64,000 bases of DNA, taken from Betaproteobacteria bacterium TMED82 (GTDB taxonomy: Bacteria; Pseudomonadota; Gammaproteobacteria; Burkholderiales; Burkholderiaceae_A). The stretch lies in the NCBI GenBank assembly GCA_002170395.1, contig NHEJ01000004.1:124001-188000 (forward strand), read 5' to 3'. This document shows positions 1 to 64,000 of the stretch, one piece after another. The position numbers were made by a program, and so were the translations under genes. Every line of letters begins with the position of its first letter. Positions within the stretch are counted from its first letter, which is position 1. Below the pieces are notes generated by a model that searched no databases, was not told the DNA's origin, and saw nothing but the letters and a program-made list of their open reading frames with translations.

Positions 1-1
1 G

Positions 2-1045
2 GCTGTTAGGGATTTTTTTCTTAATAAAAAAGTTTCTGATCGGGATTATTTGCTAGTTGGAGCTGACTTAAAGACATTACAACAATTTAACTTAAAAGCT
101 GTTGGAAAAAATTTTCCAGTCTTTCTTCACCCGGAAACTAGCGAGGAAATAGCATTAGCAAGAACTGAAAAAAAAATTGGGAAGGGATATAAAGGATTCA
201 TTTTTCATACAGATAGTTCAGTTTTAGTGGAACATGATTTGCGTAGAAGAGATTTGACGATTAATGCTATGGCTGTCGATGAAAGCGGTGCACTATTAGA
301 CCCTTTTAATGGTAGGAAAGACATCGAAAATAAATTACTGAAGCATGTTAGTCCATCTTTTGCAGAGGATCCACTGAGGTTGATGAGGCTAGCAAGATTT
401 TACGCTTGTATGAGAAACTTTAAAATTGATGGCCAGACAAAAAGCCTGTGCAGGCAAATTATTGATGCCGGTGAGTTGAAATATTTATCTGGCCAAAGAA
501 TTTGGCAAGAGTTATCAAAAGGGTTAGAGAGTCCTGACTCTATTAAAATGATAAGAGCTCTGCAAGATTTTAAAGCCTGGAAAGAGATTACTGGACAAGA
601 TTTTACAAGTCATTCAATCGCTGCATTTTTAGATTCAACCTGGGGTTGTGACTTACCGGTCAACTGGAAAGCAGGGGTAATTTTTAAAAATTATGACATA
701 ACCACCAACTTATGTTTTTTTCCCAAAAGGGTGACCAATAGCATAATTTCTCTTAAAAGAGCTGAAAGAGTACTCAGGACTTATTCATACAATCTGGGTT
801 CAAAAACCATTTTAAACCTTGCAGAGATTGGGAATTTATTTAGAGCACCTGCAGACATACCTTTTTTTTTGAGGTCAGTTTTTTATAGAGACACCGATAA
901 AATCCTAGTAATGGAAAAGTTGATAAGTAGGCTTATTGAATGGCCAATAGGAGATATAGTAAAAAATACGAAAAATAAGGAAATGCTCAGAGAAAAAATA
1001 AGAAATGCTAGATTGGATTTTTTAGAAAAAGAATTATGTAAATGA
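2..1045 (+). CDS. cca: Multifunctional CCA tRNA nucleotidyltransferase, 5' truncated by window edge
   Basis: Frame open from base 2 (AVRDFFLNKKVSDRDYLLVGADL...); HDLRRRDLTINAMA, DPLRLMRLARF motifs. Confidence 0.93.
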   Translation, partial: AVRDFFLNKKVSDRDYLLVGADLKTLQQFNLKAVGKNFPVFLHPETSEEIALARTEKKIGKGYKGFIFHTDSSVLVEHDLRRRDLTINAMAVDESGALLDPFNGRKDIENKLLKHVSPSFAEDPLRLMRLARFYACMRNFKIDGQTKSLCRQIIDAGELKYLSGQRIWQELSKGLESPDSIKMIRALQDFKAWKEITGQDFTSHSIAAFLDSTWGCDLPVNWKAGVIFKNYDITTNLCFFPKRVTNSIISLKRAERVLRTYSYNLGSKTILNLAEIGNLFRAPADIPFFLRSVFYRDTDKILVMEKLISRLIEWPIGDIVKNTKNKEMLREKIRNARLDFLEKELCK

Positions 1046-1047
1046 GA

Positions 1048-2247
1048 TCAATACTCTTTCAATATGTCTAAAACCAAAAATGATGACCCCATCTCCGACT
1101 CAAGTAATAAATATTGTAAAGATTTTTTTAGCTCTAGTAGTTCAAGATTGTTGTTTTCTAATTTTAGAAAAAGTTTCTCTGCATCTTCCAAGATTCCATT
1201 ATCTATCAACCAAGCTGCTTGTGTCTGTAAGGTAAATGTTAGTTCTTTATCTTTAGTGATCTCTTCAATAAGGCTTGTGAAATCGACTTGATGTGTTATG
1301 TCGATATTTCCAGTCCTTGATATTATCTCATTCAAATCGGAAATTTGATGGTGATTACTAAATGCCGAAACTGTGGTGTCTCTCCTTTCTGAATGATCTA
1401 TATCTAGACGCTCTGATCCATAATCTATAATTACCGCAGCCCCATAATCAAAACTGTCTAATACTTTTCTTATCCAATCCTTTGTATACACATTCCATTC
1501 ACCTAATCTTGGATTTTTCCAAGGTTTTCCTCTCAATCGAGATTGAGTACATCGTTTTAGTACATTCTCTCTAAGAGCAGCACATGCCTCGTTAAATTTC
1601 CCGACCATATTTCCATTGCCGTCGACTGAAACACCGTATTCCAAAATTTTGTTCGTTTCAGCTTGATTCTTTGGTTCCCAAGAAAAAATTTTTACGGGAA
1701 AAGAATCCACGACTTCATTAGCTATCACTAGTCCGTTAACTAACTCATATTTATCTGGAATGAATTTATTTGGTTCAGGCACTACTAATTTCCAGAAACA
1801 CAAATCCATAATTTTTTTCCGGGTATCTTTTGAAAACCTTTCAATTGATAACTCTATTGTTTTTTTTTGATTAGTTATCATGCTACTACTGACTTCATAA
1901 AACTCATATCGGTGAGGTAGGCAATTCACTTGATCTAGCTCTATTAATATTTCTAAAGCTAATTCACCAGTACCGGGGCCAAATTCTCTAATTATTAAAT
2001 TATTTCTTAAGAAATTTGGTGTTGTTGATACTAACTTTTTAAATCTTTTAGCTAAAACTTTTCCTAACCATGGACCTAAAGAAGCCGAAGTGATAAAGTC
2101 GCCTTTTTTCCCAAAGGGAGTTTTATCAGTATTATTTTTTATGTAATAACTGTCCGAATAAAGATATAATGCTTCGAGCATTAGCTTGTCAAAGCTCAAC
2201 CAACCAGAAGATTCATTTATTCGGTGTATTATTTTGTTATAAATCAT
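1048..2247 (-). CDS. SAM-dependent methyltransferase, MidA/DUF185 family
   Basis: GDFITSASLGPWLGKVLA, IREFGPGTGELA, VVDSFPVK and IIDYG motifs; start likely the MIYNKIIHRI methionine at 2247 rather than the ORF-track start at 2307. Confidence 0.8.
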   Translation of the reverse strand: MIYNKIIHRINESSGWLSFDKLMLEALYLYSDSYYIKNNTDKTPFGKKGDFITSASLGPWLGKVLAKRFKKLVSTTPNFLRNNLIIREFGPGTGELALEILIELDQVNCLPHRYEFYEVSSSMITNQKKTIELSIERFSKDTRKKIMDLCFWKLVVPEPNKFIPDKYELVNGLVIANEVVDSFPVKIFSWEPKNQAETNKILEYGVSVDGNGNMVGKFNEACAALRENVLKRCTQSRLRGKPWKNPRLGEWNVYTKDWIRKVLDSFDYGAAVIIDYGSERLDIDHSERRDTTVSAFSNHHQISDLNEIISRTGNIDITHQVDFTSLIEEITKDKELTFTLQTQAAWLIDNGILEDAEKLFLKLENNNLELLELKKSLQYLLLESEMGSSFLVLDILKEY

Positions 2248-3028
2248 GAAAAAAGAAAAAAAAGTATGTTTAGTTACTGGCGGTGCTAAACGCATTGGGA
2301 AAAGCATTTGCCTTCATCTAGCCAAAAATGGCTGGGATGTGGCCATTCATTACAATACATCTAGTGATGCTGCAAAAGAAACCGCTGATCAAATTATAGC
2401 CCTAGGAAGGAAGGCAATGGTGACAAAAACATCGTTGCCACCGTCCACAGATTCGGAATATCGAGCCCTATTAGAGAAAGTCAAGCAGGAATTAGGAGAC
2501 ATTACACTTTTAGTGAATAATGCAGCTAAATTCGAATACGATAATCCATCAAGTATTACCAGTAAAAACTTGGCCAGTCACTTCTACTGTAATTCTGTTG
2601 CTCCAATGATGCTCACACATGCTTTATATTCTCATTGGATTAATAAGAATGCTGATAGCCTGTCTGCAACTGTGATAAATATACTTGATCAAAAGTTATG
2701 GAATACAAATCCTGATTTCTTCTCATACACGATTTCGAAGTCAGCCTTGTTTGAAGCCACTCACATAATGGCGACGAGTATGGCGCCAATATTGAGAATT
2801 TTGTCTATATCCCCCGGTATTACACTTAAATCGGAACATCAAAGCCAAGCAAATTTTAATCAAGCGCACAAGAAAACTCCTCTTGGGAAAGCTTGTTCTG
2901 CCCTTGATATAGCGAAAGCTGTACATTGGTTGGAGGAAAACAAGTCAATTACTGGTATCAATTTAACTATAGACGGGGGACAACATTTGAATAAAATTTC
3001 CAGAGATGTGATGTTCACTATCCAATGA
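2246..3028 (+). CDS. SDR-family pteridine/dihydrofolate reductase-like protein
   Basis: VTGGAKRIGK nucleotide-binding motif, LVNNAAKFE, YTISKSAL (YxxxK), SPGITL; adjacent to folB. Confidence 0.85.
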   Translation: MKKEKKVCLVTGGAKRIGKSICLHLAKNGWDVAIHYNTSSDAAKETADQIIALGRKAMVTKTSLPPSTDSEYRALLEKVKQELGDITLLVNNAAKFEYDNPSSITSKNLASHFYCNSVAPMMLTHALYSHWINKNADSLSATVINILDQKLWNTNPDFFSYTISKSALFEATHIMATSMAPILRILSISPGITLKSEHQSQANFNQAHKKTPLGKACSALDIAKAVHWLEENKSITGINLTIDGGQHLNKISRDVMFTIQ

Positions 3029-3411
3029 GTCTATTAACAACTAAAGAGTTTACTGACTGTCGCTGCATTTTTTTTGATGAACTTGAATTATCTGCTCGCA
3101 TTGGTGTGCACCCGGAGGAACAAAATAGAACTCAAAAAATACTAGTCTGGCTGAAGCTCTATCTACCACAGAAAAACGCATCATCTCCTAGTGATAATAT
3201 TAAACATGTACTTGACTACGATAACGTTAGAGCTGGAATTACTGCCATAGTAAGTGAGCGTCACTTTTACTTACAAGAAACATTGATAGACAAAATTGCT
3301 GCTTTTTGTATTGAGCTAAGAAATATAAAGGCAGTAGAGGTAAAAATAGCTAAAGTGGAAGCATATGAGAATTGTAAAGCTGTAGGAATTGAAGTTATAA
3401 AATGGAAGTAG
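3025..3411 (+). CDS. folB: Dihydroneopterin aldolase
   Basis: IFFDELELSARIGVHPEEQNRTQ...LDYDNVRAGI, ETLIDKIA; overlaps upstream reductase by 4 nt. Confidence 0.88.
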   Translation: MSLLTTKEFTDCRCIFFDELELSARIGVHPEEQNRTQKILVWLKLYLPQKNASSPSDNIKHVLDYDNVRAGITAIVSERHFYLQETLIDKIAAFCIELRNIKAVEVKIAKVEAYENCKAVGIEVIKWK

Positions 3412-3492
3412 TTACCACGTGAATAGACAAGTATAGAAAATGAGCATTTCACGTTTCAATTTATTGCTTTCTGAAATGAAAAAAGTATTTTC

Positions 3493-5085
3493 TTGAGTAA
3501 CTGTGAGATGAACTCAATTATTCGTTTGTTAAAAATTTGTATGGTAATCCGATCATTTGGAATTGATCAAATTATTTGGAAAAAAAAAGAAACTCCGATT
3601 TTCATTAAGTTCGTGCTGTCTTTTTTAAATCTTTCAAGACTTTTTAAAAAATTTCCTGAAGCAAGAGGTATCCGGCTAAGAAAATGTTTGGAGTCTTTAG
3701 GACCGATTTTTGTCAAATTCGGTCAGTTGCTCTCAACAAGAAGAGATTTATTACCTGAGGATATAGCCGATGAATTAGCCTATCTTCAAGATAGAGTTAA
3801 ACCTTTCGAATCGGAGTTCGCAGTAAAGAGTATAGAGAAATCCTTCAACAAAAAACTTGATGAAATTTTTTCTGTTTTCTGTCTAGAGTCAGAGGCAAGT
3901 GCCTCAATCGCTCAAGTTCACTTCGGAACACTAAAAAATGGACGAGAGGTAGCGGTAAAAATTTTAAGACCTAAAATGCTTGAAGCTATTAAAAAAGATA
4001 TTCAACTTCTAAAGTTAGGGGCTAATTTAATTGAAATTTTTTTTACCGATGGAAAGAGATTGAGACCTAAAGATGTTGTTGCTGAATTTGACTTTTACTT
4101 ACATGATGAACTTGATTTAGTTATTGAGGCTTCTAACGCCTCTCAACTAAAAAGAAATTTTAAAAATAGTAAAATACTACAAATTCCAGAAATGATTTGG
4201 GAATACTGTTCGAGCGACGTAATAGTTATGGAAAGAGTCTATGGAATACCTATTAGTAGGATAGATTTATTAGAAAAGACAGGGATTGATTTAAAACAAC
4301 TTTCTTACGACGGAGTTCAAATTTTCTTCACTCAAGTATTCCGAGATGGATATTTTCACGCCGATATGCACCCAGGGAATATCTTAGTATCTACCCAAGA
4401 TGATTTTTTTGGGAAGTATATTGCACTCGATTTTGGCATAGTAGGTACCCTCACAGAAAATGACAAAAGCTACTTAGCAAAAAATTTTTTAGCTTTTTTT
4501 AGAAGAGACTACAGAAAAGTGGCTGAGCTTCACATTGAGTCGGGTTGGGTACCGGAGCATACCAGGGTTGAATCTTTGGAGTCTGCAGTTCGGGCCGTAT
4601 GTGAACCTTACTTTGACAAACCTTTAAAAGATATTTCGCTCGGACAAGTCTTGATGCGATTATTTCAAGCTTCAAGACGTTTTAACGTGAGGATCCAACC
4701 TCAATTAGTTCTCTTACAAAAGACTTTACTTAACATCGAAGGGCTAGGGAGACAACTTAATCCTGAATTAGACTTATGGTCGACCGCAAAACCTTTTCTA
4801 GAAACTTGGATGAAAGAGCAAATTGGATTTCCTGCTCTTAAAAACCAGTTTGAAAGAGAAGTAGAATCCTGGGCTACACTTATTCCTCGAATTCCACGAC
4901 TCACTAGTGAAGCTTTATTGCAATTGAAAAATACAAAAACAGAAAAGATTGAACTTGAGCTTGCTAAAATTTCAAAAGTACAGCGAAATTTAAGGTTGTG
5001 GTTAGTTTTAGGAACTTTCTTTAATTTAATTACAGTAGTAGCTATTATTTTAGTTTCAATTTACATAATGAATCTTTTTCTTTGA
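3493..5085 (+). CDS. ubiB: Ubiquinone biosynthesis kinase-like protein UbiB
   Basis: KCLESLGPIFVKFGQLLSTRRDLLPEDIADELAYLQD; HADMHPGNILVS; C-terminal TM segment. Confidence 0.93.
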   Translation: MSNCEMNSIIRLLKICMVIRSFGIDQIIWKKKETPIFIKFVLSFLNLSRLFKKFPEARGIRLRKCLESLGPIFVKFGQLLSTRRDLLPEDIADELAYLQDRVKPFESEFAVKSIEKSFNKKLDEIFSVFCLESEASASIAQVHFGTLKNGREVAVKILRPKMLEAIKKDIQLLKLGANLIEIFFTDGKRLRPKDVVAEFDFYLHDELDLVIEASNASQLKRNFKNSKILQIPEMIWEYCSSDVIVMERVYGIPISRIDLLEKTGIDLKQLSYDGVQIFFTQVFRDGYFHADMHPGNILVSTQDDFFGKYIALDFGIVGTLTENDKSYLAKNFLAFFRRDYRKVAELHIESGWVPEHTRVESLESAVRAVCEPYFDKPLKDISLGQVLMRLFQASRRFNVRIQPQLVLLQKTLLNIEGLGRQLNPELDLWSTAKPFLETWMKEQIGFPALKNQFEREVESWATLIPRIPRLTSEALLQLKNTKTEKIELELAKISKVQRNLRLWLVLGTFFNLITVVAIILVSIYIMNLFL

Positions 5086-6518
5086 TGATAGAAATCATTT
5101 TTATTTATATTTTTTTGTCAATCTGTGTGGGCTTATATGCATCTCGATTTGTAAATAATATTGGTGACTTTATCACTGCTGGAAAGAGTCTTCCCTTGGT
5201 AATCATTTTGGCAATGGTATTTGCGACCTGGTTTGGAGCTGAGAGTGTGCTGGGTATTTCAGCTACCTTTTTAGAGGAAGGTCTCTCTGGCTTGGCCTCT
5301 GACCCTTTGGGAGCGTCAGCGTGTTTAATTTTGTTTGGTTTATTTTTTGCAAAGCCGCTATACAAGGCAAACTTGCTAACTCTCGGTGATTTTTTTAAAA
5401 GAAATTATAGTCAGGAAGTAGAGATAATTATTTCAGGCTGCATAATCATCTCTTACATTGGTTGGATATCAGCTCAAATTTCAGCTTTAGGTTTAATATT
5501 TTTTGTACTAAGTGAAGGGAATATCTCTGAATTTACGGGCATCATTGCTGGAGCAATGATAGTGTTAAGCTACACCTTAGCGGGAGGAATGTGGTCAATT
5601 GCTGTAACGACTTTCGTTCAAATGATCTTTATAGTTCTTGGACTAGTGCTTGTATCTATGGAGGCCGCAAATTTATCGGGAGGAGTAACTGAAGTTATCC
5701 AACAAGCAAACGCAGACGGTAAACTGGAATTGTTCCCAAGTCCAAGTTTTTATGAATTTTTTTTGTGGGTTGCTGCTTTTCTAACTATGGCATTAGGTTC
5801 GATTCCGCAGCAGGATGTATTTCAAAGAGCCAATGCCGCCAAGTCCGAAAGGGCTGCTGTTTGGGGGACGACCCTTGGAGGAATTTTTTATTTTTTATTT
5901 GCTGCTGTTCCTTTATTTTTGGCTTATTCTGCCTTCTTAATTGACCCAACTGAGACAGCCAGACTAATGGAACAAGACTCACAACTCGTACTACCAACTT
6001 TGGTCTTAAATCATATGCCTTTTTGGCTGCAAGTTCTTTTTTTTGGGTCTTTAGTTTCTGTAATTTTGAGTACTGCCGCTGGTACTTTACTGGCACCCTC
6101 AGTTCTATTTACGAATAATGTCGTAAAGTATTTCGTTCCAAATATCTCGAACGTTCGACTTTTACTCTACACCCGATTAGCTATAATATTTTTTACTGTT
6201 ATCGTTATTTTTTACGCTGTAAATTCTAAGATTGGGATTCATGAAATGGTTGAAAACGCATATAGGGTAACATTGGCCGGAGCATTTGTCCCCTTAGCAG
6301 CAGGTTTGTTCTGGTCTAAAGCTAGTAACTTCGGAGCTGTATTAGCAATAGTATTTGGCGTCAGTAGTTGGCTATTGTTAGAAATTATAAAATTTGAAAT
6401 TCCAATTGAACCTCAGCTAATTGGTTTATTTTTTAGTTTAATTGGTATGATTGTCGGTACTTATTTAAAACCCTCTAAAACTAATGCTATGTCAAAAAGG
6501 GAAGAGTCTGTCGAATGA
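5082..6518 (+). CDS. Sodium:solute symporter family transporter
   Basis: SSS-type multi-TM protein; FATWFGAESVLG, GWISAQISALG, SIPQQDVFQRANAAKS. Confidence 0.88.
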   Translation: MMIEIIFIYIFLSICVGLYASRFVNNIGDFITAGKSLPLVIILAMVFATWFGAESVLGISATFLEEGLSGLASDPLGASACLILFGLFFAKPLYKANLLTLGDFFKRNYSQEVEIIISGCIIISYIGWISAQISALGLIFFVLSEGNISEFTGIIAGAMIVLSYTLAGGMWSIAVTTFVQMIFIVLGLVLVSMEAANLSGGVTEVIQQANADGKLELFPSPSFYEFFLWVAAFLTMALGSIPQQDVFQRANAAKSERAAVWGTTLGGIFYFLFAAVPLFLAYSAFLIDPTETARLMEQDSQLVLPTLVLNHMPFWLQVLFFGSLVSVILSTAAGTLLAPSVLFTNNVVKYFVPNISNVRLLLYTRLAIIFFTVIVIFYAVNSKIGIHEMVENAYRVTLAGAFVPLAAGLFWSKASNFGAVLAIVFGVSSWLLLEIIKFEIPIEPQLIGLFFSLIGMIVGTYLKPSKTNAMSKREESVE

Positions 6519-7909
6519 ACATCGTTATTTTAGCTGCGGGTATGGGTAAAAGGATGAACTCACCTACACCGAAAGTTTTACACAAAATCGCAGGCAAATC
6601 GATGCTATTTCGAATTTTGGAGACCGTGAAAAGATTAAGACCAACTAGTATTTTTGTAGTGAAAAATCCTCATCATAAAGAGGTAGAGAAAACTATAATA
6701 CAGGAATGTACAAAAAGTGGTTTCAATATACCGTTGAGATTTATTAATCAAAGTAAGGCTCTAGGAACGGGTCATGCAGTTAAAGTAGCTTCAAAATTTC
6801 TCAATAGCGAAGTTTCAACTTTAATCCTGTTTGCCGATGTTCCATTAGTAAAATACGAAACACTTAAAGACATGAAGGTGAAAAATCGAAAGTCTGGATT
6901 GAAACTACTAACCGCTAAACTAGAAGATTCATTTGGTTACGGAAGAATTATCAGAGACTATAATAATGAAGTTAAAGCCATTGTTGAGGAAAAGGATGCT
7001 GACAAACAGATTAAAAATATCTCAGAAATTTTTGTTGGACCGATGTTCGTTGATACCAAATGGTTAAAAAAATCGATACTAAAAATTGATAATGCAAACA
7101 ATCAAAAGGAATATTACTTAACGCAATTAGTCGGATTAGCCAACAATGAAAATATGATCATCAAAACTATAGAAGTATCAGATAGAAGTGAAATTCTTGG
7201 CATCAATACCATACGTCAAAAATTAAATGTTGAAAGAATATTCCAAAAAAGACAAGCAGAATCTCTGATTGAAAAAGGCGTTGAGATTTTCGATCCCGAT
7301 CGGTTCGACTTGAGAGGGGACATAAAATACAGGGAGGGAGTAAAAATTGATATTGGGGCGGTTCTAATAGGCGATATAATTTTAGGTAAGAACGTAAATA
7401 TTGGACCGTACTGTATTATTGAAAATTCTACAATTGGAGATGACGTAATTATTGAAGCTTTTTGTCACATTGAAAATAGTGTAGTCGGACAGTGCTCGGT
7501 TTTAGGTCCATACGCCAGACTTAGGGTGGGAACTACAATTGGCAAGAATTGCAAAGTTGGCAACTTCGTGGAAATAAAAAACACCAGCTTCGAATCCGAA
7601 TCCAAAGCTAATCATTTATCCTATCTTGGTGATGCAAAAATAGGCAATAAAGTGAATATTGGAGCTGGTACCATAACATGTAATTATGATGGAAAAACAA
7701 AACACCTCACCTATATTGAAGATAACGTTTTCGTTGGCTCGAATACCGAACTTATTGCCCCATTAACTCTAAAGACAGGATCAACAATAGCAGCTGGCAG
7801 CAGCATCACAGACGATGTTCCCGGAAATGCTCTGGGTATAGCCAGAAGTAAACAACTATCCATAAAAAACTGGAAACATTCAAAAGCTCGCCCAAAGAAA
7901 AGAAAATAG
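6515..7909 (+). CDS. glmU: Bifunctional UDP-GlcNAc pyrophosphorylase/GlcN-1-P acetyltransferase
   Basis: LAAGMGKRMNS; hexapeptide repeats; NHLSYLGDAKIGNKVNIGAGTITCNYDG. Confidence 0.97.
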   Translation: MNIVILAAGMGKRMNSPTPKVLHKIAGKSMLFRILETVKRLRPTSIFVVKNPHHKEVEKTIIQECTKSGFNIPLRFINQSKALGTGHAVKVASKFLNSEVSTLILFADVPLVKYETLKDMKVKNRKSGLKLLTAKLEDSFGYGRIIRDYNNEVKAIVEEKDADKQIKNISEIFVGPMFVDTKWLKKSILKIDNANNQKEYYLTQLVGLANNENMIIKTIEVSDRSEILGINTIRQKLNVERIFQKRQAESLIEKGVEIFDPDRFDLRGDIKYREGVKIDIGAVLIGDIILGKNVNIGPYCIIENSTIGDDVIIEAFCHIENSVVGQCSVLGPYARLRVGTTIGKNCKVGNFVEIKNTSFESESKANHLSYLGDAKIGNKVNIGAGTITCNYDGKTKHLTYIEDNVFVGSNTELIAPLTLKTGSTIAAGSSITDDVPGNALGIARSKQLSIKNWKHSKARPKKRK

Positions 7910-7911
7910 TA

Positions 7912-9756
7912 ATGTGTGGAATTTTTGCAGGTGTTAACGAAAATAATATAATTCCAAAAATCATTAGCGGTTTGAAAAAGCTCGAATATCGAGGATACGA
8001 TTCATCTGGTATAGCGTGGATAAAATCAAATATAGTTAAAAGAGATAGATCGGTAGGTAGAGTAAAAGAATTAGAGAAATTACTTGGAGCTGTATCTTCC
8101 AATATCGCTATCGGACATACTCGTTGGGCGACACATGGTGAGGTGAATAAAAAAAATGCTCATCCACACATGTCAAAAACAAAAGATTTATCAGTCTGTA
8201 TCGTGCACAACGGGATCGTAGAAAATTATTTGGATTTAAAAAAAGACCTACTCAAAGAAGGTTATAAATTTCACTCAGATACGGATACAGAAGTAGTCGC
8301 TCATCAGTTACACTTTGAAAGAAGAATTGCAGCCTCTCTTCCAATAGCTATAAATGCTTTAAGTAAAAAGTTAATTGGAGCATATGCATTAGTAGCGCTT
8401 AGTGATTTAGATTCAAACACTATTTGTGGTATTAAAAAAGGGGTGCCTTTAATCGTTGGGGGACCTGATATATTCAATGGTAATTTTTTTCTATCATCAG
8501 ACTTATCTGGTCTCATTACTTACTGTAAAAAGGTGGTTTTCCTAGATGACGAAGAAATTGTTGAGATTTCTCTGAATGAAGCTAAATTTTTTAATTCGAG
8601 AGGAATTAGGTTTAGGAAAAGAACAAATAAATTAAGCGTAAAACAAAATGAAAGTAATCTTGGACCATATACTCATTTCATGCAAAAAGAAATACATGAA
8701 CAGCCAGGCGCAGTCGCTGCGACATTGGAAACGATTGTATCGGCAAACTCACTCACACCAAATTTATTTGGACCATATGCCGCAAAATATTTTGAAAAAG
8801 TAAACTCTGTAACAGTCGTAGCCTGCGGAACAAGTTACCACGCAGGACTAGTTGCAAAATATTGGATTGAGGAGATAGCAGGACTACCCGTATCAGTTGA
8901 AATAGCGAGTGAATTCAGGTACCGGAAGAGTGTGATTTTACCTGATACTCTTTTTGTTGCTGTCTCTCAATCGGGTGAAACGGCTGATACCTTAGCTGCA
9001 GTTTATCTAGCAAAGACGCTAAAACTTTCGAGAACTTTAGCAATATGCAATGTTTCTGAGTCAACGCTAATTCGTGAATGTAAGATGTTTTTTCTTACTC
9101 GCGCTGGTCAAGAAATTGGTGTTGCTTCCACCAAAGCCTTCACAACGCAATTGGCAGCTTTGTTTGTACTTACGCTAGTACTTGCAAAAAGTAAAAATTT
9201 ATTAGATGGAAATAAAGAGCGAAACTTTCTTAATGAATTGAGGCATCTACCCAGCGCTTTAGCTGCAATTATTGCTGCTGAAAAGGATTTCAAAAAATGG
9301 ACAAAGTTTTTTAAGAAAAAGAAAAATGTCCTATTCTTAGGTAGAGGAATTCATAGTCCGATTGCGATGGAAGGAGCATTAAAGCTTAAAGAGATAAGCT
9401 ATATACATGCGGAAGCTTATGCAGCAGGGGAATTAAAACATGGCCCGTTGGCTCTCATTGATAAAGAGATGCCAATTATTGCTGTCGCTCCAAATGATGA
9501 GTTAGTAAATAAATTAAAAAATAATTTAGAAGAAGTGCGTGCAAGAGGGGGGAAATTATTTGTAATTGCTGATCTAGGTTCAGGGATCGATGAAAATAAA
9601 AATATCAAAGTTATTACTCTTGGTGACCATGTAGGGCACTTATCGCCTATACTTCACGTTATTCCACTTCAAATTCTTGCATATCATATAGCAGTATCGA
9701 GGGGTAACGATGTTGATCAGCCAAGAAATTTAGCAAAGAGTGTTACTGTAGAGTAG
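7912..9756 (+). CDS. glmS: Glutamine-fructose-6-phosphate aminotransferase (isomerizing)
   Basis: MCGIFAGV; LEYRGYDSSGIAW; SIS domains; intact terminus DQPRNLAKSVTVE-stop. Confidence 0.98.
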   Translation: MCGIFAGVNENNIIPKIISGLKKLEYRGYDSSGIAWIKSNIVKRDRSVGRVKELEKLLGAVSSNIAIGHTRWATHGEVNKKNAHPHMSKTKDLSVCIVHNGIVENYLDLKKDLLKEGYKFHSDTDTEVVAHQLHFERRIAASLPIAINALSKKLIGAYALVALSDLDSNTICGIKKGVPLIVGGPDIFNGNFFLSSDLSGLITYCKKVVFLDDEEIVEISLNEAKFFNSRGIRFRKRTNKLSVKQNESNLGPYTHFMQKEIHEQPGAVAATLETIVSANSLTPNLFGPYAAKYFEKVNSVTVVACGTSYHAGLVAKYWIEEIAGLPVSVEIASEFRYRKSVILPDTLFVAVSQSGETADTLAAVYLAKTLKLSRTLAICNVSESTLIRECKMFFLTRAGQEIGVASTKAFTTQLAALFVLTLVLAKSKNLLDGNKERNFLNELRHLPSALAAIIAAEKDFKKWTKFFKKKKNVLFLGRGIHSPIAMEGALKLKEISYIHAEAYAAGELKHGPLALIDKEMPIIAVAPNDELVNKLKNNLEEVRARGGKLFVIADLGSGIDENKNIKVITLGDHVGHLSPILHVIPLQILAYHIAVSRGNDVDQPRNLAKSVTVE

Positions 9757-9762
9757 ATAAAG
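9745..9762 (+). repeat. Left direct repeat (attL-like), last four glmS codons plus 6 nt
   Basis: ACTGTAGAGTAGATAAAG, identical to 14110-14127. Confidence 0.85.
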
Positions 9763-9773
9763 GTGTCTACTTT
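9758..9773 (+). repeat. Left terminal inverted repeat of E1
   Basis: TAAAGGTGTCTACTTT, perfect reverse complement of 14083-14098. Confidence 0.8.
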
Positions 9774-9788
9774 TCAAAAAAAATTAGT

Positions 9789-10097
9789 TTGAAATTTGTA
9801 GCAAGAGTTGAAACTAACAATCTTCTGTATCAAAAAGAAATTTCACAAAGACACATATTGTTATACAGAATTATAAAACATTTTAACGAAGAATTAAACA
9901 TTGGGCATAGAACAATTTGTTCAATTTTGAACAAACACGGAATAAGAACTCATCACGGAAAAAAGTGGAGTAAATCGGGCAGTTCATCATACAGCGTGAT
10001 TAAAAGAATGAACGAAAGAGAAGATAGAATAAAAAACGTGCGAAAGAAAAAGTTCGGAATACAAGTGAGCGATTTTGAGATAGTATTTAGCAATTGA
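9789..10097 (+). CDS. Small HTH-like/recombinase-C-terminal-like hypothetical protein (102 aa)
   Basis: NIGHRTICSILNKHGIRTHHGKKWSKSGSSSYSVIKR resembles the helix-turn-helix/tail segment of serine recombinases; no catalytic domain present. Confidence 0.55.
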   Translation: MKFVARVETNNLLYQKEISQRHILLYRIIKHFNEELNIGHRTICSILNKHGIRTHHGKKWSKSGSSSYSVIKRMNEREDRIKNVRKKKFGIQVSDFEIVFSN

Positions 10098-10236
10098 TAA
10101 GAAGATGTGATGTTCCTCGAAGCAAATAATCAGAGATGAATAACTGTTACTCATTCATCTGTAGTTGGGACTTTCGGACTGTTAATAAGCTAAGGTGAAG
10201 ATAAGATAAGAACTAATATTGATTTAAGTTGAAATT

Positions 10237-11256
10237 ATGAGATTTATAGGTTCTAAAAGATTGCTTCTTAAGAATATAGAGTATGTAATAAGTCAAAATA
10301 TTACAGAACATGAAAAATTAAATACTTTTTGTGATATTTTCTCAGGAACAACTATTGTTTCTCAATATTTTAAAAATAAATATAAAATAATCTCTAATGA
10401 TCTTTTATATTTTTCTTATTGTCTTCAAAAATCCTATGTAGAATTAAATCAAAAACCCAATTTTAAAAATTTAGATATGAGTTTGGAAGTAGAGGAATAT
10501 CTGAATAATCTTAGTTTTACACAAAAAGGTTTTATATTTAAAAATTATTCCCCGGGTGGAAAGGAAGATAGGAAATACTTATCAAAAGAAAATGCAACTA
10601 TTATCGATGGTTTAAGGGTTTGTTTTGAAAATTGGTTAAGCAAGAAGAAGATTAGTGATCTTGAATACTTTTATTTGGTGTCCTTAGTAATTGAAGCAAC
10701 TCCCTTTGTATCCAATATAGCAGGAACTTATGGCGCATATTTGAAGACATGGGACAAGAGAAGTTTTAAAAAAATTGAATTAAACCCCTTGAATATTATT
10801 GATAATAAAAAAAACAACAAAAGTTACAATGAAGATTGTAATAAGTTAATTAAAAAAATTGAGGGAGATATACTATATTTGGACCCGCCTTATAATAGCA
10901 GGCAATATTTGCCAAACTATCATTTGCTAGAAACAATTGCAAAATATGACGACCCAGTTATTAAAGGCAAAACTGGTATTAGAGAGTATAAAAATCAGAA
11001 ATCTGAATTTTACAACAAGTCTTTTGCTGAAGATGCTTTGGAAAGTCTGATTGAAAATGCAAAATTTAAATATATTGTTTTAAGTTATAACTCAGAAGGA
11101 ATTATCCCTGAAGCAAAATTAGAAAGATTAATGAGAAAATATTCAAAGAATGTTTTTAATAAATACAAAATTAATTATAGAAGATATAAGAAAGATAGAA
11201 AAACGAGTGATAAAGAAAAACTTTATGAACTCATTCATATAATAGACAAAGAATAA
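10237..11256 (+). CDS. DNA adenine methyltransferase, D12 class-like
   Basis: MRFIGSKRLLLKNI, FCDIFSGTTIVSQYF (FxGxG-like motif I), ILYLDPPYNSRQYLPNYHLLETIAKYD (motif IV DPPY). Confidence 0.85.
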   Translation: MRFIGSKRLLLKNIEYVISQNITEHEKLNTFCDIFSGTTIVSQYFKNKYKIISNDLLYFSYCLQKSYVELNQKPNFKNLDMSLEVEEYLNNLSFTQKGFIFKNYSPGGKEDRKYLSKENATIIDGLRVCFENWLSKKKISDLEYFYLVSLVIEATPFVSNIAGTYGAYLKTWDKRSFKKIELNPLNIIDNKKNNKSYNEDCNKLIKKIEGDILYLDPPYNSRQYLPNYHLLETIAKYDDPVIKGKTGIREYKNQKSEFYNKSFAEDALESLIENAKFKYIVLSYNSEGIIPEAKLERLMRKYSKNVFNKYKINYRRYKKDRKTSDKEKLYELIHIIDKE

Positions 11257-12383
11257 TGAACTTAATTGATAAAAAAAAACTTTGGGAAGTGTTAGAAGCA
11301 AAATTATCAAATAATGATATTGATGAAGTAAGTAATGAAATTCTTAGAAAAGTTAATGAACTAAAAAAGAGGAAAAAGAATAAAAAAAGAAGAGAACAAT
11401 TAGATCTACTTGCAAAGAAATATGATTTAAATATTCTTAGTAATGAACAAATTATCAAAATACCCAAGTGGATTAAAAAGGATTTGAAGAGTTGTAAAGT
11501 AGTAAGTAATTCGAAGAAAGTAATTTTAACTAAAAATGGGCAAAAATATCACCTTGATAACAAGTTAAATGATTTAGCAGGAAACGAGTGGAGTTATTTT
11601 TTAAGGTCTGTAATTAACACAAGGTATTTAACTTCTGGCGAAGAAGGATATGCACATCATATAAGAAAGATACATCCTTCACCAAAACCGCCACAATTGA
11701 TGAGAGATATAATTAAATTTTTTACTAAAGAAAATGAATATATTTTAGATTATTTTATGGGTGTTGGCGGAACATTGCTTGGAGCATCATTGTCGAGCAG
11801 AAATGCTTTAGGAATAGATTTAAGTTCTAAGTTTATTAGTGCGTATAAAAAAGCAAATAAGGAATTAAAGCTCAAAGAACAAACTACAATAAAAGGTGAT
11901 TGTATAGAAATACTTAAAAACAAAAGGTATATTGAGGACTATTTAAATAATAAAAAATTCTCATTAATTGCACTAGACCCTCCATACGGAGACATGATGA
12001 ATAGAGAGAAAACTGGAGAAACAATAAAAAAAGGGCAGTCAAAAGATGCAACACCATTTACAAAAAATAAAAAAGATCTTGGGAACATGAATTGGTTAGA
12101 ATTTAGAGAGAAATTCATTGAAACAATCAAGTATTCAATGCCTTACTTAAAGGACAAGGGACACTATGTTGTCTTTATTAAAGATCTACAACCAAAAAAA
12201 GGTAAAACTAATTTATTACATTCAGATCTGATTGAAGAAATTAATAAAATTGAATGTTTAAATTATATTGGTATGAAAATTTGGGCAGATGAGTCTATTA
12301 ATTTATATCCCTATGGATATCCTCATAGTTTTGTTTCTAATCAAATCCATCAATATATAATGTTTTTTAGAAAGAAAAGTTAA
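11256..12383 (+). CDS. Site-specific DNA methyltransferase (N4/N6 family)
   Basis: KIHPSPKPPQLMRDIIKFF, ILDYFMGVGGTLLGASLSSRNALGIDLS, LIALDPPYGDMM; TAATG overlap with the preceding gene. Confidence 0.87.
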   Translation: MNLIDKKKLWEVLEAKLSNNDIDEVSNEILRKVNELKKRKKNKKRREQLDLLAKKYDLNILSNEQIIKIPKWIKKDLKSCKVVSNSKKVILTKNGQKYHLDNKLNDLAGNEWSYFLRSVINTRYLTSGEEGYAHHIRKIHPSPKPPQLMRDIIKFFTKENEYILDYFMGVGGTLLGASLSSRNALGIDLSSKFISAYKKANKELKLKEQTTIKGDCIEILKNKRYIEDYLNNKKFSLIALDPPYGDMMNREKTGETIKKGQSKDATPFTKNKKDLGNMNWLEFREKFIETIKYSMPYLKDKGHYVVFIKDLQPKKGKTNLLHSDLIEEINKIECLNYIGMKIWADESINLYPYGYPHSFVSNQIHQYIMFFRKKS

Positions 12384-12417
12384 CTCTATTTTTAATAGAT
12401 TAAATTGTTTTCTTTAT

Positions 12418-13729
12418 CTATTTGAAATCTATTTTATCAATGTTAGTCTTTTCTCCACCATTTATAACTAAACTTCTTTTATATTTATATTCTGGATAAT
12501 GCTTACTTAGAAATTTTTTTTCAAATAGATCAAAATGTTTTATTTCATCTAAACCTTTATAAATTGCATTAAATTTTTTACCTTCGAATTGATAAATTAC
12601 TTTATTTTTATCATCTCTCATTACTAGATCTGGGATCTTACCCCCATCTGCTGAAAATTTTTTGTCAATTTTAATTTCATGATTATATTTATTATAAAAA
12701 TAACTTTTTTCACAACCTCCATGATTGTCGAATATTGTAACTAAGTTATTATTCTCAAAATAATGAAAAAGTATGGTTGCGACTTTCTCTTTATTTGTTT
12801 CAAATCCCCAATAATCAAAATTAAACTTTGAATTTGGTAATTTGCAATTGTCTAACTCAAATTTTATAAAATTTGCAAGATTAACAAATTTGTTTATACC
12901 AATTCTATCTTGTAGAACTTGGTAATTGATGACAATGATTTTTTTAGTCCAGCCTAAACCTCTTATTACCTTTGCAATTAAAGGTATTTGACCCATATTA
13001 GGATCGTGGCCAATCCTACCTGTATAGTTTTTGTTGTTATTATTTGGATTTGCTAAAAGTGCTGAGATTTTAATCGCATTTTTTTCTTTTAAAATTCTAA
13101 TTGGTGTATCGTTTTTTCTAGTATTAGTATCTGCTATTTGATATTTTATTTTTATAAATTCGTCTAATGATTGGAATTTCTTGAAATTTGAGCTATTTTT
13201 TCCCCAAAACTCAATTCCACACTCAAGATGATATAGGGATCTATTAATAAAATTTACAGATTGATGATCTTCGTCTGCTTGTTTGTGAGAAGAAACCTTA
13301 CAGGTTTAGTTAATGCCTTATATTTTTGAATATAATAATTTAGGGTATTAAATTTACTTGACCTTTGCCCCATTGCAGTATTACGGGAGTCATATGAGTT
13401 AGTTTTAGTCTCCTCTATCGCAAAAATACAATTTTTTAAAATCTGTTCAGGACAAGGTTCATCTTTTTGAAGAAAAACTAAAAAATCGACAAAACTAGAT
13501 TTGCTAGATATCAATTTAATATAAATATTTTTAATTTGATGTGAATTTACATCTGAGATTTGAAAGATATGTAGAAATTTATTGTTCTCAATTATTGGAT
13601 TAATTTTGAAATATTAATAACAATATTTAGGTTTTTATTATAACTTGATTCCTCTATGATTTTTTTAATTACTTTCTTTTTGGGTCTTTCCTCAATTAGA
13701 ATCCATAGATTATTATCAATGTTTTTCAT
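12418..13729 (-). pseudogene. Restriction-endonuclease-like gene in three frames (two -1 frameshifts)
   Basis: Three consecutive minus-strand frames: 13729-13592 (MKNIDNNLWILIEERPKKK...), 13613-13254 (...IFAIEETKTNSYDSRNTAMGQRSSKF...), 13305-12418 (...FWGKNSSN...GRIGHDPNMGQIPLIAKVIRGLGW...GGKIPDLVMRDDKNKVIYQFEGKKF); candidate PD-(D/E)xK motifs EETK or PDLV...FEGK; convergent to the methyltransferases. Confidence 0.7.
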
Positions 13730-14067
13730 AAAATAAATATAGCAAGTTCTTTAATATATTAAAACCGAAATTTTATTTTTTTCTATTATTAAAATGTTAA
13801 TCGCCGGATTTTTTTTGCACCATCTGTATTTGTTATAGTTAACAAAACAAATGGGGTTATTCACATATTAAAGAATTGTGGAATATCTAAATGGAAAAAA
13901 ATTGCTTTAGGTTTTGGGTTTAGTCAAGTCTATACATTACCTCTTTTTGGAGGTATTTTGTTTCTATTTAGACCTACTTCTTTTTGTTATCAAAATTGGT
14001 AAGAGTAAAGGTATAACTGTTAAACTAGGCAGAAGTGTGAAAAAAAAACTTTTGGGAAGTCAGATAA

Positions 14068-14114
14068 GGTCTCAGTTTAATGAAAGTAGACACCTTTACA
14101 CACTCAATGACTGT
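14068..14114 (+). repeat. Right-end unit R1 (ends in glmS-tail-like codons)
   Basis: 40/47 identical by eye to 14766-14812: kTCTCAGTTkAATGrAAGTrGAyACCTTTACACACTCwATGACTrT. Confidence 0.8.
14083..14098 (-). repeat. Right terminal inverted repeat of E1
   Basis: AAAGTAGACACCTTTA, reverse complement of 9758-9773. Confidence 0.8.
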
Positions 14115-14127
14115 AGAGTAGATAAAG
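14110..14127 (+). repeat. Right direct repeat (attR-like), second copy of the glmS tail
   Basis: ACTGTAGAGTAGATAAAG; reads T-V-E-stop as in glmS. Confidence 0.85.
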
Positions 14128-14381
14128 TTTCTACTAAACCCTATAAAAAAAATTATTTGTCAAAAAAAAATTTGAGGGTAATAGAGAGTGATTGAATGAG
14201 AAAAAATTGGTGATGATTTGTGAATTATCTTAATACTTCAAAATAAAAAAAAATTTACAAAAAGAAATATTGCTAGTGCAAAGAGTCAAGAAATAAAATC
14301 TATCACTCTCCTTTTGCTTAAAGCATTGGGTTCACTTTGAAAAAATAAATTATCATTAGAGTATAACTAAAAACCTTTTTC

Positions 14382-14490
14382 CCAGATTACTATATTAAAA
14401 TTGACGGGCCAAGGATAATTATCGAAGTTGAAAGAGGTCAACTACTCAGAATAATGGTGCGCTCAAAAATCTGTGGAAAGAAAATATTTG
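14382..14490 (+). pseudogene. Relic of a PD-(D/E)xK-like nuclease-family ORF
   Basis: PDYYIKIDGPRIIIEVERGQ, then after a frame change TTQNNGALKNLWKENI-stop; no intact ORF. Confidence 0.45.
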
Positions 14491-14765
14491 AGATAAAGCA
14501 AATGGCTTTATTTTATTTTTTACAGTAATCTTAGTGCAAAAAAATACGGAATTGTTAAAGAAAGACCTATCGAATAGTCTGTAAATCAACTTTCAACTTT
14601 TTTCGAAACAGAGGATCATACAGACGTTAAAAAACTAATAATAATTGGTTAGTTGTACTTTATGAGAAAAACACTTTGCAACAAGATATTTAAAACGGGC
14701 AAGATTGAAACTTAACCTGTTATGATAAGTAAAATAATAAGAAAAAGTTTATGTAACTCAAGTAG

Positions 14766-14812
14766 AGTCTCAGTTGAATGGAAGTGGATACCTTTACACA
14801 CTCTATGACTAT
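14766..14812 (+). repeat. Right-end unit R2, diverged copy of R1
   Basis: 40/47 identical to 14068-14114; followed by ATC GAA TAA so the end reads S-M-T-I-E-stop. Confidence 0.78.
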
Positions 14813-14938
14813 CGAATAAGTTGTTGCTTCTATTCAATAAAAATACCGTTTAAACCTACAAAACAAGTATTTCTGAAGGGCTGTAGTGCTGATCTTGCTA
14901 AATTTATCGGTTCAAATGTATTTAAGTGAATTTTTGAA

Positions 14939-15214
14939 ATGTCCATCTTAATCAAAAAACGAAATGATGATGTTTTCGAGGTCACTGTAGTAGACACCAT
15001 CACCACCACACATGCGGTGACGGTTACAAACATGAGTCTCACTGACCTTACTAAAAATAATATTACTAAAGCAGAATTGTTGGACTTTTCTTTCAAATTC
15101 CTTCTAGATAGAGAACCAAATACCTCAATTTTATCTTCGTTCGATATCAATGTAATATCGGAGTACTTCTCTGATTACAAAGATGAAGTAAGGCGATGGT
15201 GTAATGAGAGTTAG
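14939..15214 (+). CDS. Conserved-looking hypothetical protein (91 aa)
   Basis: Soluble acidic ORF FEVTVVDTITTTHAVTV...LLDFSFKFLLDREPNTSILSSFDINVISEYFSDYKDEVRRW; plausible composition, 4-codon overlap with the next frame. Confidence 0.65.
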   Translation: MSILIKKRNDDVFEVTVVDTITTTHAVTVTNMSLTDLTKNNITKAELLDFSFKFLLDREPNTSILSSFDINVISEYFSDYKDEVRRWCNES

Positions 15215-15393
15215 AACCAAAGAATGCCATATGTGTAATCACTCAAAGGAGGTGCTATATCGATGTAGATACCGAGATGTGAAGCGATTGGGTGTTTTTC
15301 TGTGGGAAGTGTCTGACGGACGTTAAATCGAGTTATGAAGGAACGTATCAATACGGTGGAACTTGGAAGAGTAAAAAGAAGAAACCTCTCTAA
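15204..15393 (+). pseudogene. Small 4-Cys zinc-ribbon-like protein with a single-base frameshift
   Basis: MRVRTKECHMCNHSKEVLYRCRYRDVKRLGVF / CGKCLTDVKSSYEGTYQYGGTWKSKKKKPL-stop; frames join if one T is removed from the TTTTT run near 15297-15301. Confidence 0.55.
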
Positions 15394-15490
15394 CTTGATC
15401 TTTTAGAACCAGAGTTGATTATAGAAGTATCTGCTTCAATAGCTTTGCACTCACCAATGTCGGTTCGATTAATTTGTTCGCCCAATTCTA

Positions 15491-15832
15491 TCATTTACGG
15501 ACCAGCGGTTCTATTTCTATCGTATGAGAGAGACTCTCTTGAGACTCTAAGAATAATATTTGCAACTTCGCCTGGTTCTTTAATATTGATCTAAGAGGGT
15601 GTGATAACGTTTCTAAATTTGTTTTTCCCGGAATCTTTCCGTCTTTACCTGAGAATTTATATTCCGAAACACCGTTTTTCATATCGATAATGAAACTATT
15701 TTTCCACTCAAGACCATCAAACTTATACTCGTATTCGAGACCGACATATTCAGCAGAAAAGCACCACTCAAAGCAGTTAAAAATAATATTGTCTTTATTT
15801 AACTTTTTATACTCGTACACTGCTCCTAACAA
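15491..15832 (-). CDS. Hypothetical protein (113 aa), possibly a fragment
   Basis: ORF only; no recognisable motif; upstream sequence on the same strand contains further broken frames. Confidence 0.4.
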   Translation of the reverse strand: MLGAVYEYKKLNKDNIIFNCFEWCFSAEYVGLEYEYKFDGLEWKNSFIIDMKNGVSEYKFSGKDGKIPGKTNLETLSHPLRSILKNQAKLQILFLESQESLSHTIEIEPLVRK

Positions 15833-15874
15833 TTTATTCTCATCTCTACCAATAAATTTTAGTAGTTTTTAAAA

Positions 15875-16109
15875 TTATTTAATCTGGAAAAAGTTAACCA
15901 AAGTCTTATGCGCCACCTCTATACTGGAATCAGACCAAACTGTTGGATGCTCTCGGTTCAGCAATACTTCCTTTATTAATCTCTTTTTCAAGATTGAATA
16001 ACCGTATAAGGATACCGTAAAATAGGTTTAAATGATGATAAAGTCCCGAAAAATTTTCAGCATCATCTTTTTTTTCAGTGACTTTTTCTGCAAAGTGGTT
16101 TTTTAATTC
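15875..16109 (-). pseudogene. Relic ORF in two frames
   Basis: ELKNHFAEKVTEKKDDAENFSGLYHHLNLFYGILIRLFNLEKEINKGSIAEP then, in another frame, NREHPTVWSDSSIEVAHKTLVNFFQIK-stop. Confidence 0.35.
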
Positions 16110-16471
16110 TATAACCGTCCAATTCGGTCACAATCTAAAAAATAGGTTCATGATCAAATTAAATCCCTTAAGAACTCTAGAATAAAATACAAACTAATTG
16201 AAAAACATCTCAACGCGTTTGAAGTTAAAACTTTTTGACGAAAAAAAAGGAGCGTAACAAAGTTTATTCTGTTCTGAAAATAAATGAGGAACAATTGAAC
16301 AGTTTAGATGTTGAAAGGCTAAGATCAGAAATTGACCATAGCAAACCGAAATTAATTTGGTTAAGAGAGGGACATTCTAAGTCGGATATAAAATAGGTGA
16401 ATAATTTAGAAAATTAATCAATTGACCTAATCTATCCATATAAATCTACCGAGGTAAAAAAAAATTTCTCC

Positions 16472-17737
16472 CTACCTCGTAGACAAATTACCGCTCTTTT
16501 CCTCAATTATATCTAAAGGTCTCCTTAGCCAAAACAGCATAAATATACCAGGTAAGGCAATTAAAAATGAGAGCATAAAAAAATAGGGCCAACCAAAATT
16601 GAAAGCTAACTCTCCTGCAAAAGGACCAATGAATACTCTCCCTACTGCCGCAAGGGCTGATAACAGTGCAAACTGCGTAGCCGTAAATCTTAAGTCACAA
16701 AGTATCATCAAAAGCGCTACAAAAGCAGCTGTTCCCATTCCACCAAATAAATTTTCGGCCACAATCACTAAAGCCATATCCCCAATACTCGGTTCTATTA
16801 CGGCCAACCAATAAAAGCCTAAATTGGTAACAGCTTGGAAAACACCAAAAACAAGGAGGCAGGGAAGTAACTTGAATTTTGACAGAACAAATCCTCCTAC
16901 CAACCCCCCTAATAAAAGTGATATGAGCCCAGCTCCTTTACTAACAGCTCCCACTTCTGCGGCAGTAAAACCAGCTCCTCTAATTAAGAATGCTGTTGAC
17001 AGAGAACTAGTAAAAGCATCTCCAAACTTATAAAAAATTATCGCTAGTAAGACTAAAACTGCGGCAGGCCGGCCAAAGAATTCCTTAAAGGGTTCCACCA
17101 CTGCCATATACAGACTGGTGGGACGCTCTGTGCTGGTTGGCTCGGGGGAGAAAATAGCGAGGATGGCTAGACCAAGAGTCAGAACTGCAAGTAATCGATA
17201 AACGCCCTGAAAGCCAAAGTAGAGATCTGCTAACATCAGCGCTAGGGCTCCAGACGTAAGCATTGCAATTCGATAGCCGATGACTGACCAAGCAGCCCCT
17301 AATCCCAAAATTGTTTTTGGTAAAGACTCGGCCCTCCAAGCATCGAAGACAACATCAAAACTAGCTGACAAGAAAGCTAATGTAATAGCTAATGCCGCGA
17401 TAAGCAAAACTCCGTCCTTTGATGGATTTATAAATGATAATAAAAAAAGCACCAAAGCCATGAGGAATTGAAAGACTACTAACCAACCTTTTCTCCGACT
17501 GAAGAAACTCAGGGGCACTACAAACCTATCAATGAGTGGTGCCCATAAAAATTTGTAAGTATAAGGCAAACCCACAAGACTTAACCAACCGATAACCCTA
17601 ATATCAACCTCTTCGATCACCAGCCACGCCTGCAGCGTGCCAGTACTCAATGCTAAAGGTAGTCCACTGGCAAACCCAAGAAGGGTAGTAAACCCTAAAA
17701 GATGTAGTTTTTGCTTGTAAGTTAAAATAAGATTCAT
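16472..17737 (-). CDS. MFS transporter, AmpG (muropeptide permease)-like
   Basis: FASGLPLALSTGTLQAWLVIEEVDIRVIGWLSLVGLPYTYKFLWAPLIDRF; 12-TM pattern; start likely MNLILTYKQK. Confidence 0.85.
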   Translation of the reverse strand: MNLILTYKQKLHLLGFTTLLGFASGLPLALSTGTLQAWLVIEEVDIRVIGWLSLVGLPYTYKFLWAPLIDRFVVPLSFFSRRKGWLVVFQFLMALVLFLLSFINPSKDGVLLIAALAITLAFLSASFDVVFDAWRAESLPKTILGLGAAWSVIGYRIAMLTSGALALMLADLYFGFQGVYRLLAVLTLGLAILAIFSPEPTSTERPTSLYMAVVEPFKEFFGRPAAVLVLLAIIFYKFGDAFTSSLSTAFLIRGAGFTAAEVGAVSKGAGLISLLLGGLVGGFVLSKFKLLPCLLVFGVFQAVTNLGFYWLAVIEPSIGDMALVIVAENLFGGMGTAAFVALLMILCDLRFTATQFALLSALAAVGRVFIGPFAGELAFNFGWPYFFMLSFLIALPGIFMLFWLRRPLDIIEEKSGNLSTR

Positions 17738-17778
17738 TAAAAATGATATTTTTAAAGATTGTTTTCGGAGAGTAACTT

Positions 17779-18660
17779 TTGCTATATACATCATACCCTG
17801 CTCGACCGGTTTTAGATCTGAGGATACTAGTTTTACCTATAACTTTTTCTGTAATTTTTTGTGCCGGTTGTACTTCCGTAAGTGACTCTAAGCAACTGAC
17901 GGGACCAGATAATGGGATTAGTGTAAGAGGGGCGTCTAATTTAAGATACATTGTGCCTGCAAAGGAATTAGAAATTGATGCAGCAAAAGAGTTTGAACGA
18001 ATCAAAAAATACGCGCAAGAAAAAAATGAACTAGCAGCGGAAAACGATTCTTCCTTAATAAGCCTTAAGTTAATAGCGGACGAATTACGACCTTTTGCAA
18101 ACCAATGGAATCCTGCGGCAGCTGCATGGAACTGGGAAGTTATTCTGATAAAAAATGAAGAAGTAAACGCTTTTTGTTATCCAGGAGGAAAAATTGTATT
18201 CTTCTCTGGAATCATAAAAAAGCTCAAACTCAACAGTGATGAAGTTGCTATTATTTTGGGCCACGAAATGGCTCATGCATTACGTGAGCATTCAAGGGCT
18301 AGGATCGCGAGAGCTCAGCTTTCTAATCTTGGTGCAGATATTCTTTCCCAAACTCTTGGATTGAGAAGAAGTGAAAGAAGAATATTGGGTTTTGGTAAGC
18401 AAATAATTGGTTTAAAATTTTCGAGGGCTGATGAGACAGATGCAGATTTAGTCGGACTTGATATTGCTGCAAGGGCAGGATTTAATCCTGAATCAAGTAT
18501 AACTCTCTGGCAAAAGATGAGGAAGTATAATAAAGTATCTCAGCCAGAATGGTTGTCAACCCATCCGACTGACTCAGACAGAATTGAAGACATAAGAAAG
18601 AGTTTATTTGCGGTCATGCCGATCTATAAAAAAGCTTTAGAGAAAAAAATGGAGCTTTGA
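17779..18660 (+). CDS. M48-family metallopeptidase, probable lipoprotein
   Basis: FCAGC lipobox-like; FCYPGGKIVFFSG; ILGHEMAHALREHSR (HExxH); ADETDADLVGLDIAARAGFNP. Confidence 0.87.
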   Translation: MLYTSYPARPVLDLRILVLPITFSVIFCAGCTSVSDSKQLTGPDNGISVRGASNLRYIVPAKELEIDAAKEFERIKKYAQEKNELAAENDSSLISLKLIADELRPFANQWNPAAAAWNWEVILIKNEEVNAFCYPGGKIVFFSGIIKKLKLNSDEVAIILGHEMAHALREHSRARIARAQLSNLGADILSQTLGLRRSERRILGFGKQIIGLKFSRADETDADLVGLDIAARAGFNPESSITLWQKMRKYNKVSQPEWLSTHPTDSDRIEDIRKSLFAVMPIYKKALEKKMEL

Positions 18661-19479
18661 TCAAGCCCTAAAATTTATTATTAGTGGGGCGTGATCAGAT
18701 AGAATAGGGGTCTCTGCTACCTTAGCTGAAGCTGCCGAGATAGCTAAGTTCGCAGTTGCAATTTGGTAGTCTATTCTCCAGCCAACGTTTTTTTCTCGGG
18801 CTCTTCCCCTTTGACTCCACCATGTAAATTGTTCTTTTTTCGGCTCTAAAACTCTAAAAATATCCTTCCAACCTGCATTGAAGAGAGTTTCAGTTAACCA
18901 ACTCCTTTCAGCAGGAAGAAATCCTGAATTTTTTTGATTATTTTTCCAATTTTTTAAGTCTAAGTTCGTATGCGCTATGTTTAAGTCTCCACATAATAAA
19001 AATTCTCTTCCGGTCTTCGAGTTTTCCATTTCCCAATTTTTCAGCGTGGATTTAAAAGATTTTAGAAATCTAAATTTTGAAGCTTGACGACTTTCAGAAG
19101 CAGAGCCCGATGGTAAATATAATGACACAATGGAAAATAAGGGAAAGTTTTTTAAGTGATTATCGAAATCTATTTTTAAAACTCTTCCCTCATCATCAAA
19201 CTCTTTGACACCGATACCAGCAGTTATACTAGTGGGCTTTTGTTTGCTATATATTCCAACTCCACTGTAGCCGGGTCTTTCGGCACAAAAAATTGTGCTT
19301 TTTAAGTAAGACCCATCCTTGGATCTAAATTCTAAAATTTCATTACCCAGGTCTTTTCTTTGTGCTTTCAATTCCTGTATACAAATAAAATCAGGGTTCT
19401 CTTCAATCAACCATTGTATGAGTCCTTTTCTTACAGAGGCTCTGATACCATTAACGTTTAGAGATATGACTTTCAGCAT
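18661..19479 (-). CDS. xthA: Exodeoxyribonuclease III
   Basis: MLKVISLNVNGIRASVRKG; DFICIQELKAQ; CGDLNIAHT; LSDHAPL. Confidence 0.93.
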   Translation of the reverse strand: MLKVISLNVNGIRASVRKGLIQWLIEENPDFICIQELKAQRKDLGNEILEFRSKDGSYLKSTIFCAERPGYSGVGIYSKQKPTSITAGIGVKEFDDEGRVLKIDFDNHLKNFPLFSIVSLYLPSGSASESRQASKFRFLKSFKSTLKNWEMENSKTGREFLLCGDLNIAHTNLDLKNWKNNQKNSGFLPAERSWLTETLFNAGWKDIFRVLEPKKEQFTWWSQRGRAREKNVGWRIDYQIATANLAISAASAKVAETPILSDHAPLIINFRA

Positions 19480-19523
19480 TTGTGTGAAGAGTATTTTGTA
19501 AAAAAATCAAAAGGGTAGAAGAT

Positions 19524-20195
19524 GTGACAGAGAATAGTATCGAATTCTTAGAATTTGCCATAAAAAATAAAGTGATCCAGTTTGGTGAGTTTACAACAAA
19601 AGCTGGTAGAGTATCACCATATTTTTTCAATACAGGAGCTTTTTCACATGGTGGTGTTTTGAGATCTTTAGGGTCTTTTTATCACAGTAAAATCTTTGAA
19701 ATTGAAAAGACTCTACAACTAAAATTGCACTGTCTTTTTGGTCCTGCCTATAAGGGCATATCCATAGCCTGTACAACCGCCATAAGTGCAGCTGCACACG
19801 GTAAAGAATTAGAATTTGCGTTCAACAGAAAAGAAAAAAAAGAACACGGCGAAAAAGGAACTATTATCGGAAATGTAAAAAATAAGAATGTATTGATATT
19901 AGATGATGTAATATCAGCCGGAATATCTAGTCTTGAAGCCATAAGAGTCATCAAATCTGCTCAAGGTAATCCTGTTGCTGTTCTAGTGGCCTTTGATAGG
20001 CTTGAATTATCTAATAGTCAGAATGCAAGGAACTACCCTTCCGCATCTTTTGAAATAGCTACTGTCGAGAAAATTCCAGTTTTTTCAATAGCAAATTTAA
20101 AGGATTTAACTACTTATTTGGCGCGGAAAGGTTCCAATGTTGATGTGTTCAAAAATTACGTAGAGAGATGGAGCAATTTTAAATTACCCAATTAG
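19524..20195 (+). CDS. pyrE: Orotate phosphoribosyltransferase
   Basis: FTTKAGRVSPYFFNTGAF; NVLILDDVISAG PRPP motif. Confidence 0.94.
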   Translation: MTENSIEFLEFAIKNKVIQFGEFTTKAGRVSPYFFNTGAFSHGGVLRSLGSFYHSKIFEIEKTLQLKLHCLFGPAYKGISIACTTAISAAAHGKELEFAFNRKEKKEHGEKGTIIGNVKNKNVLILDDVISAGISSLEAIRVIKSAQGNPVAVLVAFDRLELSNSQNARNYPSASFEIATVEKIPVFSIANLKDLTTYLARKGSNVDVFKNYVERWSNFKLPN

Positions 20196-21683
20196 GAGTA
20201 GTATTTTTTCTTTAACATCTTTAGCCTCTGCTCTGCCCCCAGATTTTTTCATTACCTGTCCAACTAAAGCATTCAGTGCTTTTTCTTTACCTGATCTAAA
20301 CTCATTAACCATTTTTTGATTTTTTGAGATAACTTCTCCTATTAAGTCTTCTACTGCGGAGTCGTCCTCAATTTTATTCAAATTTTTATCAATTATGATT
20401 TTATTTATGTCTCCTTTCTCGCCATTCCAAATAAGACTAAAAAGTTGTTTTGCTGTTTTTTTTGAGAGTGTATTGTCCTCTAACTTAATTAAGACTTCCG
20501 ATAATTTCTTCGGCGAAATTTTGCTTTCGCAAATATCTATGTTTTCTTTATTCAATATCGAAAATAATTCTCCGGTCAGCCAATTTGCTAAAATCTTGGA
20601 TCTTCTAATCAAAATCTCGTCAGGGTTGTCAAAATTGAATTTTAATGATGTTAAGCGGAACCAGTATTTTAAACTTTCTTCAAAGAAAATTAGGTTTTGC
20701 TTTTTTGAGCAGATACTCATTACAAGATCATCTGGCAAACTCCACTTTTTCGAAAGCCTCGATCTAGCGTGATCTGGAAGCTCGGGCAAAGTACTTCCAA
20801 CTTGTTCTATGTAATCCGATTCAATTATAAGAGGTGGTAAGTCTGGGTCCGGGAAATAACGATAATCGTCAGAATTCTCCTTACTGCGCATTTCTCTTGT
20901 CTCATTTTTCACTGGATCAAAGAGCCTTGTTTGTTGGGTTACCATACCACCACTTTCGATGATATCAATTTGCCGAGCAACCTCGTATCTAATAGCTTTC
21001 TCCAGGTAACGAAATGAATTCAAGTTTTTGATTTCACATCTAACACCTAACTTTTTCGCTCCTCTCGGTTTAATAGATACATTTGCATCCATTCTGAAAG
21101 AGCCCTCTTGCATATTCCCATCACAAATTTCTATCCAAGTGACTAAGTTATGTAGCGTTCTGCCATAGGCCACTGCCTCTTGAGCGGAAGTTAGAGTTGG
21201 CTCAGTAACTATCTCTAAAAGAGGCATACCTGCTCTGTTTAAGTCAATACCGGAAAAACCGGGGAAGAAGTTTTCTACGCCATCATGAACTGACTTACCG
21301 GCATCCTCCTCCAAATGCGCCCGTACCAAGGGAACATTAAAGACTGAAGAATCAAAGGACTTTATCTCTAAAGATCCTCCAACCACAATTGGTTTTTCAA
21401 ATTGACTTATTTGATAACCTTTTGGAAGATCGGGATAAAAGTAGTTTTTTCTAGCAAAAATAGATTCATTTGCGATCTGTCCGCCAACAGCTATACCAAA
21501 TTTAACTGCGAGCTCAACTGCTTTTGCGTTCAACACGGGTAATACGCCAGGCAAACCAACATCAACGTAATCGATTTGGGAATTTGGAGAATTTCCGAAC
21601 TTTGTACCCCCAGTCGAAAAGATTTTTGACGATGTAGCTAATTGCACGTGGGTCTCAATACCAATTACCGTATCCCACATCAA
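20184..21683 (-). CDS. gatB: Asp-tRNA(Asn)/Glu-tRNA(Gln) amidotransferase subunit B
   Basis: IGIETHVQL; YFYPDLPKGYQISQFEKPI; VMKKSGGRA. Confidence 0.97.
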   Translation of the reverse strand: MMWDTVIGIETHVQLATSSKIFSTGGTKFGNSPNSQIDYVDVGLPGVLPVLNAKAVELAVKFGIAVGGQIANESIFARKNYFYPDLPKGYQISQFEKPIVVGGSLEIKSFDSSVFNVPLVRAHLEEDAGKSVHDGVENFFPGFSGIDLNRAGMPLLEIVTEPTLTSAQEAVAYGRTLHNLVTWIEICDGNMQEGSFRMDANVSIKPRGAKKLGVRCEIKNLNSFRYLEKAIRYEVARQIDIIESGGMVTQQTRLFDPVKNETREMRSKENSDDYRYFPDPDLPPLIIESDYIEQVGSTLPELPDHARSRLSKKWSLPDDLVMSICSKKQNLIFFEESLKYWFRLTSLKFNFDNPDEILIRRSKILANWLTGELFSILNKENIDICESKISPKKLSEVLIKLEDNTLSKKTAKQLFSLIWNGEKGDINKIIIDKNLNKIEDDSAVEDLIGEVISKNQKMVNEFRSGKEKALNALVGQVMKKSGGRAEAKDVKEKILLLIG

Positions 21684-23194
21684 ACTAAATCCTCACTTGA
21701 GGATAAAGTGTGCCAGTGGGTCTCAGTTTGAAATGCATTAGCAACTTGTAATACCTGGGGTTCTTCAAATCTTTTTCCAATTATTTGTAAACCAATTGGC
21801 CTATTACGATTATTCACTTCGAGAATTCCACAGGGTATGGAAATTGCGGGAAGTCCAGCCAAGCTAGCGCCAACGGTTAAAATATCTGCTAAATATTCTT
21901 TTGGAACACCTTCAAAATTAGCTTCGCTTTTTTGTAAATCTGGACTTCCATTAATATCCCAAGCTACAACAGGAGAAGTGGGGCTTAAAATAAAGTTACA
22001 TTCTTTAAAAGCTGCATCAAAATCAGCGATTACTAAATTTCTGACTTTCAATGCTTGCAGGTAATATGCATCGTAATATCCATGCGATAAAACAAAGGTT
22101 CCCACTAATATTCTCCTTTTAACTTCCTCGCCAAAACCTTCAGTTCTAGAGCGAGTATACAACTCCTCTAAACTCTTTACTCCCCGGCTTCGTTGGCCAA
22201 ATCTAATACCATCAAATTTTGCTAAATTGCTTGAGGCCTCTGCCGGGGCAATCACATAGTAAGCTGCAACTGAGTATGGGGTACTTGGTAATGAAATCTC
22301 TCTGATTGAAGCTCCTAAAAACTCAAAAGTCCGAATGGCCTCTTGGAAGGCTGGCAGAACACTGTTAGAAACAGCCGCCAAATATTCTTTTGGAATACCT
22401 ATTGAAACTTTTTCTAATGGCCGTACGATTGAGGAATCCGAGAAACCTTCATTCATAAACTTGCAAAAATCTGGATTTGGCTCAGGGAAACTAGTCGAGT
22501 CCTTCATGTCATACCCCGCCATAGAATTCATCACAAGTCCACAATCGTAAGCGCTTTTTGTGAGAGGTCCAGCTTGGTCTAAACTTGACGCGTAAGCAAT
22601 CAGCCCCCAACGGGAAACTCTTCCGTAAGTGGGTTTTAATCCGGAAATTCCACACATGGCAGCTGGCTGACGAATTGATCCCCCTGTGTCTGTTCCTGTA
22701 GCTACAGGAACAAAGTTGCCACCAACTAATGCTGCTGACCCGCCAGAAGAACCACCAGGAACTGCTAATTGATCCCATGGATTTGAGCACTTACCATAAG
22801 CACAATTTTGATTAGCCGATCCCATTGCAAATTCGTCACAACTTGCTTTGCCGACACAAACCATTCCAGCTTCAAACAAATTTTTTACGACAGTTGCATC
22901 AAAAGCACTGACATAATTTTTTAAGAATTTCGATCCAGCTGTAGTTTTCCATTTTTTGGTAACTAATACATCCTTATGTACAACGGGTATGCCCAAGAGA
23001 CTACCATCTTCACCCTGGTTAATTCTGTTTTGTACTTTTTCAGCTTCGTCAATTGATGCTTGAAGGTTCAAATCTAGAACGGCTCCAAAGGGGTTTTTTT
23101 CGAGGTTCTTGTAAGTTTCATGAACTAACTCCTTCACACTCAACTTCTTAGTTTGCAATAACCTCTTTAATTCTCTTATTGATTGCACACTCAT
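21680..23194 (-). CDS. gatA: Asp-tRNA(Asn)/Glu-tRNA(Gln) amidotransferase subunit A
   Basis: Amidase signature VPGGSSGGSAALV...GTDTGGSIRQPAAMCGISGLKPTYGRVSR. Confidence 0.97.
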   Translation of the reverse strand: MSVQSIRELKRLLQTKKLSVKELVHETYKNLEKNPFGAVLDLNLQASIDEAEKVQNRINQGEDGSLLGIPVVHKDVLVTKKWKTTAGSKFLKNYVSAFDATVVKNLFEAGMVCVGKASCDEFAMGSANQNCAYGKCSNPWDQLAVPGGSSGGSAALVGGNFVPVATGTDTGGSIRQPAAMCGISGLKPTYGRVSRWGLIAYASSLDQAGPLTKSAYDCGLVMNSMAGYDMKDSTSFPEPNPDFCKFMNEGFSDSSIVRPLEKVSIGIPKEYLAAVSNSVLPAFQEAIRTFEFLGASIREISLPSTPYSVAAYYVIAPAEASSNLAKFDGIRFGQRSRGVKSLEELYTRSRTEGFGEEVKRRILVGTFVLSHGYYDAYYLQALKVRNLVIADFDAAFKECNFILSPTSPVVAWDINGSPDLQKSEANFEGVPKEYLADILTVGASLAGLPAISIPCGILEVNNRNRPIGLQIIGKRFEEPQVLQVANAFQTETHWHTLSSSEDLV

Positions 23195-23211
23195 CCTTAA
23201 ATTAAAAATTT

Positions 23212-23499
23212 TTATTCAATTACTCTTGGTACAATAAAATAAGAGAGTCGAGCATCAGGAGCATTTGATAATGCCTCTTCTGCAGTAATTGTATTAATTG
23301 AAACATCCTCACGGTATCTAAGAGTAAGTTTACTGGGATGTGCCATTGGAGAAACATTTTTGGTATCCGCCATTTTTAACATGCCCACCCAAGATAAAAC
23401 GGCCGATAATTCTTTGGATACTTCCTCCTGGTCCTCTATTGACAAAGATATTTTAGATAACTGCTCTAATTTTTTTAAGTCTTTTTTTTCTAATTTCAT
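23212..23499 (-). CDS. gatC: Asp-tRNA(Asn)/Glu-tRNA(Gln) amidotransferase subunit C
   Basis: LEQLSKISLSIEDQEEVSKELSAVLSWVGML; C-terminal SYFIVPRVIE. Confidence 0.92.
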   Translation of the reverse strand: MKLEKKDLKKLEQLSKISLSIEDQEEVSKELSAVLSWVGMLKMADTKNVSPMAHPSKLTLRYREDVSINTITAEEALSNAPDARLSYFIVPRVIE

Positions 23500-23510
23500 T
23501 TATTCTGTAA

Positions 23511-24614
<1,104 letters not shown>

Positions 24615-24626
24615 AATTTAAATTAG

Positions 24627-25481
24627 GTGTCTCTATCTCAAAACCCACCTCCATTATTTAAGCAAGAGAATTCTGCGAAAGTTAAGATCGCTTCTGCAAT
24701 TATATCCTCAATTTTGCTAATAACCGTTGACTCAAAATTTAATTATTTATTTGATCTTCGCTCAGCATTGACGTATCTACTAAACCCCTTCGTTGAATTA
24801 TTACTCCTACCGCGTGATATCGCTTTTAATGCAGCAAGTCATTTAACAAACATTTCTGAATTGAACAAAAAGATTGAGATTTTGGAGGACACTCAAAGAT
24901 TGAATGGGGAGACTTTAGTTAAGCTAGAGCAATTAGAAAAAGAAAATATAAATTTACGAAAGTTACTTTCACTAAAACCTAGATTAAAAATTCCATCAAT
25001 TAATGCAACTGTCAGATACGAATTGCCCGACGCCTACAGTCGCAAAGTAGTTGTAGATAAGGGTTCAAATCACGGAGTAAAAGCAGGGTTTCCTGTAATG
25101 AGTGCTGAAGGAATAATTGGTCAAGTTAGTAAAGTTCATTTTTTGACATGTGAAATCACCTTAATTTCAGATGCGAATCTGTCGATACCAGTAGTACTCC
25201 CTCGAGCTAAAATTAAAGCTATAACAAGAGGCAAAGGTGACACAGAGCAATTTAAGCTCCAATACGCTGACATCAGTGCCAATTTACAGATAGGAGACGA
25301 GGTATTAACTTCAGGTTTGGACGGTATTTATCCATCTGGATTACTTGTTGGGTACATCCATGAAGTGACTCCAGCGATTCCAGGTCAGTTTCCTGTAGTT
25401 TCAGGTAAACCATCAGCAATAATTGGTATTCAGCATAATGTTTTACTTTTACAACTTATGAACACCCAAAATGATTCCTGA
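24627..25481 (+). CDS. mreC: Rod shape-determining protein MreC
   Basis: N-terminal TM, coiled coil, DKGSNHGVKAGFPVMSAEGIIGQV; downstream of mreB; GTG start. Confidence 0.93.
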   Translation: MSLSQNPPPLFKQENSAKVKIASAIISSILLITVDSKFNYLFDLRSALTYLLNPFVELLLLPRDIAFNAASHLTNISELNKKIEILEDTQRLNGETLVKLEQLEKENINLRKLLSLKPRLKIPSINATVRYELPDAYSRKVVVDKGSNHGVKAGFPVMSAEGIIGQVSKVHFLTCEITLISDANLSIPVVLPRAKIKAITRGKGDTEQFKLQYADISANLQIGDEVLTSGLDGIYPSGLLVGYIHEVTPAIPGQFPVVSGKPSAIIGIQHNVLLLQLMNTQNDS

Positions 25482-26004
25482 AAGCTTGATAAGAAGTAAC
25501 CCTTCCTGGAAAGTTGTTTATTTTTCGTTACTATTTGCTTTTCTTATTAATCTAATTCCTAAAGGAGGAGCTTTTCCCTTCCCTGATTTTTTAGCAATTG
25601 TGATAGTTTTTTGGAGTGCTTACATGCCAGCAAGATTTAGTTTACTGAATGGCTGGTTGCTAGGTATAGTTATGGATATTCATACTGGCGCACTGCTCGG
25701 AGAACATGCTTTAATTTACTCTTTTTTGAGTTATGCTGGAATGCTAATTTCGAGGCGTATTTCTTGGACGTCAATGTCTGCACAATTTCTACAACTTTTG
25801 CCACTCTTTCTTAGCGCGTTCATCATGCATAGTTTAGTCAGGTACGCTGCCAATGATGGAACTGCACCTTGGTGGTTTATTTTTAAATCTCCATTGGAAG
25901 CCATTTCTTCAGTTTTTATTAGTTTTGCTATCTTAAAGGTACTCAACCGGCGTACAGGACCTTCTATTCAAACTAGATCATCAAAGAGAGGTTTGAAAAT
26001 ATGA
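25471..26004 (+). CDS. mreD: Rod shape-determining protein MreD
   Basis: Small membrane protein in mreBCD order, GWLLGIVMDIHTGALLGEHAL. Confidence 0.9.
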   Translation: MIPESLIRSNPSWKVVYFSLLFAFLINLIPKGGAFPFPDFLAIVIVFWSAYMPARFSLLNGWLLGIVMDIHTGALLGEHALIYSFLSYAGMLISRRISWTSMSAQFLQLLPLFLSAFIMHSLVRYAANDGTAPWWFIFKSPLEAISSVFISFAILKVLNRRTGPSIQTRSSKRGLKI

Positions 26005-27827
26005 TTTTTTCTAGAGAAAATCATAAAATATTTAGGTTCAGAGCCAGTGTCCTCGCAGTACTCGTAACCTTTATTCTGTTAGGTTTGCTTAGCAGATTAG
26101 CTTGGCTTCAAATTTATGAGCATGAAAAGCATTCTGCTCGGGCCGAAGACAACAGGGTTATTCTACTTCCTCAGCAGGCACCTAGAGGAAGAATTCTTGA
26201 TCGAAATGGAGATATACTCGCTCGCAATGATGGTGGTTTTTATCTGGAACTTCAACCATCAAAATTAGCCAGTGTTCGGCAAACTATTAACAAATTAAGT
26301 GAAATTGTTGAAATATCGAAAATCGATATTGCTAGATTCGACCGTTTGAGACGAGAAATACGATCATATGACGGATTACCTCTTAAAGGAGCTTTAACAG
26401 ACGAGGAAGTAGCAAAACTTGTAACAAGAATACAAAATCTTCCAGGAGTGAAGGTTAGGCCTAGGCTAATTAGGAGTTATCCATATGGGGAAAGCTCTTC
26501 CCACCTAGTTGGACACATCGGAAGAATTTCTAGGGCTGATCTAGAAGAGCAGCTTCGAAACCGAAGTCAAGAGGCTTATAGAGGTTTTACGCACATTGGG
26601 AAACTTGGCGTAGAGCAGAGTTACGAAGGATTATTAAGGGGAAAGATTGGATATCAGCACATTGAGGTGACTGCAAGCGGAAGAATGATTAGAGAATTGA
26701 ACAACAGTAAAGCAATTCCAGGTAAAAATGTGCAGTTAACCATTGATGCAAAACTCCACCGACTAATCGAAGCAGCATTTGAGAATAGACGAGGTGGTGT
26801 AGTAGCATTAAATCCAAAATCTGGGGAAGTCTTAGCTTTTGTTTCAATGCCTAATTTTAATCCAAATCTTTTTATTGACGGGGTTGATGGAAGAATTTGG
26901 AACAATCTAAATAATTCTCCAAATAAGCCATTATTAAATCGACCATTAAAGGGAGCATACCCTCCAGGATCTACATATAAACCGTTCATGGCACTAGCTG
27001 CTCTGACCTCAAAATCCAGAGTTCCAGAGGACCAAATAGTTGACCCAGGTTATTTTATTTTGGGCAGTCATAAATTTCGAGATAGTACTCCGGGAGGGCA
27101 CGGACAAGTGGATCTTCATAAGTCGATAGTGGTCTCAAGCGACACATACTATTACAAATTAGCAATGAGTATGGGAGTTGACCTGATTCATAAGCATATT
27201 TCGCCATTTGGTTTTGGAAAAAAAACCGGCATTGACCTCGAAGGAGAAGTAGCGGGAATTCTACCTTCCTCAAAATGGAAATTAGAGAAGCTTGGAAAGC
27301 CATGGCTTCAAGGAGAAACGCCTTCTATTGGAATAGGACAAGGCTACAACACGTTTACAATTCTGCAAATGGCAAAGGCGGCATCGATAATAGCAAACAG
27401 GGGAATTATAATGCGGCCAAGGCTTTTTAGAGGTTCTCAAGACCAAACTTCTGGCAAATATTCACTTGCAAAACCGGTGACTGAGGGTAAATTAGACATT
27501 GAAAAAAAGTTTTTTGATCTCGTTATAGATGCCATGGTGGAAGTGAACCGAACTGGGACTGGAGCCAGAGTCTTAGGTAGAACAAAATACAACGTTGCTG
27601 GAAAAACTGGAACTGCACAAGTTTTTACCGTTGCGCAAGACGAAGAATATGATGCAGATAAGGTGCCTGAACGACTTAAAGATCACTCCTTATACATAGG
27701 CTTTGCGCCGGCCAAAAAACCGGAAGTAGCGCTTGCTGTGATTGTTGAAAACGGAGGATTTGGTGTTTCATCGGCAGCCCCGATCGCTAAACTGGTTTTC
27801 GATTATGTGATTAAAAACAGGAGGTAA
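26001..27827 (+). CDS. mrdA: Penicillin-binding protein 2
   Basis: APRGRILDRNGDILARN; YPPGSTYKP (SxxK); VAGKTGTAQV (KTG). Confidence 0.96.
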   Translation: MIFSRENHKIFRFRASVLAVLVTFILLGLLSRLAWLQIYEHEKHSARAEDNRVILLPQQAPRGRILDRNGDILARNDGGFYLELQPSKLASVRQTINKLSEIVEISKIDIARFDRLRREIRSYDGLPLKGALTDEEVAKLVTRIQNLPGVKVRPRLIRSYPYGESSSHLVGHIGRISRADLEEQLRNRSQEAYRGFTHIGKLGVEQSYEGLLRGKIGYQHIEVTASGRMIRELNNSKAIPGKNVQLTIDAKLHRLIEAAFENRRGGVVALNPKSGEVLAFVSMPNFNPNLFIDGVDGRIWNNLNNSPNKPLLNRPLKGAYPPGSTYKPFMALAALTSKSRVPEDQIVDPGYFILGSHKFRDSTPGGHGQVDLHKSIVVSSDTYYYKLAMSMGVDLIHKHISPFGFGKKTGIDLEGEVAGILPSSKWKLEKLGKPWLQGETPSIGIGQGYNTFTILQMAKAASIIANRGIIMRPRLFRGSQDQTSGKYSLAKPVTEGKLDIEKKFFDLVIDAMVEVNRTGTGARVLGRTKYNVAGKTGTAQVFTVAQDEEYDADKVPERLKDHSLYIGFAPAKKPEVALAVIVENGGFGVSSAAPIAKLVFDYVIKNRR

Positions 27828-27838
27828 TTTAAAAAAGT

Positions 27839-29014
27839 ATGCTTTTTACAAAAACAGAAAGAATACTCCCTTCAGGCATATACAAAATATTCGCTTACTT
27901 GGACAGGCCATTGACAATCATGATTCTAATGGTTGCTATGATTAGTTGTTTTGCTGTTTACAGCGCAAGTCACGACGAGATATCTCGTTTTTATTCCCAT
28001 CTAAGAAATATTTTCATAGCTCTGATTTTAATTGTTATCCTCAGTCACCTGCCATCTGTGATGTTAGAAAAGTTTGCTATTCCAGTATATGTAGCATCTA
28101 TTTTTTTGCTCATAGCTACTGAACTCTTTGGGGAAACAGTGAACGGCGCAACTCGATGGATAAATTTAGGGTTGATAAAAATGCAGCCCTCGGAAATCTT
28201 AAAAATTGCCTTGCCGCTGTTGATGGCTTGGTTTATTCAAAAATCTGAGGGATTAAACTCTAAAAGGGATTGGTTCTTCGTTTTGATACTTTTCCTTTTA
28301 CCCGTAGTTCTCGTTTTAAAACAGCCTGACCTAGGGACTTCCATTTTAATTTTAATTTCGGGTTTAATTCTTCTATTTTTTGCAGGTATGCCATGGAAAT
28401 TAGTTATATTTGGTTTTTTATGCTTTTTACTGTTTGTTACCCTTTTAATAGCTTTTGGTGATTTAGCCTGTGCGGAAAATGTAGACTGGCCCGGATTACG
28501 GAACTATCAAAAACTTCGTATATGTACTCTTTTGGACCCAATGAGAGATCCACTCGGTTCTGGATTTCATACTTTACAATCAATTACGGCAGTTGGCTCA
28601 GGAGGTTTTTTTGGTAAAGGATGGCTTCAGGGAACTCAGACTCAATTAGCATTTATTCCTGAGAAATCTACAGATTTCGTTTTCTCTGGGTTTGCTGAAG
28701 AGTTTGGTTTTTTTGGGGCCTTGATCTTAATATTACTTTATGGTGGGATAACTTTAAGAGGTCTTTGGATTTCAATCGGAGCACCGACTGATTTCGCTAG
28801 ACTCTTGGGTGGTACACTTTCCCTAATGACATTTACTTATGCATGTGTAAATATTGGGATGGTATCAGGTCTCCTACCAGTTGTTGGAGTTCCTCTTCCT
28901 TGGATGTCTTACGGGGGTACAGCTCTAATTACACTCGGTGTAGGACTGGGACTTATAATGAGTATCGCGAAAGATCGCTCTACCACTACTCAGGGATTCT
29001 CTTTCCAGCGTTAA
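27839..29014 (+). CDS. rodA: Rod shape-determining protein RodA
   Basis: SEDS family; VNGATRWINLGLIKMQPSE; PLPWMSYGGTALI. Confidence 0.96.
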   Translation: MLFTKTERILPSGIYKIFAYLDRPLTIMILMVAMISCFAVYSASHDEISRFYSHLRNIFIALILIVILSHLPSVMLEKFAIPVYVASIFLLIATELFGETVNGATRWINLGLIKMQPSEILKIALPLLMAWFIQKSEGLNSKRDWFFVLILFLLPVVLVLKQPDLGTSILILISGLILLFFAGMPWKLVIFGFLCFLLFVTLLIAFGDLACAENVDWPGLRNYQKLRICTLLDPMRDPLGSGFHTLQSITAVGSGGFFGKGWLQGTQTQLAFIPEKSTDFVFSGFAEEFGFFGALILILLYGGITLRGLWISIGAPTDFARLLGGTLSLMTFTYACVNIGMVSGLLPVVGVPLPWMSYGGTALITLGVGLGLIMSIAKDRSTTTQGFSFQR

Positions 29015-30745
29015 ATGAACAACTCTCCAGAATCCATAGCAAAACTAATTTTAGAGGGCTTTGAAAGACATTATTCTGTTTTTCGTGCAAACTCACGGAA
29101 AGCTAAGGAAAAATTTGAAAATGGTGATTATGCTGCCATTAGGGAATTGCTGAGCGAAAGAATCAGCTATTATGATCAGAGAGTGAGAGAAACTTCCGAA
29201 TCTCTAGAAAAAAAATTTGGGCAGAAAATAAAAAAGGATGTTATCTGGCCTGACGTGAAAAAAGCTTTCATTATGCTACTCACCGACCATAAACAACCTG
29301 AATTGGCTGAATCATTTTTTAATTCAATTACCACGCAACTATTAGATCGAATTTATTTTAAAAATAGTTATCTTTTTGTCAGGCCAGCAATTAGCACTGA
29401 ATATTTAGATTCAAAATCTTCTTCCTACAATGTGTACTATCCTCTAAAGCAGGGAATCAAAAATACCTTAGGAAAAATAATTTTGGATATCGGTTTATCA
29501 AGTGCTTGGGAAGACATAAAAAGAGATACTCACGCGCTTTTGAGAAAAGCCTTAAAGAATTTAAAAAGACCTTTTCGACCCACGAAAGATTTACAAATTC
29601 ATATCTTAAAATCACTATTCTTCAGAAATAAGGGGGCGTACTTAATCGGAAGACTTGTAATGGATGGTGATCCTATGGGATTTGCTGTTCCAATCTTAAG
29701 ATCAAAAAATGGTTTTCTGTTTTTGGATACAATTATTTTCGAAAATGAAAACCTCACTTTATTATTCTCTTTTTCTCGAGCTTACTTCATGGTGGACATG
29801 GAAGTACCGGCAGCCTATGTAAGTTTTCTAAAGTCTTTAATGCCATCTAAACCTACAAGTGAAATTTACACAATGCTTGGACTACAGAAACAAGGTAAAA
29901 CTCTTTTTTACAGAGATTTGTTACAACATCTCAACAACTCCACGGATAAATTCACAATTGCAGATGGTATTAAAGGATTGGTGATGCTTGTTTTTACTTT
30001 ACCTTCATTCCCATATGTTTTCAAAATTATTAAGGATCTCAGAGATAAAGAGGTCACAAGAGAACACATTACAAATAGGTATCAATTGGTCAAGCATCAT
30101 GACAGAGTTGGTAGAATGGCTGATACATGGGAGTATTCAAACGTAGATTTTCCACTTGAGCGTTTCGAGCAAGAACTTTTAGAAGGTCTAAGGAAATATG
30201 CACCAAGTATGCTTGAGCAAGTAGAGGATAGGATAATTATTAAGCATGTATACATTGAGCGTAGAATGACACCTTTAAACATTTTTCTTGAAAATGCGTC
30301 TGATGGGAGTCTCAACACTGCAATGAAAGAGTATGGAAATGCACTTAAAGAATTAATTTCGGCAAACATCTTCCCTGGTGACTTGCTCTACAAGAATTTT
30401 GGGTTGACAAAAAATGGACGAGTAGTTTTTTACGATTATGATGAAATTCAATACATAACTGAGTGTAATTTCCGAAAAGTTCCAACAGCAATTAACCCCG
30501 AGGATGAACTTAGCGATGAACCATGGTATGCAATTGGAAAAAATGATGTTTTTCCAGAAGAATTTGAAACTTTCTTACTATCAAAAAATAAACTCAAAAA
30601 CGCTTTCTTAAAACATCACTCTAATCTTTTGGATCCGAATTATTGGTTGGTTCAACAAGATAAAATACAAAAAGGTGATTTTGTAGATATTTTTCCATAC
30701 TCCAATGAGGAAAGATTTTTTCCAGATAAAAAGGTAGAACAATAG
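29015..30745 (+). CDS. aceK: Isocitrate dehydrogenase kinase/phosphatase
   Basis: ILEGFERHYSVFR; HVYIERRMTPLNIFLE; NFGLTKNGRVVFYDYDEI. Confidence 0.94.
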   Translation: MNNSPESIAKLILEGFERHYSVFRANSRKAKEKFENGDYAAIRELLSERISYYDQRVRETSESLEKKFGQKIKKDVIWPDVKKAFIMLLTDHKQPELAESFFNSITTQLLDRIYFKNSYLFVRPAISTEYLDSKSSSYNVYYPLKQGIKNTLGKIILDIGLSSAWEDIKRDTHALLRKALKNLKRPFRPTKDLQIHILKSLFFRNKGAYLIGRLVMDGDPMGFAVPILRSKNGFLFLDTIIFENENLTLLFSFSRAYFMVDMEVPAAYVSFLKSLMPSKPTSEIYTMLGLQKQGKTLFYRDLLQHLNNSTDKFTIADGIKGLVMLVFTLPSFPYVFKIIKDLRDKEVTREHITNRYQLVKHHDRVGRMADTWEYSNVDFPLERFEQELLEGLRKYAPSMLEQVEDRIIIKHVYIERRMTPLNIFLENASDGSLNTAMKEYGNALKELISANIFPGDLLYKNFGLTKNGRVVFYDYDEIQYITECNFRKVPTAINPEDELSDEPWYAIGKNDVFPEEFETFLLSKNKLKNAFLKHHSNLLDPNYWLVQQDKIQKGDFVDIFPYSNEERFFPDKKVEQ

Positions 30746-30748
30746 ATA

Positions 30749-31705
30749 TTGAAGTTAAGTAAAAATCAAGTGACGTCCTTTAGCAATAATATATTCTCTG
30801 TCGATACAGGGTATACGCGTGAAAAATTCGCTGCGGTGCATCTTGTTATAGAGAACGATAAGGTTTTAATTATTGACACGGGAACCGTTTTCTCTGTGAA
30901 AAATATCCAAAATGCCCTTGAACGTCTGGGCTTAAGTTTTCTACGCGTTGAGTGGATAATACTGACCCATATCCATCTTGATCATGCTGGTGGCGCAGGT
31001 CAATTAATGAAAAATTGTCCAAATGCAACCTTAGGAGTTCATAAGAAGGGGAAAAGGCATTTAGTTGATCCTACAAGATTATGGACATCTGTGTTATCAG
31101 TTTACGGCGAAGCTAAAGCAAAAAAATTATATGGTGAGTTGATAGCGATTGAAGAAAGCAGAATTGAAGTATTAAATGAGGGTGTGGAGATAAATTTTCA
31201 TGGTAGAGTTTTCGAAATATGGGACACTCCAGGACACGCAAAACACCACATACTGATCCGTGATACAAAAACAAAAGCTATGTTTTCTGGTGACACCTTC
31301 GGAGTATCTTACCGGGAATTCGATACAGAGCAAGGCTGTTTTTGTTTTATTTCTTCCACTCCAACCCAATTTGAACCCTTTGATCTTAGCAAGTCAATTC
31401 GACGAATTTTGGCAGCCAGCCCTCCGGAAATTTATCTTACTCATTACTCTAAAGTGGGGCATATACAAAAAATAGGTCAAGAGCTACTCTTACAAGTCGA
31501 TGAATATGTACAGATAGCGAATGAGTCAAAAGAATATGGTGCTCAAACTCTGAAAGTCATTCAAGAAAAGATGCTAGCATTATTGATGAATAAAGCAATA
31601 GATCATGGCTACACTGGCTCTAAAAAAAGAATTACAGAACTTATTTGGTTGGATGTAACTCTTAATTCTGCCGGTCTTGCAAACTGGTTAAACGCTAGCT
31701 CCTAA
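30749..31705 (+). CDS. MBL-fold metallo-hydrolase
   Basis: THIHLDHAGGAGQL (HxHxDH); DTPGHAKHH; FSGDTFGV. Confidence 0.9.
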   Translation: MKLSKNQVTSFSNNIFSVDTGYTREKFAAVHLVIENDKVLIIDTGTVFSVKNIQNALERLGLSFLRVEWIILTHIHLDHAGGAGQLMKNCPNATLGVHKKGKRHLVDPTRLWTSVLSVYGEAKAKKLYGELIAIEESRIEVLNEGVEINFHGRVFEIWDTPGHAKHHILIRDTKTKAMFSGDTFGVSYREFDTEQGCFCFISSTPTQFEPFDLSKSIRRILAASPPEIYLTHYSKVGHIQKIGQELLLQVDEYVQIANESKEYGAQTLKVIQEKMLALLMNKAIDHGYTGSKKRITELIWLDVTLNSAGLANWLNASS

Positions 31706-31727
31706 AAACTTACAGAGATGAAATAAA

Positions 31728-34700
31728 TTGACTAAAAAAAATACTAGAGAACAGCTGGAAAAATTGATAGAAAATAGAATTCTCATCCTTGATGGGGGGA
31801 TGGGTACCATGATTCAACAGGAACACTTAACAGCTGAAGACTACGGTGGGCTAGAAAACAAATCTATTTCTTTAGCTAAATCAGTCCAAAGAAAAATTGA
31901 AACTTCCTTAAAAAAAGGATCCGAATTAAAAGGAAATAATGAATTACTCTCTTTGACAAAACCTGATTTAATAGAACGAATTCATTTTGATTACTTGAAT
32001 GCCGGAGCGGATATAATTGAAACCAATACTTTTGGAGCAAGTTCAATAGCTCAGGCCGACTATAATCTTGAGACCCTTGTAAAAGATTTAAACGTAGCTT
32101 CAGCTCAGATTGCGACAAAAGCTTGCAAGAGTTTTCGAGAAAAAGGTTTAAAAAAGTTCGTGGCTGGGGCTATCGGACCAACTCCAAAAACTGCCTCAAT
32201 CTCGCCTGAAGTGAACGATCCTGGGGCAAGAAATATTTGCTTTGACGAACTAGTCCTATCATACGAAGAACAGGCTCTAGCCTTATTGGAAGGAGGGATT
32301 GATTTATTTCTAATCGAAACTGTTTTTGACACCCTAAACGCTAAGGCAGCGATTTTTGCTGTTGAGAAAGTTCTCTCTGAGAGCGACGAGGCCTTGCCTC
32401 TAATGATATCCGGAACTGTTACTGATGCCTCCGGGAGAATACTGTCAGGTCAAACAGTGGAAGCTTTCTGGAATAGTGTCAGGCATGCTAAACCCATAAC
32501 TATTGGACTAAATTGTGCATTAGGGGCCGCACTAATGAGGCCTTATGTTGAGGAATTAAGCAATCTGTGTGAAACAGCTATCTGTGTATATCCCAACGCT
32601 GGATTGCCAAATCCAATGGCCCCAACGGGATTTGACGAGACTCCTGATATAACCTCAAAATTACTTTCGGAGTTCGCTGAGTCTGGTTGGGTAAACATTG
32701 TGGGGGGCTGTTGCGGAACTACACCGGATCATATCAGAGAAATAGTGAAAAAAATTCAATTCTTCAGACCACGGAAAATTCCCAAAATTGACAAACAACT
32801 AAGATTATCGGGACTTGAACCTGTAAATATTAGTGACGATAGTTTATTTGTTAATGTAGGAGAGCGAACCAACGTAACGGGATCAAAAAAATTCTCCGAC
32901 CTAATTTTAGCGGGAAAATTTGACGAGGCTACTGAAGTAGCCCGGCAGCAGGTTGAGAATGGCGCTCAAATTATTGATGTGAATATGGACGAGGCCATGC
33001 TAGATTCCGAGGCTGCAATGGTTAAATTTTTAAATTTAATTGCCTCCGAACCTGACATTTCGAGAGTACCAGTGATGATAGATTCGTCGAAATGGTCCGT
33101 CATTGAGGCAGGATTAAAATGCGTGCAAGGTAAGTCAATAGTAAATTCTATTTCGCTGAAAGAAGGAGAGTCTGAGTTCTTAAAACAAGCTAAGCTTTGT
33201 AAAAAATATGGGGCTGCTGTCATTGTTATGGCATTTGATGAAAAAGGCCAAGCTGATACTCTTGAAAAACGTAAAGCTATTTGTGCAAGAGCATATAAGC
33301 TACTCGTAGAAATTGCGAACTTTAACCCAGAGGACATAATTTTCGACCCTAATATCTTTGCGATTGGTACTGGAATTGAGGAACATAACCGCTATGCAAT
33401 TGAATTCATAGAATGCATTAAATGGATAAAAAGAAATTTACCCATGGCAAAAATATCTGGAGGAGTTTCTAACGTTAGTTTTTCCTTCAGGGGAAATAAT
33501 CAAGCGAGAGAGGCTATTCATAGCGTGTTTTTATTTCATGCAATTAAAGCTGGAATGACAATGGGGATTGTAAATGCTGGCCAATTAGCTATTTATGAAA
33601 AACTGCAGCCAAAATTAAAAGAGTATGTTGAAGATCTTGTTTTTTGTAAATCGGAAGACGCAACTGAAAAATTAATAGAGCTGTCGAGTACTCTCAAGGG
33701 AGGGAACACGGACAAGAAACAAAAAGTGGCTTGGAGAAAATACAAATTAGAAAAAAGAATTGAGTATGCGCTAATTAACGGAATTACCGAATTTATTGTT
33801 CAAGACACAGAAAAAGTTCGAAAAAAAATTGAAGGGATTGGAGGAAAGCCGATTGAGGTTATTGAGGGGCCTCTAATGGGAGGAATGAACGTTGTTGGTG
33901 ATCTATTCGGTGAGGGTAAGATGTTTCTGCCTCAGGTTGTAAAATCGGCGAGAGTTATGAAAACTGCTGTTGCTCATCTGGTGCCCTTCATTGAAAAAGA
34001 GCAAGAAATTAGCGGAACAAGTAAAGCTAAAGGTAAAATGATTCTCGCTACTGTTAAGGGGGACGTTCACGATATAGGTAAGAATATTGTTGCAGTTGTT
34101 TTACAATGTAATAATTTTGAGATAATAAACCTGGGTGTAATGGTTCCATCAGCTAAAATAATTGAACAGGCTAAAGAGCACGAGGCTGATATGATCGGGT
34201 TGTCAGGACTTATAACCCCCTCTCTTGAGGAAATGGCCCTCGTCGCTAGAGAAATGGAACGCGATGATTGGTGTCGGGAGAGAAAGATACCTTTACTTAT
34301 TGGAGGGGCTACAACATCGAAAGCTCATACTGCAGTTAAGATAGCTCCCTATTATTCAGGCCCAATTATTTGGGTTCCTGACGCTTCCCGATCCGTGCCA
34401 GTGGCTCAGGTCTTAACATCAAATGCCTCTGAAAAAAAAGAATATCTAAATCGGGTTAAAACAGATTATGAAAAGATAGAAAAAAAATATGCTAATAAAA
34501 ACAAAGTCCAGATCGTCTCGATTGAAGAAGCTAGGGAAAACTCTTTTAAATCAGATTTCACTTTAACTACACCAACACCAAAAATTTTAGGAAAACGATT
34601 ACTAAAGGATTTTCCTTTAGCCAAGTTAATAGAAACAATTGATTGGTCTCCTTTTTTCAGATCTTGGGATTTAGCTGGAACATTTCCTGATATTTTGGAC

Positions 34701-35480
34701 GACAAAATTGTTGGAAACCAAGCAAGATCTTTGTTTAAAGATGGTAAAGAGTTAATGGATAAAATTGTAAATAGAAAACTATTAACAGCTAATGGATTAT
34801 TTGGGCTTTACCCTGCTAGAAAAACTGATTTTGAAGATATAACGTTTTTTCGCGATGAAAATCTTAATACTGAGCTATTCACTTGGTGTGGACTGCGTCA
34901 ACAAAGTAAAAAGTTGAGGAATGAAAAAAATAAATGTCTGGCCGATTTTGTTTCTCCCATATCATTGAGCAGAAAGGACTATCTGGGCATCTTTTTTGTT
35001 ACGATTGACGGAGCTAAAACGCTATCAGAACAATTTGAGAAAGACGGTGATGATTACTCAGCGATAATGGTGAAAGCATTAGCTGACCGATTTGTTGAAT
35101 CATTTGCCGAATATTTGCATCTTCTAATCCGCAAAGAGTTTTGGGGTTACTCGTTCTCTGAAAATTTAACTACAGATCAATTGATTAATGAAGACTACCA
35201 GGGAATTCGACCAGCTCCTGGTTATCCAGCTTGTCCGGATCACAGCATAAAGAAGAAGCTAGCAAATATTTTTTCAGTAGAAGATATAGGAATAACGCTA
35301 ACTGAAAATTTAGCAATGAATCCCGCGTCCAGTATATGCGGTTTTTACTTTTGGCATCCTGAAGCTTCATATTTTAATGTGGGCGAAATTGGTACTGACC
35401 AATTTACAAACTATAAAGAGCGGCAAAACCTCAGTTTAGAATCAGCAAGATCTAATTTGTTATCTGTACATAAGTCATAG
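31728..35480 (+). CDS. metH: Cobalamin-dependent methionine synthase
   Basis: [49 protein letters not shown] (DxHxxG B12-binding); [12 protein letters not shown]. Confidence 0.98.
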
Positions 35481-35484
35481 TAAA

Positions 35485-35775
35485 CTATAGTTCTTCCACC
35501 CAATAAACGAATTCTGTTGCTTTGTTTGCGTCCTCTAGCATGCGTATAAATGGAAATAGCCTAGCCGATAAATTTACAGAATCCTTTTCAAACTCTACTT
35601 CCTGATTTGTAGCTTTTATCTTTTTATTGTGTATAGTTTTTAGTGTAGCAGATATGTCTTCTTTTGCTATAAACCCGCTGGAGATATCTTCCCTGCCAAT
35701 GGCGCGTATCATTTCTAGCCCAATTCTTCTCGTCGTAAAAAAAGTTGCAGATGCAGGACATTTAAAATAAACCAT
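35485..35775 (-). CDS. DUF1840-like small protein
   Basis: MVYFKCPASATFFTTRRIGLEMIRAIGRE...SLSARLFPFIRMLEDANKA...FVYWVEEL. Confidence 0.65.
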   Translation of the reverse strand: MVYFKCPASATFFTTRRIGLEMIRAIGREDISSGFIAKEDISATLKTIHNKKIKATNQEVEFEKDSVNLSARLFPFIRMLEDANKATEFVYWVEEL

Positions 35776-35787
35776 AAAAGGCAAAAG

Positions 35788-36312
35788 ATGTTTAGACACG
35801 GCTATTATTGCATTTTTCTCATTTGTTTCCTATGCATAAATTCTTGCTCTCCGACTTTCAATTGGCGTGAGGTATATGGGTTGCAGGATGAGTGGCGCGC
35901 CTTATTACCAGGCAAACCATTTAAGGAAAAGAGAGTTCTAACTCTGCAAATAGATAACGAGAGTCATCGAGTTGAAATATCAAGGCACACTTGTGAAATA
36001 AACCAAACGATTTTTTTGGTCGAATCTGCAAAACTAATCAATCCTCAAAGTAACTTATCCCCTAAAAAGCTAAAAGACTTTCTTGAAGAAAGACTTTTAG
36101 TAAAATTTAAAGGTGTTCAAGTGAAAAACAAAAAAAATGCTCAGCTATACCGCGGAGCTTTTAATAGTTTTAATAAAGCACAGCCAAAAGAAATGATTTT
36201 AGCGTTTAAATATAAGATAAAAACTGAATATGTATTGTCGGCTATAGTTCTGGCAGATTCTTTATCTTTTGATGAGGAAAAATCTTTTTTCTTTCTCAAC
36301 TCCTTGGAATGA
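35788..36312 (+). CDS. Hypothetical lipoprotein
   Basis: Signal peptide plus lipobox CINSC; SPTFNWREV. Confidence 0.65.
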   Translation: MFRHGYYCIFLICFLCINSCSPTFNWREVYGLQDEWRALLPGKPFKEKRVLTLQIDNESHRVEISRHTCEINQTIFLVESAKLINPQSNLSPKKLKDFLEERLLVKFKGVQVKNKKNAQLYRGAFNSFNKAQPKEMILAFKYKIKTEYVLSAIVLADSLSFDEEKSFFFLNSLE

Positions 36313-36319
36313 AACGTTT

Positions 36320-36532
36320 TCAGTCACCTTTATTTTTCTTTATTATCACCTCTAGTTCTTCAATTTTTGCTAAAGCCTTTTCTAGAGCTTTTTCCTGCTT
36401 TTCAAAATCTTTTTTTGAAACCAGTTCAAATTTATCAATCAACTCAATAAAAATCATTTTTACTTGCTCTTTCAATCCCTCTGGAATCCGATTAGCAATG
36501 ATCTCCTCAAATTTTTCTTTGAATATTGGCAT
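36320..36532 (-). CDS. Accessory factor UbiK-like (BMFP/DUF526)
   Basis: 70-aa helical/coiled-coil protein LVSKKDFEKQEKALEKALAKIEELE. Confidence 0.75.
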   Translation of the reverse strand: MPIFKEKFEEIIANRIPEGLKEQVKMIFIELIDKFELVSKKDFEKQEKALEKALAKIEELEVIIKKNKGD

Positions 36533-36720
36533 GTCAACCTCCCTATTTATCGATAATTCTACACGGTTACTGAAAGCTTAGTTTGCGCACTAAATAAGAG
36601 CATCCGCTTCATTGCAGTGCAAAAAATGCTCTATTAAGAATTTTTAAAAATATCGGCTTTTTTCAAATTTTGTAATTAACTGTTTTTAAAAAGAAAATTT
36701 ATTATTAAATATTTTTCATA

Positions 36721-36736
36721 TTGGCATAAAAACAGC
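36721..36736 (+). promoter_or_regulatory. Possible sigma-54-type -24/-12 element upstream of porin-glnK-amtB
   Basis: TTGGCATAAAAACAGC: invariant GG-N10-GC spacing, partial match to TTGGCACGNNNNTTGC. Confidence 0.4.
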
Positions 36737-36778
36737 CTCTACTACATAGTCTAAATATTAAGGTTTGGAGAAATTTTT

Positions 36779-37895
<1,117 letters not shown>

Positions 37896-37941
37896 GGTTT
37901 TCATACCAGCTTGAATATCAAACTATAGAAAGGTTAAATCT

Positions 37942-39303
37942 ATGAACTTTTTAAAACGCTTTCACGGAATGGTTCCGTTGAAAATTTTACTTTTACTTGC
38001 CGCCTTTGGGGTTGATCCAGCTCTAGCGCAAGACGTTGAGATGGAGGTTGAAGCTGCTCCCGTCGGTCCCGAGGTTTTCAAGGGGGACGTAGCTTGGATG
38101 ATGACCGCAACCTTATTAGTAACTTTCATGGCTGTTCCTGGACTTGCCTTATTCTACGGGGGTTTAGTAAGAGTCAAAAATATGCTTAGTATGCTGATGC
38201 AAGTAACCGGCGTATTTTCGTTAATAGTTGTCTTATGGGCTATTTATGGGTATTCACTTGCTTTGACAGAAGGGACTCCTGTCATCGGAGGGCTGTCTCA
38301 GCTGTTCCTTGGTGGTACTGACATAGATTCAACTGCAGGTACTTTTTCCGACGGAATAGCAATCCCTGAAACTCTATTTATTGCTTTTCAAGCTACCTTT
38401 GCTGGGTTAACTTGCGCTTTAATAGTAGGGTCTATGGCTGAAAGGGCTAAATTTTCGGGGGTTCTGATCTTTGCGGTCATCTGGTTTACCTTCTCTTATG
38501 CTCCAATATGCCATATGGTGTGGGGTCCCGGGGGCTACTTGCTCGACAAAGGCGCCCTAGATTTTGCAGGCGGAACTGTGGTTCACATTAATTCGGGAGT
38601 TGCAGGGCTAGTTGCTGCTTATGTGTTGGGTAAAAGACTTGGTTATGGTAAAGAGCCGATGCCTCCACATTCATTAACAATGACCATGATTGGTGCAGCT
38701 ATTCTTTGGATAGGCTGGTTTGGATTTAATGCTGGATCAAATCTAGAGGCCACCTCTGGCGCTACTCTTCCATTCGCTAACACTTTGTTTGCTACTTGTG
38801 CTGCTATTCTAGCTTGGACTCTCGGAGAGTCGATTGCGAAAGGAAAACCATCTATGTTGGGGGCAGCCTCTGGTATGATTGCCGGACTAGTAGCAATTAC
38901 GCCTGCATGTGGTTCAGTAGGAATAATGGGAGCGCTTGTTATTGGAGGCGCAGCCGGATTTGTTTGTTTGTGGGCCTGCACTGGTTTGAAAGCCATGTTG
39001 GGTGCCGATGAATCGCTAGACGTATTCGGAATCCACGGTGTGGGAGGTATTTTGGGAGCAATTCTTACCGGAGTATTTACAGCACCCTCTTTGGGTGGAA
39101 CTGGTGGTGATGACTTCGCAATCGGCTCGCAAGTAGTAATTCAGTTGGAAGCAGTGATCATCACAATAATTGTATCTGCGGTAGTTGCATTCATCGCTCT
39201 GAAGGTAGCCGACTTGCTGGTTGGTATCAGAGTTCCAGAAGAAGAAGAGCGCGAAGGTTTGGATACAAGCACACACGGCGAGAAAGCTTACTATATGAAT
39301 TAA
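37942..39303 (+). CDS. amtB: Ammonium transporter
   Basis: ALFYGGLVRVKNMLS; VWGPGGYL; DDVFGIHGVGG-type motif (LDVFGIHGVGGILGAILTG). Confidence 0.97.
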   Translation: MNFLKRFHGMVPLKILLLLAAFGVDPALAQDVEMEVEAAPVGPEVFKGDVAWMMTATLLVTFMAVPGLALFYGGLVRVKNMLSMLMQVTGVFSLIVVLWAIYGYSLALTEGTPVIGGLSQLFLGGTDIDSTAGTFSDGIAIPETLFIAFQATFAGLTCALIVGSMAERAKFSGVLIFAVIWFTFSYAPICHMVWGPGGYLLDKGALDFAGGTVVHINSGVAGLVAAYVLGKRLGYGKEPMPPHSLTMTMIGAAILWIGWFGFNAGSNLEATSGATLPFANTLFATCAAILAWTLGESIAKGKPSMLGAASGMIAGLVAITPACGSVGIMGALVIGGAAGFVCLWACTGLKAMLGADESLDVFGIHGVGGILGAILTGVFTAPSLGGTGGDDFAIGSQVVIQLEAVIITIIVSAVVAFIALKVADLLVGIRVPEEEEREGLDTSTHGEKAYYMN

Positions 39304-39356
39304 ACTGGTTTCTCCAGGTGGGTCGTAGCAATATTACTGCTTCACTCACACCTTTA

Positions 39357-39389
39357 CCCCCAGCCACTTATTGCTGGGGGTTTTTTTTT
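39357..39389 (+). terminator. Rho-independent terminator after amtB
   Basis: CCCCCAGC-CACTTATT-GCTGGGGG followed by nine T. Confidence 0.9.
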
Positions 39390-39447
39390 GTGATTTACGA
39401 ACTTGGCTTCGATTTCATAGATATAGGAAATGTAATACAATCTCCCA

Positions 39448-40737
39448 ATGGGACCTCAACTTAAAGCCTCTTTGTGTGGCGAACTTCTAACACTCGAAAA
39501 GAATATTATTCAAAATACTGCTTCTGTAGAGCATTGGTTTAGAGAAATGTTTAAGATTCACCCAGCACCAGTTTATTCCTCAGTGGATCTTAGAAATTCT
39601 TGTTTCAAAATTGCTCCGGTGGACACTAATTTATTTCCTGCTGGATTTAATAATATTGGGGAAAATGACATGCGATGTGTCGTTCAGGCCTTTATGTCGA
39701 CGATCGAAAAAAAATGTTGCCATGTAAAAAAGGTTTTATTGATCCCAGAAAATCACACACGGAATACTCATTATTTTGATCACTTAGGCCACTTGGCTAC
39801 ATATTTATCAAACTCTGGATTAGAGGTAAAGATCGGCTCTTTTAATAAAGAATTATACGACCTCGAGACAATTTACTATAAATCCTCCAATAACATTCCT
39901 TCGTCCTTTAAAATTTTTCCGATTAATACGGTGCGAGGAAGGCTAATAGTAGACGGCATTATTCCTGAACTAATCTTAATTAATAACGATTTTTCGTCAG
40001 GTGTGCCAAACATATTAAGGCATGTCGAGGATCAAATTATTCTTCCCAGTTTAGATGCATCCTGGAGTTTTAGGCGGAAATCAGAACATTTTAAGCAATA
40101 TAAAAAGACAACTAAAGAGTTTTCTAGCATGTTCCAATTTGATAGTTGGTTGACAACACCCATTACGGAAAGCTGTTCAGATATTAATTTCCAAACGAAG
40201 GAAGGGGAAACTTGTTTAACAGATAAAATCTCAGATTTAATGAAAAAGATTTCAAAAAAGTATAATGAACATGAGATTAAAAAAAAACCCTTTGTGGTCA
40301 TCAAAGCAGATTCTGGCACTTACGGGATGGGCGTTATGACCATAAGGGATGCAAATGAAGTCTTGAAAATGAACAGGAAACAAAGGAACAAGATGTCTAA
40401 AACTAAAGAGGGTATGCTTACGAAAAATGTTCTCATTCAAGAAGGTGTTTACTCATTTGAAACAGTGGTGAATTCTAATCTAAGTTCTGTAGCTGAACCA
40501 GTCGTCTATATGGTTGATAAGTATGTTGTTGGTGGATTTTACAGGATTCACTCAAATCGCGATTTAGATGAAAATCTAAATGCCCCGGGAATGCAGTTTG
40601 TACCCTTAGCTTTCGAGGATAGTTGCCAATCCCCGGCTATATCTAATGATCCGGAATCTACTACGAATCGTTTATATTTTTATAGTGTAATTGCTAGACT
40701 TGCTGCACTGTCAGCTGCTAGAGAGTTTACCTGTTGA
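39448..40737 (+). CDS. gshA: Glutamate-cysteine ligase (proteobacterial type)
   Basis: PAPVYSSVDLRNSCFKIAPVDTNLFPAGFNN; VVIKADSGTYGMGV; upstream of gshB. Confidence 0.9.
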   Translation: MGPQLKASLCGELLTLEKNIIQNTASVEHWFREMFKIHPAPVYSSVDLRNSCFKIAPVDTNLFPAGFNNIGENDMRCVVQAFMSTIEKKCCHVKKVLLIPENHTRNTHYFDHLGHLATYLSNSGLEVKIGSFNKELYDLETIYYKSSNNIPSSFKIFPINTVRGRLIVDGIIPELILINNDFSSGVPNILRHVEDQIILPSLDASWSFRRKSEHFKQYKKTTKEFSSMFQFDSWLTTPITESCSDINFQTKEGETCLTDKISDLMKKISKKYNEHEIKKKPFVVIKADSGTYGMGVMTIRDANEVLKMNRKQRNKMSKTKEGMLTKNVLIQEGVYSFETVVNSNLSSVAEPVVYMVDKYVVGGFYRIHSNRDLDENLNAPGMQFVPLAFEDSCQSPAISNDPESTTNRLYFYSVIARLAALSAAREFTC

Positions 40738-40747
40738 TTCATTAAAA

Positions 40748-41695
40748 ATGAACCTTCTTTTTGTCGCTGACGATGTAAATAAATTAAATGAATATAAAGA
40801 CTCCACAATATATCTAATACAGCAAGCATGGCATCTGAACTTAAATACTTGGTTAACTACATTCCAAGATTTGAGTTTGAATAAAAGTAAAAACCTAATT
40901 AATTGTATCGCTCTGGCAAAGTTAATTAAACACGGAAAATCACAATCTTGGTTTGATAGAGAAGAATCAAAAACTTTACAAGTAACCAGTTTCGACTATA
41001 TTTTTATTAGAACCGATCCGCCCATAAATTATGAATATTTAGCCTCGTCGTACGTATTAGACTTTGCTGAGGAAATTGGAATACCGGTAGTTAATTCCCC
41101 AAAAGTATTGCGAAACTTCAATGAAAAATTGTTAGCTTTAAAATTTCCAAACCATACACCGGATACCATTGTAACTTGTGATAAAGAAGTTATTTTAAAT
41201 TTTTTAGGACGCTTCGAGAGGGTGGTCTTAAAACCCTTGAATTTGATGGGAGGCAAAGATATTTTCACTGTTTCAAACTCTGACCCTAACACCGCAAACA
41301 TAGTTGCAAACCTTACCAAAGACGGGAGACAAAAAATAATAGTTCAAGAATTTTTACCCGAAATAAAGAAAGGGGATAAGCGAATTATACTAATCAATGG
41401 TACTGTTATTGAGTATTGCTTAAATAGAGTTCCTGCTAAAAATTCCTTCTTGGGAAATTTAGCTAGCGGAGGAAAAGGTAATATAAAGAAATTAACAGCA
41501 GAAGAAAAATTGATTGCTCAGGAAATAGCGATTAAGCTTAAAAATTACGGTATCTTCTTGGCAGGGATAGATATGATTGGAAAGTTTTTAACTGAAATTA
41601 ATATTACAAGTCCTACGGGATTTAAAGAAATATCCTCTTTTGAAAATGTTGGAGAAGTCTTTTTTAACGAACTATTTAAATGCTATAAAAAATGA
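40748..41695 (+). CDS. gshB: Glutathione synthase
   Basis: FIRTDPPINYEYL; RVVLKPLNLMGGKDIF; GDKRIILING; start likely MNLLFVADDV. Confidence 0.93.
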   Translation: MNLLFVADDVNKLNEYKDSTIYLIQQAWHLNLNTWLTTFQDLSLNKSKNLINCIALAKLIKHGKSQSWFDREESKTLQVTSFDYIFIRTDPPINYEYLASSYVLDFAEEIGIPVVNSPKVLRNFNEKLLALKFPNHTPDTIVTCDKEVILNFLGRFERVVLKPLNLMGGKDIFTVSNSDPNTANIVANLTKDGRQKIIVQEFLPEIKKGDKRIILINGTVIEYCLNRVPAKNSFLGNLASGGKGNIKKLTAEEKLIAQEIAIKLKNYGIFLAGIDMIGKFLTEINITSPTGFKEISSFENVGEVFFNELFKCYKK

Positions 41696-42102
41696 TTATC
41701 TTACTTGTCTGCCACGATCCATTAAGCACCGCAATGAAAAATATAATTGAGTCATCATTTAAAACTGATCTCCGTGATATAAAAACAGTAAATGTTAAAC
41801 CTGAGGAAACTATAGATAGCATAGTCTCCGCTATTAATTCTGAGTGGGAGGAGGCTGGAAAGCCAAAAACAGTTATTGCCCTTACTGATCTTCAAGGAGC
41901 TTCACCAAGCAACGGACTTCATGCTTGGCTGATGAAAGGATTAGTTGATTATATTGGCTTTGTGGGAGTAAATATACCTATGCTTATTAGTGCAGTAAAT
42001 CATAGGTTTGACGAGACTAAAGAAGTATTTAAAAAGATTAGTGAAACATCTCAATATTGTTCCAATTCCATAATCACAAAAAATGTTAAGAAAAGAAATT
42101 AA
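41692..42102 (+). CDS. PTS system mannose-family EIIA component
   Basis: IILLVCHDPLSTAMKN; LTDLQGASPSN; upstream of HPr/EI. Confidence 0.88.
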   Translation: MIILLVCHDPLSTAMKNIIESSFKTDLRDIKTVNVKPEETIDSIVSAINSEWEEAGKPKTVIALTDLQGASPSNGLHAWLMKGLVDYIGFVGVNIPMLISAVNHRFDETKEVFKKISETSQYCSNSIITKNVKKRN

Positions 42103-42355
42103 ACTTTCTAATAAGCTAGGTTTGCATTTAAGGGCAGCCTCTAAATTGTCTCAGCTTGCTACAGCTTTTTCTTCTGACATTCTAATTTCTACTGGAGCAA
42201 AAAAAAACATCAATGCAAAAAGTGTATTAGGAATTACGATGCTTGCAGCTGGTTACAAAACTAAAGTATCGGTAGAAGTACGGGGGCCAGATGAAGAATT
42301 AGCCCTGGATGCAATTATCAACTTGTTTGAAGATAAATTTGGAGAGAACGAATAG
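42083..42355 (+). CDS. ptsH: HPr-family phosphocarrier protein
   Basis: NKLGLHLRAASKLSQLA; AKSVLGITMLAAGYKTKV. Confidence 0.92.
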   Translation: MLRKEIKLSNKLGLHLRAASKLSQLATAFSSDILISTGAKKNINAKSVLGITMLAAGYKTKVSVEVRGPDEELALDAIINLFEDKFGENE

Positions 42356-42358
42356 AAA

Positions 42359-44053
42359 ATGTTTTCTTTACAAGGTAAAGGAATTGGCAACGATATAATT
42401 ATCGGCAAAGCCCGTGTCCAATCAAACTATTCAAATTTTGATGTTCAGCTTAAAGTTATCTCAGAAAAATATATTCCTAGTGAGGAAATAAGGCTCGAGG
42501 AGGCAATTGCAGATTTAGATAACGATCTTAAAGAAATCATTGCTAATTACAACTTAAATCAAAAAGAAGATTTTAGAAATCTAATTGAGAGTCACAGACT
42601 AATATTAAATGACTCTCTTTTAGTTAAAGGTGCACTGCACCAAATAACCAAAAATAAATGTAATGCTGAATGGGCGCTTGTCCAACAATTAGAAATGTTG
42701 TCAGAACAATTTGATAAAATCAAGAACAATTATTTCAGAGAAAGGAAACATGATTTAGAACAATTAGTTTTACAACTTCTAAATAAACTTACTTCAATAG
42801 GAAACAATGATACTCAAAATAGTAATGTCAGTAAGCAAAGTGCCAACAAATTGGACCCTAAATATATCTTAATAGCAAAAGATATATTGGTGACAGATTT
42901 ACCGAAATTAGAACAGCAGGGAATACTGGGTTTTGCCATAGAAAATGGAAGCCCTACTTCTCATATTGCAATACTAGCAAGGAGTCTCGAAATCCCATCG
43001 ATTGTTGGAATACAATCAACAAAACAATTAATTCTACAGGGTGAGGAAATTATACTTGACGCAGAATGTGGGGTACTAATTACCGGAGCAGACAAAGAAG
43101 TACTAAGCAATTACGAGGCGAGGCAAAAGAATAAGTACATTAGAAAAGAGAAACTTCAATCACTAAAACATATTGAATGTGAAACTACTGATAAGGTCAA
43201 AATCAAATTAATGGCTAACATTGAGCAGCCCGAAGAGGCAAAAAAAGCGATAGATAATGGTGCTGTTGGGATAGGTCTTTTAAGAAGTGAATTTTTGTTT
43301 TTAAATAAAAATGCTATGCCCACTGAAGAAGAACATTACAATGCTTATCTCAATGTATTAAAAACAATGAACGGCAAACCAGTCACTATAAGAACACTGG
43401 ACTATGGAGCGGATAAATTAATGCCTAGTGATACCTCAAAATCTATAAATATTGAATTTAACCCTGCTTTGGGTCAGAGAGCTATAAGGTTTTGTTTGGC
43501 AAATATCCAACTATTTTTGACTCAATTGAGGGCAATTTTAAGAGCGTCTTTTCACGGACAAACAAGTATTCTTCTGCCTCTTATCACTCATCACGACGAA
43601 ATAATTAAATGCAGAGAAATTATTCAAAGTGCAATGGTTGAGCTTTCATCACGCGGCCAAAAATTTGATAAAGATATTAAAATTGGTGCAATGATTGAAG
43701 TTCCGTCAGCTGCAATTTCAATTTCAGAGTTGATTCCTTATTTAGATTTTGCTTCCCTTGGAACAAATGATTTGATTCAATATACACTCGCTATTGACAG
43801 AACAAATAACAAGGTATCAAACCTTTACAATCCAAATCATCCAGCTATCATGAAACTAATTGAGCATGTGGTAAGCTCGTGTAAGTCAAAAAGTTGTCCT
43901 GTATCAATCTGCGGAGAACTAGCAGGTGACACTAATCAAACTGATTATCTTCTTAAAATTGGACTTCGTAACTTTTCAATGAACTACACTGAAATTTTAA
44001 AGGTGAAAGAGAAAATTTTAAAAAGTAAAGTTAATTCAAGTTTTAATCAGTAG
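42359..44053 (+). CDS. ptsI: Phosphoenolpyruvate-protein phosphotransferase (EI)
   Basis: GSPTSHIAILARSLEIPSIVG; GIGLLRSEFLF; SLGTNDLIQYTLAIDR; CPVSICGELAGD. Confidence 0.96.
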   Translation: MFSLQGKGIGNDIIIGKARVQSNYSNFDVQLKVISEKYIPSEEIRLEEAIADLDNDLKEIIANYNLNQKEDFRNLIESHRLILNDSLLVKGALHQITKNKCNAEWALVQQLEMLSEQFDKIKNNYFRERKHDLEQLVLQLLNKLTSIGNNDTQNSNVSKQSANKLDPKYILIAKDILVTDLPKLEQQGILGFAIENGSPTSHIAILARSLEIPSIVGIQSTKQLILQGEEIILDAECGVLITGADKEVLSNYEARQKNKYIRKEKLQSLKHIECETTDKVKIKLMANIEQPEEAKKAIDNGAVGIGLLRSEFLFLNKNAMPTEEEHYNAYLNVLKTMNGKPVTIRTLDYGADKLMPSDTSKSINIEFNPALGQRAIRFCLANIQLFLTQLRAILRASFHGQTSILLPLITHHDEIIKCREIIQSAMVELSSRGQKFDKDIKIGAMIEVPSAAISISELIPYLDFASLGTNDLIQYTLAIDRTNNKVSNLYNPNHPAIMKLIEHVVSSCKSKSCPVSICGELAGDTNQTDYLLKIGLRNFSMNYTEILKVKEKILKSKVNSSFNQ

Positions 44054-45169
44054 ATGCTAGTCCAAGAAAAGAAGGTAAAATTTAATTCAAAAATAACCTT
44101 GAAAAGCGGTGATAAGCTTGAATCATTTGAGTTAACCTACGAGACGCATGGAGTCTTGAATAAACAACACTCAAATGCGGTTTTAGTATGTCACGCCCTT
44201 AATGCTTCTCATCATATTGCTGGAAAAAGCGACAAAGACAACCAAATTGGTTGGTGGGACAACATGATTGGTAAAGGAAAACCAATTGACACTGAATTTT
44301 TTTTTGTTATCGGTGTGAATAACCTTGGCTCCTGTTTTGGATCAACCGGTCCTGCTTCCATAAATCCTAAAACTAATAAGCCCTACGGTAGTGACTTTCC
44401 TCTTCTCACAGTTGAAGATTGGGTAAATACTCAAGCGATGCTAGCAGATTTTTTAGAAATTGAAAAATTTTCGGCAATTATTGGTGGAAGTCTTGGTGGC
44501 ATGCAAGTACTTCAATGGAGTATCTCATTTCCAAATCGGTTAAAAAATGCTGTTATCATAGCATCGACTGCTAGGCTCACTGCTCAAAATATTGCTTTCA
44601 ATGAAATCGCAAGGAGAGCAATAATTACGGACCCCTTATTTCATGGTGGAAATTACTATTCAAAAGACACATATCCAAAAGTTGGATTATCAATCGCGAG
44701 AATGCTAGCGCACATTACGTACTTATCACAAGATGGCATGACTAGGAGATTTGGTAGAAACCTACAGTCCAAAGAAAATTACTCCTTTTCATATGAAATC
44801 GATTTTCAAATAGAGTCTTATTTGAGATATCAGGGAGAAAAATTTTCTCACAATTTTGATGCGAACTCTTATTTACTAATAACGAGAGTGCTAGATTATT
44901 TCGATCCAGCAGAAAACTTTGCGGGAGATTTGACCAAAGCCTTATCCTCGGTTGAGGCTAACTTTTTATTAGTATCTTTCACATCTGACTGGAGATTTCC
45001 GCCAAGCCATTCCAGAGAGCTGGTCTCCTCGTTACTGGCTAATGAGGTTTCTGTTTCCTATGCGGAAATTAGTTCGAATTATGGGCATGACTCTTTTTTA
45101 CTAGTAGATAGAAACTATCATGAAATTATAAAAACATACTTTGGAGAAATATATAAAAAATTATTATGA
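44054..45169 (+). CDS. metX: Homoserine O-acyltransferase (MetX family)
   Basis: [49 protein letters not shown]. Confidence 0.94.
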
Positions 45170-45768
45170 AACTTTTAAGAGATGACTTAGAAATAATTGC
45201 GCAAATGATCAACCCCAGATCGAAAGTTTTAGATCTTGGTTGTGGCGATGGTGAGCTACTAAAGTGGTTAAAAGATGAAAAAGGATGTAAATGTTATGGA
45301 GTAGAAATTTCTTACAACAAAGTTCTTATGTGCCTCGAAAAAAAAGTTAATGTCATTCAAACGGACATTGAAGGGGGCCTGTCAATTTTTGATAAAAATA
45401 AGTTTGATGTAGTTGTATTGTCACAAGCTTTGCAGGCAACTACAAAAACCGAATTGGTTCTGAAGAAAATAAGTGGCTTGGGAAATAGAGTTATCGTGAG
45501 TATCCCTAATTTTGGTCATTGGAGCCACATAATTCAATTATTGGCAGGAAATATGCCCGTCAATCACAGACTACCCTATGAGTGGTTTGACACACCTAAT
45601 CTTCATTTCGCTACAATTGACGATTTCGAAAAACTTCTTTCCAAATTAAATTTTGCCGACATCAAGCCAACATACTTAATGGAGTCAAAATCACAAAAAA
45701 CGAAAATTATACATAAATTTACCAGATATAGATGTACAACCGCAATTTATGATTTTTGCATATCTTGA
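45166..45768 (+). CDS. metW: Methionine biosynthesis protein MetW
   Basis: [46 protein letters not shown]; overlaps metX. Confidence 0.94.
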
Positions 45769-45770
45769 GT

Positions 45771-47255
45771 CTATGCCTTCCAAAATGCGTATGAAAAAAA
45801 GACAAAAATTGTCAATAATTCTAGTCTACCCAAAAGCATTGCTGCAGCTAAAATTAAAAGTTGGAAGTTGTTAAGTTGCCCATAGTTTGAGCTCGGACCT
45901 AATTCGAACAAAGCAGGTCCTAGATTGTTTAAACAGGCAAGAGTTGTGGATATTGAGGTTCCAGCTGACATTCCTGATGCTGTCAATAGCAAGAATGTTA
46001 CCAGCATAGTCAACAAATAAAAAAACATAAAAGCTAAAACAGCTAGAACAACCCGATTCCCCACTACTGATTCTCCTATTTTTATTGGAATAATTGCGTG
46101 AGGATGAATTGTCCTGAATAGCTCTCTCCGAGCTTGTTTTAGCATTATTATTACTCTAATCATTTTCACACCGCCCCCTGTCGATCCTGAGCAAGTGGTA
46201 AAACACGCTAACAAAATCATCAGTGTAAAGGCAATAGTTGGCCATTGATTATAGTCCTCTGTGGCATATCCAGTAGTCGTAGCGATTGAAACAACATTAA
46301 AAATAGACATCCTTATTAGCTCGATATATGTGCCCGAAACATCATAAACAATTAATGCAGAGAAGACGATAAAAATCCCAAGAACAATGACGGATACAAA
46401 ATAGAGATTTTCTAAACTTCTTAAGTAGATTGAGAAATTTCTATTTCTAATAGCGGCAAAATGAAGTGTAAAATTCATACCAGAAATAATCATAAAAATT
46501 ACTGCGGTTATTTCTATTAGTGGGTTATTGAAAAAGTTGAAACTTTCATCGTGGGTTGATAACCCGCCTATACTGACGGTCGTGAAAGAATGGGCTATTG
46601 AATCGAAAGGAGTCATTCCAGCTATAAAATAAGCAAACGCACAAAGGAATGTCAAAGAGACATAAATAGCCCACAGAGCTTTTGCAGTTTCAGCTATTCT
46701 TGGGGTAAATTTTTTATCTTTCATGGGGCCAGAAACCTCAGCTCGAAAAACCTGCATTCCTCCAACTCCTAAAATCGGAAGAACTGCAATTGTTAAAACT
46801 AAAATGCCCATACCACCAAGCCACTGTAACGTAGCTCTCCATATAAGTATGGACTTTGGCATTACATCTAACCCACTAAAAATCGTAGCACCAGTTGTAG
46901 TCAAACCCGATACAGCTTCAAAGAATGCTTTTATAGGAGCATCATCCGTGTTAGTAAAATAAAAAGGAATGGCAGAGATAATGGATAAACTTAACCAAAC
47001 AGATACAACGAGTAACAAACCGTCTTTTGGTTGTAATTCAATAGTATTTGGAACTGACTTAAGTGCCTTTTTACATAACGCAAAAACTAAAATGCCAAAT
47101 GCAAAAAATAGCAACCCCAAAAGAGTAAACAAAATCCATATTTCCTCTCCAAAATATAGTGCAGTACCGACTGGAATTATAAAAAATAAAGAGAATATCG
47201 AAATTATTAATCCAAGAATTGAAAAAATTTCACTAAATTTTCGGAAAGTTCTCAA
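45771..47255 (-). CDS. trkH: Trk potassium uptake membrane protein
   Basis: AVSGLTTTGATIFSGLD; SIGGLSTHDESF; TTCSGSTGGGVKMIR. Confidence 0.93.
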   Translation of the reverse strand: MRTFRKFSEIFSILGLIISIFSLFFIIPVGTALYFGEEIWILFTLLGLLFFAFGILVFALCKKALKSVPNTIELQPKDGLLLVVSVWLSLSIISAIPFYFTNTDDAPIKAFFEAVSGLTTTGATIFSGLDVMPKSILIWRATLQWLGGMGILVLTIAVLPILGVGGMQVFRAEVSGPMKDKKFTPRIAETAKALWAIYVSLTFLCAFAYFIAGMTPFDSIAHSFTTVSIGGLSTHDESFNFFNNPLIEITAVIFMIISGMNFTLHFAAIRNRNFSIYLRSLENLYFVSVIVLGIFIVFSALIVYDVSGTYIELIRMSIFNVVSIATTTGYATEDYNQWPTIAFTLMILLACFTTCSGSTGGGVKMIRVIIMLKQARRELFRTIHPHAIIPIKIGESVVGNRVVLAVLAFMFFYLLTMLVTFLLLTASGMSAGTSISTTLACLNNLGPALFELGPSSNYGQLNNFQLLILAAAMLLGRLELLTIFVFFSYAFWKA

Positions 47256-47267
47256 AGAATTTCTCTC

Positions 47268-48656
47268 TTAGAAAAAACTGGCTGAAACTGAGAAAAGTTT
47301 TTCTATTTTTGGAATTATTTGCCTATTCGATACAAATACAATCAAATGATCATTATTTATTACTTCTGTGTCGTGATGAGCCATGAGGACTTTTTTTTCT
47401 GACCCTTCATCCCGAACAATTGCCCCAAGGAAAGCTCCAAAAGGCAAATCAATTTCTTCAACCATTTTTCCAACCACTTTAGAGCTTTTTTCATCACCAT
47501 GTACTATGATTTCAAGAGCCTCAGCCGCTCCGCGCCTCAAACTGTGAACAGCTTCAATATCCCCTCGCCTAATATATTTTAGTAGCTCACCTAGCGTAGT
47601 ATGTGATGGAGTAACCGTAATATCAATGTTGCCTCCTTCTACCAATTCGGCATAAGCTTTTCTATTAATAAGTGCCATCACACGTCGTGCTCCAAGCCTC
47701 TTTGCCAACAATGCTGACATGATATTATTTTCGTCATCATTCGTAAGAGCAACAAACATATCTACTTCAGAAACATTTTCTTCAACAAGAAGAGCCTCGT
47801 CAGTTGCATCTCCATTGATAACTAAAACTTTCCCTCCTAGGGATTGAGATATCCTATCGCATCTAACTTTGTTATGGTCTATTATTTTGGGGGCCATTGT
47901 ATCAGCTATAGCCATAGCAACTCTGGTACCTACATTTCCTCCACCAACAATCATCACACGCCGTACAGGATCCTCTATTTGCCTTAGTTCCCTGAGGACT
48001 TGGGAAACATTTTCAGTAGCAACTAAGACAAAAACTTCGTCCCCTACTTCGATGTGAGTAGTAGCGTCCGGAAATAAGGCTCTTCCCTTTCTGTAGACCG
48101 CTACTATTCTGCAGTCGACCGAGGGCAAATGAGATCGTAAATCACTTATTGGGTGACTAACTAAAAGGCCACCAGCATGGGCCAGCACCACTAGCATGGT
48201 AACTTTCCCATCCGCAAACTCTATAACTTGAAGAGCTTCGGGAACTTGAATTAACTTCTTGATTGTATTGGTGACGGAGGATTCAGGGCTAATTAATTTA
48301 TTAACGGCAAAGCCGTCATTATCAAGTAAATCTGTGGCTCCCAGCCACTGGGTGGACCTGACTCGAGCTATTCTTTGAGGTACGTTAAATTTACTATGAG
48401 CAAGTTTGCAGGCAACTAAATTAACTTCATCATTAGCTGTTACAGCAACTAACATGTCTACCTCATCTATGCCGGCTTCTTCCAGAACAGCCAATGATGT
48501 CGCAGTTCCAATGACAGTGCGCAGGTCAAATCTCTCTTGCAGCTTTTCCAATGCTTCAATGTCTGTATCTACCACAGTAACATCACTTTTGTCGAAAACT
48601 AGCATTTCTGCTAAATTAGCACCAACTCGTCCCGCACCTAAAATTAAAATCTTCAT
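47268..48656 (-). CDS. trkA: Trk potassium transporter regulatory NAD-binding protein
   Basis: Two RCK repeats; MKILILGAGRVGANLAEML...VMIVGGGNVGTRVA. Confidence 0.95.
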   Translation of the reverse strand: MKILILGAGRVGANLAEMLVFDKSDVTVVDTDIEALEKLQERFDLRTVIGTATSLAVLEEAGIDEVDMLVAVTANDEVNLVACKLAHSKFNVPQRIARVRSTQWLGATDLLDNDGFAVNKLISPESSVTNTIKKLIQVPEALQVIEFADGKVTMLVVLAHAGGLLVSHPISDLRSHLPSVDCRIVAVYRKGRALFPDATTHIEVGDEVFVLVATENVSQVLRELRQIEDPVRRVMIVGGGNVGTRVAMAIADTMAPKIIDHNKVRCDRISQSLGGKVLVINGDATDEALLVEENVSEVDMFVALTNDDENNIMSALLAKRLGARRVMALINRKAYAELVEGGNIDITVTPSHTTLGELLKYIRRGDIEAVHSLRRGAAEALEIIVHGDEKSSKVVGKMVEEIDLPFGAFLGAIVRDEGSEKKVLMAHHDTEVINNDHLIVFVSNRQIIPKIEKLFSVSASFF

Positions 48657-49415
48657 TTATTGAGTCTTTTTAAAGATTCCTCTTTGTAACTCCATTCCCA
48701 GTTGTCTAATTTTTCTGTAAAGATGAGTCCTTTCCAATCCTGAGCGTTGCGCAAGACGAGTCATACTTCCTTGCAATTTTGCGAGTTGATAACTTAGGTA
48801 AATTCGTTCGAATGAGTCCCTTGCCTCACGTAAGGGAATATCAAGATCTATTTTAGCCAGACTATCTCTTGCTTCAATTAATGCATCAAGCTCCTTAGAC
48901 AATTCTGTTGAAACTGATTTTTTATCGCTAGTAGCTGAGATTTTCGCTCGCTGACCAATCTCTTTGACAGCTTCATTTTTCCTTGAGTGATCAGACTGTA
49001 TAAGCTCAGCATGCCTCATTTTGTTTTCTTGCTCTTTAGGTTCCCCGGAAGGAAAGTTTTTTAGAGTAGCCCCATTTATCGTTTTTAATAGCTTAGATAA
49101 CGTAATCGGCTTCTCAAGATAATCGTAAGCTCCAATTCTAGTGGCCTCAACGGCAGTATCGATAGTTGCATGACCTGACATAACAATTACAGGTACTTTC
49201 GATTCTAAAGTCATCCATTCCTTTAATAGAGTTATTCCGTCAGTATCGGGCATCCAGATATCAAGGAGCACGAGATCTGGATTTAGTTTCTTCCGCACTT
49301 CCCTGGCCTCCGCACCGTTTGAAGCAAGTGTAATCGAGTGTCCCTCATCTTGAAGAACCTCGGTGAGCAGTTCCCTTACACCAATTTCATCATCAACTAT
49401 TAGAATTTCAGCCAT
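48657..49415 (-). CDS. NtrX-like response regulator, receiver + Fis HTH only
   Basis: EILIVDDEIGVRELL; LLDIWMPDTDGI; C-terminal Fis HTH GSMTRLAQRSGLERTHLYRKIRQLG; no AAA+ region. Confidence 0.87.
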   Translation of the reverse strand: MAEILIVDDEIGVRELLTEVLQDEGHSITLASNGAEAREVRKKLNPDLVLLDIWMPDTDGITLLKEWMTLESKVPVIVMSGHATIDTAVEATRIGAYDYLEKPITLSKLLKTINGATLKNFPSGEPKEQENKMRHAELIQSDHSRKNEAVKEIGQRAKISATSDKKSVSTELSKELDALIEARDSLAKIDLDIPLREARDSFERIYLSYQLAKLQGSMTRLAQRSGLERTHLYRKIRQLGMELQRGIFKKTQ

Positions 49416-51585
49416 TTTTATCCCGGTTTTCTAATATTCTATCAAATTCAATTCTGGCAACAGCCCCAATTACTTTACCAAAGCTATCTTTTTTATTTCT
49501 TAAGGTTATTTCGGAGTCATTCTCCCCTACGATTTTTTTTACAATTGCGAGACCTAACCCAGTGCCTTTGAATTTTGTTGTAGTATAAGGTTCAAAGACG
49601 TATGGCAAAAGTTTTTCGTCTATTCCTGGACCAGTATCTTCGATAGTTAGCTCAATTTTACTTTTCTTTTTATCATCTAAGCTACTACATTTAATTGTTA
49701 TCGTACCATTTTGTTTATTTTTGATCGCATCTTGAGCATTTTGAAGTAGATTGTGTAAAACTTGCAAAAATTGTTCCTTATCGATATTAACTGAAACCCT
49801 ATCATGTTCAAGATTGTTAAAAAACTTTATTCTATTATCACTTAGATACATTTGGAGAAATTCTTTAACAAAATGCACGATCAATACATTAGATGGTTGG
49901 GCTCTAGGAAGTCTAGCGTACTGTTGAAATTCATCTATCATACTTTTTAAAGCTATTACCTGTTCAACAATCATTTTTGTTGACTTAGTTAAAATCAGTT
50001 CTTGATCTTTCTTGAGCTGGCCAGACAACTTTACTTGCAAACGCTCTGCGGACAAGATAATTGGCGTCAATGGGTTTTTTATTTCGTGGGCTAAACCTCT
50101 AGCCATATCCGCCCAAGCTTGAGTCTTTTGAGCTTGTAAAAGTGCGGTGATATTATCAAAAACGAGGATAATTCGGTTATCGTTATCTGGCTCAACATTA
50201 GGCAGAAAAAAAGCTGTCAAAACTAAACTCAAATTCTCACCATTTGGTTTTTGTACGTCCAAACGCCTCGGTTTTTCATAAAAATCCTCACTTATTTCTA
50301 ATAAAAAAGATTTTTTACCACTAAACATACTTATTTTTTCAATGGATTTTTCAAGATTATGCACTAAATTACAACCTAAAATCTTCTGAGCACTAGAATT
50401 GAATTGCTCAAGATTCCAATCTTTGTCAAAAACCATTACTCCCGAAGTCAAATGGGCTAAAACCTGCTCAAAAAATCGACTAGAAATCTTAAGTTGTCGG
50501 GCACTTTCTAAAGCTTCAGTTTGCGCTACGTTAAGTTTTACCATCATTTGATTAAAAGACGCTACCAAGTCATTGAGCTCATGATTAAATTTATCAGTTT
50601 TCAAAGGCCGAAAATCTCCTAAAGCAACTCCCTTTGTAGCTTTCTCTAAAGAACGCAGCGGATTAACCATCCAGCTACTTAAAAGAACTGAGGCTATCAA
50701 TGATCCTAACACCGCTAGTAATAATGTGAATATCAAAGTTACATTGTAAATTTGTCCAATACCTTCTTTACCCAGAAGTAACTGCTCGTAGTCATTAAAA
50801 CCTTTATTCAGGGCTTCAAGATCTCTAACTAATAGCTCTGGGAGGGGTTCTATCCATTGAATAATTAGGTCCTCTTCTAAATTTCCGATAACTTTCGTTA
50901 ATACGAGAGCCCGTACCTGCAAAGCGGAATCTTTACCTACGGGCGTTTCAATTTGTACAAGAGATCCAGCTGCTTCTAGCCTGTTTAAAAGAGCGCTCGA
51001 GGGGATATCCGGCGCTAAACTTTTCCCCAATCCTTGTACAACTAAGATTGAGCCAGCTTCATTGAAAACTGTTATTTCCGAAAAATTATTACTGGAGGCA
51101 TATTGATTTACTATTGAGGATATATCGTTGTTAGGTTCCTCCTCAATCTTTAATGCTATTTGTTTTGTTTGTGATATTACGTCCGATTTAATAGCATCTA
51201 AGGTTGCACGACCCAATGCAAATCCCGAGTCTAAGGCAACGTCAACACTATTTGAAAACCAAGTATCTATAGTTTTTGCTAAAAATTGATTTGACACAGT
51301 GAAAACCATAAAGACTGGTAAAATTCCAATTATTGCAAACGCCACTGCAAGCCTCACCATCAATTTAGAGCCAAAAACTCTCTGTTTGTATCTTAACCAA
51401 GCTCGCCTAACAACTGCTAGGGTGACTAAAATCAGCATTATTACCAAACATATATTTGCAATAATTAAGTAGTTGTACTCTTTACCGAGCTGATTCGTAT
51501 TTGCTGACGAGATTGATAGAAGGACAATTAGAAGAGCGGAAGCAACAGAAACTAAAATGAGAATACCTCGTAACGTTAAACTCAT
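49408..51585 (-). CDS. NtrY-like sensor histidine kinase
   Basis: TM segments, HAMP, PAS; LAHEIKNPLTPIILSAERLQ; DTGPGIDEKLLPYVFEPYTTTKFKGTGLGLAIV. Confidence 0.93.
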   Translation of the reverse strand: MSLTLRGILILVSVASALLIVLLSISSANTNQLGKEYNYLIIANICLVIMLILVTLAVVRRAWLRYKQRVFGSKLMVRLAVAFAIIGILPVFMVFTVSNQFLAKTIDTWFSNSVDVALDSGFALGRATLDAIKSDVISQTKQIALKIEEEPNNDISSIVNQYASSNNFSEITVFNEAGSILVVQGLGKSLAPDIPSSALLNRLEAAGSLVQIETPVGKDSALQVRALVLTKVIGNLEEDLIIQWIEPLPELLVRDLEALNKGFNDYEQLLLGKEGIGQIYNVTLIFTLLLAVLGSLIASVLLSSWMVNPLRSLEKATKGVALGDFRPLKTDKFNHELNDLVASFNQMMVKLNVAQTEALESARQLKISSRFFEQVLAHLTSGVMVFDKDWNLEQFNSSAQKILGCNLVHNLEKSIEKISMFSGKKSFLLEISEDFYEKPRRLDVQKPNGENLSLVLTAFFLPNVEPDNDNRIILVFDNITALLQAQKTQAWADMARGLAHEIKNPLTPIILSAERLQVKLSGQLKKDQELILTKSTKMIVEQVIALKSMIDEFQQYARLPRAQPSNVLIVHFVKEFLQMYLSDNRIKFFNNLEHDRVSVNIDKEQFLQVLHNLLQNAQDAIKNKQNGTITIKCSSLDDKKKSKIELTIEDTGPGIDEKLLPYVFEPYTTTKFKGTGLGLAIVKKIVGENDSEITLRNKKDSFGKVIGAVARIEFDRILENRDKNG

Positions 51586-52151
51586 TTTTCTAATTCTTTA
51601 ATATCAACATTAATCCAACCAGTGGAGAGATTCCACGCAGGCTCCTTTGCGGCCACTAGAGCCAAAGGTTTCGGTAGGGACTCTGTATCCAATCTAAGCT
51701 TTACCTTAACGACTTTATCCTCAACAAACAACTGTTTCGGAAGTGAAATCCAATCTTTTAGACTTAAACAAGCTGCTAAAGAATTGGTTAAACTCTCAAA
51801 AAACAAGAGTTTTTGATTTACAACAACAGTAAACCTCCTAGTTATACCATGATACGTCAACTTGGCTTTCCTTGTTTTTTGGTAGTGAACTCTCTTAAAA
51901 AAAAAATTTGTAGGTTCAATTATCTTAAATTCAGATATAAATTCTAACGCTACGCCTTTTTTTAGCGCATCCAACAAAGTGCTTTCAAGCGATACAGAAA
52001 CGTCGCCTGACAGCCGGTAAGTTTGCTTTTCTAAAATCAGAAAAACCTTTTCAATTTTTATTTCCGAAATTTCTAATTGAGTATCATCGCAAGTAGCTAT
52101 AGTGCAAAAGATAAAAAAAGGGATAAATAAGATCCACTTAATAATGACCAT
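51582..52151 (-). CDS. DUF4390-family protein
   Basis: Signal peptide; sits between rsmB and ntrY-like gene; FEFxxxxxxYH-type arrangement LTYHGITRRFTV. Confidence 0.7.
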   Translation of the reverse strand: MVIIKWILFIPFFIFCTIATCDDTQLEISEIKIEKVFLILEKQTYRLSGDVSVSLESTLLDALKKGVALEFISEFKIIEPTNFFFKRVHYQKTRKAKLTYHGITRRFTVVVNQKLLFFESLTNSLAACLSLKDWISLPKQLFVEDKVVKVKLRLDTESLPKPLALVAAKEPAWNLSTGWINVDIKELEK

Positions 52152-53472
52152 CCTCTTTTTTTATTTGAGCGTAAAAAAAACCATCCTTCCCCAAAAATAA
52201 TTCCTCCTTTCTAGAGAGATTAGCACCGACCAGAAATTCGTAGGGAGAGGAGCTCTTTCCTACAGATGGGAGCAAAAGACCAGGAGCAGTCATACGCACG
52301 GCATTTTTATTTTTTTCTATGAAATTTAAAATCTGATTTTCTCCTTCATCTGAAAAAATGGAGCAAACACAGTAGACTAGGACACCTTTATTTTTTAATA
52401 AATACCAACATGATTCTAGAATCTTACTCTGCTGATTTTGTAAATTTGTTAGTTGCCTTGGCGTTCTGCTCCAAGGAATTTCAGGATGTCTGCGTACAAC
52501 TCCAGATCCAGAGCAAGGCGCATCTAATACTATTAGGTCGTATCCGTCGAAGGTAAATGACTTTAGTTGTTTAAGATCACTGTCCTTTGTTAAATCTGCA
52601 GCCATAAGTTTTGGAGTAGATTTTAGAAGATGCCCTAATCTAAGAAGATCATGTTCCAATAATTCTAATCGCTTTTTTGACACATCATTGGAAACTAATT
52701 TAATTTTGTCAAATTTCAAAGCTAATGAGAAAGTTTTTCCACCGGGAGCTGCGCACGCATCCAATACTGACATGTTTGGCTTAATCTTGATGAAATCCAC
52801 TAATTTTTGTGCATTATAATCTTGAATACTTACTATTCCCTTACTAAAAAGCTCAGTCTTACATATATCAAATGGAGGAATTACGGTAATTATGCTGTTT
52901 TCTTGTTTAATTATCTTCTTGCCCATCTTCAATAAATTATCTTCAACTAAACTGAGAAATTCGCTTGGTCTTGAAATTCTTAGGGTAAGCGGAGGCTGAA
53001 ACTTCGCCGCTGACCAAACTAAATTCTCTCTCATTTTTAGCTGATGACGCACCTTATTAATCCACCAAGATGGAGCATTACAAACTGATTCTTCTTTTTC
53101 TGAATCTTCGATAACATCACTACCTAGGGGAGCAGTTTTGCGCAGAATAAAATTTACAAGAGCTGCTATTTTAGAGCCGTTCATTTTTTTTGCTGCTTCC
53201 ACACATTGGTCAACAATAGTAAATTTCGAGTACCTTTTATCTAGCAACAGAAAACAAGATATTGCTAAAACTGCAACAATTTCCAACGGAGGCGATGATT
53301 TACAAAATCTTTTCAGCCTAGTAGTGGCAAAACCCCATTTGCGGAGACCGGAAAAATATAGGTTTTTCTGATGAGGAGTTAACTTGATTTCCCTATCCGT
53401 TTTTTTTCCTCGAATCCCCATACTAATTTCATTGGCAGTAACCATAACGTCATACCAAAGGGGATTTTCCAT
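52138..53472 (-). CDS. rsmB: 16S rRNA (cytosine-967 C5)-methyltransferase
   Basis: VLDACAAPGGKTFSLA; LDAPCSGSGVVRRHPEIPW; YCVCSIFSDEGE. Confidence 0.93.
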   Translation of the reverse strand: MENPLWYDVMVTANEISMGIRGKKTDREIKLTPHQKNLYFSGLRKWGFATTRLKRFCKSSPPLEIVAVLAISCFLLLDKRYSKFTIVDQCVEAAKKMNGSKIAALVNFILRKTAPLGSDVIEDSEKEESVCNAPSWWINKVRHQLKMRENLVWSAAKFQPPLTLRISRPSEFLSLVEDNLLKMGKKIIKQENSIITVIPPFDICKTELFSKGIVSIQDYNAQKLVDFIKIKPNMSVLDACAAPGGKTFSLALKFDKIKLVSNDVSKKRLELLEHDLLRLGHLLKSTPKLMAADLTKDSDLKQLKSFTFDGYDLIVLDAPCSGSGVVRRHPEIPWSRTPRQLTNLQNQQSKILESCWYLLKNKGVLVYCVCSIFSDEGENQILNFIEKNKNAVRMTAPGLLLPSVGKSSSPYEFLVGANLSRKEELFLGKDGFFYAQIKKEDGHY

Positions 53473-53485
53473 TTTGAGAAAACCT

Positions 53486-54331
53486 TTACCGTGTTGTGTT
53501 CGCTAAATTTTTAAGTCTTAAAATCCTCTCATGAGTCGTGGGATGCGTTGAGAAAAGATTTTTAACTCCATTTGAACTTAACGGAGACATAATCATCATC
53601 TGAGCAGTTTCAGGTCTGTTTTCTGCTTTTTCAAAGATCGTTTTTCTTGCCATATTGTCAATCTTTGCAAGGGCAGACGCCAAAGCTTCAGGGTCGCCAC
53701 AATAGGTCGCTCCATTGAAGTCAGCTTCAAATTCTCTAGATCTTGATATAGCCATTTGTATTAAGGAGGCAGCTAAAGGTGCCAAAACAGCGAGTAATAT
53801 AGCAAAAACTGGGTTGAACCCTCTAGCACCACCTCTACCGCCGAAAAACATAGCAAAAGTCGCTAAAGAGGAAATAGCACCAGCGAAAGTGGCAGATACG
53901 GTTGAAATTAATATATCCCGTTTTACAATGTGAGCAATTTCATGAGCTAAAACTCCCTTTAACTCTCTCATCGTCAAGGTTCTTAATAAACCTCTGGTAA
54001 CTGCGACAGCCGCATTTTCTGGGTTCCTGCCGGTGGCAAATGCGTTAGGAGCCTCCTCTTCGATTATGTAAGTTTTAGGGGCCGGGATACCAGCCTTTGC
54101 AGCAATTTCTTTAACTGAATTAACTAACTCGGGAGACGAGTTTTTATCGACTAAGGTGGCAGAGTAATATTTCAACACCATCTTATCAGAATGCCAATAG
54201 GCAGTTACATTACCGATTGCCGCAAACACCAGCGCAATTACCATACCAGCTTCACCCCCGATTAGAAATCCAAAAAACCCAAACAAAAAAACTATAAGAC
54301 TCATTAAAAAAATAGTTTTTGTATACCCCAC
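53486..54331 (-). CDS. htpX: Membrane zinc metalloprotease HtpX
   Basis: NAFATGRNPENAAVAVTRGLL; GVLAHEIAHIVKRD; FSTHPTTHERI. Confidence 0.95.
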   Translation of the reverse strand: MGYTKTIFLMSLIVFLFGFFGFLIGGEAGMVIALVFAAIGNVTAYWHSDKMVLKYYSATLVDKNSSPELVNSVKEIAAKAGIPAPKTYIIEEEAPNAFATGRNPENAAVAVTRGLLRTLTMRELKGVLAHEIAHIVKRDILISTVSATFAGAISSLATFAMFFGGRGGARGFNPVFAILLAVLAPLAASLIQMAISRSREFEADFNGATYCGDPEALASALAKIDNMARKTIFEKAENRPETAQMMIMSPLSSNGVKNLFSTHPTTHERILRLKNLANTTR

Positions 54332-54345
54332 TTAAATACCTCCAT

Positions 54346-55299
54346 TTAGCTGAAAAGATCGCCAAGTTTTATTCTAAACCCATTAAAAAATATTTTTGCA
54401 TCTGACCACTTACCCCCTGCTCTTTGGAGCCGATGCACTCCTAAAACTCCATCTTTGCAAGCTATTTTCAAAATCTTATTGTTGCCATTCGGTAATTCTA
54501 TTACTGTTCCAGGGTGTTCAGTGGTAATTCGTTTCTCGAGAATTTCTGCTGAGCACAATTTAATTCTTTGATTGCATAAAAAAGTAAAAACCCCTGGGTC
54601 AGGGGAGAAAGCTCTTATTTTATCAGTTATCTCTCTTATTGGTTTGTCCCAAATTAGTTTAGTATCTGACACTGTGATTTTCTTTGCATAAGATATACCG
54701 ACGTTTTCCTGATCATAAAACTTAACTTTTTGAAGGTTTCTTGAAGACTTAAAAAAAGCTTTCAATAATTCAACAGATTCTCTCGCTAAAGAATTACTCA
54801 ATGAAAAAGTTGAATCTAATGGTTTTATGGGCAAAATGCGCTTTCCCCATACCGGGCCCGAATCCAATTCAATATTCATTTTCATCAAACAAACGCCAGT
54901 GTACTTATCCCCCGCCTCTATTGCTCTTTGTATCGGGGCAGCGCCCCTCCACCTTGGTAAGATTGATGGGTGAATATTAAGACAGCCATTTGTGGGTAAA
55001 GACAAAAGCTTGGTTGAAAAGATTAAGCCAAATGAAACTACAATTAAATAATCAATCTGTTCCAAACAATACTCTAAGTCTTCACTTAATTGTGAAGATT
55101 TTTCGAGCGTAAAGACCCTTATTCCATTAGAGACACTAAAATTATAAACATCTGAGTGTCTTAAAGACTGACCCCTCCCCCTCTTTCTTGGCGGTTGGGT
55201 AAGCGTAAAATCTAAATGAACATCATTCGGCAATGCTTTCAGTAACCCACACAATACATCTTTAGAGAAATTTTGGGTGCCGGCAAATGCAATTTTCAT
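54346..55299 (-). CDS. fmt: Methionyl-tRNA formyltransferase
   Basis: IAFAGTQNFS; NIHPSILPRWRGAAPIQRAI; DSGPVWG. Confidence 0.95.
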   Translation of the reverse strand: MKIAFAGTQNFSKDVLCGLLKALPNDVHLDFTLTQPPRKRGRGQSLRHSDVYNFSVSNGIRVFTLEKSSQLSEDLEYCLEQIDYLIVVSFGLIFSTKLLSLPTNGCLNIHPSILPRWRGAAPIQRAIEAGDKYTGVCLMKMNIELDSGPVWGKRILPIKPLDSTFSLSNSLARESVELLKAFFKSSRNLQKVKFYDQENVGISYAKKITVSDTKLIWDKPIREITDKIRAFSPDPGVFTFLCNQRIKLCSAEILEKRITTEHPGTVIELPNGNNKILKIACKDGVLGVHRLQRAGGKWSDAKIFFNGFRIKLGDLFS

Positions 55300-55311
55300 T
55301 GAATAATTTTT

Positions 55312-55827
55312 CTAATTTATTACGCTTAATTTAGCCTTCTCTTTAATAAGCTTTTTTTGAATTCTATGCTGTTTCAACCGAGATAAGTAATCTACAAAAA
55401 CCTTTCCATTTAAATGATCCATCTCATGCTGTATGCAGACAGATAGCAGCCCGCCGGCTTCGAGTTGATGTTTACTCCCATCTGAATTGAAGTATTCCAC
55501 AAGTATTTTATCGGGTCTTTCAACACTCTCATAAAATCCCGGTACAGATAGGCACCCTTCATCATGCAATTTTTTTTCCTCACTAGTTTTTAGAACAGTA
55601 GGATTCAACAGAACAAGCTGTCTATCTCTTTCCGGACTTACGTCTAATACTATTAACCGCTTGTGAATATTTACCTGTGTTGCAGCTAGGCCTATTCCTT
55701 TCGAAGCATACATTGTCTCAAACATATCGGCTATTGTTTCCTTTAGAGGTTTATCAAATAACTCAATAGGTTTGGCTTTGATTCTCAACCTCGAGTCCGG
55801 ATATTGAAGGATATTTAAAATGGCCAT
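55312..55827 (-). CDS. def: Peptide deformylase
   Basis: KGIGLAATQV; EGCLSVPGFYE; QHEMDHLNGKVFVDYLS; start MAILNILQYPD at 55827. Confidence 0.95.
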   Translation of the reverse strand: MAILNILQYPDSRLRIKAKPIELFDKPLKETIADMFETMYASKGIGLAATQVNIHKRLIVLDVSPERDRQLVLLNPTVLKTSEEKKLHDEGCLSVPGFYESVERPDKILVEYFNSDGSKHQLEAGGLLSVCIQHEMDHLNGKVFVDYLSRLKQHRIQKKLIKEKAKLSVIN

Positions 55828-55919
55828 AATTAAAAAATTTCCAAAGAAAACTTGCAAAAACACCTGAATGAGTAATATGATGCAAAAAATTTGAACAGAA
55901 TTCAATAAATTTATAAAAA

Positions 55920-61906
<5,987 letters not shown>

Positions 61907-62081
61907 AAATATATATATATAATAATAGTAATAGTAATAGATTGGTATGTTTATGAGTGTTTTAGTAAGTAACTAATAAATCTGTAATTTTTATCTTAGA
62001 AGAGTTTGCGTTAAGCCTGATAAGATGTGGATAATTCTTCAAATTTGTTGGAATTTTCACTTTATTAACACTTTATACAGG
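61907..62081. promoter_or_regulatory. oriC: Candidate chromosomal origin (oriC) in the dnaA-dnaN intergenic region
   Basis: Perfect DnaA box TGTGGATAA at 62026-62034; AT-rich stretch and TAA/TAG trinucleotide run 61920-61940; flanked by dnaN and dnaA, rpmH-rnpA divergent. Confidence 0.75.
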
Positions 62082-63446
62082 TTAATTTCTTAACTGTTGT
62101 TCCAAAATGTGAAGATTGTGATTCATGTTCGCATCAGATTGTCTTGTTTGCTGTATTTTTTTTACGGCATGTAATACTGTAGTGTGATCTCTTCCGCCAA
62201 AAGCATATCCGATTTCAGGAAGGCTTTTTTGCGTCAATTCCTTGCTTAGGTACATCGCAATTTGCCTGGGAATGGCGATTGAAGCTGGTCTTCTTTTGCT
62301 GTACATGTCACCTATTTTCAATTTATAAAATTCAGCCACTGTCTTCTGTATCATTTCTATGGTGATCGCTGTTCGTTGGAGAGAAAGAAGATCTTTTAAA
62401 GCCTCTCTAACTACCTCTAAAGATGGACTTTTGTTGTGAAAAGAGCAAAAGGCGACAATTTTTTGCAGGGCACCTTCTAACTCTCTTACATTTGATCTTA
62501 AGTGCTTCGCTATAAAGAAAGCTGCGTCTTCTGGTAATGGTAATTTTTCTCTTTCAGCTTTTTTCAATAATATGGCTACCCGCATTTCAAGCTCTGGTGG
62601 TTCGATAGCTACAGTTAAGCCTGAACCAAATCGAGAAATTAATCTATTATCAATTCCACCCAATTCACTTGGATAAGTATCGCAAGTAATTATTATTTGT
62701 TTTTTTGCTGCAATAAGAGCTTCAAAAGCATAGAAAAACTCTTCTTGTGTACGAGATTTTCCAGCAAAAAATTGTATATCGTCTATTAATAAGATATCTA
62801 AGCTGTGATAGCTTTCTTTGAATTCTTCAAAAGATTTACGTTGGTATGCTCTTACTACGTCACTTACATAAGATTCCGCATGGCTATATTTAACACACGT
62901 ATTAGGAGCACCTTGTAATATTGAATTGCCAATAGCATGAATTAAATGAGTTTTTCCTAAGCCTACGCCACCATAAAGAAAAAATGGGTTATAACCATAC
63001 CCAGGATTTTCGCATATTTGCTGCGCCGCAGCACGAGCTAATTGATTAGCTTTACCTAAGACAAATGTTTCAAAGGTCCATTCCGGATTAAGATGAGACG
63101 CTTTGGAGTTTTTCTTATCAATTTTTTGGCTTGTTGGCGTTTGACTAGTGTTGCTGTCATTATTTTTTTTCAGGATATTATTGTTGACGACTTCCACATT
63201 TATTGTGACGGGTTTTTCAAAGTATGTTGTCATCCATTGCTTTATCCCTTCATTAAGTTGTTCGATAGCCCACTTTTGTTTAAATCTATTTGGCGCTACA
63301 AGGGTTAGTATTGTTTGGTCACTGCCGACTTTAATTTCCTTGATGGAAAGTGGTTCAACCCATGTTTTAACTTGTTGAGCCGTAAAGTTTTTTTTTATAT
63401 CAGCTAAACATTTTTGCCAACACTTTTCTTTTTCAACTAAATTCAT
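62082..63446 (-). CDS. dnaA: Chromosomal replication initiator protein DnaA
   Basis: [42 protein letters not shown]. Confidence 0.98.
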
Positions 63447-63532
63447 AACAAAGCAACATGTCTATAGGAAGATTGGGTTTTGAAAAACTATTTGAAGCGT
63501 GTAAACTGTATACTTCAAATTGAAAGGGTATC

Positions 63533-63667
63533 ATGAAAAGAACATATCAACCCTCTGTGACTAAAAGAAAAAGAACTCATGGATTTTTGGTGAGAATGAG
63601 AACTAATGGTGGACGAAAAGTCATTAGGTCTAGACGGGCGAAGGGTAGAAAAAGATTGGCTGTATAA
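63533..63667 (+). CDS. rpmH: 50S ribosomal protein L34 (44 aa; absent from the ORF track)
   Basis: [44 protein letters not shown]-stop. Confidence 0.97.
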
Positions 63668-63673
63668 GAGTTA

Positions 63674-64000
63674 ATGAGAAAAGTAAAATCTTTATGTGAT
63701 AAGGAAATTTTTTCAGGTTTACGATTTAAACTTAGAAAAAACTCAAAGCATTTTAGTATAAATTATCAGTTAAAAACTAACACAAGCAAAAATTCTGAGA
63801 ACTCCAATTGCCACATTTATATAGGTTTTATACTTCCGAAAAAATATGTAAAAAGAAGTGTCGATCGAAATTTAGTAAAAAGATGGTGTAGAGAGCTTGT
63901 GAGGCACAGTACCAAAATTTTGTATTTAATCGTGAAAGTAAAGGTTCACATCCCGTTTTTCGGCAAGCGTAAAGATAAATATTTTACTGAGCTCGGCTCT
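63674..64000 (+). CDS. rnpA: Ribonuclease P protein component, 3' truncated by window edge
   Basis: KKYVKRSVDRNLVKRWCRELVR; directly after rpmH. Confidence 0.9.
   Translation, partial: MRKVKSLCDKEIFSGLRFKLRKNSKHFSINYQLKTNTSKNSENSNCHIYIGFILPKKYVKRSVDRNLVKRWCRELVRHSTKILYLIVKVKVHIPFFGKRKDKYFTELGS

Follow-up and report, generated by a model that had tools for sequence, protein, structure and literature searches.

The 3′ end of glmS in the window (the whole stretch of 64,000 nucleotides analysed, from a small-genome marine Burkholderiales bacterium) very probably carries two non-autonomous integrative cassettes, E1 and E2, brought into the last codons of the gene by successive conservative site-specific recombination of the large serine recombinase (LSR) type. 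Two site-specific insertions appear to be stacked there, E1 at 9747–14111 and E2 at 14112–14809, and each cassette evidently supplies the last three codons of glmS and shifts the old ones rightward. The features of the locus are as follows.

7912–9756, + strand: glmS, an open reading frame with Pfam SIS and GATase domains, whose last 10 bases (9747–9756, TGTAGAGTAG) would come from E1.
9745–9746, + strand: crossover AC at the glmS/E1 junction, placed by mapping AC in recurring cassettes.
9747–14111, + strand: putative cassette E1, from AC to AC, with restriction-modification cargo between its left end (LE1) and right end (RE1).
9757–9773, + strand: outer arm of LE1, +11 to +27 from AC, pairing at 16/17 positions with the RE1 arm.
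9756–10097, + strand: HTH protein rec102, open from the crossover, with a possible TTG start at 9789.
10237–11256, + strand: D12-class adenine DNA methyltransferase of a type II restriction-modification system (PF02086, E 2.5e-39; PADLOC MTase_II).
11256–12383, + strand: second type II DNA methyltransferase (PF01555, E 2.6e-20; PADLOC MTase_II, E 2.3e-130).
12418–13740, − strand: gene for a type II restriction endonuclease, broken, with its coding sequence split between at least two frames; 12418–12996 corresponds to residues 263–445 of 465 of PADLOC REase_II (C-terminal part).
13914–14111, + strand: open frame on the RE1 side with an LSR-like C-terminal tail (GKSKGITVKLGRSVKKK...), 10/15 identities with the LSR tail of viral contigs L251/L274.
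14083–14099, + strand: outer arm of RE1, with the central AC at 14110–14111.
14112–14809, + strand: putative cassette E2, decayed, delimited by the repeat, the arm pairing and the left-end match.
14382–14539, + strand: E2 cargo remnant, a broken homologue of the L159 gene (tblastn E 5e-6, 47% over 36 aa), with broken frames.
14781–14797, + strand: outer arm of RE2, with the central AC at 14808–14809, pairing at 13/17 positions with LE1.
14810–14819, + strand: TATCGAATAA, apparently the displaced and drifted original glmS end (T-V-E to T-I-E; GTCGAATAA/GTCGAATAG in relatives of the family).

The right end of E1 (14068–14114) is repeated at 14766–14812 with 40 of 47 identities and no gap, as the preliminary description had reported, and the runner-up in the 64 kb window, with both strands searched, reaches 26/47. 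Only two copies of this 47-bp unit are present in the 1.58 Mb genome. The tails were also found as first written, TCAATGACTGTAGAGTAG at the first copy and TCTATGACTATCGAATAA at the second, with ACTGTAGAGTAG directly after the first right end and ACTATCGAATAA after the second. The left and right ends of E1 are inverted repeats of each other (TAAAGGTGTCTACTTT and GAAAGTAGACACCTTTA, respectively). The likeness to this left end that had been proposed 3′ of the first copy (TAAAG-TTTCTACT) does exist, though it is weak: over its first 62 bases, E2 agrees at 77% with the left end of one SAR86 cassette (E = 0.003), while the pairing of the arms about AC, which is 16/17 for LE1/RE1 and 13/17 for RE2/LE1, is only 6/17 for LE2/RE2. 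The left end of E2 is partly eroded, E2 is decayed, and its end family is the same as that of E1.

The proposed order of glmS, E1, end, E2, end, with successive displacement of the terminus, gains support from relatives in the genus and from the cassette arrays of SAR86. The relatives found by pattern were uncultured beta proteobacterium AH-287-N17 and AG-913-B20, Betaproteobacteria bacterium AH-736-P17 and Burkholderiaceae bacterium MED-G174. In all six genus relatives with a readable end, glmS closes with ...S-V-T-V-E and a similar left end stands immediately behind it, within the conserved order glmS, variable stretch, ampG, M48 peptidase, exoA, pyrE and gatB. One relative (G004) harbors a mini-element of 187 bp and, behind it, a displaced GACAGTCGAATAA, which reads T-V-E in family-typical codons, and the displaced host end is therefore taken as T-V-E; another (G003) has a stacked pair of its own, in which a right end abuts another left end. 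The glmS–ampG interval of two relatives (L033 and L035 of G001 and G003, respectively) also contains nth-like, photolyase-related and yjbQ-like genes, which the window lacks there. In the window, the stretch from E2 to ampG (14820–16470) contains two ORFs of just 91 and 113 aa, neither of which matches a known family, and could be made up of older eroded cassettes or remnants of chromosomal genes.

The claim that both tails were once real glmS termini stands in a narrower form. TGTAGAGTAG would have arrived with E2 and been displaced by E1, and TATCGAATAA would be the host's own end. The S-M of "S-M-T", which had been counted as glmS, belongs to the right arm of the element, with former glmS codons lying only to the right of AC, and T-I-E was not found as a true glmS variant. 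All intact glmS ends read (about 140) are T-V-E, so that T-I-E is best explained as a displaced, untranslated T-V-E in which GTC GAA TAA drifted by one base (ATC versus GTC). The lack of a T-I-E glmS among relatives, which had been offered as grounds for rejecting the stack, therefore does not refute it, since T-I-E would be a decay product of T-V-E.

The position of the crossover was deduced from recurring cassettes. At the left end, the base right of AC is nearly always constant with the cassette and the base left of AC varies, while at the right end the base left of AC is constant and the base right of AC varies. This opposite segregation of the flanking bases points to an exchange within the two bases of AC. 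The crossover is thus placed in the invariant AC of the Thr codon, ...TCN-GTN-AC/N-GTN-GAR-TAR (exchange within AC), and the sequence right of AC at a left junction and that left of AC at a right junction belong to the same incoming cassette. The inner right end, which is untranslated, still keeps A.TC.GT.AC with its wobble positions free, and the core matches the conserved glmS codons irrespective of codon choice.

When the right end of a cassette is set before its left end, in the order of a circle, bases at equal distance are complementary at 11 to 27 from AC. The complementarity is seen in exact register only, with an excess of 0.199 at shift 0 and ≤0.021 at the other shifts from −3 to +4, and all four pair types are used at nearly all arm positions. 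The two ends of a cassette form 10.4/17 pairs on average, against a permutation maximum of 7.3 (p ≤ 0.0005), and the 113 cassettes with ≥13/17 pairs represent 21 arm types. Pairing stays below 12/17 in about half of the cassettes, from decay, missed junctions or other reasons. The joined ends of a cassette tend to a palindrome of ~54 bp centred exactly on AC, with arm sequences that vary among cassettes, and the junctions within arrays, where different cassettes meet, are not palindromic (mean 6.7/17, like random pairs). Both a 2-bp crossover at a central dinucleotide and an attP of ~50 bp with dyad symmetry, the marks of LSR-type recombination, were thus observed.

SAR86 bacteria are among the most abundant uncultured bacteria of the surface ocean, with small genomes and few mobile elements. 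The left-end pattern GAGTAGNTNAARRTGTCTACTT gave eight matches in GTDB genomes, four in the genus relatives, three in SAR86 (Gammaproteobacteria) and one unrelated, and seven of them, those of the four relatives and of the three SAR86 genomes, lie directly at the glmS stop codon; the three SAR86 genomes carry an identical left end at glmS. The SAR86 order was represented by 204 genomes, of which glmS was obtained in 158 and the downstream DNA was analysed for 110. A strict junction motif derived from glmS itself, GTNACNGTNGAR plus stop codon, occurs 247 times on the glmS strand in 1.48 Mb of this downstream DNA, once on the opposite strand and not at all after shuffling. At least one extra copy was found in 94 of the 110 genomes, with a maximum of nine. 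The 247 elements fall into 177 types, and the 241 cassettes analysed range from 60 to 4500 bp, with a median of 629 bp; three quarters of their length is coding, and ~85% of the coding length runs in the direction of glmS. Most SAR86 genomes examined thus carry apparently undescribed cassette arrays at glmS. In a shallow survey of 369 Gammaproteobacteria outside SAR86, which used a slightly different pattern that misses the window itself, ≥3 core copies were found in one 1.3-Mb genome only. Three genomes (L201, L204 and L205) have their first cassette in common and differ behind it, suggesting that arrays do not change by addition on the glmS side alone.

The cargo of the cassettes is rich in restriction-modification genes, such as HNH and MvaI/BcnI-type endonucleases, Mrr, and C5 and N4/N6 methylases, and further includes a Druantia-type methylase, PDC candidates and metabolic genes. 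Restriction-modification cargo at the glmS site is also seen in other lineages, with an Eco57I-like gene in the relative G003 (L035, 11075–12073), an apparent type III system in L106 and an apparent type I system in viral contig L264. In E1, both methyltransferases are intact and the restriction enzyme is broken over several frames, as in decaying selfish restriction-modification systems. A SAR86 cassette contains the intact form (L159; 178 aa, without an assigned function) of the gene whose broken homologue persists in E2.

No LSR domain was detected in the window genome or in 197 of the 204 SAR86 genomes, of which incomplete ones could hide some, and no serine recombinase domain was detected in 15 of 16 tested genomes of the two lineages. 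Most of the SAR86 genomes among these 16 encode just two tyrosine recombinases, presumably XerC and XerD. Complete elements were nevertheless found. The first glmS element of SAR86 genome G560 (L136) is complete at 6047 bp, with a 551-aa LSR at its right end and an HTH gene at its left end, and the PF00239 match of G560 lies within this element; such an autonomous form is rare, an LSR inside a glmS element being found in one of the 204 SAR86 genomes. Two viral contigs, L251 and L274, are integrated at the ends of two different glmS genes. Their left ends carry an HTH ORF, and their right ends encode LSRs of 556 and 554 aa, respectively, which are 95% alike. Among the viral contigs scanned with the core was also L259, a free form of 7.4 kb, in which the palindromic site lies inside the gene for a 733-aa LSR, so that a fused LSR-HTH gene contains attP; the other viral-contig matches to the core pattern were dismissed as integrated glmS ends or chance. 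The attP of L259 (3973–3995) sits in the middle of the fused gene, in the orientation opposite to that of the window. The LSRs of L251 and L259 contain PF00239, PF07508 and a Zn ribbon (Resolvase, Recombinase and zinc-ribbon domains), the autonomous LSRs match a PHROG integrase at E 1e-75 or better, and their PDB relatives are the YokA, TP901-1 and A118 integrases.

L251 and L136 also encode a small HxH protein as in rolling-circle Rep proteins (weak Pfam match for L251, E 0.0019; 8310–8819, − strand), a hint that the autonomous elements pass through a replicating stage like that of a plasmid or satellite. Two SAR86 LSRs located away from glmS (L283, 1462–3039; L284, 322–1881) end in similar peptides, VELRGIEPRTPCLQSRCSPS and VELGGIEPPTSCVPRKRSPS, that resemble translated tRNA-gene DNA; here too, the LSR gene may possibly contain the att site, with a tRNA gene as the target in place of glmS.

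E1 and E2 carry no LSR, which is present in L136, L251, L274 and L259, and retain only a tail and the HTH part, so that they are regarded as derivatives rather than full LSR-type integrative elements. The 102-aa ORF beside LE1 (rec102) is 38–44% identical to ORFs near the left ends of seven SAR86 cassettes, and all eight give weak matches to the Pfam Recombinase family (best 2.2e-5). The profile of this HTH family matches the C-terminus of the L259 LSR (E 3e-10), the HTH of L251 (5e-9) and also that of L136. The HTH frame is open from the crossover for ≥100 codons in nine of nine HTH elements and in E1, whereas the median in 123 other cassettes is 15 codons. The joined ends of E1 read KSKGITVKLGRSVKKKLLGSQIRSQFNESRHLYTLND up to the junction and CRVDKGVYFSKKISLKFVARVETNN... 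behind it, without a stop, and KSKGITVKLGRSVKKKLLGSQIRSQFNESRHLYTLND is similar to the LSR tail KSKGYTIKKGRKTKK over a short stretch of 15 residues (E 0.01 against a tiny database). The open frame across the joined ends, together with the likeness to an LSR tail, places attP inside a gene that would run from the LSR, or from just behind it, into the HTH. Judged from these frames and similarities, rec102 is most plainly the beheaded 3′ part of an attP-spanning gene cut by integration, and E1 appears as the relic of an LSR element, with the HTH at LE1, an LSR-like tail at RE1 and the catalytic half lost. By its own sequence, rec102 has no relatives in viral contigs, phages or plasmids; the idea that it is a phage protein was set aside, and its relatives came to light solely by way of the core pattern and the SAR86 cassettes. 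A fold search with the HTH model (pLDDT 78) gave no significant match, with resolvases and recombinases among the best weak ones, and a PDB profile search with the HTH family gave no match.

Under the LSR reading, an incoming cassette would be exchanged within AC, keeping the protein end of glmS while the old end moves to the right; E2 would have entered first and E1 later, between glmS and E2. Because most host genomes lack an LSR, we infer that autonomous elements or viruses supply the LSRs that move the cassettes in trans. Each arm family would match its own LSR. The ≥21 arm families on one target are unusual for the sites of one LSR and count against the LSR reading. The cutting of the HTH gene may help to make integration one-way, and E1 would have lost its catalytic LSR, in place of which it carries a type II restriction-modification set. 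We lean, by a small degree, towards a wider picture as well, in which SAR86 and co-occurring marine Burkholderiales share a common pool of small cassettes that form arrays in the glmS end and depend on serine recombinases acting in trans. Such a pool would be a functional counterpart to integrons that relies on an enzyme of another class, with a codon-degenerate core, paired arms of free sequence and the HTH cut as a one-way switch.

The mover might instead be a tyrosine recombinase, be it XerC/XerD of the host or an integrase of the integron kind that acts on folded single strands, glmS then being an attI-like platform. Most of the SAR86 array genomes searched hold just the two tyrosine recombinases and no serine recombinase, and the arms vary while their complementarity is kept, as in attC hairpins. 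However, the opposite segregation of the bases flanking AC leaves room for a 2-bp exchange and not for an overlap of 6–8 bp, the complete elements at the glmS site encode LSRs, and no integrase family is among the Pfam matches shown for 142 cassette proteins. The palindrome is, moreover, centred on the crossover, whereas that of attC is entirely contained in one cassette end; with array junctions that are not palindromic, this geometry ruled out integron attC sites as such, and a tyrosine recombinase as the mover is considered unlikely overall.

Transposons with terminal inverted repeats (TIRs), Tn7-like or casposon-like, inserted beside glmS would account for the inverted ends and for the repeated core, which would then be a 12-bp target duplication, and Tn7 is known to use the glmS end. 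Tn7 inserts outside glmS, however, without replacing codons, and a duplication would be equal on both sides at insertion. The recurring 128-aa cassette keeps CTGTCGAGTAG at its left almost unchanged, while the right-hand copy varies by genome, and no transposase family is among the Pfam matches shown for the 142 cassette proteins. Transposition of the Tn7 or TIR kind with target duplication was ruled out as a candidate by the base segregation about AC, and we regard such transposons as a very improbable source of the cassettes. An unrelated intergenic repeat, which the preliminary description had named as its own counter-case, or a local duplication without any mobile element would fit the short and decayed E2, but the unit has only two genomic copies, both at a glmS-type junction, is conserved at this gene both within the genus and in SAR86, occurring across lineages only at glmS junctions, and shows exact symmetry about AC; the chance of this reading is put at next to nothing. 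LSR-type insertion thus remains the preferred reading.

A search of the open-access literature on glmS with SAR86, cassettes or large serine recombinase returned nothing relevant and, to judge from that literature, the glmS cassette system has apparently not been described. If the reading is true, glmS would offer a fixed, gene-safe site at which restriction-modification and other small genes are rapidly exchanged, also across orders, as a main route of gene flow for the SAR86 genomes. The cassette arrays would serve as a marker readable from any genome by one motif, the sites as a natural LSR set aimed at a universal coding sequence despite codon choice, and the attP-in-gene arrangement as a switch that is open to testing.

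Several known systems resemble the glmS cassettes in part. The SCC/ECC elements are inserted by an LSR at the 3′ end of rlmH, with att sites of ~50 bp and dyad symmetry in the circle, and have highly variable cargo and remnants without recombinase (PMC6222049). The glmS cassettes share the 3′ end of a conserved gene as target, the dyad att, the variable cargo and the recombinase-free remnants, and the circular dyad att and composite tandem islands of SCC/ECC also have their counterparts here, the circle being a presumed stage. In contrast to SCC/ECC, with rlmH and CcrAB, the target is glmS and no ccrAB-like pair is present in L136, L251 or L259; the cassettes are mostly <1.3 kb and recombinase-free, stand in arrays of up to nine with their own arm sequence each, have an HTH gene spanning attP, and reside in marine Gammaproteobacteria (SAR86 and Burkholderiales).

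Integron cassettes are likewise tandem arrays of one or two genes on a fixed platform, mostly in one orientation, and the sequence of attC varies while its base pairing is kept. The glmS arrays, however, have no IntI, only presumed Xer-type PF00589 proteins being present in most array genomes and none shown among the cassette proteins; their platform consists of glmS codons, the crossover lies at the centre of the palindrome, the arms lie at opposite cassette ends, and the linked recombinase is a serine recombinase. The use of the glmS end is shared with Tn7 (attTn7), but Tn7 transposes by a DDE mechanism to a position outside the gene and leaves a short target duplication, which was not seen here, the left and right copies differing by origin. 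In mycobacteriophages such as BPs, attP is inside a gene that is truncated upon integration (PMC9262239). This integration-dependent immunity resembles the glmS elements in having attP in a gene that integration truncates, although BPs uses a tyrosine integrase, a tRNA target and a repressor that loses its 3′ end, whereas the glmS elements use a serine recombinase and glmS as the target, and the HTH gene loses its 5′ end. With the TP901-1, A118 and SPbeta YokA integrases, the autonomous glmS elements share the Resolvase, Recombinase and zinc-ribbon domains, a 2-bp central dinucleotide and a dyad attP of ~50 bp, and they differ from these in that an HTH gene, next to the LSR or fused with it, contains attP and that most elements are non-autonomous.
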